Shown: positions 1 to 43,982 of the stretch, one piece after another
How the letters are laid out: the number at the start of each line of letters is the position of its first letter
How positions within the stretch are numbered: the first letter of the stretch is position 1
Virus record (IMG/VR): IMGVR_UViG_3300007734_000693
Span: 1 to 43,982 of that record
Direction: 5' to 3' (one strand)
Origin: a virus
Length of the DNA stretch: 43,982 nt
Program-made: the position numbers and the translations under genes
The notes under the pieces: generated by a model
What the model was told of the DNA's origin: nothing
The model's database searches: none
What the model saw: only the letters and a program-made list of their open reading frames with translations

Positions 1-395
1 CAAAAGAAGTAAAGCTAAAAATCAATTCATTTGACACAGATAGGGGTAATTATTGCGAAGGTAAATTTATGGAAAGTGCAGAAGATACAGCCCATTTAAT
101 AGTAGATAATCATGGGGAGGGCTGTAATACTTATAAGACTGCAAAAGAATACCTAAAAGAAAGAGACGAACTAATTGATACGGCAGATAAAGACGAAAAC
201 GGGGAATTTATCAACGGAGGATATGACATGGATAGGTTATTGGATGAATTGGATAAAAACTTCCTTAATAGTATATTAGATGACTATTTAATTATCCTTC
301 GCAATGAATACGAATATTTGACAAGTGATGAAAGTATTATTGAATTGATAGAAGCGAATGATTATGAATTTACAGAAAATGGAAAACTAATTTAA
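1..395 (+). CDS. Hypothetical acidic protein, 5'-truncated by window edge
   Basis: The frame is open from the first bases of the window to a TAA at 393-395, so the ATG at 69 is probably internal and the true start lies upstream. The visible part is strongly acidic, with many Asp and Glu, and looks helical in its second half (DRLLDELDKNFLNSILDDY). I do not recognise a family. Very small unknown genes follow on the same strand, as is usual for the early accessory region of a phage. Confidence 0.6.
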   Translation, partial: KEVKLKINSFDTDRGNYCEGKFMESAEDTAHLIVDNHGEGCNTYKTAKEYLKERDELIDTADKDENGEFINGGYDMDRLLDELDKNFLNSILDDYLIILRNEYEYLTSDESIIELIEANDYEFTENGKLI

Positions 396-421
396 TATTA
401 ACTATTTAAAGCTATTATACA

Positions 422-595
422 ATGGAAAATTTATTTGATTATTGCTGTGATTATATAGAATCAGCACATTTGCCAAGTGGAGAAATGGCAGCGAATGAGA
501 AAACATATAACCTTTGTGTAGATTATATTAATGACCCAATAGGGATGAGTGAAAATAAAAAACAATTATTAAAACAACTATTAAACTATAAATAA
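422..595 (+). CDS. Hypothetical protein, 57 aa
   Basis: A short frame from ATG 422 to TAA 593-595. The stop overlaps the next start by one base (taATG), the stop-start coupling seen elsewhere in this genome, which supports it being real. The peptide has three cysteines (two adjacent near residue 8) and a Lys/Leu-rich end. No family recognised. Confidence 0.55.
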   Translation: MENLFDYCCDYIESAHLPSGEMAANEKTYNLCVDYINDPIGMSENKKQLLKQLLNYK

Positions 596-870
596 TGATA
601 CAACACAACCAAGTAGGTAAGTATAGAAAGAAAGATGAAGTACTTAATGCAAAAGTAGGAAGGGTATTTGTTTTACCAAGTGGCAAAGAATACACTTTTG
701 AAAAGTACGAAAAAATAGGGCAAAAGTACTTTTTTACATTGCTGTATAAAGGAGTGAAATGTAGATTTAGGGAAGTTGATTTTAATACTTTAAATATTGA
801 ACAATGGGCAACAATGATGGAAGAAGAAATACAAAAAATAAATAGCGGATTTTATAACCCTTTAAATTAA
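595..870 (+). CDS. Hypothetical protein, 91 aa
   Basis: Starts on an ATG that overlaps the previous stop by one base. The sequence is basic at the N-terminus (KYRKKDEVLNAK) with a beta-rich middle (RVFVLPSGKEYTFEKYEKIG) and an aromatic pattern that could form a small barrel or SH3-like fold. This fold idea is only inference. No motif for an enzyme is visible. Confidence 0.6.
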   Translation: MIQHNQVGKYRKKDEVLNAKVGRVFVLPSGKEYTFEKYEKIGQKYFFTLLYKGVKCRFREVDFNTLNIEQWATMMEEEIQKINSGFYNPLN

Positions 871-875
871 ATACA

Positions 876-1091
876 ATGACCACACACACAATTTTAGGCT
901 TTAATTTTCATATACAATGGGATGAGAAAGGGATTGAAGGAGTAGACCAACACTTCCATATTTGGAGGGATAGGGCAGCACCCGTTCCCGAAAACCAGGA
1001 AATAATTAATATTATCCTCGATACCTATAATCAAATTAAAGAGATGCAAAAACCTATCCTATTAAATAAATATGAAGGGGTTGAAAAATAA
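876..1091 (+). CDS. Hypothetical protein, 71 aa
   Basis: Five bases after the preceding stop, in the same operon-like run. It contains a His/Trp-rich stretch (QWDEKGIEGVDQHFHIWRDR) and a helical C-terminus. No family recognised. Its end overlaps a TAAATTTG element (1089-1096) that may drive the next gene. Confidence 0.55.
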   Translation: MTTHTILGFNFHIQWDEKGIEGVDQHFHIWRDRAAPVPENQEIINIILDTYNQIKEMQKPILLNKYEGVEK

Positions 1092-1096
1092 ATTTG
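1089..1096 (+). promoter_or_regulatory. Candidate -7 element TAAATTTG
   Basis: This matches the Bacteroidota -7 consensus TAnnTTTG exactly and lies 52 bases before the ATG at 1149. No good TTTG is seen 19-20 bases upstream, so only half of the promoter is supported. Confidence 0.35.
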
Positions 1097-1148
1097 CGAT
1101 TCTCAATTAAACGTAATATTTTTACACTACACTTTAAAACTAAGCAAA

Positions 1149-1760
1149 ATGAAAACAGAAAACTTCCAAAATTTAATTAACCTAATTACGGGTAGGGACT
1201 TTCAAATTAAAACAGTAGATACAGAACTACAATTTGAAAAGGAGTATTTAATTTATAGGGTATTGCCTGTAAGTAAAAGAACTGTCAATTTTGTATGGAA
1301 AACGCCAAAATCGGAGGATAAAATGCTACGTTCATTCATTACATCATTTACCAGTAAGTATAGAGAGCCAAATCCTGCAAATTATAGGACTTGTTCACCC
1401 TATTTTTCCCCAAGTTGGAATGAAATGACAGTAGAAAGCCAAGAATTTGCCTATATGCACCATTCAAGCAATATGTATAGTAAAGCAGAACTATTAAAGC
1501 AGGTTGAAAACAATTTTTCAAATGAAAGTATTAGTTCGGGGCTTATTAAATATGGCTTTTATAACACTGAATATGGTATTGGTATATTTTGTTTTTGGAT
1601 GACAGAAGGAGTGCAAAAAGCTATTAATGTAATGAAACAACATTTACAAAAACTATCCCTACCATATACAAATGAATTTTCGGATGCAAGGTGGGTATAT
1701 CGTTTTAAATTAGGATTGACAAAAGAAAGCCATTTATCAATAATTAACCAACTTAACTAA
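1149..1760 (+). CDS. Hypothetical protein, 203 aa
   Basis: The largest gene of the left accessory block. It begins after a 57-base AT-rich leader. The protein is mixed alpha/beta and rich in Tyr, Phe and Ser. A central segment (ISSGLIKYGFYNTEYGIGIF) is aromatic and probably beta-structured, but is not a clean membrane helix. I see no catalytic motif and assign no function. Confidence 0.65.
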   Translation: MKTENFQNLINLITGRDFQIKTVDTELQFEKEYLIYRVLPVSKRTVNFVWKTPKSEDKMLRSFITSFTSKYREPNPANYRTCSPYFSPSWNEMTVESQEFAYMHHSSNMYSKAELLKQVENNFSNESISSGLIKYGFYNTEYGIGIFCFWMTEGVQKAINVMKQHLQKLSLPYTNEFSDARWVYRFKLGLTKESHLSIINQLN

Positions 1761-1786
1761 TTAACCAACTATAAAAATCAAACACA

Positions 1787-1942
1787 ATGAGACAGAACAA
1801 CCAATCAAAGCAGTATTTTCAATTTGACCTTACTATTCCCTTATTAGGTATTATTATCTTATTATTATTGGGTATTAGCTCATGTAGTAGGGATGGGTAT
1901 GGATGTCATGGAAGGGGAAAATACATAACCAGGGTAAGGTAA
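1787..1942 (+). CDS. Small putative lipoprotein, 51 aa
   Basis: ATG 1787 to TAA 1940-1942. A polar N-terminus is followed by a hydrophobic run at about residues 15-31 and then I30-S31-S32-C33, which fits a lipobox just before a Cys. A short Gly/Cys/Arg-rich mature tail follows. Small lipoproteins of phages are often surface or exclusion factors, but that role is inference here. The charge in the n-region is modest, so a plain single-pass peptide is the alternative. Confidence 0.55.
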   Translation: MRQNNQSKQYFQFDLTIPLLGIIILLLLGISSCSRDGYGCHGRGKYITRVR

Positions 1943-1967
1943 TTTTAAACTAATTAAAACCTATACA

Positions 1968-2246
1968 ATGAAATACGATATTAATAATACGGCAGTAGTT
2001 CCTTATATAGTAGCTGAAAGGGCTTTATGGAATGTTATTGAAGGGGATAAAAGATATAGTAATTTAGAGCCTTCAAAGATAGCCGAAATGGTATCTATAC
2101 ATACCCCTTCATTAGTAGAAAAGGCAGAAAGGATATTTAATGCAAATGCCAACTTTAGAAAGCAGCTATTAGATAAAAGAAGGGATATAAGGTACACATT
2201 GGAAATGTTTATGGAACATTGGGGTAAAGCCCTTTTAAAGGGATAA
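1968..2246 (+). CDS. Hypothetical protein, 92 aa
   Basis: Starts 25 bases after the lipoprotein-like gene. Mostly helical and basic, with a segment like LLDKRRDIRYTLEMFMEHWG near the C-terminus. No domain recognised. An antisense frame over the same bases is treated as a shadow. Confidence 0.6.
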   Translation: MKYDINNTAVVPYIVAERALWNVIEGDKRYSNLEPSKIAEMVSIHTPSLVEKAERIFNANANFRKQLLDKRRDIRYTLEMFMEHWGKALLKG

Positions 2247-2290
2247 ACAGAATAAAGAAAGATATTAATTAACCCCTAAAAACTTTAACT

Positions 2291-2401
2291 ATGCTTACAT
2301 TAGCAATCTTCCCTAATTGTACTGGGAAATTTAAAGAAAGGATGCAGATATTAGGGATATGCCTAATAATAGATGCAGCTTATATAGTACCTCATTTATA
2401 A
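2291..2401 (+). CDS. Possible small protein, 36 aa
   Basis: A short frame from ATG 2291 to TAA 2399-2401 that fills the gap between two likely genes. It is hydrophobic near its end (ILGICLIIDAAYIV). Weak case: there is no coupling or family support, only position and the lack of another explanation. Confidence 0.3.
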   Translation: MLTLAIFPNCTGKFKERMQILGICLIIDAAYIVPHL

Positions 2402-2425
2402 ATTAAAAACTAAAACAATAAAATC

Positions 2426-3034
2426 ATGAAAAAGCTAATTAAATATTGTAAAGAAAATGGTATTGATATTGAAATTAAAGGGGATAATCTAACTGTGGGA
2501 GGTTCTCTTTACCTTCAAGGTACTGGCATCACATCACTTCCCGATAATCTAACTGTGGGAGGTAATCTTTACCTTCAAGGTACTGGCATCACAAATAGAG
2601 AAGTAAAAAAGCCAATAACTAACTTAATAAAATTCAAAAATAAATACATAAGTGCCGATGGCTTATTTTCTGAAATAATAAATAAGAAAGGCAATATATA
2701 CACTATTAGAAATATTGGTAAAAAAGTAAACGGATACCTAATAACAGACGGCAAATTCACTCATGCCCACGCAGAAACAATCCAAAAAGCAAAGGATGAT
2801 TTTAGATTTAAAGTAATTTCAGAAAAGCTAAAAAATGAGCCTATAAAAAAGGATACAGTAATAAATATTCAATATTATAGGTTAGTAACTGGTGCTTGTG
2901 AATCAGGAGTAAAGCAATGGATGGAACAAAATAACATTAAAAAGGAAAGCTACAAGGCATCTGAATTACTGCCATTGCTTGAAAAAACAAATGCTTATGG
3001 ATTGGATAGATTTAAAAAACTAATAACCTTTTAA
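2426..3034 (+). CDS. Leucine-rich-repeat phage protein, 202 aa
   Basis: Residues about 20-59 hold two copies of a 20-residue unit of the type DNLTVGG-LYLQGTGITSLP, a short leucine-rich repeat common in phage and Bacteroidota proteins. The rest (about 60-202) is a separate domain with the pattern TDGKFTHAHAETIQKAKDDF and later YYRLVTGACESGVKQWMEQN. I associate that tail with many phage LRR proteins of unknown function. Copies in other phages carry more repeats, so this one looks shortened. A protein-binding role is inferred from the repeat type only. Confidence 0.75.
   Translation: MKKLIKYCKENGIDIEIKGDNLTVGGSLYLQGTGITSLPDNLTVGGNLYLQGTGITNREVKKPITNLIKFKNKYISADGLFSEIINKKGNIYTIRNIGKKVNGYLITDGKFTHAHAETIQKAKDDFRFKVISEKLKNEPIKKDTVINIQYYRLVTGACESGVKQWMEQNNIKKESYKASELLPLLEKTNAYGLDRFKKLITF
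2483..2593 (+). repeat. 60-bp tandem repeat inside the LRR gene
   Basis: Two copies with an exact 60-base period (2483-2542 and 2543-2593, the second cut short). They differ at only a few bases around the Ser/Asn codon. The near-identity at DNA level, including silent positions, indicates recent duplication or slippage, so copy number could vary between relatives. Confidence 0.85.
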
Positions 3035-3037
3035 AAA

Positions 3038-3133
3038 ATGAAACAAGCAATCAAAGATTATTTTAAAGAAAAGACTAATTGGCAATTCCTGGCATTTGGG
3101 GTATTCATAATGTGTATGAAGGGATGTGGATAG
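3038..3133 (+). CDS. Tiny membrane or lipoprotein-like peptide, 31 aa
   Basis: ATG 3038 lies four bases after the previous stop and the frame ends at TAG 3131-3133. A charged N-terminal half (KDYFKEK) is followed by a hydrophobic stretch (FLAFGVFIMCMKGCG) with two Cys near the end. It resembles a truncated single-pass peptide. Confidence is limited by its size. Confidence 0.4.
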   Translation: MKQAIKDYFKEKTNWQFLAFGVFIMCMKGCG

Positions 3134-3193
3134 CCTATACTTACCTATTGATGTTTGGAAAATAAAATTTAAAAAAACATAAACTCAAAAATT

Positions 3194-3451
3194 ATGACAA
3201 AAACATTCACCGAAATTGGGAAAACCCCCGTTACAAATTTCCATGCCGAAGTTCCTACTTTCACCCAACCCAAAGTATTAGACCAATACATGAATGATGA
3301 AGGGGAGACAATGCTGATACTTGATAATGGAAGGGAGACTTTATTAACAAGATATGAAGCAATGTGGAATATCCCAAAGGGGAAAATAATAACCGATAAA
3401 AAGTATAAAGGGGAGAATTGCGATAAGCGATATTTATACTTAAATAAATAA
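3194..3451 (+). CDS. Hypothetical protein, 85 aa
   Basis: Clear start and stop with phage-like composition. The C-terminal half is basic (GKIITDKKYKGENCDKRYLY). Two antisense frames over it have unnatural hydrophobic composition and are shadows. No function assigned. Confidence 0.6.
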   Translation: MTKTFTEIGKTPVTNFHAEVPTFTQPKVLDQYMNDEGETMLILDNGRETLLTRYEAMWNIPKGKIITDKKYKGENCDKRYLYLNK

Positions 3452-3483
3452 TTTGGAAACGTAATAAACATACATTAAATTTG
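3452..3483 (+). promoter_or_regulatory. Promoter, TTTG-N20-TAAATTTG
   Basis: TTTG at 3452-3455, 20 bases, then TAAATTTG at 3476-3483. Both elements and the spacing match the Bacteroidota housekeeping promoter. The -7 element ends only five bases before ATG 3489, so the transcript would start at or next to the start codon, making the mRNA leaderless or nearly so. Confidence 0.7.
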
Positions 3484-3488
3484 CAATC

Positions 3489-3686
3489 ATGAAGAAAGGA
3501 ATAGAGTATGAACAAGCAATGGATATTTTGGAAACATTGGACTTATCCGAACAGACATTTATAGAAGTGGATAGTCTAAGGAACTTTAGAAAGTACTTGT
3601 CCGAAATAATCGCTAAAAAGAAACTACATAATCAATATACTACAAGATTAGAAGGGGATAAATTAAAGGTAGTAAGGATTAGGTAG
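3489..3686 (+). CDS. Hypothetical protein, 65 aa
   Basis: First gene after a strong promoter whose start site should fall almost on its ATG. Helical at the N-terminus (GIEYEQAMDILETLDLSEQ) and basic at the C-terminus (TRLEGDKLKVVRIR). It is small and charged, as many early phage host-takeover proteins are, but the role is unknown. Confidence 0.65.
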   Translation: MKKGIEYEQAMDILETLDLSEQTFIEVDSLRNFRKYLSEIIAKKKLHNQYTTRLEGDKLKVVRIR

Positions 3687-3727
3687 TAAAGGGGGAGCGT
3701 AATTTTAACACACTAAAAATAAATAAG

Positions 3728-4081
3728 ATGAAAACAGTAATTAGAAAAAATACATGGCTAACAAGAGGTTTTATGGATTTTGGATGGGGAAACGGTTATG
3801 TACTTATTCCAAAAGGGAATAAATTACATGGCGTATCGTACCAAGATATAGAAATAGATGTGCATGGGGGATTAACATTTTCTACATTAGTTGATGAAGA
3901 AATGGCTGATGATTGGAATGGGTTATTGGATAAAGAAGATATTGGGAAATGGTGTGTAGGATTTGATACAGTCCATTATTCAGATAGTTTATCCAAATGG
4001 TCAAAAGGTGAAGTACTGAAAGAAACTGAAAGGTTAAAGGAACTTTTATTATCCTACGAATTGACTTTTGAAACTAAATAG
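3728..4081 (+). CDS. Conserved phage hypothetical protein, 117 aa
   Basis: It has the recognisable pattern GYVLIPKGNKLHG, then VHGGLTF, then KWCVGFDTVHY-D, seen in small phage proteins of unknown function. The conserved His, Gly, Asp and Cys residues suggest a compact ligand or metal site, but I know of no established activity. It is followed by a charged helix. It sits in a run of separately started small genes. Confidence 0.7.
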   Translation: MKTVIRKNTWLTRGFMDFGWGNGYVLIPKGNKLHGVSYQDIEIDVHGGLTFSTLVDEEMADDWNGLLDKEDIGKWCVGFDTVHYSDSLSKWSKGEVLKETERLKELLLSYELTFETK

Positions 4082-4113
4082 AATTAATTTTAACACACTT
4101 TAAATAAAACAAA

Positions 4114-4395
4114 ATGAAAACAAAATTAGTATTAGACATCCATCGTGTAGGGTATTTTTTAGGGGAACTATCTACTGTAATAGCAAGGCATAATCAAGGG
4201 GATATTAATATAGGGCTGAATGACTTAGTATCATTCGTTAAAATTAGAATATCCTTATTGGGAAGTGTATGGAAGGATGAGGTATGCCAGTTCCCCGAAA
4301 ATTCATCCGATACCGTAATAGTAAGCGATAAAGAAGGAGTATATCTTACCATTACAGAAATAGAATTGCATGAATTAGTAGAGGAAACTAATTAA
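4114..4395 (+). CDS. Hypothetical protein, 93 aa
   Basis: Starts after a 32-base A-rich leader typical of this genome. Predicted alpha/beta with an acidic C-terminus (TEIELHELVEETN). No family recognised. Confidence 0.6.
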   Translation: MKTKLVLDIHRVGYFLGELSTVIARHNQGDINIGLNDLVSFVKIRISLLGSVWKDEVCQFPENSSDTVIVSDKEGVYLTITEIELHELVEETN

Positions 4396-4417
4396 TTAAC
4401 AATTAAAAAATTAGAGT

Positions 4418-4648
4418 ATGTATAGGCGTACAATTAAATATTCTGCTAAGATATATGCAGCGAATGTTATTAGACAAGCAATAGGGTTAAGTGCAGGACT
4501 TAATACAAATACACCAATAGAAGATACAGAAGTTTTTATACAAGAATTGCATAAGATAGCAACTGAACTTTCCCCTATTTGGGCATCCGAAATAGACGAA
4601 TGTTTAAAAATAGCAATTGAACTTGAAAACAACAAAAAAGCACGCTAA
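4418..4648 (+). CDS. Hypothetical helical protein, 76 aa
   Basis: All-helical composition with a basic N-terminus (MYRRTIKYSAKIYA) and an amphipathic C-terminal half. Its last codons and stop form the left arm of a hairpin (4640-4668). No domain recognised. The antisense frame over it is a shadow. Confidence 0.6.
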   Translation: MYRRTIKYSAKIYAANVIRQAIGLSAGLNTNTPIEDTEVFIQELHKIATELSPIWASEIDECLKIAIELENNKKAR

Positions 4649-4668
4649 CAAAAATAAAGTTAGTGTGC
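4640..4668 (+). other. Stem-loop spanning a stop codon
   Basis: GCACGCTAAC (4640-4649) pairs with GTTAGTGTGC (4659-4668), ten pairs with one G-U, around a 9-base A-rich loop. It includes the stop of the upstream gene. No T-run follows on the + strand, so it is not a normal terminator. It may protect or separate mRNA segments. Confidence 0.5.
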
Positions 4669-4687
4669 AAAAAACAAGTTATTAATC

Positions 4688-4897
4688 ATGGAAAATAAAT
4701 ACCAATTAGACGAATATGTGGTTTATCAAGGGGTAGTTTGCCAAGTAAGGTGTATTTATACTGACTTAAAACAATACAACCTTACAAGGGTGTTCCCTAA
4801 TGACCCATTTTGGAAAGTAAGAATAAGCGAAGAACTTATTGAAAAATGGGATGGCACAATTCTACCAACAATTTTTCACGCAAATTTAAAGCCATGA
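4688..4897 (+). CDS. Hypothetical protein, 69 aa
   Basis: Beta-rich start (YQLDEYVVYQGVVCQVRCIY) suggesting a small barrel. The stop overlaps the next ATG by four bases (ATGA), so the two are likely translated together. Function unknown. Confidence 0.6.
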   Translation: MENKYQLDEYVVYQGVVCQVRCIYTDLKQYNLTRVFPNDPFWKVRISEELIEKWDGTILPTIFHANLKP

Positions 4898-5010
4898 CAA
4901 TTACCGACTGTATCATATTAACTATGATTATTGATTTTTCTTTTGTGTTACTTGTACTTACAATATGGGGTATAAATATGTGGGATAAAAAAGATGATAC
5001 TTATTTTTAA
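4894..5010 (+). CDS. Single-pass membrane peptide, 38 aa
   Basis: ATG 4894 overlaps the previous stop (ATGA) and the frame ends at TAA 5008-5010. Almost the entire first 28 residues are hydrophobic (CIILTMIIDFSFVLLVLTIW), followed by a charged tail (DKKDD). The overlap and the clean membrane segment support a real gene. It could act at the envelope, but nothing identifies a role. Confidence 0.55.
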   Translation: MTITDCIILTMIIDFSFVLLVLTIWGINMWDKKDDTYF

Positions 5011-5025
5011 TCTAAAACAATAAAT

Positions 5026-5457
5026 ATGACTTACAAATTAAATTCAATGATTCAAGCGGAGAAAGTTACACACTTACTTCACTTGGTAAAAACAAATTGG
5101 AGTGAATTGCCTTATTGGTTTACTAATGAGTACGAACAAGGAAAAGCTACAATAGGGATTAATGGTATTTATTTTAGCAATTTTGGTTCTGAATTAAATA
5201 CAGAATATGCCCAAAAAGGTAATTATTTAGTTTTCCATTCTGGTCAATTACATTCAATCCCTTCTTTAGAATTTGAAAAATTATATTCTATTGAAACAGA
5301 ATTTAAACTATTCACTAAAGAAGAAGTAGTTAAGTTATTAAACTTGCTTATTGAAAACCCTGGGGTTATTCATGATGCCATCACTAATGAGCATACAGAA
5401 GTAGACGGGGAAGAATTATTTGATACAGCAATAAATTTATTAACCGTTTATCCATAA
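5026..5457 (+). CDS. Hypothetical protein, 143 aa
   Basis: Last gene of the left block. Residues about 45-90 look beta-rich (ATIGINGIYFSNFGSEL) and the C-terminal third is helical and acidic. No known motif. A structured RNA element starts about 50 bases beyond its stop. Confidence 0.65.
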   Translation: MTYKLNSMIQAEKVTHLLHLVKTNWSELPYWFTNEYEQGKATIGINGIYFSNFGSELNTEYAQKGNYLVFHSGQLHSIPSLEFEKLYSIETEFKLFTKEEVVKLLNLLIENPGVIHDAITNEHTEVDGEELFDTAINLLTVYP

Positions 5458-5506
5458 ATTTTTAAACCAGGTTTATTAATTCTTTGTGAAATGAAGGGCG
5501 GTTGAT

Positions 5507-5600
5507 AGGGCAGGGGAAAAATAAAGCCGAGTTACCTAACGGTAATTCTTCAACGACCAGCAATCGGTTGGGCTGAATAAAGCACCTCTGCTCTTTTTTT
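5507..5600 (+). ncRNA. Candidate structured RNA with U-tract end
   Basis: A long-range helix pairs 5507-5516 with 5585-5594 (GGGCAGGGG with CCTCTGCTC, all nine positions pairing with two G-U, plus an A-U). Inside it AGCC (5525-5528) pairs with GGCT (5571-5574), enclosing two hairpins: GAGTTACC/GGTAATTC with a TAAC loop (5529-5548) and CGACC/GGTTG (5554-5570). Seven Ts follow the closing helix. A second GGTTG at 5500-5504 could compete for CGACC. Only a weak promoter is visible upstream (TTTG at 5483-5486), so the RNA may be processed from the upstream transcript. No known family recognised. Confidence 0.55.
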
Positions 5601-5621
5601 ATTTTATATATCCCCTAAAAT

Positions 5622-5653
5622 AAAAACCCCTCAACGTAGAGAACGTAAGGGGG
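5622..5653 (-). terminator. Intrinsic terminator of the minus-strand gene
   Basis: CCCCT-ACGT pairs with ACGT-AGGGG around a short AGAGA loop (5627-5653, small bulge). Read on the minus strand, the hairpin is followed by TTTTTATTTTA. It lies about 100 bases beyond the stop of the minus-strand gene at 5751. Confidence 0.7.
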
Positions 5654-5750
5654 TAATTTAACTTTAACCAAAACTAAACTGCTATATGAGAAAAAAACCT
5701 GCTGTAATAGTAAAGATAGGGTATTGTTTTTATTTATGCAAGGGGTATTT

Positions 5751-5993
5751 TTAATTCCAATAAATTGAGTAGTATAAACTATCTCTTAAAATAGCTATTC
5801 CATTATATGCCACAACTCTAAATCCCCTATTGGTAAGTTCGTTTAATATTTCATTATCTAATGATTTATATATATGGGAAACAGTCTTACCTTGTTCTGC
5901 CGCAGATTTAATATCTACTAAAATATTATGTAGTTCATTTTTTGATATAGAACTTACAATTTGTTTTGCTTCTTGTGCATTAAAATCGTTCAT
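5751..5993 (-). CDS. Conserved phage hypothetical protein, 80 aa
   Basis: One of only two likely minus-strand genes here. I chose the ATG at 5993 (MNDFNAQEAKQIV), not the longer frame to 6029. The longer frame starts on TTG inside the promoter, and a middle ATG at 6014 would lie upstream of the expected transcript start. The body (a helical segment ending AAEQGKTVSHIYKSLDNE, then LTNRGFRVVAYNGIAILRD and YYSIYW) matches a small family common in phages, with no function known to me. Its divergent position opposite a Cro-like gene suggests a place in a regulatory switch. Confidence 0.75.
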   Translation of the reverse strand: MNDFNAQEAKQIVSSISKNELHNILVDIKSAAEQGKTVSHIYKSLDNEILNELTNRGFRVVAYNGIAILRDSLYYSIYWN

Positions 5994-6016
5994 GATGTAT
6001 TTTGTTTTGTACATTG

Positions 6017-6047
6017 CAAATATAGGCAAATATTTTAAATAGAGAAA
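6017..6047 (-). promoter_or_regulatory. Minus-strand promoter, TTTC-N19-TATATTTG
   Basis: Read on the minus strand, TATATTTG (6024-6017) is an exact -7 match, with TTTC (6047-6044) 19 bases upstream. The transcript should start near 6010, just before the ATG at 5993. The -35 side overlaps the AAATATTT repeats, so a bound repressor could block it. Confidence 0.65.
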
Positions 6048-6052
6048 TATTT
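6028..6052. promoter_or_regulatory. Possible operator: two AAATATTT sites
   Basis: Two identical palindromic octamers (6028-6035 and 6045-6052) lie 17 bases apart centre to centre between the divergent promoters. A dimeric regulator such as the adjacent Cro-like protein could bind there. AT-rich octamers arise easily by chance in this genome, so this is tentative. Confidence 0.3.
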
Positions 6053-6094
6053 AATGAAAATTAAAATAAATTTCTTTTGTAATGAAAAACCTTA

Positions 6095-6102
6095 TATATT
6101 TG
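6095..6102 (+). promoter_or_regulatory. -7 element TATATTTG before the Cro-like gene
   Basis: Exact TAnnTTTG match 20 bases before the ATG at 6123. The nearest upstream TTTG (6076-6079) is 15 bases away, shorter than usual. It mirrors the minus-strand promoter, making a divergent pair. It also shows that the in-frame ATG at 6054 is upstream of the transcript. Confidence 0.55.
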
Positions 6103-6122
6103 CTGAAACAAAAATAAACAAC

Positions 6123-6314
6123 ATGGAAAAAGTCAAATTAACTATCCCCGAACAAATTAGGGTAGCATTAGATGGTAGAACTCAAAGGTGGTTGTCTTTT
6201 GAGACAAGAATACCAGAGCCAGATGTATCTGAAAAAATGAAAGGTAAGGCTGAATTTACTAAGGCAGAATTGGCTAAAATTGAAGCAAGGTTAAACTTTA
6301 AGGTAGAATATTAA
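6123..6314 (+). CDS. Cro-like small DNA-binding regulator, 63 aa
   Basis: I chose ATG 6123 because the longer frame from 6054 would start before the -7 element. The protein (IRVALDGRTQRWLSFETRIP, then EPDVSEKMKGK and FTKAELAKIEARL) follows the layout of phage Cro/XRE mini-repressors: a helix, a recognition-type turn and a last helix. The expected partner is operator DNA in the divergent intergenic region. An intrinsic terminator follows immediately, so it is its own short transcription unit. Direct evidence for DNA binding is lacking. Confidence 0.65.
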   Translation: MEKVKLTIPEQIRVALDGRTQRWLSFETRIPEPDVSEKMKGKAEFTKAELAKIEARLNFKVEY

Positions 6315-6315
6315 T

Positions 6316-6356
6316 GGTGCGTAGTTATCGGTAAATGATAATTAATGCACCTTTTT
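6316..6356 (+). terminator. Intrinsic terminator after the Cro-like gene
   Basis: GGTGC/GCACC (6316-6320 with 6347-6351) plus TAGTTATC/GATAATTA form a long stem with a short loop, followed by TTTTT (6352-6356). It lies between the regulator and the replication genes, so it could also attenuate read-through into them. Confidence 0.8.
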
Positions 6357-6375
6357 AAATTATTAACAGTAACGA

Positions 6376-7131
6376 ATGAAGTATATACTCCACGACACAA
6401 CCGCTATTGATGATGAAAAATTAGGGGAGTTATTTATTGCCTTTGGATATGAGGGTATAGGATTATTTTGGGCTATCCTTGAAAAGATAGGTAAACAAGA
6501 AAAACCAATCAAAACTATTGTCCTAAAATCGCAATTAAAGGTGGGTAGAAAACTTGACAAATGTTGGAAGTTTATGGAAAGTTTGGGGCTAATATCATCA
6601 AACAATGGTGAAACTTTCAACGAACGAATCTTGTCGTACAGCGAAAAGTACCAATCAAAAAAAGAAAAAACAAGGGAAAGGGTTGCACAATGGCGTGAAA
6701 ATCAAGAGAAAGAAAAAAATGTAACAAGTTACGAACACGAAGGTAACGCTTGTAAAGTAAAGGAAAGTAAAGTAAAAGAAAGTAAAGAGAGAGAACAAGA
6801 GAAAGAAAGTATCTCTCCCCAAAAAAATGAATCAGAAAACACAGTACACCAAAGCAATAATTTAGAAAACTCAAACCTTTTTAGAAAACCAAATATTCCA
6901 ACTAAAGAACAAGTATGGGAAGTTTTTAGTAGGGGTGGTGGGACTAAGGAAATGGCTAAATCATTTTGGGAAAAGCATGATGGAACGGGATGGTATTTGA
7001 ATGGTTCACCGATTATAAACTATTCATCATTGGCTAATAAATTTATTGAGAATTGGAATAGGTACGAACAAAAGGACAAAAACAGATTTACACAACCCGA
7101 CCCCGCAAAAGTAAAAATATCTTTACCATGA
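6376..7131 (+). CDS. Replication initiator/helicase-loader protein (DUF4373-like)
   Basis: Residues about 1-90 resemble the Lin1244/Lin1753 N-terminal domain (DUF4373) of phage replisome organisers: a start like YILHDTTAIDDEKL, then FGYEGIGLFWAILEKIG, then a winged-helix-like part. A low-complexity Lys/Glu/Ser linker (about 115-155, repeats of KVKES) follows, and a C-terminal segment with GWYLNGSPIINYSSLANKFI is typical of the loader end. It probably brings DnaB to the origin. The stop overlaps the DnaB start by four bases, which supports this pairing. Confidence 0.8.
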   Translation: MKYILHDTTAIDDEKLGELFIAFGYEGIGLFWAILEKIGKQEKPIKTIVLKSQLKVGRKLDKCWKFMESLGLISSNNGETFNERILSYSEKYQSKKEKTRERVAQWRENQEKEKNVTSYEHEGNACKVKESKVKESKEREQEKESISPQKNESENTVHQSNNLENSNLFRKPNIPTKEQVWEVFSRGGGTKEMAKSFWEKHDGTGWYLNGSPIINYSSLANKFIENWNRYEQKDKNRFTQPDPAKVKISLP

Positions 7132-8567
7132 GTGAATACGCTAAAAAAAGAACTTCAAAACAGATTGATGGGAAGATACCACCACAGTCAATAGAAACAG
7201 AAGTTGTTATACTTGGGGGGCTTATGATTGATGTCAATTCTGTTTCTATTGGGATGTCAAGGTTATTCCCCGAAATATTTTATTCTACAAGCCACAAATT
7301 AATTTTTAGGGCTATTCAGAAATTATATGATGCAAACAAAAACATTGATATAGTTACCGTAATTGAGCAGCTTAGGAAGGATGAAAAATTAGAAGAAGTT
7401 GGAGGGGCTTTTTACGTTACCAAATTAACTAATAGTGTTGTTAGTGGGGCTAACATAGAAACCCATATAACCATAATTGCCGAAATGTATTTGAAAAGGG
7501 AAGCTATAAGCCTTAGTATGGGCTTAATCAACGAATCCTTTGACGAATCAACAGATGCCTTTGATGTTATAAATAACGCCGATTATGGTTTCCAAAAAAT
7601 ACAAGAACAAGTACTTACTGGAATATCAAAGGATATTTCAAATTACGGGATGAAAGTACTTGAACAACACGCACAAGTTAAGGCTACGGGGGTACTTGGA
7701 ACTTCAACGGGTATTAAGGCTTTAGATGCGGTTATGTGCGGGTTAGTTGCCCCCGATTTAGTTATTGTAGCAGCAAGACCAGGGCAAGGGAAAACTGCGT
7801 TAGCCTTATCAATAACCTATAATACATCGGTTAAAGGGGATGTTCCTTGTGCTTGGTTTAGTTTAGAAATGGATGGTACGCAGTTGGTAAGAAGGTTGGC
7901 TTCAATAGATTCTGGGCTTAATCATGAAAAAATAAGAAAAGGGGAAACAACGAAGGAAGAAGATATGATGATTGGGCAATCCATTGAAAAGATTTCTAAT
8001 TCAAAAATATTTATTGAGGACAAGGCTGCAATTAACGTAAGGGATATTAGGACAAGGGCAAGTTTATTGAAAAAGCGGCATAAAATAAAATTTATTATTG
8101 TTGATTATTTGCAGTTAATGAAGGGGCTTGATGCAAAAAATAAAAGTAGGGAAAATATAGTTTCTGAAATTAGTAGGTCATTAAAAGAAGTTGCAAAGGA
8201 ATTAGAAATGCCCGTTATTGCCCTTTGCCAATTATCAAGGGAGGTAGAGAAAAGACCCGACAAACTGCCCCAATTATCAGACCTTAGAGAGAGTGGGGCT
8301 ATTGAACAGGATGCAGATGAAGTAATATTTTTAATGAGACCAGAATATTACAAAATGACAGAACCCGTAAATATAGAAGGTAAAGAATATGATGTTAATG
8401 GATTAACCATTGTAAGTATTGCAAAGAATAGGCATGGGGGAACAAAAAACATTGCATTAAACTTTAAGGGAGTATGTATGCACTTTACAGATATTGAGGA
8501 ACAAAGATTTACTACATTCACTCCTGTATTACAACAGCAATACAAAGACGATGATTTGCCATTTTGA
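7128..8567 (+). CDS. dnaB: Replicative DNA helicase DnaB
   Basis: Full-length hexameric replicative helicase of 479 aa. The N-terminal domain (about 15-165) starts with PPQSIETEVVILGGLM. The RecA-like domain has Walker A ARPGQGKT at 216-223, FSLEM at 244-248, Walker B IIVDYLQL at 323-330, and the conserved SDLRESGAIEQDAD at 384-397. It unwinds the replication fork using ATP and would be loaded by the product of the overlapping upstream gene. All key motifs are present. No polymerase or primase is in the window, so those are host functions or lie outside it. Confidence 0.97.
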   Translation: MSEYAKKRTSKQIDGKIPPQSIETEVVILGGLMIDVNSVSIGMSRLFPEIFYSTSHKLIFRAIQKLYDANKNIDIVTVIEQLRKDEKLEEVGGAFYVTKLTNSVVSGANIETHITIIAEMYLKREAISLSMGLINESFDESTDAFDVINNADYGFQKIQEQVLTGISKDISNYGMKVLEQHAQVKATGVLGTSTGIKALDAVMCGLVAPDLVIVAARPGQGKTALALSITYNTSVKGDVPCAWFSLEMDGTQLVRRLASIDSGLNHEKIRKGETTKEEDMMIGQSIEKISNSKIFIEDKAAINVRDIRTRASLLKKRHKIKFIIVDYLQLMKGLDAKNKSRENIVSEISRSLKEVAKELEMPVIALCQLSREVEKRPDKLPQLSDLRESGAIEQDADEVIFLMRPEYYKMTEPVNIEGKEYDVNGLTIVSIAKNRHGGTKNIALNFKGVCMHFTDIEEQRFTTFTPVLQQQYKDDDLPF

Positions 8568-8588
8568 TAATCTTTAAATTAAAAATCT

Positions 8589-8804
8589 ATGACTTCAAAA
8601 AAAGTATCTGAATTAATAGTACAAGGTAAGTTAGTAGGGTTTATGAGAGACCATCATCCAGAAGTAGTATGGGAATTAGAAAAACAAGTAGAGTTAATGG
8701 TAAAAGATTATGGGGAAAAACTACATAAGCAGATAATGGATAAGTTAATGTTTTGCCCTAATAGGGGGATTGTTTTAAAAGACGGAGTAGAAATTAATTA
8801 CTAA
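8589..8804 (+). CDS. Hypothetical protein, 71 aa
   Basis: Small helical protein directly after the helicase in the same transcription direction. Pattern MRDHHPEVVWELEKQVELMV, then NRGIVLKDGVEINY at the end. No family recognised. The position suggests a replication accessory, but that is only context. Confidence 0.6.
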   Translation: MTSKKVSELIVQGKLVGFMRDHHPEVVWELEKQVELMVKDYGEKLHKQIMDKLMFCPNRGIVLKDGVEINY

Positions 8805-8824
8805 CGGAAATAAATACACTAAAA

Positions 8825-9040
8825 ATGAAAGTAAAAGAAATTACATCACATAATACAAGGTTATTAAAAGAAAAAAATGGATTATCAATACATAGAATTA
8901 TGATTGATACGGGGCTACATTGGAACACCATAAGAAACATTGTTTGCGGGAATATTGAGCCTAAAGTATCTCATGCTATAATACTTTCAGATTACTTTGA
9001 TGTTGATTTAAAAGAATTTTTAACCACTAAATTATACTAA
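8825..9040 (+). CDS. XRE/Cro-type helix-turn-helix protein, 71 aa
   Basis: A clear helix-turn-helix: residues about 12-45 (RLLKEKNGLSIHRIMIDTG, then HWNTIRNIVCG) followed by KVSHAIILSDYFDVDLKEF, the usual third-to-fifth helices of XRE proteins. It likely binds DNA and could regulate early or replication genes. It lacks any C-terminal effector domain, as small phage Cro-like regulators do. Confidence 0.75.
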   Translation: MKVKEITSHNTRLLKEKNGLSIHRIMIDTGLHWNTIRNIVCGNIEPKVSHAIILSDYFDVDLKEFLTTKLY

Positions 9041-9042
9041 AC

Positions 9043-9417
9043 ATGAAACAGCCAGAAACAAGTATGGAAGCCTTTAATGAGTTTACAGAATTAATGAGGG
9101 AGAAAGACCATGATTTAATAATGGGGGCGTTATCGGTATTAAAACAAGCTAATTATGAGCAAATAGCCCAATACTTAGGATGGGGAGATAGGAATAAAGT
9201 AAGTAGAAGATTAAAGGAATTAGAGTTAGGAAAAAAGATTTATAAAAAAGGGGATAAAAGTTTGACAAGTTCAAAAAGAAATGCGTACATTTACAGAGTA
9301 GTTAGTAACGGAGAAATTTCCGAAAGAAAAGAAAAGGTTGAAAGAAAGGTTAAATCCGCATCTGACTATGCACTAAGGATTATAAATTCATGTACCCAAC
9401 CAACTTTGTTTTCATGA
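9043..9417 (+). CDS. Winged-helix DNA-binding protein, 124 aa
   Basis: Residues about 25-85 form a winged helix (ANYEQIAQYLGWGDRNKVSR, then RRLKELELGKKIYKKGD), where YEQIAQYLGW is helix one of the motif, the next helix recognises DNA, and the wing follows. A basic tail with KERKVKSA-type charge follows. It starts two bases after the XRE gene and its stop overlaps the next start, so these regulators are co-translated. Target unknown. Confidence 0.65.
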   Translation: MKQPETSMEAFNEFTELMREKDHDLIMGALSVLKQANYEQIAQYLGWGDRNKVSRRLKELELGKKIYKKGDKSLTSSKRNAYIYRVVSNGEISERKEKVERKVKSASDYALRIINSCTQPTLFS

Positions 9418-9632
9418 AAAAGAATACAGAAGTAATACTACAACAAGATGGGTTTGAAATATGGGTAGGTTATCAGTACGAAACAATACAAGAAGGGGCA
9501 AAGGTAGGATTAAGAGAAACAGAACTATTATATTTCTCCCTTTGTATAAACGGTAAGTGTATCAATATCCCGCTTGATTTTTTTGACAAGTGGCAGCAAG
9601 ACCATATTATTGACCAATTAACTTATGGGTAA
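9414..9632 (+). CDS. Hypothetical protein, 72 aa
   Basis: The frame is open from 9390, but I prefer ATG 9414 (MKKNTEVILQQDGF), which overlaps the previous stop as ATGA, the usual coupling here. Beta-rich with aromatic residues (FEIWVGYQYETIQ, LLYFSLCINGKCINIPLDFF). No family recognised. Confidence 0.6.
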   Translation: MKKNTEVILQQDGFEIWVGYQYETIQEGAKVGLRETELLYFSLCINGKCINIPLDFFDKWQQDHIIDQLTYG

Positions 9633-9635
9633 AAG

Positions 9636-9830
9636 ATGATTCAAGAAATAAAAGTTAGTAATTGTTGGGGGTGTCCATTTGCTGTAAATGATAATGATTA
9701 TGGGTACTACATTTGCCACGCATCGGAAGAAGTAACAAATAGTTTGAAAGAAAATGAAATGCTGCCCGAATTTAATATACATGAAAAATGCCCATTAAAA
9801 CAAAACGAGATTAAAGTGTCATTGGCTTAA
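9636..9830 (+). CDS. Small Cys-rich, probably zinc-binding protein, 64 aa
   Basis: Cys at about 10, 13, 27 and 52 (NCWGCPF, YYICHAS, HEKCPLK) would make a four-Cys metal site. Starts four bases after the previous stop. Such small zinc proteins occur in phage accessory regions. The ligand set is inferred and function is unknown. Confidence 0.65.
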   Translation: MIQEIKVSNCWGCPFAVNDNDYGYYICHASEEVTNSLKENEMLPEFNIHEKCPLKQNEIKVSLA

Positions 9831-9887
9831 ATTAAAACCTAATGATTCAAAGATACAATAGCACAATAGGGATAAAGTTAAAAGTTT

Positions 9888-9918
9888 TTTGAATTAATTG
9901 AATTATTTAGTATCTTTG
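9888..9918 (+). promoter_or_regulatory. Consensus promoter TTTG-N19-TATCTTTG
   Basis: TTTG at 9888-9891, 19 bases, TATCTTTG at 9911-9918. Both elements and spacing match the Bacteroidota sigma consensus, so the transcript should start near 9924. It begins a transcription unit whose first 90 bases fold strongly. Confidence 0.8.
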
Positions 9919-9923
9919 CCTTT

Positions 9924-10016
9924 CAATTACGTTACGAGGTCGTATCCGCAACGTGATTAGCTTTTCATTATAAAAAAAGGGCTTTCAGATACGACCTGTT
10001 AGCCTTTTTTATTTTT
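9924..10016 (+). ncRNA. Structured leader RNA: attenuator or kissing-loop element
   Basis: Hairpin 1 is ATTACGTT (9926-9933) with AACGTGAT (9950-9957). Hairpin 2 is an A-rich/GGCT arm (9973-9983) with AGCCTTTTTT (10001-10010), followed by ATTTTT, like a terminator. The loop of hairpin 1 contains AGGTCGTATC (9937-9946) and that of hairpin 2 contains GATACGACCT (9988-9997), a perfect 10-base complement. The two loops could kiss, or this 10-bp helix could replace both hairpins as an antiterminator. The HNH gene starts at 10017, directly after. Confidence 0.65.
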
Positions 10017-10628
10017 ATGCCATTAAGAATACCCAATATAATAGGTTTAAGATTTGGAAGACTACTGGTTACTGGGGCAACTGAAATAGACAGGAGAGGG
10101 AGAAAACAGTGGGAATGTTTATGTGACTGCGGTACGGTCTGTCTTGTTATTCATACCAATTTGATTACTGGTAAAACAAAGTCTTGTGGGTGTATTAATA
10201 CTGAAAGAATAACAAAACACGGTCATTCACATTCAAGGATATACAGAATATGGATAGGGATAAGGGCGCGTTGTTTTAATCCTAATAACGAATCCTATTA
10301 TAGATATGGCGGCAGAGGAATAAAAGTTTGTGATAGGTGGTTAAATTTTGAGTTGTTTTATAAAGACGTAAGCCCCTCTTATAAACCTGATTTGTCTTTA
10401 GATAGATTTCCTGATAACAATGGGGATTACGAGCCAAACAATTTCAGGTGGGCAAACAGAAGCCAACAGGCAAGAAATATGAGGTCAAACCGATTTTTAA
10501 CTATAAATGGTGATAAAAAGACCGTGGTGGAATGGTGCGAAATTTATAATGTATCAAAAAAATGTATTTATGTAAGACTTAAAAGAGGCTGGTCTGATTT
10601 TGAGTCTGTATTTGGAAAAAACAAATGA
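10017..10628 (+). CDS. HNH homing endonuclease-like protein
   Basis: A free-standing HNH-family endonuclease of 203 aa. N-terminal zinc-ribbon-like segment (residues about 8-63) with CLCDCG and SCGC Cys clusters. The HNH-like core has YYRYGGRGIKVCDRW, then LDRFPDNNGDYEPNNFRWAN. A C-terminal helix-turn-helix region (about 160-200, TVVEWCEIYNVSKK) probably binds DNA. It is paralogous to the protein at 24355-25026. Such genes spread by cutting related genomes. The position after a structured RNA is unusual, but I see no intron core. Confidence 0.85.
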   Translation: MPLRIPNIIGLRFGRLLVTGATEIDRRGRKQWECLCDCGTVCLVIHTNLITGKTKSCGCINTERITKHGHSHSRIYRIWIGIRARCFNPNNESYYRYGGRGIKVCDRWLNFELFYKDVSPSYKPDLSLDRFPDNNGDYEPNNFRWANRSQQARNMRSNRFLTINGDKKTVVEWCEIYNVSKKCIYVRLKRGWSDFESVFGKNK

Positions 10629-11197
10629 GTTATTCATCAATAATAAAAAAAACTTGTAAATGCGGATGCGGTAAAATGCCTTCTATTGGGTATGCTGGAT
10701 ATAATTCAGGATGTAGGTTAGATTTGGTAAAAGATAAAATAGATAGGCAATCTGAAAGGCAAGCAATGGCAATTAAAAAAGAATATGAAGGGGGACGGGT
10801 AGATGATTTATCGGGCTTAGAAGATGATTTGGATAGGGTAGTAAGCCGAATAGTAAGAATAGGGGAAGCTGATAGTAACGGGAATGTTTCTTGTTTTACT
10901 TGTGGGGCAACTAATCACTTTACTAAAATGCAATGCGGTCATTTTATCCCAAGAGCAAACAAGGCTTTAAGATGGGAACTAACAAACCTAAGAACCCAAT
11001 GTGTATCTTGTAATGAGCATAAGAACGGTAACCTAAAAGTATTCGCAGAAAAACTTGACAAAGAAAATCCAGGAACAAGCGAATGGTTAAAAGAACAATC
11101 AAGGCAACCCGTAAAATACTACCGTCATGAACTAAAACAAATACTATTAGGGTATAGGGCGAAACTTAAAATTATTGAACAAAAATTAAATAAATGA
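10625..11197 (+). CDS. ninG: NinG/Rap-type recombination protein
   Basis: Matches the lambda NinG family. C90 and C93 (CFTCG), C104 and H106 (CGHFIPR), then NLRTQC126VSC129NEH132KNGN form the conserved zinc/HNH core. Extra N-terminal Cys (11, 13, 15, 30) could form another metal site. In lambda, NinG (Rap) is a structure-specific nuclease that cuts recombination intermediates. The start overlaps the HNH gene stop by four bases. A related HNH nuclease of other function is the only real alternative. Confidence 0.85.
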   Translation: MSYSSIIKKTCKCGCGKMPSIGYAGYNSGCRLDLVKDKIDRQSERQAMAIKKEYEGGRVDDLSGLEDDLDRVVSRIVRIGEADSNGNVSCFTCGATNHFTKMQCGHFIPRANKALRWELTNLRTQCVSCNEHKNGNLKVFAEKLDKENPGTSEWLKEQSRQPVKYYRHELKQILLGYRAKLKIIEQKLNK

Positions 11198-11979
11198 AGC
11201 GGTTTATAAGTTTTAGTGGGGGTATAGAAAGTACAACTATGTGTATTTTATACGGCAAAGGGGCTACCGCTATTTGGTGTGATACTGGTGCAGAACACAA
11301 AGAAATGTATGATAGGGTTAATTTTTGCGAACAAAAACTGAAAGAAATACATAATGGGGATTTTACATTACTAAGATTAAAGCCAAACGTAAAAGTAAAA
11401 GGCGTATATGTTGATAATTTAGATGATGCTATAATTGGGTGGAACTTTATGCCAACAAAAATGATGCGTTGGTGTACGGGTAAGTTTAAGATAATACCTA
11501 TTGATGATTTTTTAAAATCACAAGGAGAGTGTGAATTACTTATAGGATTAAATGCAGATGAGGAATCAAGGGAGGGTAACTATGGGTTACAAGCAAATGT
11601 GTCTTATTTGTGTCCACTACAAAATGATGGATTAGATAGGGATGATTGTAAATTAATTTTGCTTGAACACGGTATGTTGCCAAACTTCCCAATGTATATG
11701 CAGCGAGGGGGGTGTAAATATTGCATATTCAAGTCTATATCAGAGTGGAAAGCTATGTATATTTTTGATAGAGATACCTTTTACGAATGTAAGTACTTAG
11801 AAAACAGGGTACAAGATAGAAGAAAAAAGTTTTTTGCAATATCAATGACTGGCAGAAGTTTACAAAGCATAGAAGATGAGTGTGAAAGAGAAATTAAGAA
11901 TTGGGGAGTAGATGCGGTTAAGGATATGTATAAAGATATAGTTCAAACACAAAGTTGTGGTGCGTTTTGTCATAGATAA
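11194..11979 (+). CDS. PP-loop ATPase/PAPS reductase-family enzyme
   Basis: The N-terminus SFSGGIESTT (SGGIES at 8-13) is the pyrophosphate-binding PP-loop, followed by WCDTGAEHKEMY as in PAPS reductases and DndC-like proteins. RWCTGKFKIIPI at 92-103 is the conserved substrate motif. Cys 174 and 177 (GGCKYC), with C140, could bind a cluster or metal. The family activates sulfur or nucleotide substrates. The actual substrate in phages is generally unknown; DNA or tRNA modification and sulfur scavenging are options. Start overlaps NinG by four bases. Confidence 0.85.
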   Translation: MKRFISFSGGIESTTMCILYGKGATAIWCDTGAEHKEMYDRVNFCEQKLKEIHNGDFTLLRLKPNVKVKGVYVDNLDDAIIGWNFMPTKMMRWCTGKFKIIPIDDFLKSQGECELLIGLNADEESREGNYGLQANVSYLCPLQNDGLDRDDCKLILLEHGMLPNFPMYMQRGGCKYCIFKSISEWKAMYIFDRDTFYECKYLENRVQDRRKKFFAISMTGRSLQSIEDECEREIKNWGVDAVKDMYKDIVQTQSCGAFCHR

Positions 11980-11988
11980 ATTATAATC

Positions 11989-12201
11989 ATGGAATCTAAT
12001 AAAGAATGTTTACATTATTTTGTTACTGGCTATGTGGCAGAATTAATTATTTATTGTAAAAAATGTAATAAAGAAGTTGGCGAATTGTACGGCAATGAGG
12101 TATATGGAACTCATGAATTAATTGATGGTAATTTAAAACAATTAAAACCAAATAACAATGAAAGTTTATTATGCAAGACCGATTTCTCTTTACGGCACTA
12201 A
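11989..12201 (+). CDS. Small Cys-containing protein, 70 aa
   Basis: Contains C-x2-C (CKKC) around residues 23-26 and another Cys at 7, so a zinc-ribbon-like site is possible. The 3' end overlaps the next gene by 44 bases in another frame, much longer than the usual 1-4 base overlaps here, so the last 14 residues may not be functionally constrained. No family recognised. Confidence 0.55.
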   Translation: MESNKECLHYFVTGYVAELIIYCKKCNKEVGELYGNEVYGTHELIDGNLKQLKPNNNESLLCKTDFSLRH

Positions 12202-12523
12202 GCAAGAAGAAAGAGATATTAAATTAATTAATTCAATTAGAGATGGTAATGTTTGGTGGCAATTAGTTAATCCAAATAAAGAAGAATTGCAAGAAAGGTA
12301 TAAAACAGAGGGGATGGATGTTTTTTTTGAAGCAATGAAAGATTGTGATGGGTTAGTCTTTAGGTCATTTCAAGATGGCAAAATTAGTGCTGGCGTAAAA
12401 AAAGAAATAGATAAGGCATTAGAAATGGGAAAATTTGTTTTTGAATTACCCACAATTACAAGTAAAAGGGTATTAACTGTTGATGATACGAGGGAGTATT
12501 TAAAACTAATTGGAAACAGGTAA
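12158..12523 (+). CDS. Nucleoside 2-deoxyribosyltransferase-like protein
   Basis: The opening KVYYARPISLY matches the substrate loop of nucleoside 2-deoxyribosyltransferase-like or DUF4406 proteins. Later DCDGLVFRSFQDGKISAGV, with KKEIDKA after it, gives the conserved Gly and catalytic-type Glu (near residue 83). At 121 aa it is a single compact Rossmann-like domain. The fold hydrolyses or exchanges nucleosides, so a role in nucleotide salvage or base modification is plausible, in line with the neighbouring PP-loop enzyme. Confidence 0.7.
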   Translation: MKVYYARPISLYGTKQEERDIKLINSIRDGNVWWQLVNPNKEELQERYKTEGMDVFFEAMKDCDGLVFRSFQDGKISAGVKKEIDKALEMGKFVFELPTITSKRVLTVDDTREYLKLIGNR

Positions 12524-12542
12524 TTAACCAAAAATTAAAAAA

Positions 12543-12749
12543 ATGAAACAAAAAGTTCAAGAAATATCGTCAATACATAATGAGGTTAATACTGTGTTAC
12601 CAACTACTTGTTCAGAGCAAGAAATAATTATGATTAGAAAGGGGTGGTGTATTGCTTATAATACTTGGTGGAAACATAAAGACGAAGGGTTAGATTTTAG
12701 GCAGATGGAAAAAGAATTAATAGATGCACTTGCGTGTTATTGCACATAA
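12543..12749 (+). CDS. Hypothetical protein, 68 aa
   Basis: Helical, with several Trp and Cys (MIRKGWCIAYNTWWKHKD) and a Cys-rich end (ALACYC). No domain recognised. The stop codon lies within a short palindrome GTTAT-TGCAC-ATAAC (12736-12750) that opens the cassette-like region. Confidence 0.55.
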   Translation: MKQKVQEISSIHNEVNTVLPTTCSEQEIIMIRKGWCIAYNTWWKHKDEGLDFRQMEKELIDALACYCT

Positions 12750-12758
12750 CGTAAGAGC

Positions 12759-12863
12759 TTGCAGTAGTTAGGGAATTGGCACTACTACTGTTGAGGTTAG
12801 CACTACTGATTACGTGCTATTCAGTCAGCCAAATATTTATTCATCTGCCCTAAATTACTGCAA
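12759..12863. repeat. 105-bp imperfect palindrome
   Basis: Nested inverted segments: TTGCAGTA-TTAGGG (12759-12773) with CCCTAA-TACTGCAA (12848-12863), 14 pairs with a small bulge; TTGGC (12776-12780) with GCCAA (12828-12832); ACTG/CAGT; and TAGCAC (12798-12803) with GTGCTA (12814-12819). Read as RNA it ends near TTTTT (12866-12870). Read as single-stranded DNA it has the shape of an integron attC site. No gene lies in 12750-12902. Confidence 0.7.
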
Positions 12864-12868
12864 ACTTT

Positions 12869-13181
12869 TTGTTGTACGATGGGCTAATAAAAAATAAAAT
12901 ATATGAAAAATAAAATTTTTCCAATTGCAATGGCTGCTGCTTTGATGGCAGATTTAAACAGTTCTTTAGATAACAATAGTAAAACTTCTATTGATGATAT
13001 TGACTTTACACCAAAAATACCACCTATACCTAAAGGCTGTAAGCGTCATTATTTTAATGAATTTGGCGAATGTGAACAAGCGAGGCATAAGGTTTATTTT
13101 GACGCTATGAAAAGAAGTACAGCTTATGAAAAATGGAAACGCTGGATGAACGATAGATGTCAATAGCCTTTCGTACAACAA
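12869..13181. repeat. Inverted repeats flanking one small gene (cassette-like)
   Basis: TTGTTGTACGA-2 nt-GGCTA (12869-12886) and its complement TAGCC-2 nt-TCGTACAACAA (13164-13181) pair over 16 of 18 positions. They sit just outside the gene at 12903-13166. The pattern GTTGTAC, gene, GTACAAC is one mismatch each from the integron core-site consensus. Chance is unlikely at this length. Mobility is inference, and no integrase or transposase is in the window. Confidence 0.65.
12903..13166 (+). CDS. Cassette-borne hypothetical protein, 87 aa
   Basis: The only gene between the inverted repeats. It starts with a mildly hydrophobic Ala/Met stretch (IFPIAMAAALMADL), then a Pro-rich section (FTPKIPPIPKGC), and ends basic and aromatic (YEKWKRWMNDRC). 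No known domain. Its flanks look unlike the surrounding phage genes, which start with simple A-rich leaders. It may be a captured gene. Confidence 0.6.
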   Translation: MKNKIFPIAMAAALMADLNSSLDNNSKTSIDDIDFTPKIPPIPKGCKRHYFNEFGECEQARHKVYFDAMKRSTAYEKWKRWMNDRCQ

Positions 13182-13253
13182 GTGTATTGTCGCAAGTTTG
13201 GCATTTAAATATATAAAAATCAATTAAATAAAACATACAACAATTTTTTAAAA

Positions 13254-13481
13254 ATGAAAAGTAAACTATTAAAAGTATTAATCACTACGCTATGCGTACT
13301 TGGTATTTTGTTTGTTATTGTGGCAGTACCTTTTATATTGGGGGTTATGGAAGTGTGGGCGTTTAAAATAAATATAGAAAATAATTATTTATTTGTCTGG
13401 GCTATTGGGTTTATGGCTTGTTTAGTATCGGTGTTATTGGCTATGTTGTTTAGCGAAATCTATGATAACATTGATGTATGA
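13254..13481 (+). CDS. Two-segment membrane protein, 75 aa
   Basis: Hydrophobic segments at about 7-31 (LITTLCVLGILFVIVAVPFI) and 45-66 (LFVWAIGFMACLVSVLLAML), with a basic N-terminus and an acidic end. Likely an inner-membrane hairpin. Holins have similar size and layout, but no endolysin is adjacent, so I do not name it one. Its stop overlaps the next start (ATGA). Confidence 0.6.
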   Translation: MKSKLLKVLITTLCVLGILFVIVAVPFILGVMEVWAFKINIENNYLFVWAIGFMACLVSVLLAMLFSEIYDNIDV

Positions 13482-13666
13482 TAACATTCCCCCCAAAAAT
13501 AAAGTTCAAAAGTGATGATACAGAATTAAAGTATATCAGCGAAACTAAAAACGGAATAGCCACATACCAATATACTAAATCACAAACTAAAAACGGTATG
13601 CAGTTGGTAGCCACTATTGAACAAGTAAATAAACTATTAAAGGATAAACTAATTGAAACAGATTGA
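13478..13666 (+). CDS. Hypothetical protein, 62 aa
   Basis: Basic protein overlapping its neighbours on both sides (four bases upstream, 14 downstream), which supports translation as part of an operon. Pattern TKSQTKNGMQLVATIEQVNK. Function unknown. Confidence 0.55.
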   Translation: MITFPPKIKFKSDDTELKYISETKNGIATYQYTKSQTKNGMQLVATIEQVNKLLKDKLIETD

Positions 13667-14069
13667 TTACGCTAAAGAACAAATACCCCTTGTAGGATGG
13701 GTTGTTGTGAGATGGAAGGAAGGGAAGAATGTAAGAAAGTACTTTTTTAGAAATAAGGAGGAAATGAAAACAGAAATAGAAAAATGCCAAGAAATTTATG
13801 GGGTAATTGCTAAATATGATATTTCGGTAATGTTTATGACCAACAAGAAAAAAACACATCTTGACTTAATCATAGACAGACTATATAACAAAAGGTTTAA
13901 TGATTCCCAAAAATCAAATATTAAAAAAGGGGGAATAAAATATGTACCAATGCCTATTTATGAGCCAAAAGAAAAAGTAATTAAAAAACTATTAAGCCCC
14001 AATCCCCCCGAAAAATTTATAAGGGTAAAAGGGGTTTACTCAAACAAACAACATATTCCCGATGAATAA
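13653..14069 (+). CDS. Hypothetical basic protein, 138 aa
   Basis: Starts on TTG at 13653, within the end of the previous gene. The next in-frame ATG is about 37 codons on and would lose the well-formed IPLVGWVVVRWKEGKNVRK start. The body is Lys-rich and reads as an alpha/beta domain (to about 85) plus a basic tail with NIKKGGIKYVPMPIY. No family recognised. Confidence 0.6.
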   Translation: MKQIDYAKEQIPLVGWVVVRWKEGKNVRKYFFRNKEEMKTEIEKCQEIYGVIAKYDISVMFMTNKKKTHLDLIIDRLYNKRFNDSQKSNIKKGGIKYVPMPIYEPKEKVIKKLLSPNPPEKFIRVKGVYSNKQHIPDE

Positions 14070-14322
14070 AAAAATGCCAAAAATGCACGAATTATATGTA
14101 AGCAAAAAAGTTGTATTACATATTCCATATAGGGTGAAAACAAGGGAAATAAAATACATGATTACTGGTGTATCGGGTACTGATTTATATATGGAAGCCC
14201 AATTAGTGTCAATGAAGTTCCCTTGCGAAATTCCCAAAATGAATAGAATTAAATTATCCATGTATAATGAGTTCCCAACAAAGCCAATAAAAAAATTAAA
14301 GGGGCAATCACAAACACTTTGA
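14062..14322 (+). CDS. Hypothetical protein, 86 aa
   Basis: Overlaps the previous gene by eight bases. Beta-rich and basic (LYVSKKVVLHIPYRVKTREI, then YMITGVSGTDLYMEAQLVSM). It is the last gene before a strong terminator. Function unknown. Confidence 0.6.
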   Translation: MNKKMPKMHELYVSKKVVLHIPYRVKTREIKYMITGVSGTDLYMEAQLVSMKFPCEIPKMNRIKLSMYNEFPTKPIKKLKGQSQTL

Positions 14323-14356
14323 ATCGGTGTATCTGAAATAAAAAAAACCCTTTAAT

Positions 14357-14390
14357 CGGGGGTAGATACAATTTCTATCCCCGCATTTTT
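14357..14390 (+). terminator. Intrinsic terminator
   Basis: CGGGGGTAGA (14357-14366) pairs with TCTATCCCCG (14374-14383), ten pairs with one G-U, and a TTTTT run is at 14386-14390. It closes the preceding operon just before the promoter of the glycosyltransferase island. Confidence 0.9.
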
Positions 14391-14394
14391 AAAA

Positions 14395-14426
14395 TTTGGA
14401 ATATTAATAAACGAAACATATCTTTG
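14395..14426 (+). promoter_or_regulatory. Consensus promoter TTTG-N20-TATCTTTG
   Basis: TTTG 14395-14398, 20 bases, TATCTTTG 14419-14426. The start site should be near 14432, giving a leader of about 16 bases to ATG 14448. The first transcribed bases, close to ATATACT, recur downstream of the GroEL-operon promoter. Confidence 0.8.
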
Positions 14427-14447
14427 CTATATACTAAAAAATAATTA

Positions 14448-15095
14448 ATGAAGTATTGCCCGATTTGCAATAACGAATCACCCAAGTTATTTACAAAATT
14501 AAATGTTGATTACTACAAGTGTAATAACTGCCAAACAATATATTCAGCCCCACTTAATAATGAAAATTTAGTAGGAGGGGCTTTTGAAGTTGATAGAAAC
14601 GAAAAACAAAATCATTTAAGGATTGAAAGAATAGACAAGATTGTAAATATTATTCCAAGTAAAGACTTGGTTAATATACTTGATTTTGGTTGTGGTCATG
14701 GGATGTTTATTGATGATTTAAAAAAATCGGGGTACACAAATGTAGATGGGTATGATGCTTTCTATGAGCCATATTCAAAGTTACCAAAAACTAATTTTTA
14801 TCATGTAGTATCAATGGTTGAATGTATAGAGCATACATCCCCTCCGTTTGTTGAATTAGATGTTATTTTTAGGTCGTTGGTTAATGGTGGTTGCCTTATG
14901 ATTGAAACTTCATTTACTGATGTAGCTTTTGAAGATAATATCCCACTTGAAGATTTTTTTTACATTTCACCACAAGCGGGGCATAGCACAATATTTTCAC
15001 ATCATGGGCTTGATTTATTAATGTCATTGAAGGGGTTTATTGTTAAGCCACATTTTGACCGTCATGTAAGGTTATACCAAAAATTTATTAAATGA
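14448..15095 (+). CDS. Zinc-ribbon SAM-dependent methyltransferase
   Basis: An N-terminal zinc ribbon with C4-x2-C7 and C25-x2-C28, then a class I methyltransferase domain with motif I ILDFGCGHG (77-85) and an acidic end of beta 2 (DGYDAF). This is the Methyltransf_23/3-demethylubiquinone-like layout common in sugar-biosynthesis clusters. First gene of an operon of four glycosyltransferase-like proteins, so it likely methylates a sugar or glycan. Its stop overlaps the next start by four bases. Confidence 0.85.
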   Translation: MKYCPICNNESPKLFTKLNVDYYKCNNCQTIYSAPLNNENLVGGAFEVDRNEKQNHLRIERIDKIVNIIPSKDLVNILDFGCGHGMFIDDLKKSGYTNVDGYDAFYEPYSKLPKTNFYHVVSMVECIEHTSPPFVELDVIFRSLVNGGCLMIETSFTDVAFEDNIPLEDFFYISPQAGHSTIFSHHGLDLLMSLKGFIVKPHFDRHVRLYQKFIK

Positions 15096-15913
15096 GCCAC
15101 AAAAGGAATATTAGCCTATTAACTATGGGTGCGGGGAATGTTATAGTCCTTGAAGAAACATTAAAAAGTTTTGTGCAAAGCGGGATATGTAATGAGGTTA
15201 TTTACGGAGACCTTTTAATATTCCCAGAGGATAGAGAAATACTAAATACATACATTGAGCCGTACAATATGAAGGTGGTTGAATTTCCATTTAACTACAT
15301 TTTTAAAAACGGGTTTTATTCAGTACTAAATGCCCTTGCAGATAAGGCTTCCAATGACCTTGTTATCTATATGAATACTTCCGAAATATGCTCAATAAAT
15401 CATGGAATAAACGAAATAATAGATAACAACCCCGAATGTAATACTTTCTATTTTGACCACGCAACAGACCCCCATAGATGGTATAGATGCTACAATAGGC
15501 ATGAATTAAAATGGAGTGGAATGATACACGAAGAAATTACGGGCGAATTTAGACCATACCATAAGCCAATATTTACAATGGCTGACTTAGAAAAAGACTT
15601 ACATAGTTCGTTTAAGGCAAAAGTATTGAACGATATAAAAGAAATTGTTTACTTCCAACAATATAAAAACCTAATTGACTTCCCCGAAAAACAAGGGGCA
15701 ACAAATGATGGTTGGCTTAACTTCTCAAAAAGCAATTATCAAAGCATGGATGATAGGCTTAAATTAAAAGGTAAACGATATGAAGCATTTATTGAAGGAG
15801 ACTTATACAAGTACCTTGAAGATGCTTATGGGAATAAAGAATTTGAAAAAGAAAGATACGAAAGTAATCACATGATAGAGTTTCAAGGAGACCCAAAGTA
15901 TTTAGGTAAATGA
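15092..15913 (+). CDS. Glycosyltransferase-like protein (GT-A type)
   Basis: 273 aa. The start (NISLLTMGAGNVIVLEETLK) has the first strand and helix of a family-2-like fold. LVIYMNTSEIC near 90-100 sits where the metal-binding acidic motif normally lies, but the usual DxD is not obvious. A later HATDPHRWYRCYNRH and GMIHEEITGEF resemble acceptor-side motifs of family 2 enzymes. Overlaps at both ends support co-translation. Substrate unknown. Confidence 0.6.
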   Translation: MSHKRNISLLTMGAGNVIVLEETLKSFVQSGICNEVIYGDLLIFPEDREILNTYIEPYNMKVVEFPFNYIFKNGFYSVLNALADKASNDLVIYMNTSEICSINHGINEIIDNNPECNTFYFDHATDPHRWYRCYNRHELKWSGMIHEEITGEFRPYHKPIFTMADLEKDLHSSFKAKVLNDIKEIVYFQQYKNLIDFPEKQGATNDGWLNFSKSNYQSMDDRLKLKGKRYEAFIEGDLYKYLEDAYGNKEFEKERYESNHMIEFQGDPKYLGK

Positions 15914-16527
15914 AAATACTATATGTCATATTAAGCCACAAGGATAATGAGGATAAAATAAATCTTCAAAAGTCCACATGGCTATCCTTTAAAGGGGTAG
16001 AAGATAATTACATATACCTTACTAAATCATTCATTGAAGATACCTATGAAAACGTACCAAGAAAGTATAGTGATTTTATAAGGGAGTTTAGCCACTTTAA
16101 CGAATACGATTGGGTGTTTTTTTGTGATGACGATACGTTTGCCTTTCCTAAAAAATTAAGCCACCTATTAAGATATTTTGATGCAAGTAAGCCATTAGTA
16201 ATTGGAAGGACGGGTGTTTATGAAGGGTACTTATATTGTTCTGGTGGTGCGGGATTTGCCGTTAGCAGAAACTTAATACTTAGGGTTAAATCCTATATGC
16301 ACAACCAATCGTTCAAACACTTGCCTAATAGTGATACATCATTTGGTATGTGGGCAAAAGAAGCAGTAAATGAGGTAGTATTTGTTGATAGGGCTGACCA
16401 ATTCCAAACGCAACACCTACGCCATGACGATAACGGATTAGTTGATATTGAAGCGTGTATTTCGTTTCACTATTGCCAAGAATACGATTTTAAAATTTTA
16501 AGAAAATACCTAAAATATTCAGTATGA
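15910..16527 (+). CDS. Fringe/GT31-like glycosyltransferase
   Basis: 205 aa. The motif VFFCDDDTFAF (Asp 73-75) is the metal-binding DDD of beta-1,3-glycosyltransferases of the Fringe/galactosyltransferase class, and YCSGGAGFAVSR (110-120) is the typical following loop. The last part (LPNSDTSFGMWAKEA, then HFRHDD-like HLRHDDNG) also fits this family. It would transfer a sugar from a nucleotide-sugar. It is shorter than eukaryotic relatives, which carry membrane anchors. Confidence 0.75.
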   Translation: MKILYVILSHKDNEDKINLQKSTWLSFKGVEDNYIYLTKSFIEDTYENVPRKYSDFIREFSHFNEYDWVFFCDDDTFAFPKKLSHLLRYFDASKPLVIGRTGVYEGYLYCSGGAGFAVSRNLILRVKSYMHNQSFKHLPNSDTSFGMWAKEAVNEVVFVDRADQFQTQHLRHDDNGLVDIEACISFHYCQEYDFKILRKYLKYSV

Positions 16528-17531
16528 AATTTTCAATATTGTTGCCACATTGGAAAAGTGGGCTTATAACAACATACGCAATAGAACAACTTTATAAAAA
16601 TGTAGGTAGGCATGAAATAGAACTATTTGTTATAAATAATAATTCGGGGGATGGAAGCGAATTGGGGTTTATTAATAAGCAACATAAGGGGTTTAATTAT
16701 TTAGAGTACCCGAAAGATTTAATACAATCACATGGAATAAGTTTTGATTGGGTATTGCCAAAAGTAAATACCGAATGGTTTATAACAGTAGAATCGGATA
16801 GCTTTCCCACTAATGACAAATGGCTTGACTATTACGAAGATTTAATTAATGAAGGATATGATGGGGCTGTATCGTTAATGCAATTATCGGGAGGGAAGTA
16901 TGGACATCCATGCGGAGGACTTTATAATAAAAAGATTTGGCAAGAAGCTAAAAGGTATTGTAATGATATTCAATATGCCTATTTCCCAAATATGAGCCAC
17001 TTCAATACGTTTGACTGCCACGCCATGATTCATAAGTCAATAGTGGAAGATGTATTAGCCATCCCAAGCGATTACATAGAATTAGCCAATGGTTATAAAG
17101 GATTAAATAGGCAACAAATGGTTGCAAGGCTTATGTATTATTCGCCAGTAGTTGCACCATTTCATAACGGGATGGGGATGTTACATGAATCAGTAAATAC
17201 ATACGGTCAAAGATGCCCCGAAACAGAAGTTCCAAATATCCTATTAAGGGATAAGCCTAAAATTGTGAATAGGATAGGATATGAGCCTGGGCAATGGTTT
17301 TATTATTGGCAACTTGCTATGGGGAAGAAAATAAAGCACATTGAAACTCAAGTTAAATGGCTGCCAAATAGAGAAAATCAACAACAAGAATATACATTAA
17401 CTGAAAATGGGTTTAAGCATATTTGGGCAGGGAGTAGTTACTTAGATATGAAAGATACCGATATGAATGATGTATATGAGTTCAAGAAAAATCAAATTGA
17501 AGAATTATATAATCAACTTTTAAATAAATAA
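16524..17531 (+). CDS. Family-2-like glycosyltransferase, 335 aa
   Basis: Begins FSILLPHWKSGLITTYAIEQ, then LFVINNNSGDGSE, the nucleotide-sugar-binding start of GT-A enzymes. EWFITVESDSFP (about 84-95) is the DxD-type site. The C-terminal third is acceptor-specific and not recognised. Overlaps the previous gene by four bases. Probably the main chain-building enzyme of the island. Confidence 0.8.
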   Translation: MKFSILLPHWKSGLITTYAIEQLYKNVGRHEIELFVINNNSGDGSELGFINKQHKGFNYLEYPKDLIQSHGISFDWVLPKVNTEWFITVESDSFPTNDKWLDYYEDLINEGYDGAVSLMQLSGGKYGHPCGGLYNKKIWQEAKRYCNDIQYAYFPNMSHFNTFDCHAMIHKSIVEDVLAIPSDYIELANGYKGLNRQQMVARLMYYSPVVAPFHNGMGMLHESVNTYGQRCPETEVPNILLRDKPKIVNRIGYEPGQWFYYWQLAMGKKIKHIETQVKWLPNRENQQQEYTLTENGFKHIWAGSSYLDMKDTDMNDVYEFKKNQIEELYNQLLNK

Positions 17532-17533
17532 AC

Positions 17534-18370
17534 ATGGAAACAACTTCATTTCTACATTCTGGTTCAATAGGGGACTGTTGGGCAGCTATCCCTGCAATAA
17601 ATGAGCATTATAAAAAGACAGGCAAAAAAGTAGTATTGTATCTTGAAAAAGATAGAAAAGCGTTTTATTATGAAGGGGCGGTACACCCAACAAAAAGTGC
17701 TGATGGGGAACAAGTAATGCTTAATGAAGCAATGATTAGTTTAATGATACCCTTATTTAAAGAGCAAGAATGTATTGCTGATTGTTTAGTATGGAACGGA
17801 GAGAAGGTGCAAGTGGACTTAAATATGATTAGGGACACTTTTGTAAATATGCCTAATGGAGATTTGCGTAGGTGGTATTTTTATCCATTCCCCGATTTAT
17901 CATGCGACCTTTCCCCTAAATATATAACAGTACCAGATGCAGAAGAAGATTATGCCAAAGGGAAACTTATTATAGCAAGGTCTGAAAGGTATAGAAACGA
18001 AAATATAGACTACTCTTTTTTAAAGCCATACGAAGATGATTTGTTGTTTTCGGGTACAATGAGGGAGTATAATAATTTCTGCATGACCTTTGATTTAAAC
18101 ATTAAGAAACTAATTGTAAAGGACTTTAAGCATCTTGCACAATGCCTTAAACAATCAAAGGGGTTAATGAGCAACCAAACAATGATATTCCAAATAGCGG
18201 AAGGGTTAAAGATTCCGAGAGTAGTTGAGTTATGCAACTTTGCAGCCAATGTGATACCCGTAGGGGAAAATGCTTTTGATTTCTATGCACCACAAGCGGC
18301 TGAATATTATTTCCATGTATTGAACGGAAGCCTTGAAAGCTACATTAACAAACTAAAAAACCCCGCATAA
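17534..18370 (+). CDS. GT-B glycosyltransferase-like protein (GT9-like)
   Basis: 278 aa. It starts FLHSGSIGDCWAAIPAI, like the GDxxLALPA start of heptosyltransferase (GT9) proteins. Near the C-terminus SKGLMSNQTMIFQIAEGLKI and PRVVEL match the donor-binding segment of that fold. The central part is divergent. It lies two bases after the previous gene. Its end overlaps the terminator of the convergent minus-strand gene. Confidence 0.65.
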   Translation: METTSFLHSGSIGDCWAAIPAINEHYKKTGKKVVLYLEKDRKAFYYEGAVHPTKSADGEQVMLNEAMISLMIPLFKEQECIADCLVWNGEKVQVDLNMIRDTFVNMPNGDLRRWYFYPFPDLSCDLSPKYITVPDAEEDYAKGKLIIARSERYRNENIDYSFLKPYEDDLLFSGTMREYNNFCMTFDLNIKKLIVKDFKHLAQCLKQSKGLMSNQTMIFQIAEGLKIPRVVELCNFAANVIPVGENAFDFYAPQAAEYYFHVLNGSLESYINKLKNPA

Positions 18371-18376
18371 GCAGGG
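18355..18376 (-). terminator. Intrinsic terminator of minus-strand gene 18639-18400
   Basis: Read on the minus strand, CCCTGC-TTAT-GCGGGG (18376-18361) pairs completely with one G-U and is followed by TTTTTT (18360-18355). On the plus strand the same site has a C-A mismatch and no T-run, so it serves the minus strand. It supports the minus-strand gene being real. Confidence 0.75.
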
Positions 18377-18399
18377 CTAAAAGAAAATCTTTTTAAATG

Positions 18400-18639
18400 T
18401 TATCCAATCAAAGTAACCAACTGGCTAAAAGTCTCACGACAGAAGTACTGGTCTCCTGTGGCTACAACTTGTGCAACGGAATATACGTTTACACCAGTAG
18501 ACAAACTCCTTGTAGCAGAACCAGAAACATCCCTTGCAATAACGCCAGTAGTTGGCAAAGCAATGGTTTGAACGGAAGCCAAAGGAATAGGGTCTCTTTG
18601 ATTAATTTGATAAACATTTACTGAAAAAACATTTGCCAT
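18400..18639 (-). CDS. Small probable structural protein, 79 aa, minus strand
   Basis: The minus-strand frame (MANVFSVNVYQINQRD, then PIPLASVQTIALPTTG) has balanced, beta-rich, natural-looking composition. The plus-strand frame over it is Ser/Asn-rich and unnatural. A minus-strand terminator lies just past its stop. The pattern resembles small beta-structured virion or decoration proteins, but this is inference. No clear minus-strand promoter is seen upstream. It is isolated between two plus-strand units. Confidence 0.65.
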   Translation of the reverse strand: MANVFSVNVYQINQRDPIPLASVQTIALPTTGVIARDVSGSATRSLSTGVNVYSVAQVVATGDQYFCRETFSQLVTLIG

Positions 18640-18691
18640 AAAATTAAAATTTAATTATGAATGAATGTATGAGGTGTAAAGGTTTGGATTA

Positions 18692-18723
18692 TTTGGCGAA
18701 TTATCAATTTAAACATATATTTG
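18692..18723 (+). promoter_or_regulatory. Promoter of the chaperonin operon, TTTG-N20-TATATTTG
   Basis: TTTG 18692-18695, 20 bases, TATATTTG 18716-18723. Expected start near 18729, giving a leader of about eight bases before ATG 18737. Strong match to host-type promoters. No heat-shock type (CIRCE-like) inverted repeat is visible. Confidence 0.8.
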
Positions 18724-18736
18724 CAATATACTTTTT

Positions 18737-18874
18737 ATGAAGAATATACTTTTAAAAATTACAGACGGGATGTATCATAAATTATTGGATTATAAAAAAG
18801 CCAATGAATTTCCGTCCTTACTTTATACAATTAGGTACATAATTAATCAATTCTTTAAAAACATAAACAAATGA
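18737..18874 (+). CDS. Small protein leading the chaperonin operon, 45 aa
   Basis: ATG 18737 to TGA 18872-18874, with the stop overlapping the GroEL start by four bases (ATGA). Basic and helical (LLKITDGMYHKLLDYKKANE, then LLYTIRYIINQFFKNINK). Coupling to GroEL strongly supports it being translated. It has no GroEL or GroES motif. It could be a leader or an adaptor, but there is no direct evidence. Confidence 0.6.
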   Translation: MKNILLKITDGMYHKLLDYKKANEFPSLLYTIRYIINQFFKNINK

Positions 18875-20520
18875 CAAAACAAGTTTTATTTGGCAGAGAT
18901 GCAAGGGATAAAATGCTTGAGGGCATTAAGAAAATAACAAACGCCGTAAGGGTTACTATGGGCGGTTCTGGTAAGTGTGTATTAATCGGCAACGGGGTTT
19001 ATGGTAATGATGGGTTAGTCCAACTACCCACATTAGTAACAAAGGATGGGTACAATGTAACAAAGCATTTCCAATTAGAGGATTTGGTTGAAAATCGTGG
19101 GGCTTTGCTTATTAAAGAAGCTGCATTAAAAACCGTTGAACAAGCGGGGGATGCAACAACTTGTACTTGTATCCTTTCAGAAAACCTTATTAGCAATGGT
19201 GTAGATTTGATTAACGAAGGGGCTAATTCCCAAGAAATAAAAAAGGGGATGGATAATGCCCTTGAAGATGTATTAAAAGCCCTAAAAGAAATATCAGTAC
19301 CACTAAAGGGGGATATTGATAGGATTAGGCAAGTAGCAACCGTTTCAGCAAATAATGATTCATATATTGGCAACTTGATTGCAGAAGCCTATTCAAAAAT
19401 AGGGGATGATGGTATTATTGACATTGAAGAAAGCAAGGGTGTAGAAACTGAAATTAAAGTATCTGATGGGTATAGATTTGAGAGGGGTTGGCTATCACCA
19501 TTATTTGTAAATGAAAGGGCAAAGGAAACTTGTGAATTTGAAAACCCACTTATCCTATTATATCAACATAGGATTACCCACCATACACAAATTGAAAAGG
19601 CTTTATCATTTGCAATGAGTAATAATAGACCATTGCTTATTATTTGTGAAGATGTAGATGAAGCAGGATTAGGTTTTTTAGGTATGAATAATATTCAAGG
19701 AAGAATTAAGGTTTGTGCCGTTAAATCACCCGAATTTGGGGATGCCCGTAGGGATTGGATGGAAGATATTGCCATTAGTACGGGTGCTACATATATCAGC
19801 GACCTTCGTGGGTTGAATATCAAAGAAGTAAAAGAAAGCCACTTTGGTAGTGCTAAAAAAGTAATTGTTTCTAAAACAGAGACAGTAGTAATTGGAGGTA
19901 ATTCAGATAAGGATGTGTTGGAAGATTTTGTGAATGATTTGAAAATGAATTTAGCCCAAGCTAAAACGGAAGAAGAAAAATACCCAATAGAAAAGCGAAT
20001 AGCAAGGCTTACTGGTGGTGTTGCAGTAATATATGTTGGTGCTGCCACAGAAACAGAATTAAGAGAGAAAATTGATAGGGTTGATGATGCAGTAAGGGCA
20101 ACTAAAGCAGCCATTACAGAGGGATATGTAGCGGGTGGTGGTACTGCGTTTTTGAGAATATTAAACAAAGGCGTAGGTGATACTACTGACTTTAATAAAG
20201 GGCGTGAACTTGTATATGAATCCCTTTCATCCCCACTAAAACAAATTTGTGCAAATGCGGGGCTTGATTCAAGTAAAATTTTAGTTGATGTAAAAAATGC
20301 AGGTAAGACTGTTGGAAGAATGGATGGTACAATAAGTAGTGTAGCACAGACTTGGGGTGGCATCAATTACGGTTACAATGTATTAACAAATGAAATAGTA
20401 GATATGGTAGAAGAAGGTATCATTGATTCAACTAAAGCCCTAAGATGTGCTTTAACCAATGCCGTATCAGTAGCGGGTATGTTTTTAACAAGCGAATGTG
20501 CAATCATAACAATTCATTAA
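18871..20520 (+). CDS. groEL: Phage chaperonin GroEL
   Basis: Complete group I chaperonin, 549 aa. ATP-site residues are present: TKDG with D59 (equivalent to E. coli D52), GDATT with D94 (D87), and RVDDA with D406 (D398), followed by the VAGGG motif (420-424). The apical domain spans about 195-385 with RFERGWLSPLF at 202-212. Differences: MGGSGK replaces the usual LGPKG, GDATT replaces GDGTT, about six residues are inserted near 38-54, and the Gly-Gly-Met tail is missing. It would form a ring that folds phage (probably capsid) proteins with the GroES encoded next door. Confidence 0.96.
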   Translation: MTKQVLFGRDARDKMLEGIKKITNAVRVTMGGSGKCVLIGNGVYGNDGLVQLPTLVTKDGYNVTKHFQLEDLVENRGALLIKEAALKTVEQAGDATTCTCILSENLISNGVDLINEGANSQEIKKGMDNALEDVLKALKEISVPLKGDIDRIRQVATVSANNDSYIGNLIAEAYSKIGDDGIIDIEESKGVETEIKVSDGYRFERGWLSPLFVNERAKETCEFENPLILLYQHRITHHTQIEKALSFAMSNNRPLLIICEDVDEAGLGFLGMNNIQGRIKVCAVKSPEFGDARRDWMEDIAISTGATYISDLRGLNIKEVKESHFGSAKKVIVSKTETVVIGGNSDKDVLEDFVNDLKMNLAQAKTEEEKYPIEKRIARLTGGVAVIYVGAATETELREKIDRVDDAVRATKAAITEGYVAGGGTAFLRILNKGVGDTTDFNKGRELVYESLSSPLKQICANAGLDSSKILVDVKNAGKTVGRMDGTISSVAQTWGGINYGYNVLTNEIVDMVEEGIIDSTKALRCALTNAVSVAGMFLTSECAIITIH

Positions 20521-20523
20521 AAC

Positions 20524-20793
20524 ATGGCAAATATTCAAGCAACAAACAATTTCGTTTTTATCGTTAAGGACGAAGAACAATCGGAGAGCAATGGTCTTAT
20601 AATTCCAGGAAGTAGTAGGGAAAAAACAAATACTGGAACTATCTTTTCGGTAGGTGATTTAGTCCAAGATAAAAAAATCAAAAACGGGAAGGGTAAAAAG
20701 TGTATGTTTCACAAAGGGATTGGGTTCTCCATTGAATACGAACAAACTGAATACCTTGTATTGGCAGGGGAAGAAGTAATTGCAGTATTATGA
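20524..20793 (+). CDS. groES: Phage co-chaperonin GroES
   Basis: 89 aa, slightly shorter than the usual 95-97. The start (ATNNFVFIVKDEEQ) is strand one. SNGLIIPGSSREK is the mobile loop with L25-I26-I27 in place of the GroEL-binding IVL. TGTIFSVGDL, then VLAGEEVIAVL at the end, complete the barrel. It lies three bases after GroEL and its stop overlaps the next gene by four, so the operon is tightly coupled. It would cap the phage or host GroEL ring. Confidence 0.9.
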   Translation: MANIQATNNFVFIVKDEEQSESNGLIIPGSSREKTNTGTIFSVGDLVQDKKIKNGKGKKCMFHKGIGFSIEYEQTEYLVLAGEEVIAVL

Positions 20794-21338
20794 TAGCAAC
20801 AAACAACAAAATTATAGTCTCGGTTAATTTAGCACAAAAGGACATCGTTGTAATAGGCGGTGTCCAATTTGCTACTGCTAATAACTTTGAAACTAATTAT
20901 AGGGAAAAAAGCCCCGTTATAGCTACTGTTGTGGAAGGAAACGAATATGTTAAAAGCGGTGATAGTATCATTTGCCACCATAACCTATTCTATCAGCCCT
21001 CCCCATACTACCTATACGATAACCTTTATTCTATCCCTTTTGGCAAAACTATCTTTATTAAAATTAATTCAGACGGTAGTTTAATGCCAATATGCGGGAA
21101 TATGATTTGTGAGCAATTAGAAGTAAAGTCGCAGTTTTCAATATCGGAAGTAAAAAAGAAGCCACATATTAACAGATACAAGGTTATTGATGGAGGTTGG
21201 ACTATGTATAAAAAAGATGATTTAGTTTTTACCCGTCCAAATGCAGGGTATGTAATAGTATATAACATAGAAGGAATAGAGCATAGAATATGCAAGGTTG
21301 ATTCAGACCAAATATGCGGTGTTTTAAAACATATATAA
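20790..21338 (+). CDS. Putative tandem GroES-like protein, 182 aa
   Basis: I infer two diverged GroES-like barrels. In the first (about 1-105), NNKIIVSVNL is a first strand, VIGGVQFATANN is a loop-like segment, and SPVIATVVEG then YVKSGDSIICHHN recall the GEVLAVG and VKVGDIVIF parts of GroES. In the second (about 107-182), a loop gives way to MYKKDDLVFTRPNAGYVI and DSDQICGVL, like the GroES end. Translation is coupled to GroES (ATGA overlap). If right, it may cap the ring asymmetrically. An unrelated beta protein is possible. Confidence 0.55.
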   Translation: MIATNNKIIVSVNLAQKDIVVIGGVQFATANNFETNYREKSPVIATVVEGNEYVKSGDSIICHHNLFYQPSPYYLYDNLYSIPFGKTIFIKINSDGSLMPICGNMICEQLEVKSQFSISEVKKKPHINRYKVIDGGWTMYKKDDLVFTRPNAGYVIVYNIEGIEHRICKVDSDQICGVLKHI

Positions 21339-21401
21339 CGTATATACTTTTTTAAGTTTTGCTATAAAAAGGTGTAATTTTATTTCCAAATAATCTATAA
21401 T

Positions 21402-23906
21402 ATGGCAAATCAGTCAGATGAATTGGGCTATAATCCGCTACTACAAAGGTTTTTTCTATCCCCACAAGAAAAGCAAGATAAAGAAAAAGGTAAGACTATT
21501 TTAAAGGCTTTATATGCCCAACAAACAAGTAATGACACCAACCTAAACTTTTTTAAAGCAAGGGCGGCAAGGTGGTCTATGCTTATGTTATGGGCGAAGG
21601 GTAGTCAGAATATGCAAGAATTTCTTGACTACATGAATATTTCCACATCGGAAGGGAATAAAGCATGGGTAAATATTGATACAACCCAATCAAGGATAGC
21701 AGCACAATTCGTTGGCACATTGGTTGAAAGTATGGCTAAGAATAAAATCTATCCATGTGTAAACGCAATAGACGATGGGAGTATTTCTGAAAAAGAAAAG
21801 AGATTTTATGATGCCTTATTTAGAATGAAAGAAGTTGAAACAATCAACGACCTTCAACAACAATCTGGAATACAACTTGAGCCAACTAACGCTTATGTAC
21901 CAGATGATGAACTTGCCGCAAAAGTACACTTTGAATTAGAAGATAAATTGCCAAAGGAAATACGCTTTGAGCAAATGCTTACTGCCCTTCAAAATGAAAT
22001 TAACTACGAAAGCATACTAAATAGAAAAACATTATACGATTTATCTGTACTTAATTTTGGTGCAACAAAGATAGAGAAAGTACCTACGGGTGGATATACA
22101 GTAAGAAAATGTGTTGGTACTAATATGATTTATAATTTCTTCATGAATGATAGTGGGGATATTGAACTTACTACCATTGGGGAATTTTATAATTTAAAAG
22201 TAAAAGACTTTAGGGCTAAGTTTGGACAAAGCCCCGATAGACCAGATGGTCTTACCGAAAAAGAAATATTTGAATTAGCTAAACTTTCAAGCAACAAAAA
22301 TATAGGTGTTTACAACGGGGTTGGAATGTTTAACTATGTATGGAATCAGAATTGGGCATTAACAACATACAATCAGAATAGACCCTATGACGATTGCTCA
22401 ATATTAGTAATGGATTGTGAAATTAATTTTTCAGAAGATAATTACTATGTATCAAAGAAAGATGCTTTTGGTAGGGAAAACTTACAATCAAAAAAGACAA
22501 TACCATATCAGCAAATAACAAAAGACGGGGCTATTATTGAGCAGAAAAAACCCGATGATGTATCTGTAATTAAAAGCAAAAAGAATACATGGATGCGTGG
22601 GGTATTTGCCCCGTATGGAGATAAATTACTTTATTGGGGGACACCCGATATTATTATTTCTCCGTTCACCGATATTACAAAACCATTATCATCTTTTACA
22701 GTTAATATTCCTAACAATGATGGAGAATATGTGCCTTCATTATTTGAAAGAATACTTGAGCCATTAAGGGAATATCAATTAACTAAACTTAAAAGGAAAC
22801 AATTAATTGCCAAAATAAAACCAAGTGGTATAAGGATTGATGTAGAAAGTGCCAGGAACTTAGATTTAGGCAACGGAGATTCTATTCAATGGGAAGAAGT
22901 AGTAAAGATATACGAACAAACGGGTAATGAAATTTGGAGTTCAAAAGGTATAGACCCATTGCAACCACAAGCCCCCCCATTAGGCAATACAGTAGTAGAT
23001 AAATCAATAGGGGATATTATTGGGCTTACAAATATATTAGCAAGTATCGTTAATGAAATACGCCAATTAATAGGTGTACCAATGTATAGGGACGGTAGTG
23101 ATGTAGGGGATAGGACGGCTGCAAGATTAGCAGAAGGACAAAACCAAGCATCTTATAATGTTACTGATTTCGTATTAAACGCTAACAATAAACTATGGGA
23201 AGATACCTTCCATAAAGTTTGCTTGCTTCATTGGAACGATATAGTCAAATCAGAGCCAGAATCTAAGGACGATATGATTAACACAAGATTCCAAGTATCA
23301 GTAAAAATGAAGGCTACCGAATATCAAAAACAATTACTTGAACAAGATATTCAAAGATATAGCCAAGTTATTGATGCAACGGGCAACCCTGCTATATCAC
23401 CCAAAGATGCCATGATGCTTCGTGAAATTGATGATTATAAATTAGCTTGTTGGTATCTTGCTACAACAGTAGAAAGCAATCGTAGGAAGTCAATAGAAGA
23501 AAGCGAAAGACTACAAAAGCAGAACGCAGAAGTTCAACAAGCATCCGCAAAACAAGCCGCCGAAATGGAAGGGCAATTACAAGAAAGAAAGTTGGAAGCT
23601 GAAAAGCAAATTGAAGAATTTAAAGGTACTCAAGCAAAAGAACTTGCAACAGTAAATGGGTTATGGGCTGCAATATCAAAAGGCGTTATTTCCGCAGATA
23701 TAGCAATGCCTATTATTCAACAGTTGATACCTAATATCACTATGAATCTTTCTACCGAAAACCAAAATATGCAAGCAGCCCAACAACAACAAGCAATGCA
23801 AGAACAAATGGCAGCACAACAGCAACAAGCCATGCCACAAGGGGCAGCAGAAGAACAACAAGAACAAGTACAAGAACCAATGCAACAAGAATTAATGGAA
23901 CAATAA
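21402..23906 (+). CDS. Portal protein
   Basis: 834 aa, the size of portals in Bacteroidota podophages and crAss-like phages. After a helical start, a segment like TRIAAQFVG (TTQSRIAAQFVGTLVES) opens the wing and stem domain. A helical region near 695-750 is coiled-coil-like, and the C-terminus (about 780-834) is a Gln/Met-rich low-complexity tail, as often in these portals. Twelve copies should form the DNA channel at one vertex. Position directly upstream of terminase genes supports it. Assigned from size, composition and context. Confidence 0.8.
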   Translation: MANQSDELGYNPLLQRFFLSPQEKQDKEKGKTILKALYAQQTSNDTNLNFFKARAARWSMLMLWAKGSQNMQEFLDYMNISTSEGNKAWVNIDTTQSRIAAQFVGTLVESMAKNKIYPCVNAIDDGSISEKEKRFYDALFRMKEVETINDLQQQSGIQLEPTNAYVPDDELAAKVHFELEDKLPKEIRFEQMLTALQNEINYESILNRKTLYDLSVLNFGATKIEKVPTGGYTVRKCVGTNMIYNFFMNDSGDIELTTIGEFYNLKVKDFRAKFGQSPDRPDGLTEKEIFELAKLSSNKNIGVYNGVGMFNYVWNQNWALTTYNQNRPYDDCSILVMDCEINFSEDNYYVSKKDAFGRENLQSKKTIPYQQITKDGAIIEQKKPDDVSVIKSKKNTWMRGVFAPYGDKLLYWGTPDIIISPFTDITKPLSSFTVNIPNNDGEYVPSLFERILEPLREYQLTKLKRKQLIAKIKPSGIRIDVESARNLDLGNGDSIQWEEVVKIYEQTGNEIWSSKGIDPLQPQAPPLGNTVVDKSIGDIIGLTNILASIVNEIRQLIGVPMYRDGSDVGDRTAARLAEGQNQASYNVTDFVLNANNKLWEDTFHKVCLLHWNDIVKSEPESKDDMINTRFQVSVKMKATEYQKQLLEQDIQRYSQVIDATGNPAISPKDAMMLREIDDYKLACWYLATTVESNRRKSIEESERLQKQNAEVQQASAKQAAEMEGQLQERKLEAEKQIEEFKGTQAKELATVNGLWAAISKGVISADIAMPIIQQLIPNITMNLSTENQNMQAAQQQQAMQEQMAAQQQQAMPQGAAEEQQEQVQEPMQQELMEQ

Positions 23907-23919
23907 AAAAGATATAAAA

Positions 23920-24351
23920 ATGCCAGAAAAAGAAAACCCACAAATAACAAACAAACTAAGAAAAGATTGGAATGACTATACCGATTGGTTAGCATTAAGA
24001 GGCATGAAGGGCAATCCCAAACTTGACAAAGGTGGAGAATGGGCTAAATGGATAGATAAATACAAGCAAGAAAACCCCAATACACTTGTTTCACATGAAA
24101 CAATTACCCCTATACAAAATGAATTTCAAAAATATAGACAATACGCTTTAGATGAAATAAAAGCGGGTAGAGGAAAATTTGCAGACGGTACTAATGAAAA
24201 TAACTTCATGAAAGCCCTATCAATAGTAGACGGTATTGCTGGGCAAAGAACTACATCATTCAAATTCCCATCACAATATCTTGATACTTTTGAAAACGGA
24301 AAATTAATAAATACCGAAAATAAAGGATTCGCAGTAGCTAAAAATAAATAA
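23920..24351 (+). CDS. Portal-adjacent hypothetical protein, 143 aa
   Basis: Lies 13 bases after the portal. Basic and helical, with a repeated Trp-rich pattern (KDWNDYTDWLALRGMKGNPK) and a later AGQRTTSFKFPSQY. Probably a head or packaging accessory by position. The second HNH gene follows it three bases later. No family recognised. Confidence 0.6.
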   Translation: MPEKENPQITNKLRKDWNDYTDWLALRGMKGNPKLDKGGEWAKWIDKYKQENPNTLVSHETITPIQNEFQKYRQYALDEIKAGRGKFADGTNENNFMKALSIVDGIAGQRTTSFKFPSQYLDTFENGKLINTENKGFAVAKNK

Positions 24352-24354
24352 TGT

Positions 24355-25026
24355 ATGGAATCAGTAAGGGGAAATAGATTTTTAGATATTACAAACATAA
24401 GGTTTGGGAAACTTATTGCTATAAAGGAAGTCGGAAAAAATAAGTCCAATCAATATATGTGGGAGTGCCTTTGTGATTGTGGTAAAAAAAGTATAGTATC
24501 TTCCAGTAATCTTGTTAGAAACAATACTAAGTCTTGTGGATGTTTTGGTGATTCTTATTTAGCAAATAAAACAAGGACACATGGTATGTCATCTACAAGA
24601 ATGTTTAAAATATGGGTAGGAATCCGTAAAAGATGTACTAATAAAAAGTGTATAGCATTTAAGGATTATGGTGGCAGAGGGATAAAGGTATGCGAAAGGT
24701 GGCAAGATTTTAATAATTTTTATTTAGATATGAAAAATTCTTATTCAGATAAATTAACATTAGATAGAATTGATACAAATGGAGATTACGAGCCATCAAA
24801 TTGCAGATGGGCTACTAATAAAATGCAATCAAATAACAGAAGAAATAATGTATTTATAAATCTAAATGGAGTTGTTAAAACCGTTTCAGAATGGGCTGAC
24901 TTATCTGGGGTAAGCAGCAAAAGAATTAGCCATAGGGTAAAAAATGGATGGGATGCCTATGACGCTATTTATAAAAAATCAATTACATCAAATATGGCAT
25001 CAATAAGCAAATATTTAATAGTATAA
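24355..25026 (+). CDS. Second HNH homing endonuclease-like protein
   Basis: 223 aa, same architecture as the protein at 10017-10628. Zinc-ribbon start (MWECLCDCGKKS, then TKSCGC), HNH-like core (DYGGRGIKVCERWQDF, then LDRIDTNGDYEPSNCRWATN) and a C-terminal SVSEWADLSGVSSKR-like DNA-binding part. It sits between the portal-associated gene and the terminase genes, a common landing site for homing endonucleases. No intron boundary is visible, so it is a free-standing insertion. Confidence 0.85.
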   Translation: MESVRGNRFLDITNIRFGKLIAIKEVGKNKSNQYMWECLCDCGKKSIVSSSNLVRNNTKSCGCFGDSYLANKTRTHGMSSTRMFKIWVGIRKRCTNKKCIAFKDYGGRGIKVCERWQDFNNFYLDMKNSYSDKLTLDRIDTNGDYEPSNCRWATNKMQSNNRRNNVFINLNGVVKTVSEWADLSGVSSKRISHRVKNGWDAYDAIYKKSITSNMASISKYLIV

Positions 25027-25028
25027 TT

Positions 25029-25385
25029 ATGGCTGATTTAAAAGACTTGAAAATATTAGAATATGAGAAAATATTAGGTATTGGCGAATATTCTATTGAA
25101 AAAAGAGCATTTTTTGCTTTATGCAGAATAGTTAGTTTACAAACGGATAGGCTAAATAAATTTAATCTTGATACTGAAATTGTAAAAGATTCTAAAGAAG
25201 ATAAGATTTATGACAGAACTATGGGTATTGTAAAGGAAATGCCAAATATGATTTCCAATATCAATGTTCTTAGAAAAGAACTTGGTATAAATAAATCAGA
25301 ATTTGAGAATCAAAGTAATAAACAACGAATAACCCCAGAAAGTATATCAGATGTATTGGGAAATACCGCAGGGAAGCAAGATTAA
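25029..25385 (+). CDS. Possible small terminase subunit, 118 aa
   Basis: Directly upstream of TerL, overlapping it by 35 bases. All-helical: KILEYEKILGIGEYSIEKRA starts a helical bundle and the rest is a coiled region. Size and position suit a small terminase (DNA recognition), but there is no clear helix-turn-helix, so the call rests on context. Confidence 0.45.
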   Translation: MADLKDLKILEYEKILGIGEYSIEKRAFFALCRIVSLQTDRLNKFNLDTEIVKDSKEDKIYDRTMGIVKEMPNMISNINVLRKELGINKSEFENQSNKQRITPESISDVLGNTAGKQD

Positions 25386-27486
25386 TATACAAGGGCTTGA
25401 TTGTTATATACCGCCAGTTGGGTATGTATATAATATAGCTACTAAGAAATTAGAGCATATTGGCGTTTATAGTCGTTCAGAAATACCGACAGAACAATAT
25501 TGGGAAAGAATACCGTTGCCTTATTGGTATAAGGATACAATGAAAGCGTGGGATAAATATGATAGGTCAAAGAAAGATTCAGATGAAGAATTTTATGACG
25601 AACAATTAGAGGTCTTTAAAAAACAAGAATGGAGTAGAAGGCTTAATGGGTTTTGGTTTATGAACTATAATCCCCAAAAAGAAGAAAGTGAAGCTGTATA
25701 TCTTACTGGTGCTAATTACCTTTTATTACAATGGTTATTAATTGATATTGGTGTTCCGAAATTTAGATTTCCAGATTTAGAGTATTATTATTTTCAACAG
25801 TATTGCATAGAAGATAATAACTGTATGGGGATGATAGAAATAACTAAAAGAAGATTTGGTAAAACATATAGGGGCGGTGTATTTTTATTAGATTACGTTA
25901 CAAGAACCAAAAATGCAAATGGTGGTATTCAGTCAAAAACTGGTGGTGATGCGAAGAAGGTTTTTGCAAAAGCGGTAGTCCCAGTATTTAAGTCTTTACC
26001 TAAATTCTTTAAGCCAGAATATGATATGTCTTTAGGTATAACACCTAAGACTGAAATAAGATTTCAACAAACAAACGTAAGGGGTAAGAAAGCGGAAGAG
26101 TCATTAGAAAAGGATGAACTAAATTCAATGATTGATTTTCAAAGTGCGGATAAGGTTGCATACGATGGGCAAAAACTTCACCGCTATTTTGGAGACGAAT
26201 TTGCTAAGACAGTAGAAACGGATGTATATGAAAGGCATGATGTAGTTAGGTATTGTTTACTTGATGATGAAGGGAATATAATAGGGAAGGCTTTATATTC
26301 ATCAACAGTAGAGCAATTAGAAAGTGAAAAAGACGGGGTTTCTGATGCTGCTATAATGCTATGGAATGATAGCGACCAATTAAATAAAGGAGAAAATGGT
26401 AGAACGCCAAGCGGATTATATAGGTTCTTTATGACTTCCGTAAGAGCAAGGAATTTTGATATATACGGATTCCCAGATACTACTAAAACAGAGAAAGAAA
26501 TAGATGCTGATAGGGAAACAGTTAAGCATAATCAACGGGCGTGGGCGGCAAGGGTAAGGAAAGAACCAAAGACAATAGAAGAAGCCTTTTATGCGGGAAG
26601 GAATAATTGTGAATTTAATGCTCAAAATGTACAAAATCAAATTAAAGTAGAAGAAGATAATCCTTCATATTGGAGGCAGTCAAGATTAGTTATTAAGAAA
26701 GAAATTAAAAAATCAATATACCCAAATAAAAAGGATAAAGAAGAAAAGAGTATAGGGTATATGGATGATGCAAATGGGGGTTGGTTTATATTAGAAGAAC
26801 CAATTAAGAAAAATCATTTCAAAGTAATTGGTGATTATATAGAGCCACTAAATGAAATGATGTATCAAATTGGGGTAGATACAACACAGGACAGGGTAGC
26901 TATTGCGGGTTCTAATCCCGCTATTACCGTATTTAAAAAATCTTGTATTATTGATGGAGAAGAAACAGGGCTATATCCAGTAGCGTTATGGATTTCTCCA
27001 ACAAGATTAGATATTCACTTTGACGAAGAAGTATTAAAGGCTTGTATGTGGTATGGATGTAAAGCTAATTATGAAATAGATAGGCGTACTGATTTTTATA
27101 GGTATTTCTGTAAAGAGAATTGCCAGGCGTTTTTAACATGGACACCCAAAATATTGATGAATCCATTAAAACCAACTAAAAAGCCAGAATACGGAAGTAG
27201 GTCAGGAGACCCATTCCAACTTGCACAAATGCTTCAAATAAGTAAATGGTATATTGATGGGGATTCTAATGAACAATATAATGGTCATGTGCATAGGATA
27301 AAATCTATACCAATGCTAAAGCAAATATTATCGTACAATCATTTAGATAGAACTAAAAGCGATTTATTCGTAAGTCTACAAATGGCTTTAGTAGCGGTAT
27401 TCGGTGAAATGCAGATGCCTAAAAAGGTGGACAATATTGCCCCGATTAAAATCCTTCCAACATATACAATTAAAATGGCACAATAA
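25351..27486 (+). CDS. terL: Large terminase subunit
   Basis: 711 aa packaging motor. ATPase domain: Walker A-like TKRRFGKT (165-172) and Walker B YFGDEF (279-284, HRYFGDEFAK). Nuclease domain: IGVDTTQD with D510 as first metal-binding Asp, and a later YEIDRRTDFYRYF stretch. It cuts concatemers and drives DNA into the head through the portal. The N-terminal 90 residues are an extra leading segment. Start at ATG 25351 overlaps the upstream gene; I see no better one nearby. Confidence 0.85.
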   Translation: MYWEIPQGSKINIQGLDCYIPPVGYVYNIATKKLEHIGVYSRSEIPTEQYWERIPLPYWYKDTMKAWDKYDRSKKDSDEEFYDEQLEVFKKQEWSRRLNGFWFMNYNPQKEESEAVYLTGANYLLLQWLLIDIGVPKFRFPDLEYYYFQQYCIEDNNCMGMIEITKRRFGKTYRGGVFLLDYVTRTKNANGGIQSKTGGDAKKVFAKAVVPVFKSLPKFFKPEYDMSLGITPKTEIRFQQTNVRGKKAEESLEKDELNSMIDFQSADKVAYDGQKLHRYFGDEFAKTVETDVYERHDVVRYCLLDDEGNIIGKALYSSTVEQLESEKDGVSDAAIMLWNDSDQLNKGENGRTPSGLYRFFMTSVRARNFDIYGFPDTTKTEKEIDADRETVKHNQRAWAARVRKEPKTIEEAFYAGRNNCEFNAQNVQNQIKVEEDNPSYWRQSRLVIKKEIKKSIYPNKKDKEEKSIGYMDDANGGWFILEEPIKKNHFKVIGDYIEPLNEMMYQIGVDTTQDRVAIAGSNPAITVFKKSCIIDGEETGLYPVALWISPTRLDIHFDEEVLKACMWYGCKANYEIDRRTDFYRYFCKENCQAFLTWTPKILMNPLKPTKKPEYGSRSGDPFQLAQMLQISKWYIDGDSNEQYNGHVHRIKSIPMLKQILSYNHLDRTKSDLFVSLQMALVAVFGEMQMPKKVDNIAPIKILPTYTIKMAQ

Positions 27487-27575
27487 ATAAATATATACTT
27501 TAGATATTCCTTTATTTCAAAAAACAACTAATTAGGTTTTATAATTTATAATTTTACTTCAAATATTCCCAAATT

Positions 27576-28724
27576 ATGGCAGACAATATTGTAGAAACGC
27601 AAGAATTAAGCGTTGAGCAACAACAACAGCAACAAGAAGTTGCTAATATGATGGCAATAAGTTTAAATGGAGGATTGCCACCAGAAGTAGTTAATAACGA
27701 AGCCCAAGTGGTAGTTGAAGAAGAAAAGCCAGTAGTTACTGATTTCTTTGGAACTATAAAAGAAAAATGGGGCTATGAAACTCAAGAAGCAGCATTGGCT
27801 GAATTTGAGCAACTTCGTTCTTTGAAAGAAAAACCTCCCGTTCAAGAAATAAAATTTGAGAACGAGGATAGTGAGAAACTTTTTAAACTTTTGCAAACTG
27901 GTAACACAAGCGAAGTTTATGAAGTATTAGCGCAACAACAAAAAATAAATGCCCTTGTAAGTTCAGAAGTAAATGCTTCTACTGCGGGGGATATTATTAA
28001 ACTTGGGTTACAGTTAAAGCATAAAGATTTAACACAAGATGAAATTAACTACAAGTTTAATAAGCAATACGGATTACCAAAAGAGCCAGTTCAATCTGCA
28101 TCGGAATTAGATGAAGAATTTTTAGAAAGAAAGGCTAATTGGGAAGAACAAGTTAGGGATATTGAAATGAGTAGAATCATTGATGCGAAACTACTTAAAC
28201 CAGAACTTGAATCCGCTAAATCACAAATAAAACTTCCCGAACTTCCAGTTCAAGAAGATGAATCCTATACCCAATGGAAGAAAACATTGGAAGAAGATTC
28301 CAAACTTGCCGAAGAAAGGGAAAGAGTATATAAGTCCTTAACGCCTAAGAGTGTTGAAACGAAGTTGAATTTTAAAGACGATGCCAATAAAATCAATTTT
28401 GATTTTCAATTTGAACCTGACAGCGAAGGATTTAATAAGTCGGTAGATATGGCTTTAGACATTAGTAAGTTCTTTGATTCCTTTGTAAAATCGGACGGAA
28501 CACCCGATAGAGAAGGATTCTTAAAAGCAATTCATTTTGCTACAAACAAAGATGCTTATTTATTAGAAGCCATGAAACAGGCAAAAAACGCAACAATCAA
28601 ATCTTTTCTCCCAGACAATTCTAACGGTGGCGCACAACGGCAGTTCCCACAAGGTCAAGAACTTAGCGAATTAGACAAGATGATGCAAGCATCCTTAAAT
28701 GGCTTTCAGCCAACAAGGAGGTAG
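27576..28724 (+). CDS. Probable scaffolding protein
   Basis: 382 aa, acidic, rich in Glu and Gln. It begins with a Gln stretch (about 15-20) and has long coiled-coil-like helices (about 105-260, ERERVYKSL and similar). The C-terminal end (QRQFPQGQELSELDKMMQAS) could contact the coat. Sits immediately before the major capsid gene, where scaffold proteins normally lie. No protease motif is seen. The assignment depends on position and composition. Confidence 0.65.
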   Translation: MADNIVETQELSVEQQQQQQEVANMMAISLNGGLPPEVVNNEAQVVVEEEKPVVTDFFGTIKEKWGYETQEAALAEFEQLRSLKEKPPVQEIKFENEDSEKLFKLLQTGNTSEVYEVLAQQQKINALVSSEVNASTAGDIIKLGLQLKHKDLTQDEINYKFNKQYGLPKEPVQSASELDEEFLERKANWEEQVRDIEMSRIIDAKLLKPELESAKSQIKLPELPVQEDESYTQWKKTLEEDSKLAEERERVYKSLTPKSVETKLNFKDDANKINFDFQFEPDSEGFNKSVDMALDISKFFDSFVKSDGTPDREGFLKAIHFATNKDAYLLEAMKQAKNATIKSFLPDNSNGGAQRQFPQGQELSELDKMMQASLNGFQPTRR

Positions 28725-28759
28725 GTAACAATCATTTTTAAATTCTAAATTATTAAACA

Positions 28760-30169
28760 ATGCCATCAGCAATAGTAAGAGGCGCAACTGGTCAGCCAGG
28801 TCCAGTAGCATACGCATCGGGTATAACCACAGGTATATTCAATGACCTCAATTTCGTAATCCCAGATTACATTCCTGGTTTAGTAGCTAAATACGGTAAT
28901 AGTTCGTATATGTTAGCAATGGAAATTTTGGGTAACACCAATATTGAACAAGTTAGCAGCACAACTAATACTTTCTCCCACTTTGAAAAAGGTAGACCAT
29001 TCGGTTCTGGTTTAGTTGCCGCCAATGTAACATCAAGTGTTGCAGGTGCAGCCATCAATATCACATTGAAATCAACTGAATCTTATAATAACGGGGCTAC
29101 TGGTACTCAATCACCTTTCTTACTTTATCAAACCGTTAAAATCCGTTCTAATGGTCGTAAGTTTAAGGTAACAAATATCACCCGTACTACTGGTGCTTTC
29201 GTAATTGAAGCAACTCCTTTAGGCAACTATACTCTTATCACAGGTTCTACTGGTACTACCCTTAATGCAGGGGAAGGATTGGAAACTTTTGGTAATCAGT
29301 TAGCAGGTGAATCATCCGATAGTCAAGGTACACAACAAAGCAAACTTTATCGTTACGATAATACTGCTACTGTACTTCGTGCTTCTGTTAAAGCAAGTGA
29401 TTTAGCGGGTATGAACAAAACCCAAATTGATTTCGGTGGTGGTCAATTTTATGAGCCAGTATTGGCAGTAAAAACCATGAACGAAAATATGATGATGAAC
29501 ATTGAGGATGCCGTAATGGAAGGTGTGCCTTATGCTAACATCAGTTCTACTACTGGTACAGTCGGCGTATTACCCGATGTTACAAGTCGTGGTTCTCAAG
29601 TGGATTATGTTACTTATCAATTCGCAATCGGCGATTTCCAAAACCTTACAAATGTATTGGATGCCAACGGAGGACCAAGAGAATATCATTTCTTACAAGA
29701 TTTGAAACAACGTCAAGATATTAACAACCTTTTATTTGGTAAATATCTGAATGGTGCGATTTCTTATGGTTCAGTAGGTTTCAGCCAAGAAGCAGCTACA
29801 AGCTATGGCTTCAAAGGATTCTCTACCGATACTTTTGATTTCCATTTCCACCGTTACAAAGGTTTTACAGCAGCATCAGTATTTGGTTATGTGCCTACTC
29901 AAGGAGATTATCGTGCTAACTTCGGTTTGGCAGTTCCTCAAGGTACTACTCAAGATGCTAAAGACGGTGCAACAAGACCTTATATGCAATGGGTGTATCA
30001 ACAAAATCCAGACATCCCAACTGCACAAAGAATTTACAGTTGGTCATTGGGTTACACTCAACCTACTAAGACTACCGAAGCCTCAAACAAATATGAGCAA
30101 ATTGCTTATGTTGGTTCAAGGGTAATTGCCGCAGAGCAATTCGCTACCCTTACAGGTATTAGTTCTTAA
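28760..30169 (+). CDS. Major capsid protein
   Basis: 469 aa, the main shell protein by position after the scaffold gene and by composition. It is Gly/Thr/Ser-rich with beta-heavy segments and a late YSWSLGYTQPTKT, typical of HK97-fold coat proteins from Bacteroidota phages. More than half of its Arg codons are CGT, whereas neighbours use mostly AGA and AGG, which suggests selection for high expression. A terminator follows its stop. No canonical HK97 motif can be read by eye, so the fold is inference. Confidence 0.8.
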   Translation: MPSAIVRGATGQPGPVAYASGITTGIFNDLNFVIPDYIPGLVAKYGNSSYMLAMEILGNTNIEQVSSTTNTFSHFEKGRPFGSGLVAANVTSSVAGAAINITLKSTESYNNGATGTQSPFLLYQTVKIRSNGRKFKVTNITRTTGAFVIEATPLGNYTLITGSTGTTLNAGEGLETFGNQLAGESSDSQGTQQSKLYRYDNTATVLRASVKASDLAGMNKTQIDFGGGQFYEPVLAVKTMNENMMMNIEDAVMEGVPYANISSTTGTVGVLPDVTSRGSQVDYVTYQFAIGDFQNLTNVLDANGGPREYHFLQDLKQRQDINNLLFGKYLNGAISYGSVGFSQEAATSYGFKGFSTDTFDFHFHRYKGFTAASVFGYVPTQGDYRANFGLAVPQGTTQDAKDGATRPYMQWVYQQNPDIPTAQRIYSWSLGYTQPTKTTEASNKYEQIAYVGSRVIAAEQFATLTGISS

Positions 30170-30186
30170 TTATTTTTTTAACTTAC

Positions 30187-30215
30187 GGAAGGGGGCTAAA
30201 TACCCCCTTTCCTTT
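30187..30215 (+). terminator. Terminator after the major capsid gene
   Basis: GGAA-GGGGG (30187-30195) pairs with CCCCC-TTTCC (30203-30212) with a one-base bulge and a 7-base loop. Only a short T-run (TT plus AAA) follows, so termination may be partial, giving more capsid mRNA than downstream mRNA. Confidence 0.7.
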
Positions 30216-30229
30216 AAAACTTACATAAT

Positions 30230-31186
30230 ATGGCACAAGTAGATAATTCTACCCCAAAAAAAGCAAAAGAAATTGAAATTGATGGGGAATTAGTATTAGA
30301 GGGTTCAACGGAACACTTAGTTCTTTCACAACAGTTTGATATTGGTAAAAAGTATATGTTTGAATTGGCAGATAAAAATCCACAAAGGGATTTGCCAGTA
30401 ATTGATATGGTTTCTAAAAGAGCCATTCAACCAAAGCCTTACAAGCCATTCAGAAATATAGTTTTCACTTCTCAAATAGTATGGAGGGGGCAACGTAGAA
30501 TGTTAAGATATTACGATGGGTGTACAAGTATCTTCCAAGATAAACAACCCAAAGACAAAGAAACGATTGACCAATTAATTAGACAATCAAAACAAAGGAA
30601 TTTCCTTGATGGTAGTTTTGGTTGTTTTGGAGATGAAAGGCAGTTGTTATTGTATCTTAATATTTGCTCATGGAACGCCGAAAGCCCATTCAAAACAAAA
30701 TCATCCGATACTGTATTCTTAGCGGTTAATAAAGACAAACAAGCTACATTGGAATCAGATAAGATTGATGCGATTGAAGAAGCACTTGCCCTTGCGAAAG
30801 GTGCAAGTACTCAAAAAATGCTTATCCATTCAAACTATTTAGGAATACCTACTGTTGATTTTGATTCTGGTAATGACCTTACCGAAAAGGAAATAAGGAC
30901 TGCTTACCGTAAAGAGGCAAGTAGAAACCCAGAAAAATTTATTGAATCGTATGGCAATAAATCAATAGAAGCGAAATATTATGTAGATAAAGCATGGGAA
31001 AAGGGCATTATCAATAACAAACTAAACCCAAATAAAGCATCATGGGGGAATAATAATTCCGAAATATGCGATATTAGTGGACTTAAATCGGGGGATGCAA
31101 TAACTCAACGTATTTTTGAGTTTACCCAAACAGAAGAAGGTTCGGAATTTCTTATACAATTAAAGACAGTTGTAGGAGAAATTTAA
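30230..31186 (+). CDS. Hypothetical structural protein, 318 aa
   Basis: Follows the capsid gene. Residues about 1-115 are beta-rich (ELVLEGSTEHLVLSQ, then FRNIVFTSQIVWRGQRRMLR), and the rest is helical with DYVDKAWEKG-like segments (YVDKAWEKGIINNKLNPNKA). Position suggests a head-completion or coat-associated protein. No known motif. Confidence 0.6.
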   Translation: MAQVDNSTPKKAKEIEIDGELVLEGSTEHLVLSQQFDIGKKYMFELADKNPQRDLPVIDMVSKRAIQPKPYKPFRNIVFTSQIVWRGQRRMLRYYDGCTSIFQDKQPKDKETIDQLIRQSKQRNFLDGSFGCFGDERQLLLYLNICSWNAESPFKTKSSDTVFLAVNKDKQATLESDKIDAIEEALALAKGASTQKMLIHSNYLGIPTVDFDSGNDLTEKEIRTAYRKEASRNPEKFIESYGNKSIEAKYYVDKAWEKGIINNKLNPNKASWGNNNSEICDISGLKSGDAITQRIFEFTQTEEGSEFLIQLKTVVGEI

Positions 31187-31192
31187 GAAGAA

Positions 31193-31227
31193 TTTGATTA
31201 TATTTGTGGCGTACTGTCTTACCTTTG
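31193..31227 (+). promoter_or_regulatory. Possible promoter elements TATATTTG and TACCTTTG
   Basis: TATATTTG (31199-31206) and TACCTTTG (31220-31227) both match the -7 consensus. The second has TTTG at 31193-31196, 23 bases away, slightly long. They lie within or beside the terminator hairpin 31209-31245, an unusual overlap of start and stop signals. Confidence 0.4.
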
Positions 31228-31245
31228 TATGGCAGTACGCTTTTT
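31209..31245 (+). terminator. Intrinsic terminator
   Basis: GCGTACTG (31209-31216) pairs perfectly with CAGTACGC (31233-31240) and TTTTT follows (31241-31245). The 16-base loop contains TACCTTTG. It ends the transcript of the gene at 30230. Confidence 0.85.
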
Positions 31246-31258
31246 AATTTAAAAATAA

Positions 31259-31951
31259 ATGGCACTTTCAACTGATTACTTATATAGTTTCTCCCTTGAC
31301 TTGATAAGAAAAAATCAAGCGGGTGGATTAAGCAGTAAAGAGTTTGAAAACTTTTGGAACGATGCTCAAGGTGCTTACCAAGATGATTTATTAGGTAGAT
31401 GGCAAGCCAGAAATAACGGTAAAACTGGTGCTAATACGGGGCTTGTTGAAGATGAAACAATACTACAAAAACTATCCCCATTTACAAAACCCGCTTCATT
31501 AACAATTACAACTGGTGGTGTTTGCGATAAGCCGTCAGATTTCGTTTATAGATTAGCGTTACGGGTAAACGGTGTTGATGTATTCAAGATTAACCATAAT
31601 CAAATAGCATCCGTAAATTCATCCGTAATTGATACCCCAAGCACAACAACAAACACTTATTATTTTGTAGAGTACGAAGGATATTATTCATTACTACCTT
31701 CAACCCTACCAACTGCATCTATAACAACAGCAGACCTTGATTATATTTCATTACCAACAAATATAGTTTGGGGTTATACATTTGATTCCGATGGCAGAAA
31801 AGTCTATAATCCAGGCACAAGCGTACAACCACAATGGCTTAATAATGATTGTAGAGAAATTACTAAACGTATGCTTACAACAATAGGTGTATCATTTAAA
31901 GATAACGATTTTGAAAACTTCGGTAAGTCAGTAGTGGCTACTGGAAATTAA
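31259..31951 (+). CDS. Virion connector/neck-type protein, 230 aa
   Basis: An alpha start (LSTDYLYSFSLDLIRKNQAG, then EFENFWNDAQGAYQDDL) followed by a beta-rich middle and end. This layout recurs in proteins between the coat and tail genes of Bacteroidota podophages and is probably a connector or ring subunit. Confidence comes from context, since no motif is decisive. Confidence 0.55.
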   Translation: MALSTDYLYSFSLDLIRKNQAGGLSSKEFENFWNDAQGAYQDDLLGRWQARNNGKTGANTGLVEDETILQKLSPFTKPASLTITTGGVCDKPSDFVYRLALRVNGVDVFKINHNQIASVNSSVIDTPSTTTNTYYFVEYEGYYSLLPSTLPTASITTADLDYISLPTNIVWGYTFDSDGRKVYNPGTSVQPQWLNNDCREITKRMLTTIGVSFKDNDFENFGKSVVATGN

Positions 31952-31964
31952 AACATAATATACG

Positions 31965-32417
31965 ATGGCTACAACACTTTCTAATGCACAACTTACTTGC
32001 ACTATTTCAGAGCAAATCACGCTTAATGGGCAAGCTATCAATAGTGAAAACCAACTTGTACTATCAAGTATCAATGAATTTGATAAGCGGATAATGACTA
32101 TCCCTACAACTTCGGAGGTAACACTTGTTTCTTTTAGTACAGTCGTTGGTAGTGGTACTTTTATTTCGGGAGACCTAAAGTATTTTAGAGTTACCAATAA
32201 AGATACCGTAAACTATGCAAGGATTAGGGTTAAGAAATCGGGAGGAGATACTTTTGATACAAGGCTTGATGCAGGTCAATCATTAATCATGGGTAATACA
32301 AAAGAAAGTGTTTCAGCTACGGCAGTTGCATTTTCTACATTCCAAGATGCAGATAGTATTTCAGCACAAGCATATACAGCAGCAGTTGATATTGAATTTG
32401 TAGTAGCTTCAATCTAA
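31965..32417 (+). CDS. Beta-rich virion protein, 150 aa
   Basis: Nearly all strand-forming residues with Thr/Ser/Val patterns (TVVGSGTFISGDLKYFRVTN), a Greek-key-like sandwich typical of decoration, adaptor or fibre parts. Lies in the connector block. Function inferred from composition only. Confidence 0.55.
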   Translation: MATTLSNAQLTCTISEQITLNGQAINSENQLVLSSINEFDKRIMTIPTTSEVTLVSFSTVVGSGTFISGDLKYFRVTNKDTVNYARIRVKKSGGDTFDTRLDAGQSLIMGNTKESVSATAVAFSTFQDADSISAQAYTAAVDIEFVVASI

Positions 32418-32426
32418 AAATAAAAA

Positions 32427-33086
32427 ATGGCTTCATTAATACTATATACTAAGCAAATGCTTATAGAACGGATACGGAGGCACATGGCTAACGATTTCCC
32501 TTCTGCGGAATTTGCAGTAAGCGACCACGAAACAATGTTGTATATAGACCAAGCTATTGCTTATACAATGGTCGGTCAAGTATATGCTTCTGCAAAGATT
32601 GAAGGTAATTTAGTAATGCCAGAAGCGTATCTTACTACATACTCTTTGCCAACATTAGCACAAGATAGTATTACTAATGAATGGTACACAACACTTCCAC
32701 AACCACCCGTATCATTGCCTTTGGGTTATAGTATAACAAGGGTATATACTGCCAATGCAGTTAATGGGGTTAGTTATGATTTCTTACCGATAAAATCAAA
32801 GAGGGTAGCGTATAGGAATTATATGCCAAAACCAAGCGGGGGTAATTATAAAATCATAGGTAGTAAAATAGTACTTGAAACAAGCGATGGTAGCCCATTG
32901 ACGGGCTATACTATTTATGCAGAAATGGCTAAGACAAGAACAGAAAGCCTAACAGAAACACTTAATATGCCAGATGATGCAATTGAATTAGTATTTTTAA
33001 ATGTAGTTTCTAAAATGAAAGAGAGATTGCAAATACCACAAGATATTATTGCAGATGATTTGGCGGCGGGGAATAAAAGCAGTTAA
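32427..33086 (+). CDS. Head-tail connector/ring protein, 219 aa
   Basis: N-terminal helices (MLIERIRRHMANDFPSAEF, then MLYIDQAIAYTMVG) lead to a beta-rich centre and a helical end (AIELVFLNVVSKMKERLQIP). Same helix-barrel-helix layout as adaptor proteins of podophages. Context supports ring or adaptor function. Confidence 0.6.
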   Translation: MASLILYTKQMLIERIRRHMANDFPSAEFAVSDHETMLYIDQAIAYTMVGQVYASAKIEGNLVMPEAYLTTYSLPTLAQDSITNEWYTTLPQPPVSLPLGYSITRVYTANAVNGVSYDFLPIKSKRVAYRNYMPKPSGGNYKIIGSKIVLETSDGSPLTGYTIYAEMAKTRTESLTETLNMPDDAIELVFLNVVSKMKERLQIPQDIIADDLAAGNKSS

Positions 33087-33110
33087 TTATTAACACACAA
33101 AATAAAAAAA

Positions 33111-33380
33111 ATGGCAAAAGCTAAAGTACAAAAAGAAGCTGAAATTGAACTTCAAAAAGAAGAAGTAGAGTTTCCAAAATTGGAAATATCTGAAACAACA
33201 GAAAATGAAAATGTATCAGTTACAGAAAATGTAGAAGTGGTATATGAGGTAAAAGAAATACACGATACAGATGAAGTTTTATTTTTGAAAAAGCTACTTG
33301 AAGTACAAGAAAAAGGTGGATGGGGAAGAAACCTTCATCCGTTAATCAATGATAGAATCAACGAACTTAAAAGTAAGTAA
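33111..33380 (+). CDS. Small acidic protein, 89 aa
   Basis: N-terminal half is a charged, Glu-rich, likely disordered segment (about 1-50); the last 35 residues form a likely folded helix with GWGRNLHPLINDRI. It shares one base with the next gene (taATG). Possibly a linker or minor head protein. Confidence 0.6.
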   Translation: MAKAKVQKEAEIELQKEEVEFPKLEISETTENENVSVTENVEVVYEVKEIHDTDEVLFLKKLLEVQEKGGWGRNLHPLINDRINELKSK

Positions 33381-34117
33381 TGAGTACAGATATAGGAACA
33401 TATACCCCCTTAAAACAAATCGTATCTTATACTATTGATGAATTAAATTTATCAATAGGTGAGTTTGATAAGATGTGGATATTAGGGTTAAGGGCTTTAG
33501 CTGATATGACTTTTGATGTTAGTGGTCAGACAAAGACAGTAAGGCTTCCCGTATCTGGAAATAAAACAGTATTATTACCCGAAGATTGTTTATCGTGGGT
33601 TAAGATAGGGATACTTGATGATAAGGGGCAAATAAATACATTGAAAGTAAATAATGCCCTTACTACTTTTAGAGATACCAATCCTAATAGAATAGGAGAT
33701 TTAACCCCAGATATAAGCAATAGCATAGGCAATCAAGCATTAGTGCCTTATTATTCAAATTTCTATTATGCGGGTGGTTCTTATAATCTTTTTGGTGTAG
33801 GTAATGGGGTTATAACTTATGGAGAGTGTAAAGTAGATGAACCAAATCGGGTTATCATTCTTAATACAGATTTTAAGTATGATTCAATAATGTTTGAATA
33901 TCTTTCATGCCCACAAAAAGATAGTGAATATCAAGTAATGACTTGTTTGCAAGAAGCAATAATTTCTTTTATTAAGTGGAAAATGAAAATGGGTGGAAGG
34001 GAAGAATATATGTCAGACAAAATAAATGCAAGAAGAAGGTTGCCTAAGAAGAAGTTTATACTTCAATCTTTTCAACAAGTTATTAGAGAATCTAACGGAT
34101 TTAAACTTAGGTCATAA
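33380..34117 (+). CDS. Tail tubular protein A-like adaptor, 245 aa
   Basis: Helical start (TPLKQIVSYTIDELNLSIGE), central beta-rich domain (TVRLPVSGNKTVLLPEDC, then KIGILDDKGQIN), and a helical, basic end (INARRRLPKKKF). This fits gp11/gp4-like adaptors that form a ring under the portal in podophages. Similarity is by layout, and a distant relation to T7 gp11 is inferred. Confidence 0.6.
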   Translation: MSTDIGTYTPLKQIVSYTIDELNLSIGEFDKMWILGLRALADMTFDVSGQTKTVRLPVSGNKTVLLPEDCLSWVKIGILDDKGQINTLKVNNALTTFRDTNPNRIGDLTPDISNSIGNQALVPYYSNFYYAGGSYNLFGVGNGVITYGECKVDEPNRVIILNTDFKYDSIMFEYLSCPQKDSEYQVMTCLQEAIISFIKWKMKMGGREEYMSDKINARRRLPKKKFILQSFQQVIRESNGFKLRS

Positions 34118-34356
34118 TGGCGGTAAGCGGTACTACTATATATAACAAGTGGGTGATAATAACGCCAAACGGTAGTATTGATGTAAATGAAGGTAATGCT
34201 GATTCGGGTGTAGTAGTTGGTATTTCTCCAAATGTTACACAAGTTGGGGAAGGTGCGGTAGTCCTTTTTAAAAAAGCAATCTACATAACATTCAATGGTA
34301 CTTACTATGCAATAGTGGATGAATCGGATATAATATTTTCTTACGTTGCTCTATAA
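34117..34356 (+). CDS. Small beta protein, 79 aa
   Basis: Starts on the last base of the preceding stop (taATG). All-beta (TIYNKWVIITPNGSIDVNEG, then IYITFNGTYYAIVDESDIIF), like small plug or decoration proteins. It sits between the adaptor and the large tail gene. Role unknown. Confidence 0.6.
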   Translation: MAVSGTTIYNKWVIITPNGSIDVNEGNADSGVVVGISPNVTQVGEGAVVLFKKAIYITFNGTYYAIVDESDIIFSYVAL

Positions 34357-34364
34357 ATAAATAA

Positions 34365-37300
34365 ATGCCAACACAAATAAAACAACTTAGCGGGATAATG
34401 AACATGGATGATTCCAATGAGGTAATACCTATGGGGCATCATAAGTACGCTAATAACTTACGGTTTTATGGAATGGCGGGGAATATGAGAGCAGAAGGAA
34501 TAGACGGTAATATCTATATCCCAAATGCAAACCTTCCCGCAGGTACAAATGAATGTTGTGGGGCTTTCTATGACCCCGTTAAAAAAAGAATACTTTGGTT
34601 TAATTATAATAGCAATACCAATCATGGGCTATATCAATATAGCATGACTACGGGGGCTATAACAAAACTATTTCTTTGTAATACAGATAGTGCAACAGAT
34701 ATTTTTAGGCTTAACCTTGACTACCCAATACATAGTGCAGCAATAGTTTACCGTCCTTCAACAGATGGTGATTTGTTTTATTGGACAGACGGAAACGATA
34801 CAGATAACAACAGACCAAGATACCTAAACTTAGATACGGTATCTACACTTGCACCATTCACAGAAGATATGATTAATGCTGCTAAAAATGCACCATTAAC
34901 AGAACCAGGGGCGGCATACCTTGACGATGCAACTGTACGAGTAAACAACCTTCGTAAAAAATTATTTCAATTTTCATACTATTGGACTTATGCAAATGGG
35001 GAAACTTCAACACTTGCACCATTCTCAAAAGTTCCTTTGCCAGTAGGAGGATATGACCCCGATACACAAAATGACCCAACTAAAAATGCCTATATAAGAT
35101 TATCGGGTATTGCGGGTGGTACTGATTCAACAAATGTGGTTATAGTAGCAAGGGAAAGTATAGGTGATAGTTGGGGTGATTGGTTTTTAGTTGAAAAACT
35201 TGATAGGACACAATATAGTATATCTGCCAATGGTGCTTTCTTTTTTAATTTCTATAATGATGGAATTTATACAAGTATAGATTTACCTTATAGCAATTTG
35301 TATTTTGATGATTTACCCGATTTAGCAAATACACTTGAGTTACTAAATGGTAATGTAATAATTTATGCGGGTACTACAAAAGGGTATAACTCACTTACAA
35401 GAAGTGATGTTAATGTAAATGTTACAACTGCTAACGGTTCGCCAAATGTACCTTCATTGTCCTATGTTACTTCTGGTGGTCATGATTTTACAATGTATGT
35501 AGGGGCTACAATAACAGTAGGGTGTGTTTATCATGTTGAGTTTTCTTATTCGTCTGGTGCGGGTGGGGATGCTTCACCCAAAAGCGTAAACTATACTACA
35601 ATAGGCGGTGATACCCAAGCATCAATAGCAATAGCATTGGATGGGTTACTTACGGGAAATAATATTACAGTAGATGATTTAGGCGGTGGAGGATTAAGGG
35701 TTAGGACAACTACGGGTACGGGAAGTATTACTTCAATTATTACAACAGTAAGTGTTGCGGGTTCTCAAAATCAACAAGCAGCGTGGAAGTGGAATTGCCC
35801 ACAAAGATTTGCACTTATTTATTTTGATGATAGAGGGAAGCCAATTGGAAGCCCCGTATCGTTTTTAACTGATTCTATTGATACAACAAACTTTGAAATA
35901 ACAACACCAGACTTCCAAGTAAGTTCTTCCGTTATTCAAGTGCCATTTGTTAATGCAATTATTAATCATACACCACCCGCAAATGCAGTTTCTTATCAAT
36001 GGTTAAGGGCAGCACTTACACCCAATTTCACTTATTGGATAACCAACGATTACCAATCAGATAGCGATTATCTTTATTTCTGTATTCAGAATTTAACGTA
36101 TCAGCAAAGTAAAATAAGCGGGTTTGTTCCTACCTATGATTTTTCACAAGGAGACCACATAAGGGTACTTGCAAAATACAATGCGGGAACTATTACCCCT
36201 TACAATATATTTTTAGATTTTGAAGTATTGGGGGTTGTTGAAAGAACAATGACTTCACCCGCAACAACTGGGCGTTTTATTAAAGTAAAAAACCCAACAA
36301 CATTACCTTCCACAGCTTATAGTGCTTATATGTATGTTGAGTTATATACCCCACAATCAAGGGTAAGTAGCGACCTACAAGTATATTATGAGTGGGGAGA
36401 AAAATATGATATTTATGAGTATAGTGCAGGGGTATATTATCATGCAGGGCAAATCAATAACCAAACCCCAACACAAGGGGCAAGTTTCAAATGGTATGAT
36501 GGTGATGTATATGCTAAAAATAGGGCGTTATACCAAGATGTAAATGCCACTTCCACAGTAACGGTATTTATGATGGATGCCAATTATAGCGACTTTACCC
36601 CTTCAAAAATAAATTCAAATGGTAGGGGATGGAGTATTAATGAGCATGAAAAAAAGATTTACAACGGAGTGCAATTACAATGGGGGCAATCATACCTTCA
36701 AGATACCGATGTAAATAACCTAAATAGATTCTACCCAACAGATTTTGATACTATTGATAGGGCAAAAGGGGATATTAAAAGACTAATGGTTGAAGGTAGA
36801 TTATTATATGTTTACCAAGAAAGAGGGGTAGGTAGTTTTGGTATTTACTCAAAGTATATCCAAAATAATCAAGGCACTAATCAATTAGTAACGACAAACG
36901 ATATTATTACAAGCAATAACGTATCTTACCTTGATGGGGAATATGGTTTAGGGAATCAACCTACGGGGCTTGTAAGGTCAAAAGGCGCACATTATTTTTG
37001 CGACCCCGTAAGAGGGTATCAAGTAAGAAGGGCGGGGGATGGACTTATGCCAATTTCGGAACTTTACAAAGGGCAATATGCTATAAGGTCATTATTAGTC
37101 CCTTATAATCAAAACTATTTAAGACCAAACGGTAAAAAGGCTAAGATTTTAGGGTTTTATGACTTTTACGAAGAACAATATCATGCCCTACTTCAAGGCG
37201 GTACGCTTGACGGGTACACCATAGAAAGCAATAACTTTAGCTTTAATGAAGGCAGAAACGGGTATGCTTCATTTTATGACTATCATCCCGAATGGGGATT

Positions 37301-37766
37301 ATGTGCAGAAGATACTATCTTTACATGGAAAAATGGTAACTTGTATATTCATAATGACGATGGGGCTGATAGGAAATTCTACGGGCAAAGTTTCAAGCCA
37401 AGTATAAAACTTGTATTTAATGAAAAAGAAGCGGTAAGAAAGAAGTTTATGGCATTAGGCTACCAATCAAATAATAGATGGGTTTGCCCAACAATAGGGG
37501 ATATTAATACAAGTATGACGAATGAGCAAACGGGATTGCCACAGATTTCACAATTAATAGCAAAGGATTTTACCTTGCAAGAAAATACAACGGTAGGGGC
37601 TTTTTTAAGGGATGCCAACAGTTTAAAGGATTCAAGGGAAGCATTAGTTGATGGAGATTTTTTAGGAGGTAATTGGATTGAAATAAATTTAGTATATTTG
37701 GGGAGTGATTTTGTTTGGCTTATTGCCCCGTATGTAAATTATATTATTTCACAAAGGAATTTTTAA
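34365..37766 (+). CDS. Tail nozzle or stabilisation protein (T7 gp12/P22 gp10-like)
   Basis: 1133 aa, mostly beta. Opens TQIKQLSGIMNMDDSNEVIP, then HHKYANNLRFY, the pattern seen at the start of podophage nozzle and stabilisation proteins, followed by what looks like a multi-bladed repeat fold. A late insert near 340-470 is Gly/Thr-rich and may be an extra domain (TTANGSPNVPSLSYVTSGG). Such proteins form the conical tail tip. It is the main tail component here. No hydrolase motif seen. Confidence 0.75.
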   Translation: MPTQIKQLSGIMNMDDSNEVIPMGHHKYANNLRFYGMAGNMRAEGIDGNIYIPNANLPAGTNECCGAFYDPVKKRILWFNYNSNTNHGLYQYSMTTGAITKLFLCNTDSATDIFRLNLDYPIHSAAIVYRPSTDGDLFYWTDGNDTDNNRPRYLNLDTVSTLAPFTEDMINAAKNAPLTEPGAAYLDDATVRVNNLRKKLFQFSYYWTYANGETSTLAPFSKVPLPVGGYDPDTQNDPTKNAYIRLSGIAGGTDSTNVVIVARESIGDSWGDWFLVEKLDRTQYSISANGAFFFNFYNDGIYTSIDLPYSNLYFDDLPDLANTLELLNGNVIIYAGTTKGYNSLTRSDVNVNVTTANGSPNVPSLSYVTSGGHDFTMYVGATITVGCVYHVEFSYSSGAGGDASPKSVNYTTIGGDTQASIAIALDGLLTGNNITVDDLGGGGLRVRTTTGTGSITSIITTVSVAGSQNQQAAWKWNCPQRFALIYFDDRGKPIGSPVSFLTDSIDTTNFEITTPDFQVSSSVIQVPFVNAIINHTPPANAVSYQWLRAALTPNFTYWITNDYQSDSDYLYFCIQNLTYQQSKISGFVPTYDFSQGDHIRVLAKYNAGTITPYNIFLDFEVLGVVERTMTSPATTGRFIKVKNPTTLPSTAYSAYMYVELYTPQSRVSSDLQVYYEWGEKYDIYEYSAGVYYHAGQINNQTPTQGASFKWYDGDVYAKNRALYQDVNATSTVTVFMMDANYSDFTPSKINSNGRGWSINEHEKKIYNGVQLQWGQSYLQDTDVNNLNRFYPTDFDTIDRAKGDIKRLMVEGRLLYVYQERGVGSFGIYSKYIQNNQGTNQLVTTNDIITSNNVSYLDGEYGLGNQPTGLVRSKGAHYFCDPVRGYQVRRAGDGLMPISELYKGQYAIRSLLVPYNQNYLRPNGKKAKILGFYDFYEEQYHALLQGGTLDGYTIESNNFSFNEGRNGYASFYDYHPEWGLCAEDTIFTWKNGNLYIHNDDGADRKFYGQSFKPSIKLVFNEKEAVRKKFMALGYQSNNRWVCPTIGDINTSMTNEQTGLPQISQLIAKDFTLQENTTVGAFLRDANSLKDSREALVDGDFLGGNWIEINLVYLGSDFVWLIAPYVNYIISQRNF

Positions 37767-37777
37767 AATTAAATAAT

Positions 37778-38410
37778 ATGGGTTTAGAATCATTAGTAGG
37801 TGGCGTTACTCCCTGGGGTGCGATTGCGGGTGCAGCAGGTGGGTTGCTTACTGGTATTACTGGACTTATCCAAAAGGGTAAGGCAAATAAAATGTTGAAG
37901 AATCTTCAATATCCAACAGAAGAAATACCACAAGAAGTTTTCCAAAATCAAAACCTTGCACAAACAAGGGCATCAACGGGTATGCCTTCCGAACAATATA
38001 ATCTTGCAATGAAAAATTTGCAAAGGCAACAACTAACGGCATTGCGTGGGGCAAATGATAGGCGTGGGGGATTAGTAGCATTGCCTAATATCTTACAAGC
38101 AACAGATGATGCAAGTCTTAAATTAGATGCTAATAATGCACAACAAAGAATTGCCAATGAAAGAAACTTAATGTCGGTAAATAATCAAGTAGCGGGATGG
38201 AAAGATAAAGTATGGCAACATAATGTAGCCGATAAATACAATAGAGATTATCAATATGCAATGAGTTTAAAAGGTGCGGGTAATCAAAACTTAACGGGAG
38301 GATTGGATAAATTAGGTGGCGGTTTAATGTACGGATTAGGTAGCGGGTTATTTGGTGGCAAAGGGGGTAGTTCCGCAAGTGGATTAGTTGCTGGTAAAAT
38401 AGGCAGATAA
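37778..38410 (+). CDS. Internal virion protein with hydrophobic N-terminus, 210 aa
   Basis: I chose ATG 37778 over the longer TTG-started frame at 37715, which would overlap the previous gene. The start is Gly/Ala-rich and hydrophobic (GAIAGAAGGLLTGITGLIQK), like membrane-inserting ejection proteins, followed by a Gln/Asn-rich helical body and a Gly-rich end. Likely packaged in the head and ejected. Confidence 0.6.
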   Translation: MGLESLVGGVTPWGAIAGAAGGLLTGITGLIQKGKANKMLKNLQYPTEEIPQEVFQNQNLAQTRASTGMPSEQYNLAMKNLQRQQLTALRGANDRRGGLVALPNILQATDDASLKLDANNAQQRIANERNLMSVNNQVAGWKDKVWQHNVADKYNRDYQYAMSLKGAGNQNLTGGLDKLGGGLMYGLGSGLFGGKGGSSASGLVAGKIGR

Positions 38411-38450
38411 TTCAAAATTTAATAATAGGGGTTCAACAAAATACTAACAG

Positions 38451-39911
38451 ATGCCGAGTAATGTAAATCAAAGAATAGGCGCACCATTTGGGGATATTTA
38501 TTTTCCTCCCACTACATCTATTGACAATGCTGCAAGTACTCTTTTTAGATTACAGCAACAAAAGCAAATGCAACAACAAGCAGAACAAAAAGCACTTGAT
38601 GATGAATTTGCAAGGAATATGTCGGGTATAAGGGATGTAGATATTCCCGATTTTACAAAAGCATACGGGGACTATAAATTAGCCAATCAAGTATTACTAA
38701 AAAATAAAGAGGCTACCCCCGAACAACAAATTGAACTGTTAAGAAAAAAAGCTAATATATACAAGTTGCTTAACGAAAGTAAAGCACAACGGGCAATGGA
38801 AACAGAAATGTACAAAGGAGTTACATCTAAGCCAGATAACTTTAAAGATGATGCCCATAGTGCAGTACTTTCAATAATGAGAACACCATTAAGTCAATTT
38901 ACGGATGCCCATAGAGGATATAACCCAACTTATGATGGTGCTGATTATGATTTACAAGGTAGTTTAAAATCTGCTCAAGGAAGTATAAAAACAGTAGAGG
39001 GTACGCCTATAATTAGTGCTGATAAAGTTAAATATGAAGTACCCGTATATCAAACTTATAGTACAAGCCCCGATGAATATAAAAGAAATTTATTAGCTAC
39101 AATGGGTAAAAGAAAAGCATTAAAGGCTTTTACTTATAATGTAAAGAATTTACCCGAAGATGAATTATTAAGAACAGATGCAGCATTTAGGGCTATACCC
39201 GATGAAGTGTGGGGAAGGATAGGACTTAAAAAGCCAAACCTTACCGTTACTAATCCATATAATGAAGCAGAACAAGCAGCTAACTACTATGCCCAACTTC
39301 ATGCTATTGAAATGGCTAACGGTGCATTAAAGCCAGTTAAAACATTAACAAAATACGATTGGGCAGCACAACAAGGGGCTAAGAATAGAGAATGGGATAG
39401 AAGGAGTAGTATTGATTTCGGAAGAAGTATGCAGAAAATTTATGCGAATAAATCTGCGGGTAATAATCAAGAAATAGATACACCTTATATTTCAGATAGA
39501 TATGTAGCAGAAAAAGGTATTGATTTTACAAATGACGAAGCTAAAGCAGTAGAAAAAGTAGTAGGGTTTACCCCATTGAAATATGTATTAGCTAAAGATA
39601 TTGATGCGAATGATTATAATGTTATAACTGGAAAGGGTATTAGTGGGGTATCTGCACTAAATCCCGTTGAAATAGATGGTGTTAAAATGTTTATAGTAGA
39701 TGATAAAGGGGATTGGTACGGGGATGGCAATAGAAGGGGTAGTAGGGAATCTATTAAAAACGCCAATATACAAAGAAAAGAAAATACTAAGTTTAAGGCT
39801 ACACAATCGCAAAATAAATCACCATTTAATGCGGGAAGCAGCCAAAAACAATCAACACAAAATACAAAGACAACATCAAACGGGTTGCCATTAGTACCTA
39901 AAAATAAATAA
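38451..39911 (+). CDS. Putative internal/ejection protein, 486 aa
   Basis: Gln-rich helical start (LFRLQQQKQMQQQAEQKALD), then a repeated helical core with many Lys and Asn, and a low-complexity tail from about 445 (KATQSQNKSPFNAGSSQKQ). It lies between the small internal protein and the giant last protein, as ejection proteins do in podophages. No enzyme motif found. Confidence 0.55.
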   Translation: MPSNVNQRIGAPFGDIYFPPTTSIDNAASTLFRLQQQKQMQQQAEQKALDDEFARNMSGIRDVDIPDFTKAYGDYKLANQVLLKNKEATPEQQIELLRKKANIYKLLNESKAQRAMETEMYKGVTSKPDNFKDDAHSAVLSIMRTPLSQFTDAHRGYNPTYDGADYDLQGSLKSAQGSIKTVEGTPIISADKVKYEVPVYQTYSTSPDEYKRNLLATMGKRKALKAFTYNVKNLPEDELLRTDAAFRAIPDEVWGRIGLKKPNLTVTNPYNEAEQAANYYAQLHAIEMANGALKPVKTLTKYDWAAQQGAKNREWDRRSSIDFGRSMQKIYANKSAGNNQEIDTPYISDRYVAEKGIDFTNDEAKAVEKVVGFTPLKYVLAKDIDANDYNVITGKGISGVSALNPVEIDGVKMFIVDDKGDWYGDGNRRGSRESIKNANIQRKENTKFKATQSQNKSPFNAGSSQKQSTQNTKTTSNGLPLVPKNK

Positions 39912-39914
39912 ATA

Positions 39915-42900
39915 ATGCCAGAAAAGTATTTATACAACGGTAAGATATACAAACAAAGCGATATTGATATTGCAGCTAAAGAAAACGGCATTGATGTTAA
40001 TTCATATATAAAGAAAGCGGGTATCAAATCTGTACCAGATAGCTTTACGTATAATGGTAAAAACTATTCAGCAGAAGATATTTTATTGGCAGCCAATGAA
40101 AATAAATTAGGCTTTGATGAATATGTAAAAAGTGCGGGGATAAGCCCAATTGTAAAAAAAAAAGAAACTACTACACCAACTTCAAACGATGGTGGAATAC
40201 TTGGTGGGGTTACTCAATCCACTTCCAATCCCCAATTAAAATCAGAAAAAGAAGGGTTTAAGGATGCGGGGATATTTGGGAAAAGAAAGGCAGAAGAAAG
40301 AAACCCATTATACCTTGCTGATGAATACAAAAACCTTATTGGTAAAAAGAAAACTATATCTACGGGTGGGGGTAGTTCTTTTGGATTAGGTACAACTGGA
40401 TTTCAAGAAGTACAAGATGATGAAGCAAAAGCCAAAGCAGATAAGATTAAAATGGATTTGCTTAAAAGGGGCTATAATGTAGAGAAGTTAGTAAAGGACA
40501 CAGAAGGATTACCAAAAGAATTTTTTGATAACGATAATACAAGTAAAGATGCGTTATTTGGGTTAATGAAACAAAACCCAATCAAGTATAACGATATAGT
40601 AAATTCTGCAAAAACAGTTTATGCGATTGCCAAACAATCCGATGCAGCAACGGCTAATCAATTCAACCACTTAAATAATATTCAGTACGGAGGATTAGAA
40701 AACTTCATTGAGGGTAAAAGAGACCAACAGGCAATAATTGACAGAACATTAGTAGGAAACGAAAGGGATGAAGCACATAACAGATTGATGGAAAATTCAT
40801 CAAAGTTTATCAATGCAGCCAACCCCGATTTAATAAAAGAATATCAACAATCCCCACTATCTGCAAAAGTAGATATTAACCAATATGCGGGGCTTAAAAC
40901 ACTTGAAATATTCAAGCCCGAACAATACCAACAAGCAATAGATATTATAGGTAAGGATATTATCCCACAATATAATGTACCCGTATCGGTAGGCGTAAAT
41001 GCACCCGCAGCAGCTTCCCAACAATGGCTTACAAGTGATTCCTTATTAGCTAAAAAAAGCGGGGGAGTTCTATCAACAGAAACAGTAAATCAAAGAGTAG
41101 GCAAAGAATCATTACTAAGGCAGTTAAGTGATTTGGGAAGGAATAATGCTATTACGGGATTGACTAAAGACCAATACGAACTTAATTCTGCATTTGAACA
41201 AGCCACAACACCCGAAGAACAAGAACAAATCAAGCAACAGTATGTGCAAAATCAAGCACAAATAAATGCCATAAGGGAAGAAGCAAAGAATGATAAAAAT
41301 AAATTCCCATTAACAGAAAAATTAAAATTAGATAAGTTAGCAAAAGAAGTAACCCAACAACCAGGTGTTAGCGTGGGTGGGTATGCTACCGTTAAGTTTT
41401 TAAAAGGGTTTGGCAATACTAATAATTCTATTGAAGATTTAGCCATTGGATTATTTGGAAGTAAAGACGATAAGACTAATCTTCAAATGCAAAGATTAGG
41501 AGAAATGCAAGATTGGGAGAATGATATATACCTTCCCGAAAGTTTAAAAACAGAACAAAGCCCTTATATTTTACAAGCATCAAAACCATTAAAAGATAAG
41601 GTTAAAACATTCCTTAATGGAAGAAGTATTGGTGATTTATCAAGGGGAGAAAAGGATAAACTAAATAAAATAATTTCAGATAACGAAGGGGAAATAGAAA
41701 CAATAACTAATCCCGAATTAGGTAAGTCAAAGAACTTTTTAACTAAGGCTACCATGTATCAAAATGCGGGATTCTTAGGTGATATAGGTTCGTTAGTTGC
41801 ACAAACTTATGGATTAGGTGCGTTAGGTGCGGGTAAATTAGTTACCACTATGACACCAATGTTTACTACTTCATATTCAGATTATTTTAATCAAGCAGTA
41901 GCAGAAGGTAAGCCAATGAATAAGGCATCCGAGTATGCTTTTACCCATGCAAGTATAATGGCATTAGCGGGGTTAATTAACCCTAAATTAGATGTAGTAA
42001 AAAGAGCAGTAGGAATGAATACGGCTGCGGGAAAACTATTGGCTAATATTAGCGAAGATTCATGGAAAGAAATAACAAGTAAAGGCAGCAAGTGGATTAA
42101 TAAATTTAAAGATGCGGGAACGGGAGTTGCAAAAGAAGCGGCTAAAATGACTGCGGTTTATGGGGTAGGTACTTCAATAGCAAATGACTTAGCAGATAAA
42201 GCATTGTTTGATAAAAATATTAGTGCTGATGAAATGGCAGAACACGCCGTTACTGCGGGTAAGGATATGTTATTTGGTAGTGCGGGATTATTGGGTATTA
42301 ACTTTTTAACACATACTATCAAGGGTAAAAAAGTAAGCCCACTTGAAAAGGCTTCATTCTTTGAATTAGCAGATAACCCCGATTTAGGGCATTTAAAAAT
42401 AGATGAAGCAGTAGCCAAAGGAGATATAACAAAAGAACAAGGGGAACAAAGAAAAGCAGCCATAACAGAAGTATCAGCACTTGTTGATAAAATACCCCCC
42501 TTAAATAAAGATGGTAAGCCAATGACCGATGCCCAAAGGGTAGATTATTTATATAATGAGTTCGTAAAAACAAAAGCTAAAGAAGTAAAAAAAGATTTAC
42601 CAAAAGCACAAGTTGAAGAAGTAGAACAAAAAGAATTAGAAGCCGACCACGCTAATAATATTATCTATACAGACCTATCATTGGATGAATTAGAAAAAAG
42701 ACAAACTAAAATAGAAAAAGAATTAGAGCCTAAAAAAGATTCCGATGGTAAAGCAATTGAATTACCCGAAAAAGAATCCAATGATTTAAAAGCAGAACTT
42801 AATGCAGTAAAAGAAGCAATCCAAAACAAACCTAAAGAAAGTAATGTAGTAGGAGAACCAGAAAATATTTCTCAACCAATAGAATTAAGTGTTGATAGCG

Positions 42901-43982
42901 GGAATAAATTAACTAAAGAAGCGGAAGATTTAATAGCAAGTATAGGGGATGGTAGTATGCCAACTTTTATCACTAAAAATCTTGAAAAAATAGCAGCCGA
43001 TAATGGTATTGAAATCAAGGGGGATATGACAGCAGTAGATGTAGTTAATGCCTTGAAAGAAAAACAACAACCCCTATCCCCTAATAAAGAACAAACACCA
43101 AGTAGTGTAGGGGGAGAAGTGGAAGGTACGGCTAAAGCATTGGAAAGTGCTGCAAAAAAGAACCCTACTATCTTAAATAAAATAAGTAATTTTCTTGGTT
43201 TTAATAGAAAGTATTATAAAGGGAAACATACTAACGAAGGTGGAGATGGAGGGTATCACCAATCAGGTACAAAAGATGTAATGGTGAATGAAAATGGGGC
43301 TAATGAAGAACATACATTTTATTTGAAAGGAATTGAACCCGATACAAAAAGAGGCGGGAAAGGTTCACATACCATAGAAAGTAAACAAGGGGATGCTATT
43401 TATTACCACGAAGTAGGGCATAAGATGTTTTCAGAGTTTTCAAAACTTGGTCATAAAATATTAGATAAATTAAAGGAATATAGCAAAACAGATAAATTTG
43501 GGCATCCAACAGGATATTCCGCAGTAGCAGATAATTTATTTGATGCTACAATGATGGATTTTTATGCTTTCTATAAATTGCATCCCGAAAAATTAAAAGA
43601 ATCACAACCGAAGGCTTATGATTTAATGAAAGAATGGGAACAAGGTTATATTTCAGAATCATATCATAAAGCTAAAGCAGACGGCAGTAATCCCGAACTT
43701 GTAAAAGCAGTAGAACAATCCCTAAAAGAACAATCCACATCAAACACAGAAGTTACTAAAGAAGAAAAGGTATATAGTGGTAATGGATTAGAAAGAGCAG
43801 AAGCTAAAAAGATTTACAAGCAAGTAAGGGAAGTTGATACCCCATCAAGTGCCGAACAAATAGCATTAGAATATATAGCTAATGGTGGTAAGGTAAGTGA
43901 AAATGCAATAAATGAAATAGCTGGTAGTGTTAAAAGGGCTTCGCTTAATCCTGGCAAAAGGGAATTGAAATCAAATGAAGTT
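39915..43982 (+). CDS. Giant ejection-type protein with HEVGH metallopeptidase motif (partial)
   Basis: Starts at ATG 39915 and stays open to the window end (1356 codons, no stop). Residues 5-38 and 44-77 are a repeat of the type YNGKxYxxxDIxxAAxEN. A hydrophobic stretch is near 618-650 and another near 715-795, suiting membrane insertion. Near the end, YYHEVGHKMFSEF places HEVGH at 1165-1169. DNLFDATMMDFYAFYK follows at about 1206-1218, then KLKESQPKAYDLM. This is the zincin pattern, with an acidic third ligand unclear. It may digest periplasmic or peptidoglycan-linked protein during entry. Confidence 0.75.
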   Translation, partial: MPEKYLYNGKIYKQSDIDIAAKENGIDVNSYIKKAGIKSVPDSFTYNGKNYSAEDILLAANENKLGFDEYVKSAGISPIVKKKETTTPTSNDGGILGGVTQSTSNPQLKSEKEGFKDAGIFGKRKAEERNPLYLADEYKNLIGKKKTISTGGGSSFGLGTTGFQEVQDDEAKAKADKIKMDLLKRGYNVEKLVKDTEGLPKEFFDNDNTSKDALFGLMKQNPIKYNDIVNSAKTVYAIAKQSDAATANQFNHLNNIQYGGLENFIEGKRDQQAIIDRTLVGNERDEAHNRLMENSSKFINAANPDLIKEYQQSPLSAKVDINQYAGLKTLEIFKPEQYQQAIDIIGKDIIPQYNVPVSVGVNAPAAASQQWLTSDSLLAKKSGGVLSTETVNQRVGKESLLRQLSDLGRNNAITGLTKDQYELNSAFEQATTPEEQEQIKQQYVQNQAQINAIREEAKNDKNKFPLTEKLKLDKLAKEVTQQPGVSVGGYATVKFLKGFGNTNNSIEDLAIGLFGSKDDKTNLQMQRLGEMQDWENDIYLPESLKTEQSPYILQASKPLKDKVKTFLNGRSIGDLSRGEKDKLNKIISDNEGEIETITNPELGKSKNFLTKATMYQNAGFLGDIGSLVAQTYGLGALGAGKLVTTMTPMFTTSYSDYFNQAVAEGKPMNKASEYAFTHASIMALAGLINPKLDVVKRAVGMNTAAGKLLANISEDSWKEITSKGSKWINKFKDAGTGVAKEAAKMTAVYGVGTSIANDLADKALFDKNISADEMAEHAVTAGKDMLFGSAGLLGINFLTHTIKGKKVSPLEKASFFELADNPDLGHLKIDEAVAKGDITKEQGEQRKAAITEVSALVDKIPPLNKDGKPMTDAQRVDYLYNEFVKTKAKEVKKDLPKAQVEEVEQKELEADHANNIIYTDLSLDELEKRQTKIEKELEPKKDSDGKAIELPEKESNDLKAELNAVKEAIQNKPKESNVVGEPENISQPIELSVDSGNKLTKEAEDLIASIGDGSMPTFITKNLEKIAADNGIEIKGDMTAVDVVNALKEKQQPLSPNKEQTPSSVGGEVEGTAKALESAAKKNPTILNKISNFLGFNRKYYKGKHTNEGGDGGYHQSGTKDVMVNENGANEEHTFYLKGIEPDTKRGGKGSHTIESKQGDAIYYHEVGHKMFSEFSKLGHKILDKLKEYSKTDKFGHPTGYSAVADNLFDATMMDFYAFYKLHPEKLKESQPKAYDLMKEWEQGYISESYHKAKADGSNPELVKAVEQSLKEQSTSNTEVTKEEKVYSGNGLERAEAKKIYKQVREVDTPSSAEQIALEYIANGGKVSENAINEIAGSVKRASLNPGKRELKSNEV

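Follow-up and report, generated by a model that had tools for sequence, protein, structure and literature searches.

The analyzed stretch of DNA (hereafter, the window) is a whole IMG/VR virus record of 43,982 bases, and it contains a compact operon with the genes for a GroEL, a single-domain GroES, and a second co-chaperonin of 182 amino acids with two predicted Cpn10 domains in tandem. We consider it moderately likely that these genes encode a group I chaperonin specific to the phage, which would have two types of lid, the single GroES and the tandem 182-aa protein, and would likely serve head proteins. The gene order, the homology of GroEL and GroES, the identity, at the family level, of the C-terminal half of the 182-aa protein as Cpn10, and the linkage to packaging genes are well supported. 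GroEL has been known since 2017 in the group of Bacteroidetes phages to which the window belongs. New here is the predicted double-domain lid of the phage, which an earlier note on this DNA had left unnamed; it is the tandem co-chaperonin that makes the locus more than ordinary. A description of tandem Cpn10 proteins in phages was not found in the open-licence literature.

Organization of the operon and its surroundings

The four genes that the earlier note had proposed, including their ATGA overlaps and the gap of three bases, were recovered base for base (Table 1). Its placement of the operon directly upstream of the capsid module was also correct, as the portal gene (phrog_6547) begins at position 21402, 63 bases 3' of the operon. 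Furthermore, the suggested search of metagenomes for the same gene order beside a portal gene yielded two additional viral contigs, L006 and L007, with the order GroEL-GroES-182 aa-portal, one of them with an HNH gene before the portal. The order shared by the three sequences shows that this lineage has all of its chaperonin genes grouped next to the portal gene, and the two other viral contigs mark the operon as a phage gene set and not as the misassembly that had been raised as a possible refutation.

Table 1. Features of the chaperonin operon and the adjacent head genes in the window.
Feature	Position	Strand	Properties	Basis
Promoter-like TTTG-N20-TATATTTG	18692..18723	+		Bacteroidetes-type pattern match
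Leader gene	18737..18874	+	45 aa	ORF; 49% identical counterpart in L007; no family match
GroEL, group I chaperonin	18871..20520	+	549 aa; overlaps leader via ATGA	Pfam, PHROG, NCBIfam, residue comparison, tree
GroES, single-domain Cpn10 lid	20524..20793	+	89 aa; 3-base gap after GroEL	Pfam, PHROG
Second co-chaperonin, predicted tandem Cpn10 (Cpn20-like)	20790..21338	+	182 aa; ATGA overlap with GroES	
Predicted N-terminal domain of the 182-aa protein	about 20790-21071	+		
C-terminal domain of the 182-aa protein	about 21072-21335	+		
Portal protein gene	21402..23906	+		phrog_6547, 1.8e-29
Terminase large subunit gene	25351..27486	+		phrog_6681, 2.2e-70

The 45-aa leader did not match any family in Pfam, PHROG, or NCBIfam. 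However, its counterpart at the same place in L007 indicates that it is a real gene. From its sequence pattern, we would guess that the product is perhaps a ribbon-helix-helix-like regulator. The earlier note proposed one promoter for the operon. A match to TTTG-N20-TATATTTG, which we take to be the Bacteroidetes-type promoter consensus, is indeed present in front of the leader gene, but the pattern occurs in the window at chance level (5 matches versus 3.07 expected). Therefore, a single promoter for the operon at this position is no more than plausible.

Several further observations were made in the vicinity of the operon. A 79-aa ORF on the minus strand (18400-18639) points away from it and is conserved in L006 (5370-5612, minus strand) and L007 (5531-5770, minus strand), without a convincing family match. 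The region upstream (14448-18370) encodes a methyltransferase, Fringe-like and family 2 glycosyltransferases, and a 278-aa protein, and genes similar to this cluster are present in L006 and L007. HNH endonuclease-like genes were found at varying insertion points around the portal gene (24355-25026 in the window, 11143-11775 in L006, and 8490-9224 in L007). A PAPS reductase-like domain (6.8e-5) is part of a 261-aa protein encoded at 11194-11979. Recoding at the 3' end of the window was ruled out, as the apparent gap is an open-ended ORF in the standard code.

The phage GroEL and GroES

The GroEL of the window matches Pfam Cpn60 (1.6e-58) and phrog_5725 (2e-138). Its scores are above the cut-offs of PF00118 (199.1 versus 34.3 bits) and of the NCBIfam subfamily PRK00013 (515.9 versus 397 bits), and below that of the canonical equivalog TIGR02348 (510.3 versus 582.1 bits); by these profile scores, it is a divergent GroEL outside the canonical equivalog. 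The protein is 40% identical to the enterobacterial GroEL that was used as residue reference. In comparison with this reference, the residues of catalysis and nucleotide binding (T30, K51, D52, D87, D398, and D495) are kept, so that the three catalytic Asp residues reported earlier are indeed present. The altered nucleotide loop and the GDATT motif were likewise verified (GPKG is replaced by GGSG, and GDGTT by GDATT, within a change of GDGTTT to GDATTC), and GDATT is common to the GroELs of both close relatives. The Gly-Gly-Met tail, correctly described as missing, is also missing from the other phage GroELs that were compared, whereas the host GroELs retain it. Substrate and lid are bound by, among others, the apical GroEL residues L234, V263, and R268. 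All three are altered in the window protein (L234E, V263G, and R268Q), as are inter-ring residues. In our reading, the protein would form an ATP-driven seven-fold folding ring with ATPase activity.

In a tree of 27 GroEL sequences, the proteins of the window, L006, and L007 formed a clade of their own with full support (100/100) on a long branch, apart from the host GroELs. Therefore, the window GroEL is an established phage gene and not a recent acquisition from a host.

The GroES is an ordinary Cpn10 of one domain, in which the roof loop is shortened (Pfam Cpn10 1.5e-12; 47.8 bits versus a cut-off of 21.1). The view that phages with a GroEL and GroES pair are uncommon was not borne out. GroEL was found in 245 phage records, which is an upper bound, because the records include many near-identical isolates and a few contigs of bacteria (e.g. 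a Salmonella WGS contig), and all four relatives that were searched as whole records (Panino, phi40:1, elemo, and ctfjg026) encode both a GroEL and a single GroES. Among the "phage" records with GroEL, Salmonella WGS contigs and possibly short Listeria and Enterococcus records look bacterial, so that public counts of phage GroELs are inflated. A report from 2017 described GroEL in 36 marine genomes of the phi38:1-like type (PMC5332604), and one from 2024 described GroEL/GroES of the Maribacter phage Panino (PMC11590407).

The 182-aa protein and its relatives

The 182-aa protein alone did not yield a convincing match in Pfam, NCBIfam, or PHROG, including no direct match to the phrog_13932 model (0 families). 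A tblastn search with the protein gave one weak lead, the 182-aa "co-chaperonin GroES" of Maribacter phage Panino, and a pairwise BLASTP comparison of the two proteins gave 3e-8 for that pair. The Panino protein is a member of phrog_13932, a family of 180-200 aa proteins with the label "co-chaperonin GroES". The window protein is about 20% identical to the long co-chaperonins of this family, and a profile of the window trio (window, L006, and L007) aligned with a profile of four long co-chaperonins over 149 columns (hhalign, 94.8%). By these comparisons, the relationship of the 182-aa protein to the phrog_13932 family is a distant one. Relatives of the Panino protein were found in 77 phage records, with counts per genus equal to those of the records with the related portal, and in IMG/VR at least 560 stretches, among 600 candidate stretches listed, encode relatives of the 182-aa protein. 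The long co-chaperonin contigs L113-L122 sit in bacterial MAGs, e.g. three in a single Aliivibrio MAG, and are probably phage contigs that were binned with their hosts. The phi40:1 gene gp006, which is located between GroES and GroEL and had been suspected to encode a second lid, lacked a family match and was dropped.

Family-level profiles allowed the two halves of the protein to be considered separately. The C-terminal half aligned with single GroES proteins (hhalign, 93-96%), and the Pfam Cpn10 cut-off was passed by phi40:1 gp089 and by a homologue in the contig G015; at the family level, the C-terminal half is, on this profile evidence, a Cpn10 domain. For the N-terminal half, a Cpn10 signal was not obtained in the profile comparison. 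The window trio alone gave too shallow a profile for a successful hhalign comparison with single GroES, and a PDB sequence search with it did not return a co-chaperonin. A confident AlphaFold2 model of the window protein from 60 aligned sequences had a pLDDT of 82.4 and a pTM of 0.75; an earlier model from 3 sequences (pLDDT 41) was discarded. In a Foldseek search of the PDB, Cpn10 chains ranked first with weak E-values (best 0.01), and therefore the tandem reading rests on a second aligner together with the profile evidence for one half. With the second aligner, the best PDB match was the Chlamydomonas Cpn20 (7ekq_R; Z 10.5, 155 residues, rmsd 4.3), and the alignment covers residues 1-180 of the model and both halves of Cpn20, whereas single Cpn10 structures align with residues 95-182 only (Z up to 8.2). 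The second-best viral structure match was the 200-aa "cpn10" of Cellulophaga phage phi18:3. Thus, the N-terminal half is predicted from the model to be a Cpn10 domain as well, and the whole protein to be a tandem of two. An N-terminal loop of glycine and hydrophobic residues, of the GroES mobile-loop type, is common in the family (GGVQF in the window). Members of the family have a short C-terminal loop that differs from one to another, and the window protein lacks a clear GroES-type mobile loop at this site.

The position of the tandem gene in relatives is highly constant. The terminase gene is located 3' of the long co-chaperonin gene in every related viral locus (84 of 84), at a median distance of 339 bases, and the portal gene follows next after the terminase gene in 59 loci, being seen where the locus is long enough. 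This linkage to terminase and portal suggests a defined client. A GroEL gene near the tandem gene was found in 13 loci, always upstream and on the same strand. In most relatives, GroEL/GroES are several kilobases away and the tandem gene is alone in the head module; for example, in phi40:1, elemo, Panino, and ctfjg026 it lies at the terminase/portal genes and GroEL and GroES lie elsewhere. Among 13 larger records with the tandem gene, 11 encode a Cpn10 that scores above the cut-off, and 10 encode a GroEL; GroEL was not found in the other 3, two of which are shorter than the complete relatives.

Possible roles of a second lid

Chloroplasts contain Cpn60 together with both Cpn10 and the tandem Cpn20, and Cpn20 and Cpn10 form functional hetero-oligomers; Cpn20 forms tetramers, and the native form is presumed to be a mixed lid of seven domains (PMC4242682; PMC5780408). 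The phage set resembles this system in that one group I chaperonin is combined with a single-domain and a predicted tandem-domain co-chaperonin, and the model of the 182-aa protein has Cpn20 as its structural match. The phage set differs in its phage origin, the single GroEL gene, the identity to Cpn20 of only 11%, and the reduced C-terminal loop. Moreover, the hetero-oligomers have been demonstrated for chloroplasts, whereas the phage set is known here from genes and a predicted fold. Among phages, the gp31 of T4 is a lid with changes that enlarge the chamber for the coat protein (PMC6318259). It was among the Cpn10 structure matches and shares with the window proteins the encoding of a GroEL lid by the phage and the suspected purpose of coat-protein folding, but it consists of one Cpn10 domain and works with the GroEL of the host, whereas the window encodes two lids and a GroEL. 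The chaperonins of the Pseudomonas phages EL and OBP function without a co-chaperonin (PMC5934643); they are phage-encoded GroELs like that of the window, which adds two co-chaperonins. The phrog_13932 members of Panino, phi40:1 (gp089), and elemo phages are homologous to the 182-aa protein over most of the length and lie beside packaging genes, but in the window the 182-aa gene is joined into the GroEL/GroES operon. Cellulophaga phi38:1-like (group 2) phages share GroEL, GroES, the long co-chaperonin, and a related portal, but their GroEL/GroES are far from the head genes, and the window GroEL is only 36% identical to theirs.

In the mechanism that we favor, the GroEL would be the ATP-driven folding ring, GroES its single-domain lid, and the 182-aa protein a second, tandem lid in the manner of Cpn20, capping the chaperonin alone or mixed with Cpn10. 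By analogy with chloroplasts, single and tandem lids might combine into a lid of seven domains, e.g. three tandem proteins and one single protein, or might replace one another, and the mixed or exchanged lid would create a chamber fit for bulky head proteins such as coat or portal. Dedication to the folding of one of these proteins would fit the gene order. Several observations do not favor this mechanism, namely the missing profile signal for the N-terminal half, the missing family match of the window protein alone, the weak C-terminal loop, the distant GroEL/GroES genes in most relatives, the changes L234E, V263G, and R268Q, and the 3 of 13 records in which GroEL was not found. Tandem Cpn10 lids have been described for plastids and apicoplasts, where the fit of an even domain number to a ring of seven-fold symmetry is debated. 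A large phage family with a predicted tandem lid, in many cases accompanied by a GroEL and a single GroES of the phage, offers a small system for mixed lids and client-specific folding, and with cultured phages such as phi38:1 and elemo the idea is directly testable. More tentatively, and with considerable doubt, Bacteroidetes phages may have evolved a three-part chaperonin, apparently independently of plastids, in which a packaging-linked tandem lid provides an uneven lid or an enlarged chamber for one head protein.

Alternatively, the operon might merely unite two separate systems in a small lineage, a GroEL/GroES machine and a gp31-like tandem lid that acts on a head protein without the phage GroES, e.g. 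on the host GroEL. For this, T4 gp31 provides a precedent (PMC6318259), and both the separation of the tandem gene from GroEL/GroES in phi40:1, elemo, Panino, and ctfjg026 and the three records without a detected GroEL are in agreement with it. We nevertheless regard it as rather unlikely, as the three genes are adjacent in the window, L006, and L007, and as GroEL is upstream on the same strand in the 13 loci in which it is near the tandem gene. It is improbable that the 182-aa protein is Cpn10-like in fold without being a lid of GroEL, and instead acts as an adaptor during the assembly of the head or during packaging, or caps another ring, e.g. a protease. The translational coupling of its gene to GroES and GroEL in the window, L006, and L007 argues against such a role, as does the GroES-type N-terminal loop that is common in the family, although the constant position beside the terminase gene and the weak C-terminal loop would be compatible with it. 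In addition, the Chlamydomonas proteins Cpn11/20/23 bind the ClpP core (PMC8889267), and the best structure match derives from that complex.

GroEL and GroES are universal in bacteria, and thus the operon could in principle have been captured recently from a host or misassembled into the contig. This explanation is extremely unlikely and was rejected, because two independent viral contigs have the same gene order beside the portal gene, and the GroELs of the window, L006, and L007 form their fully supported long-branch clade away from the host GroELs with their Gly-Gly-Met tails.
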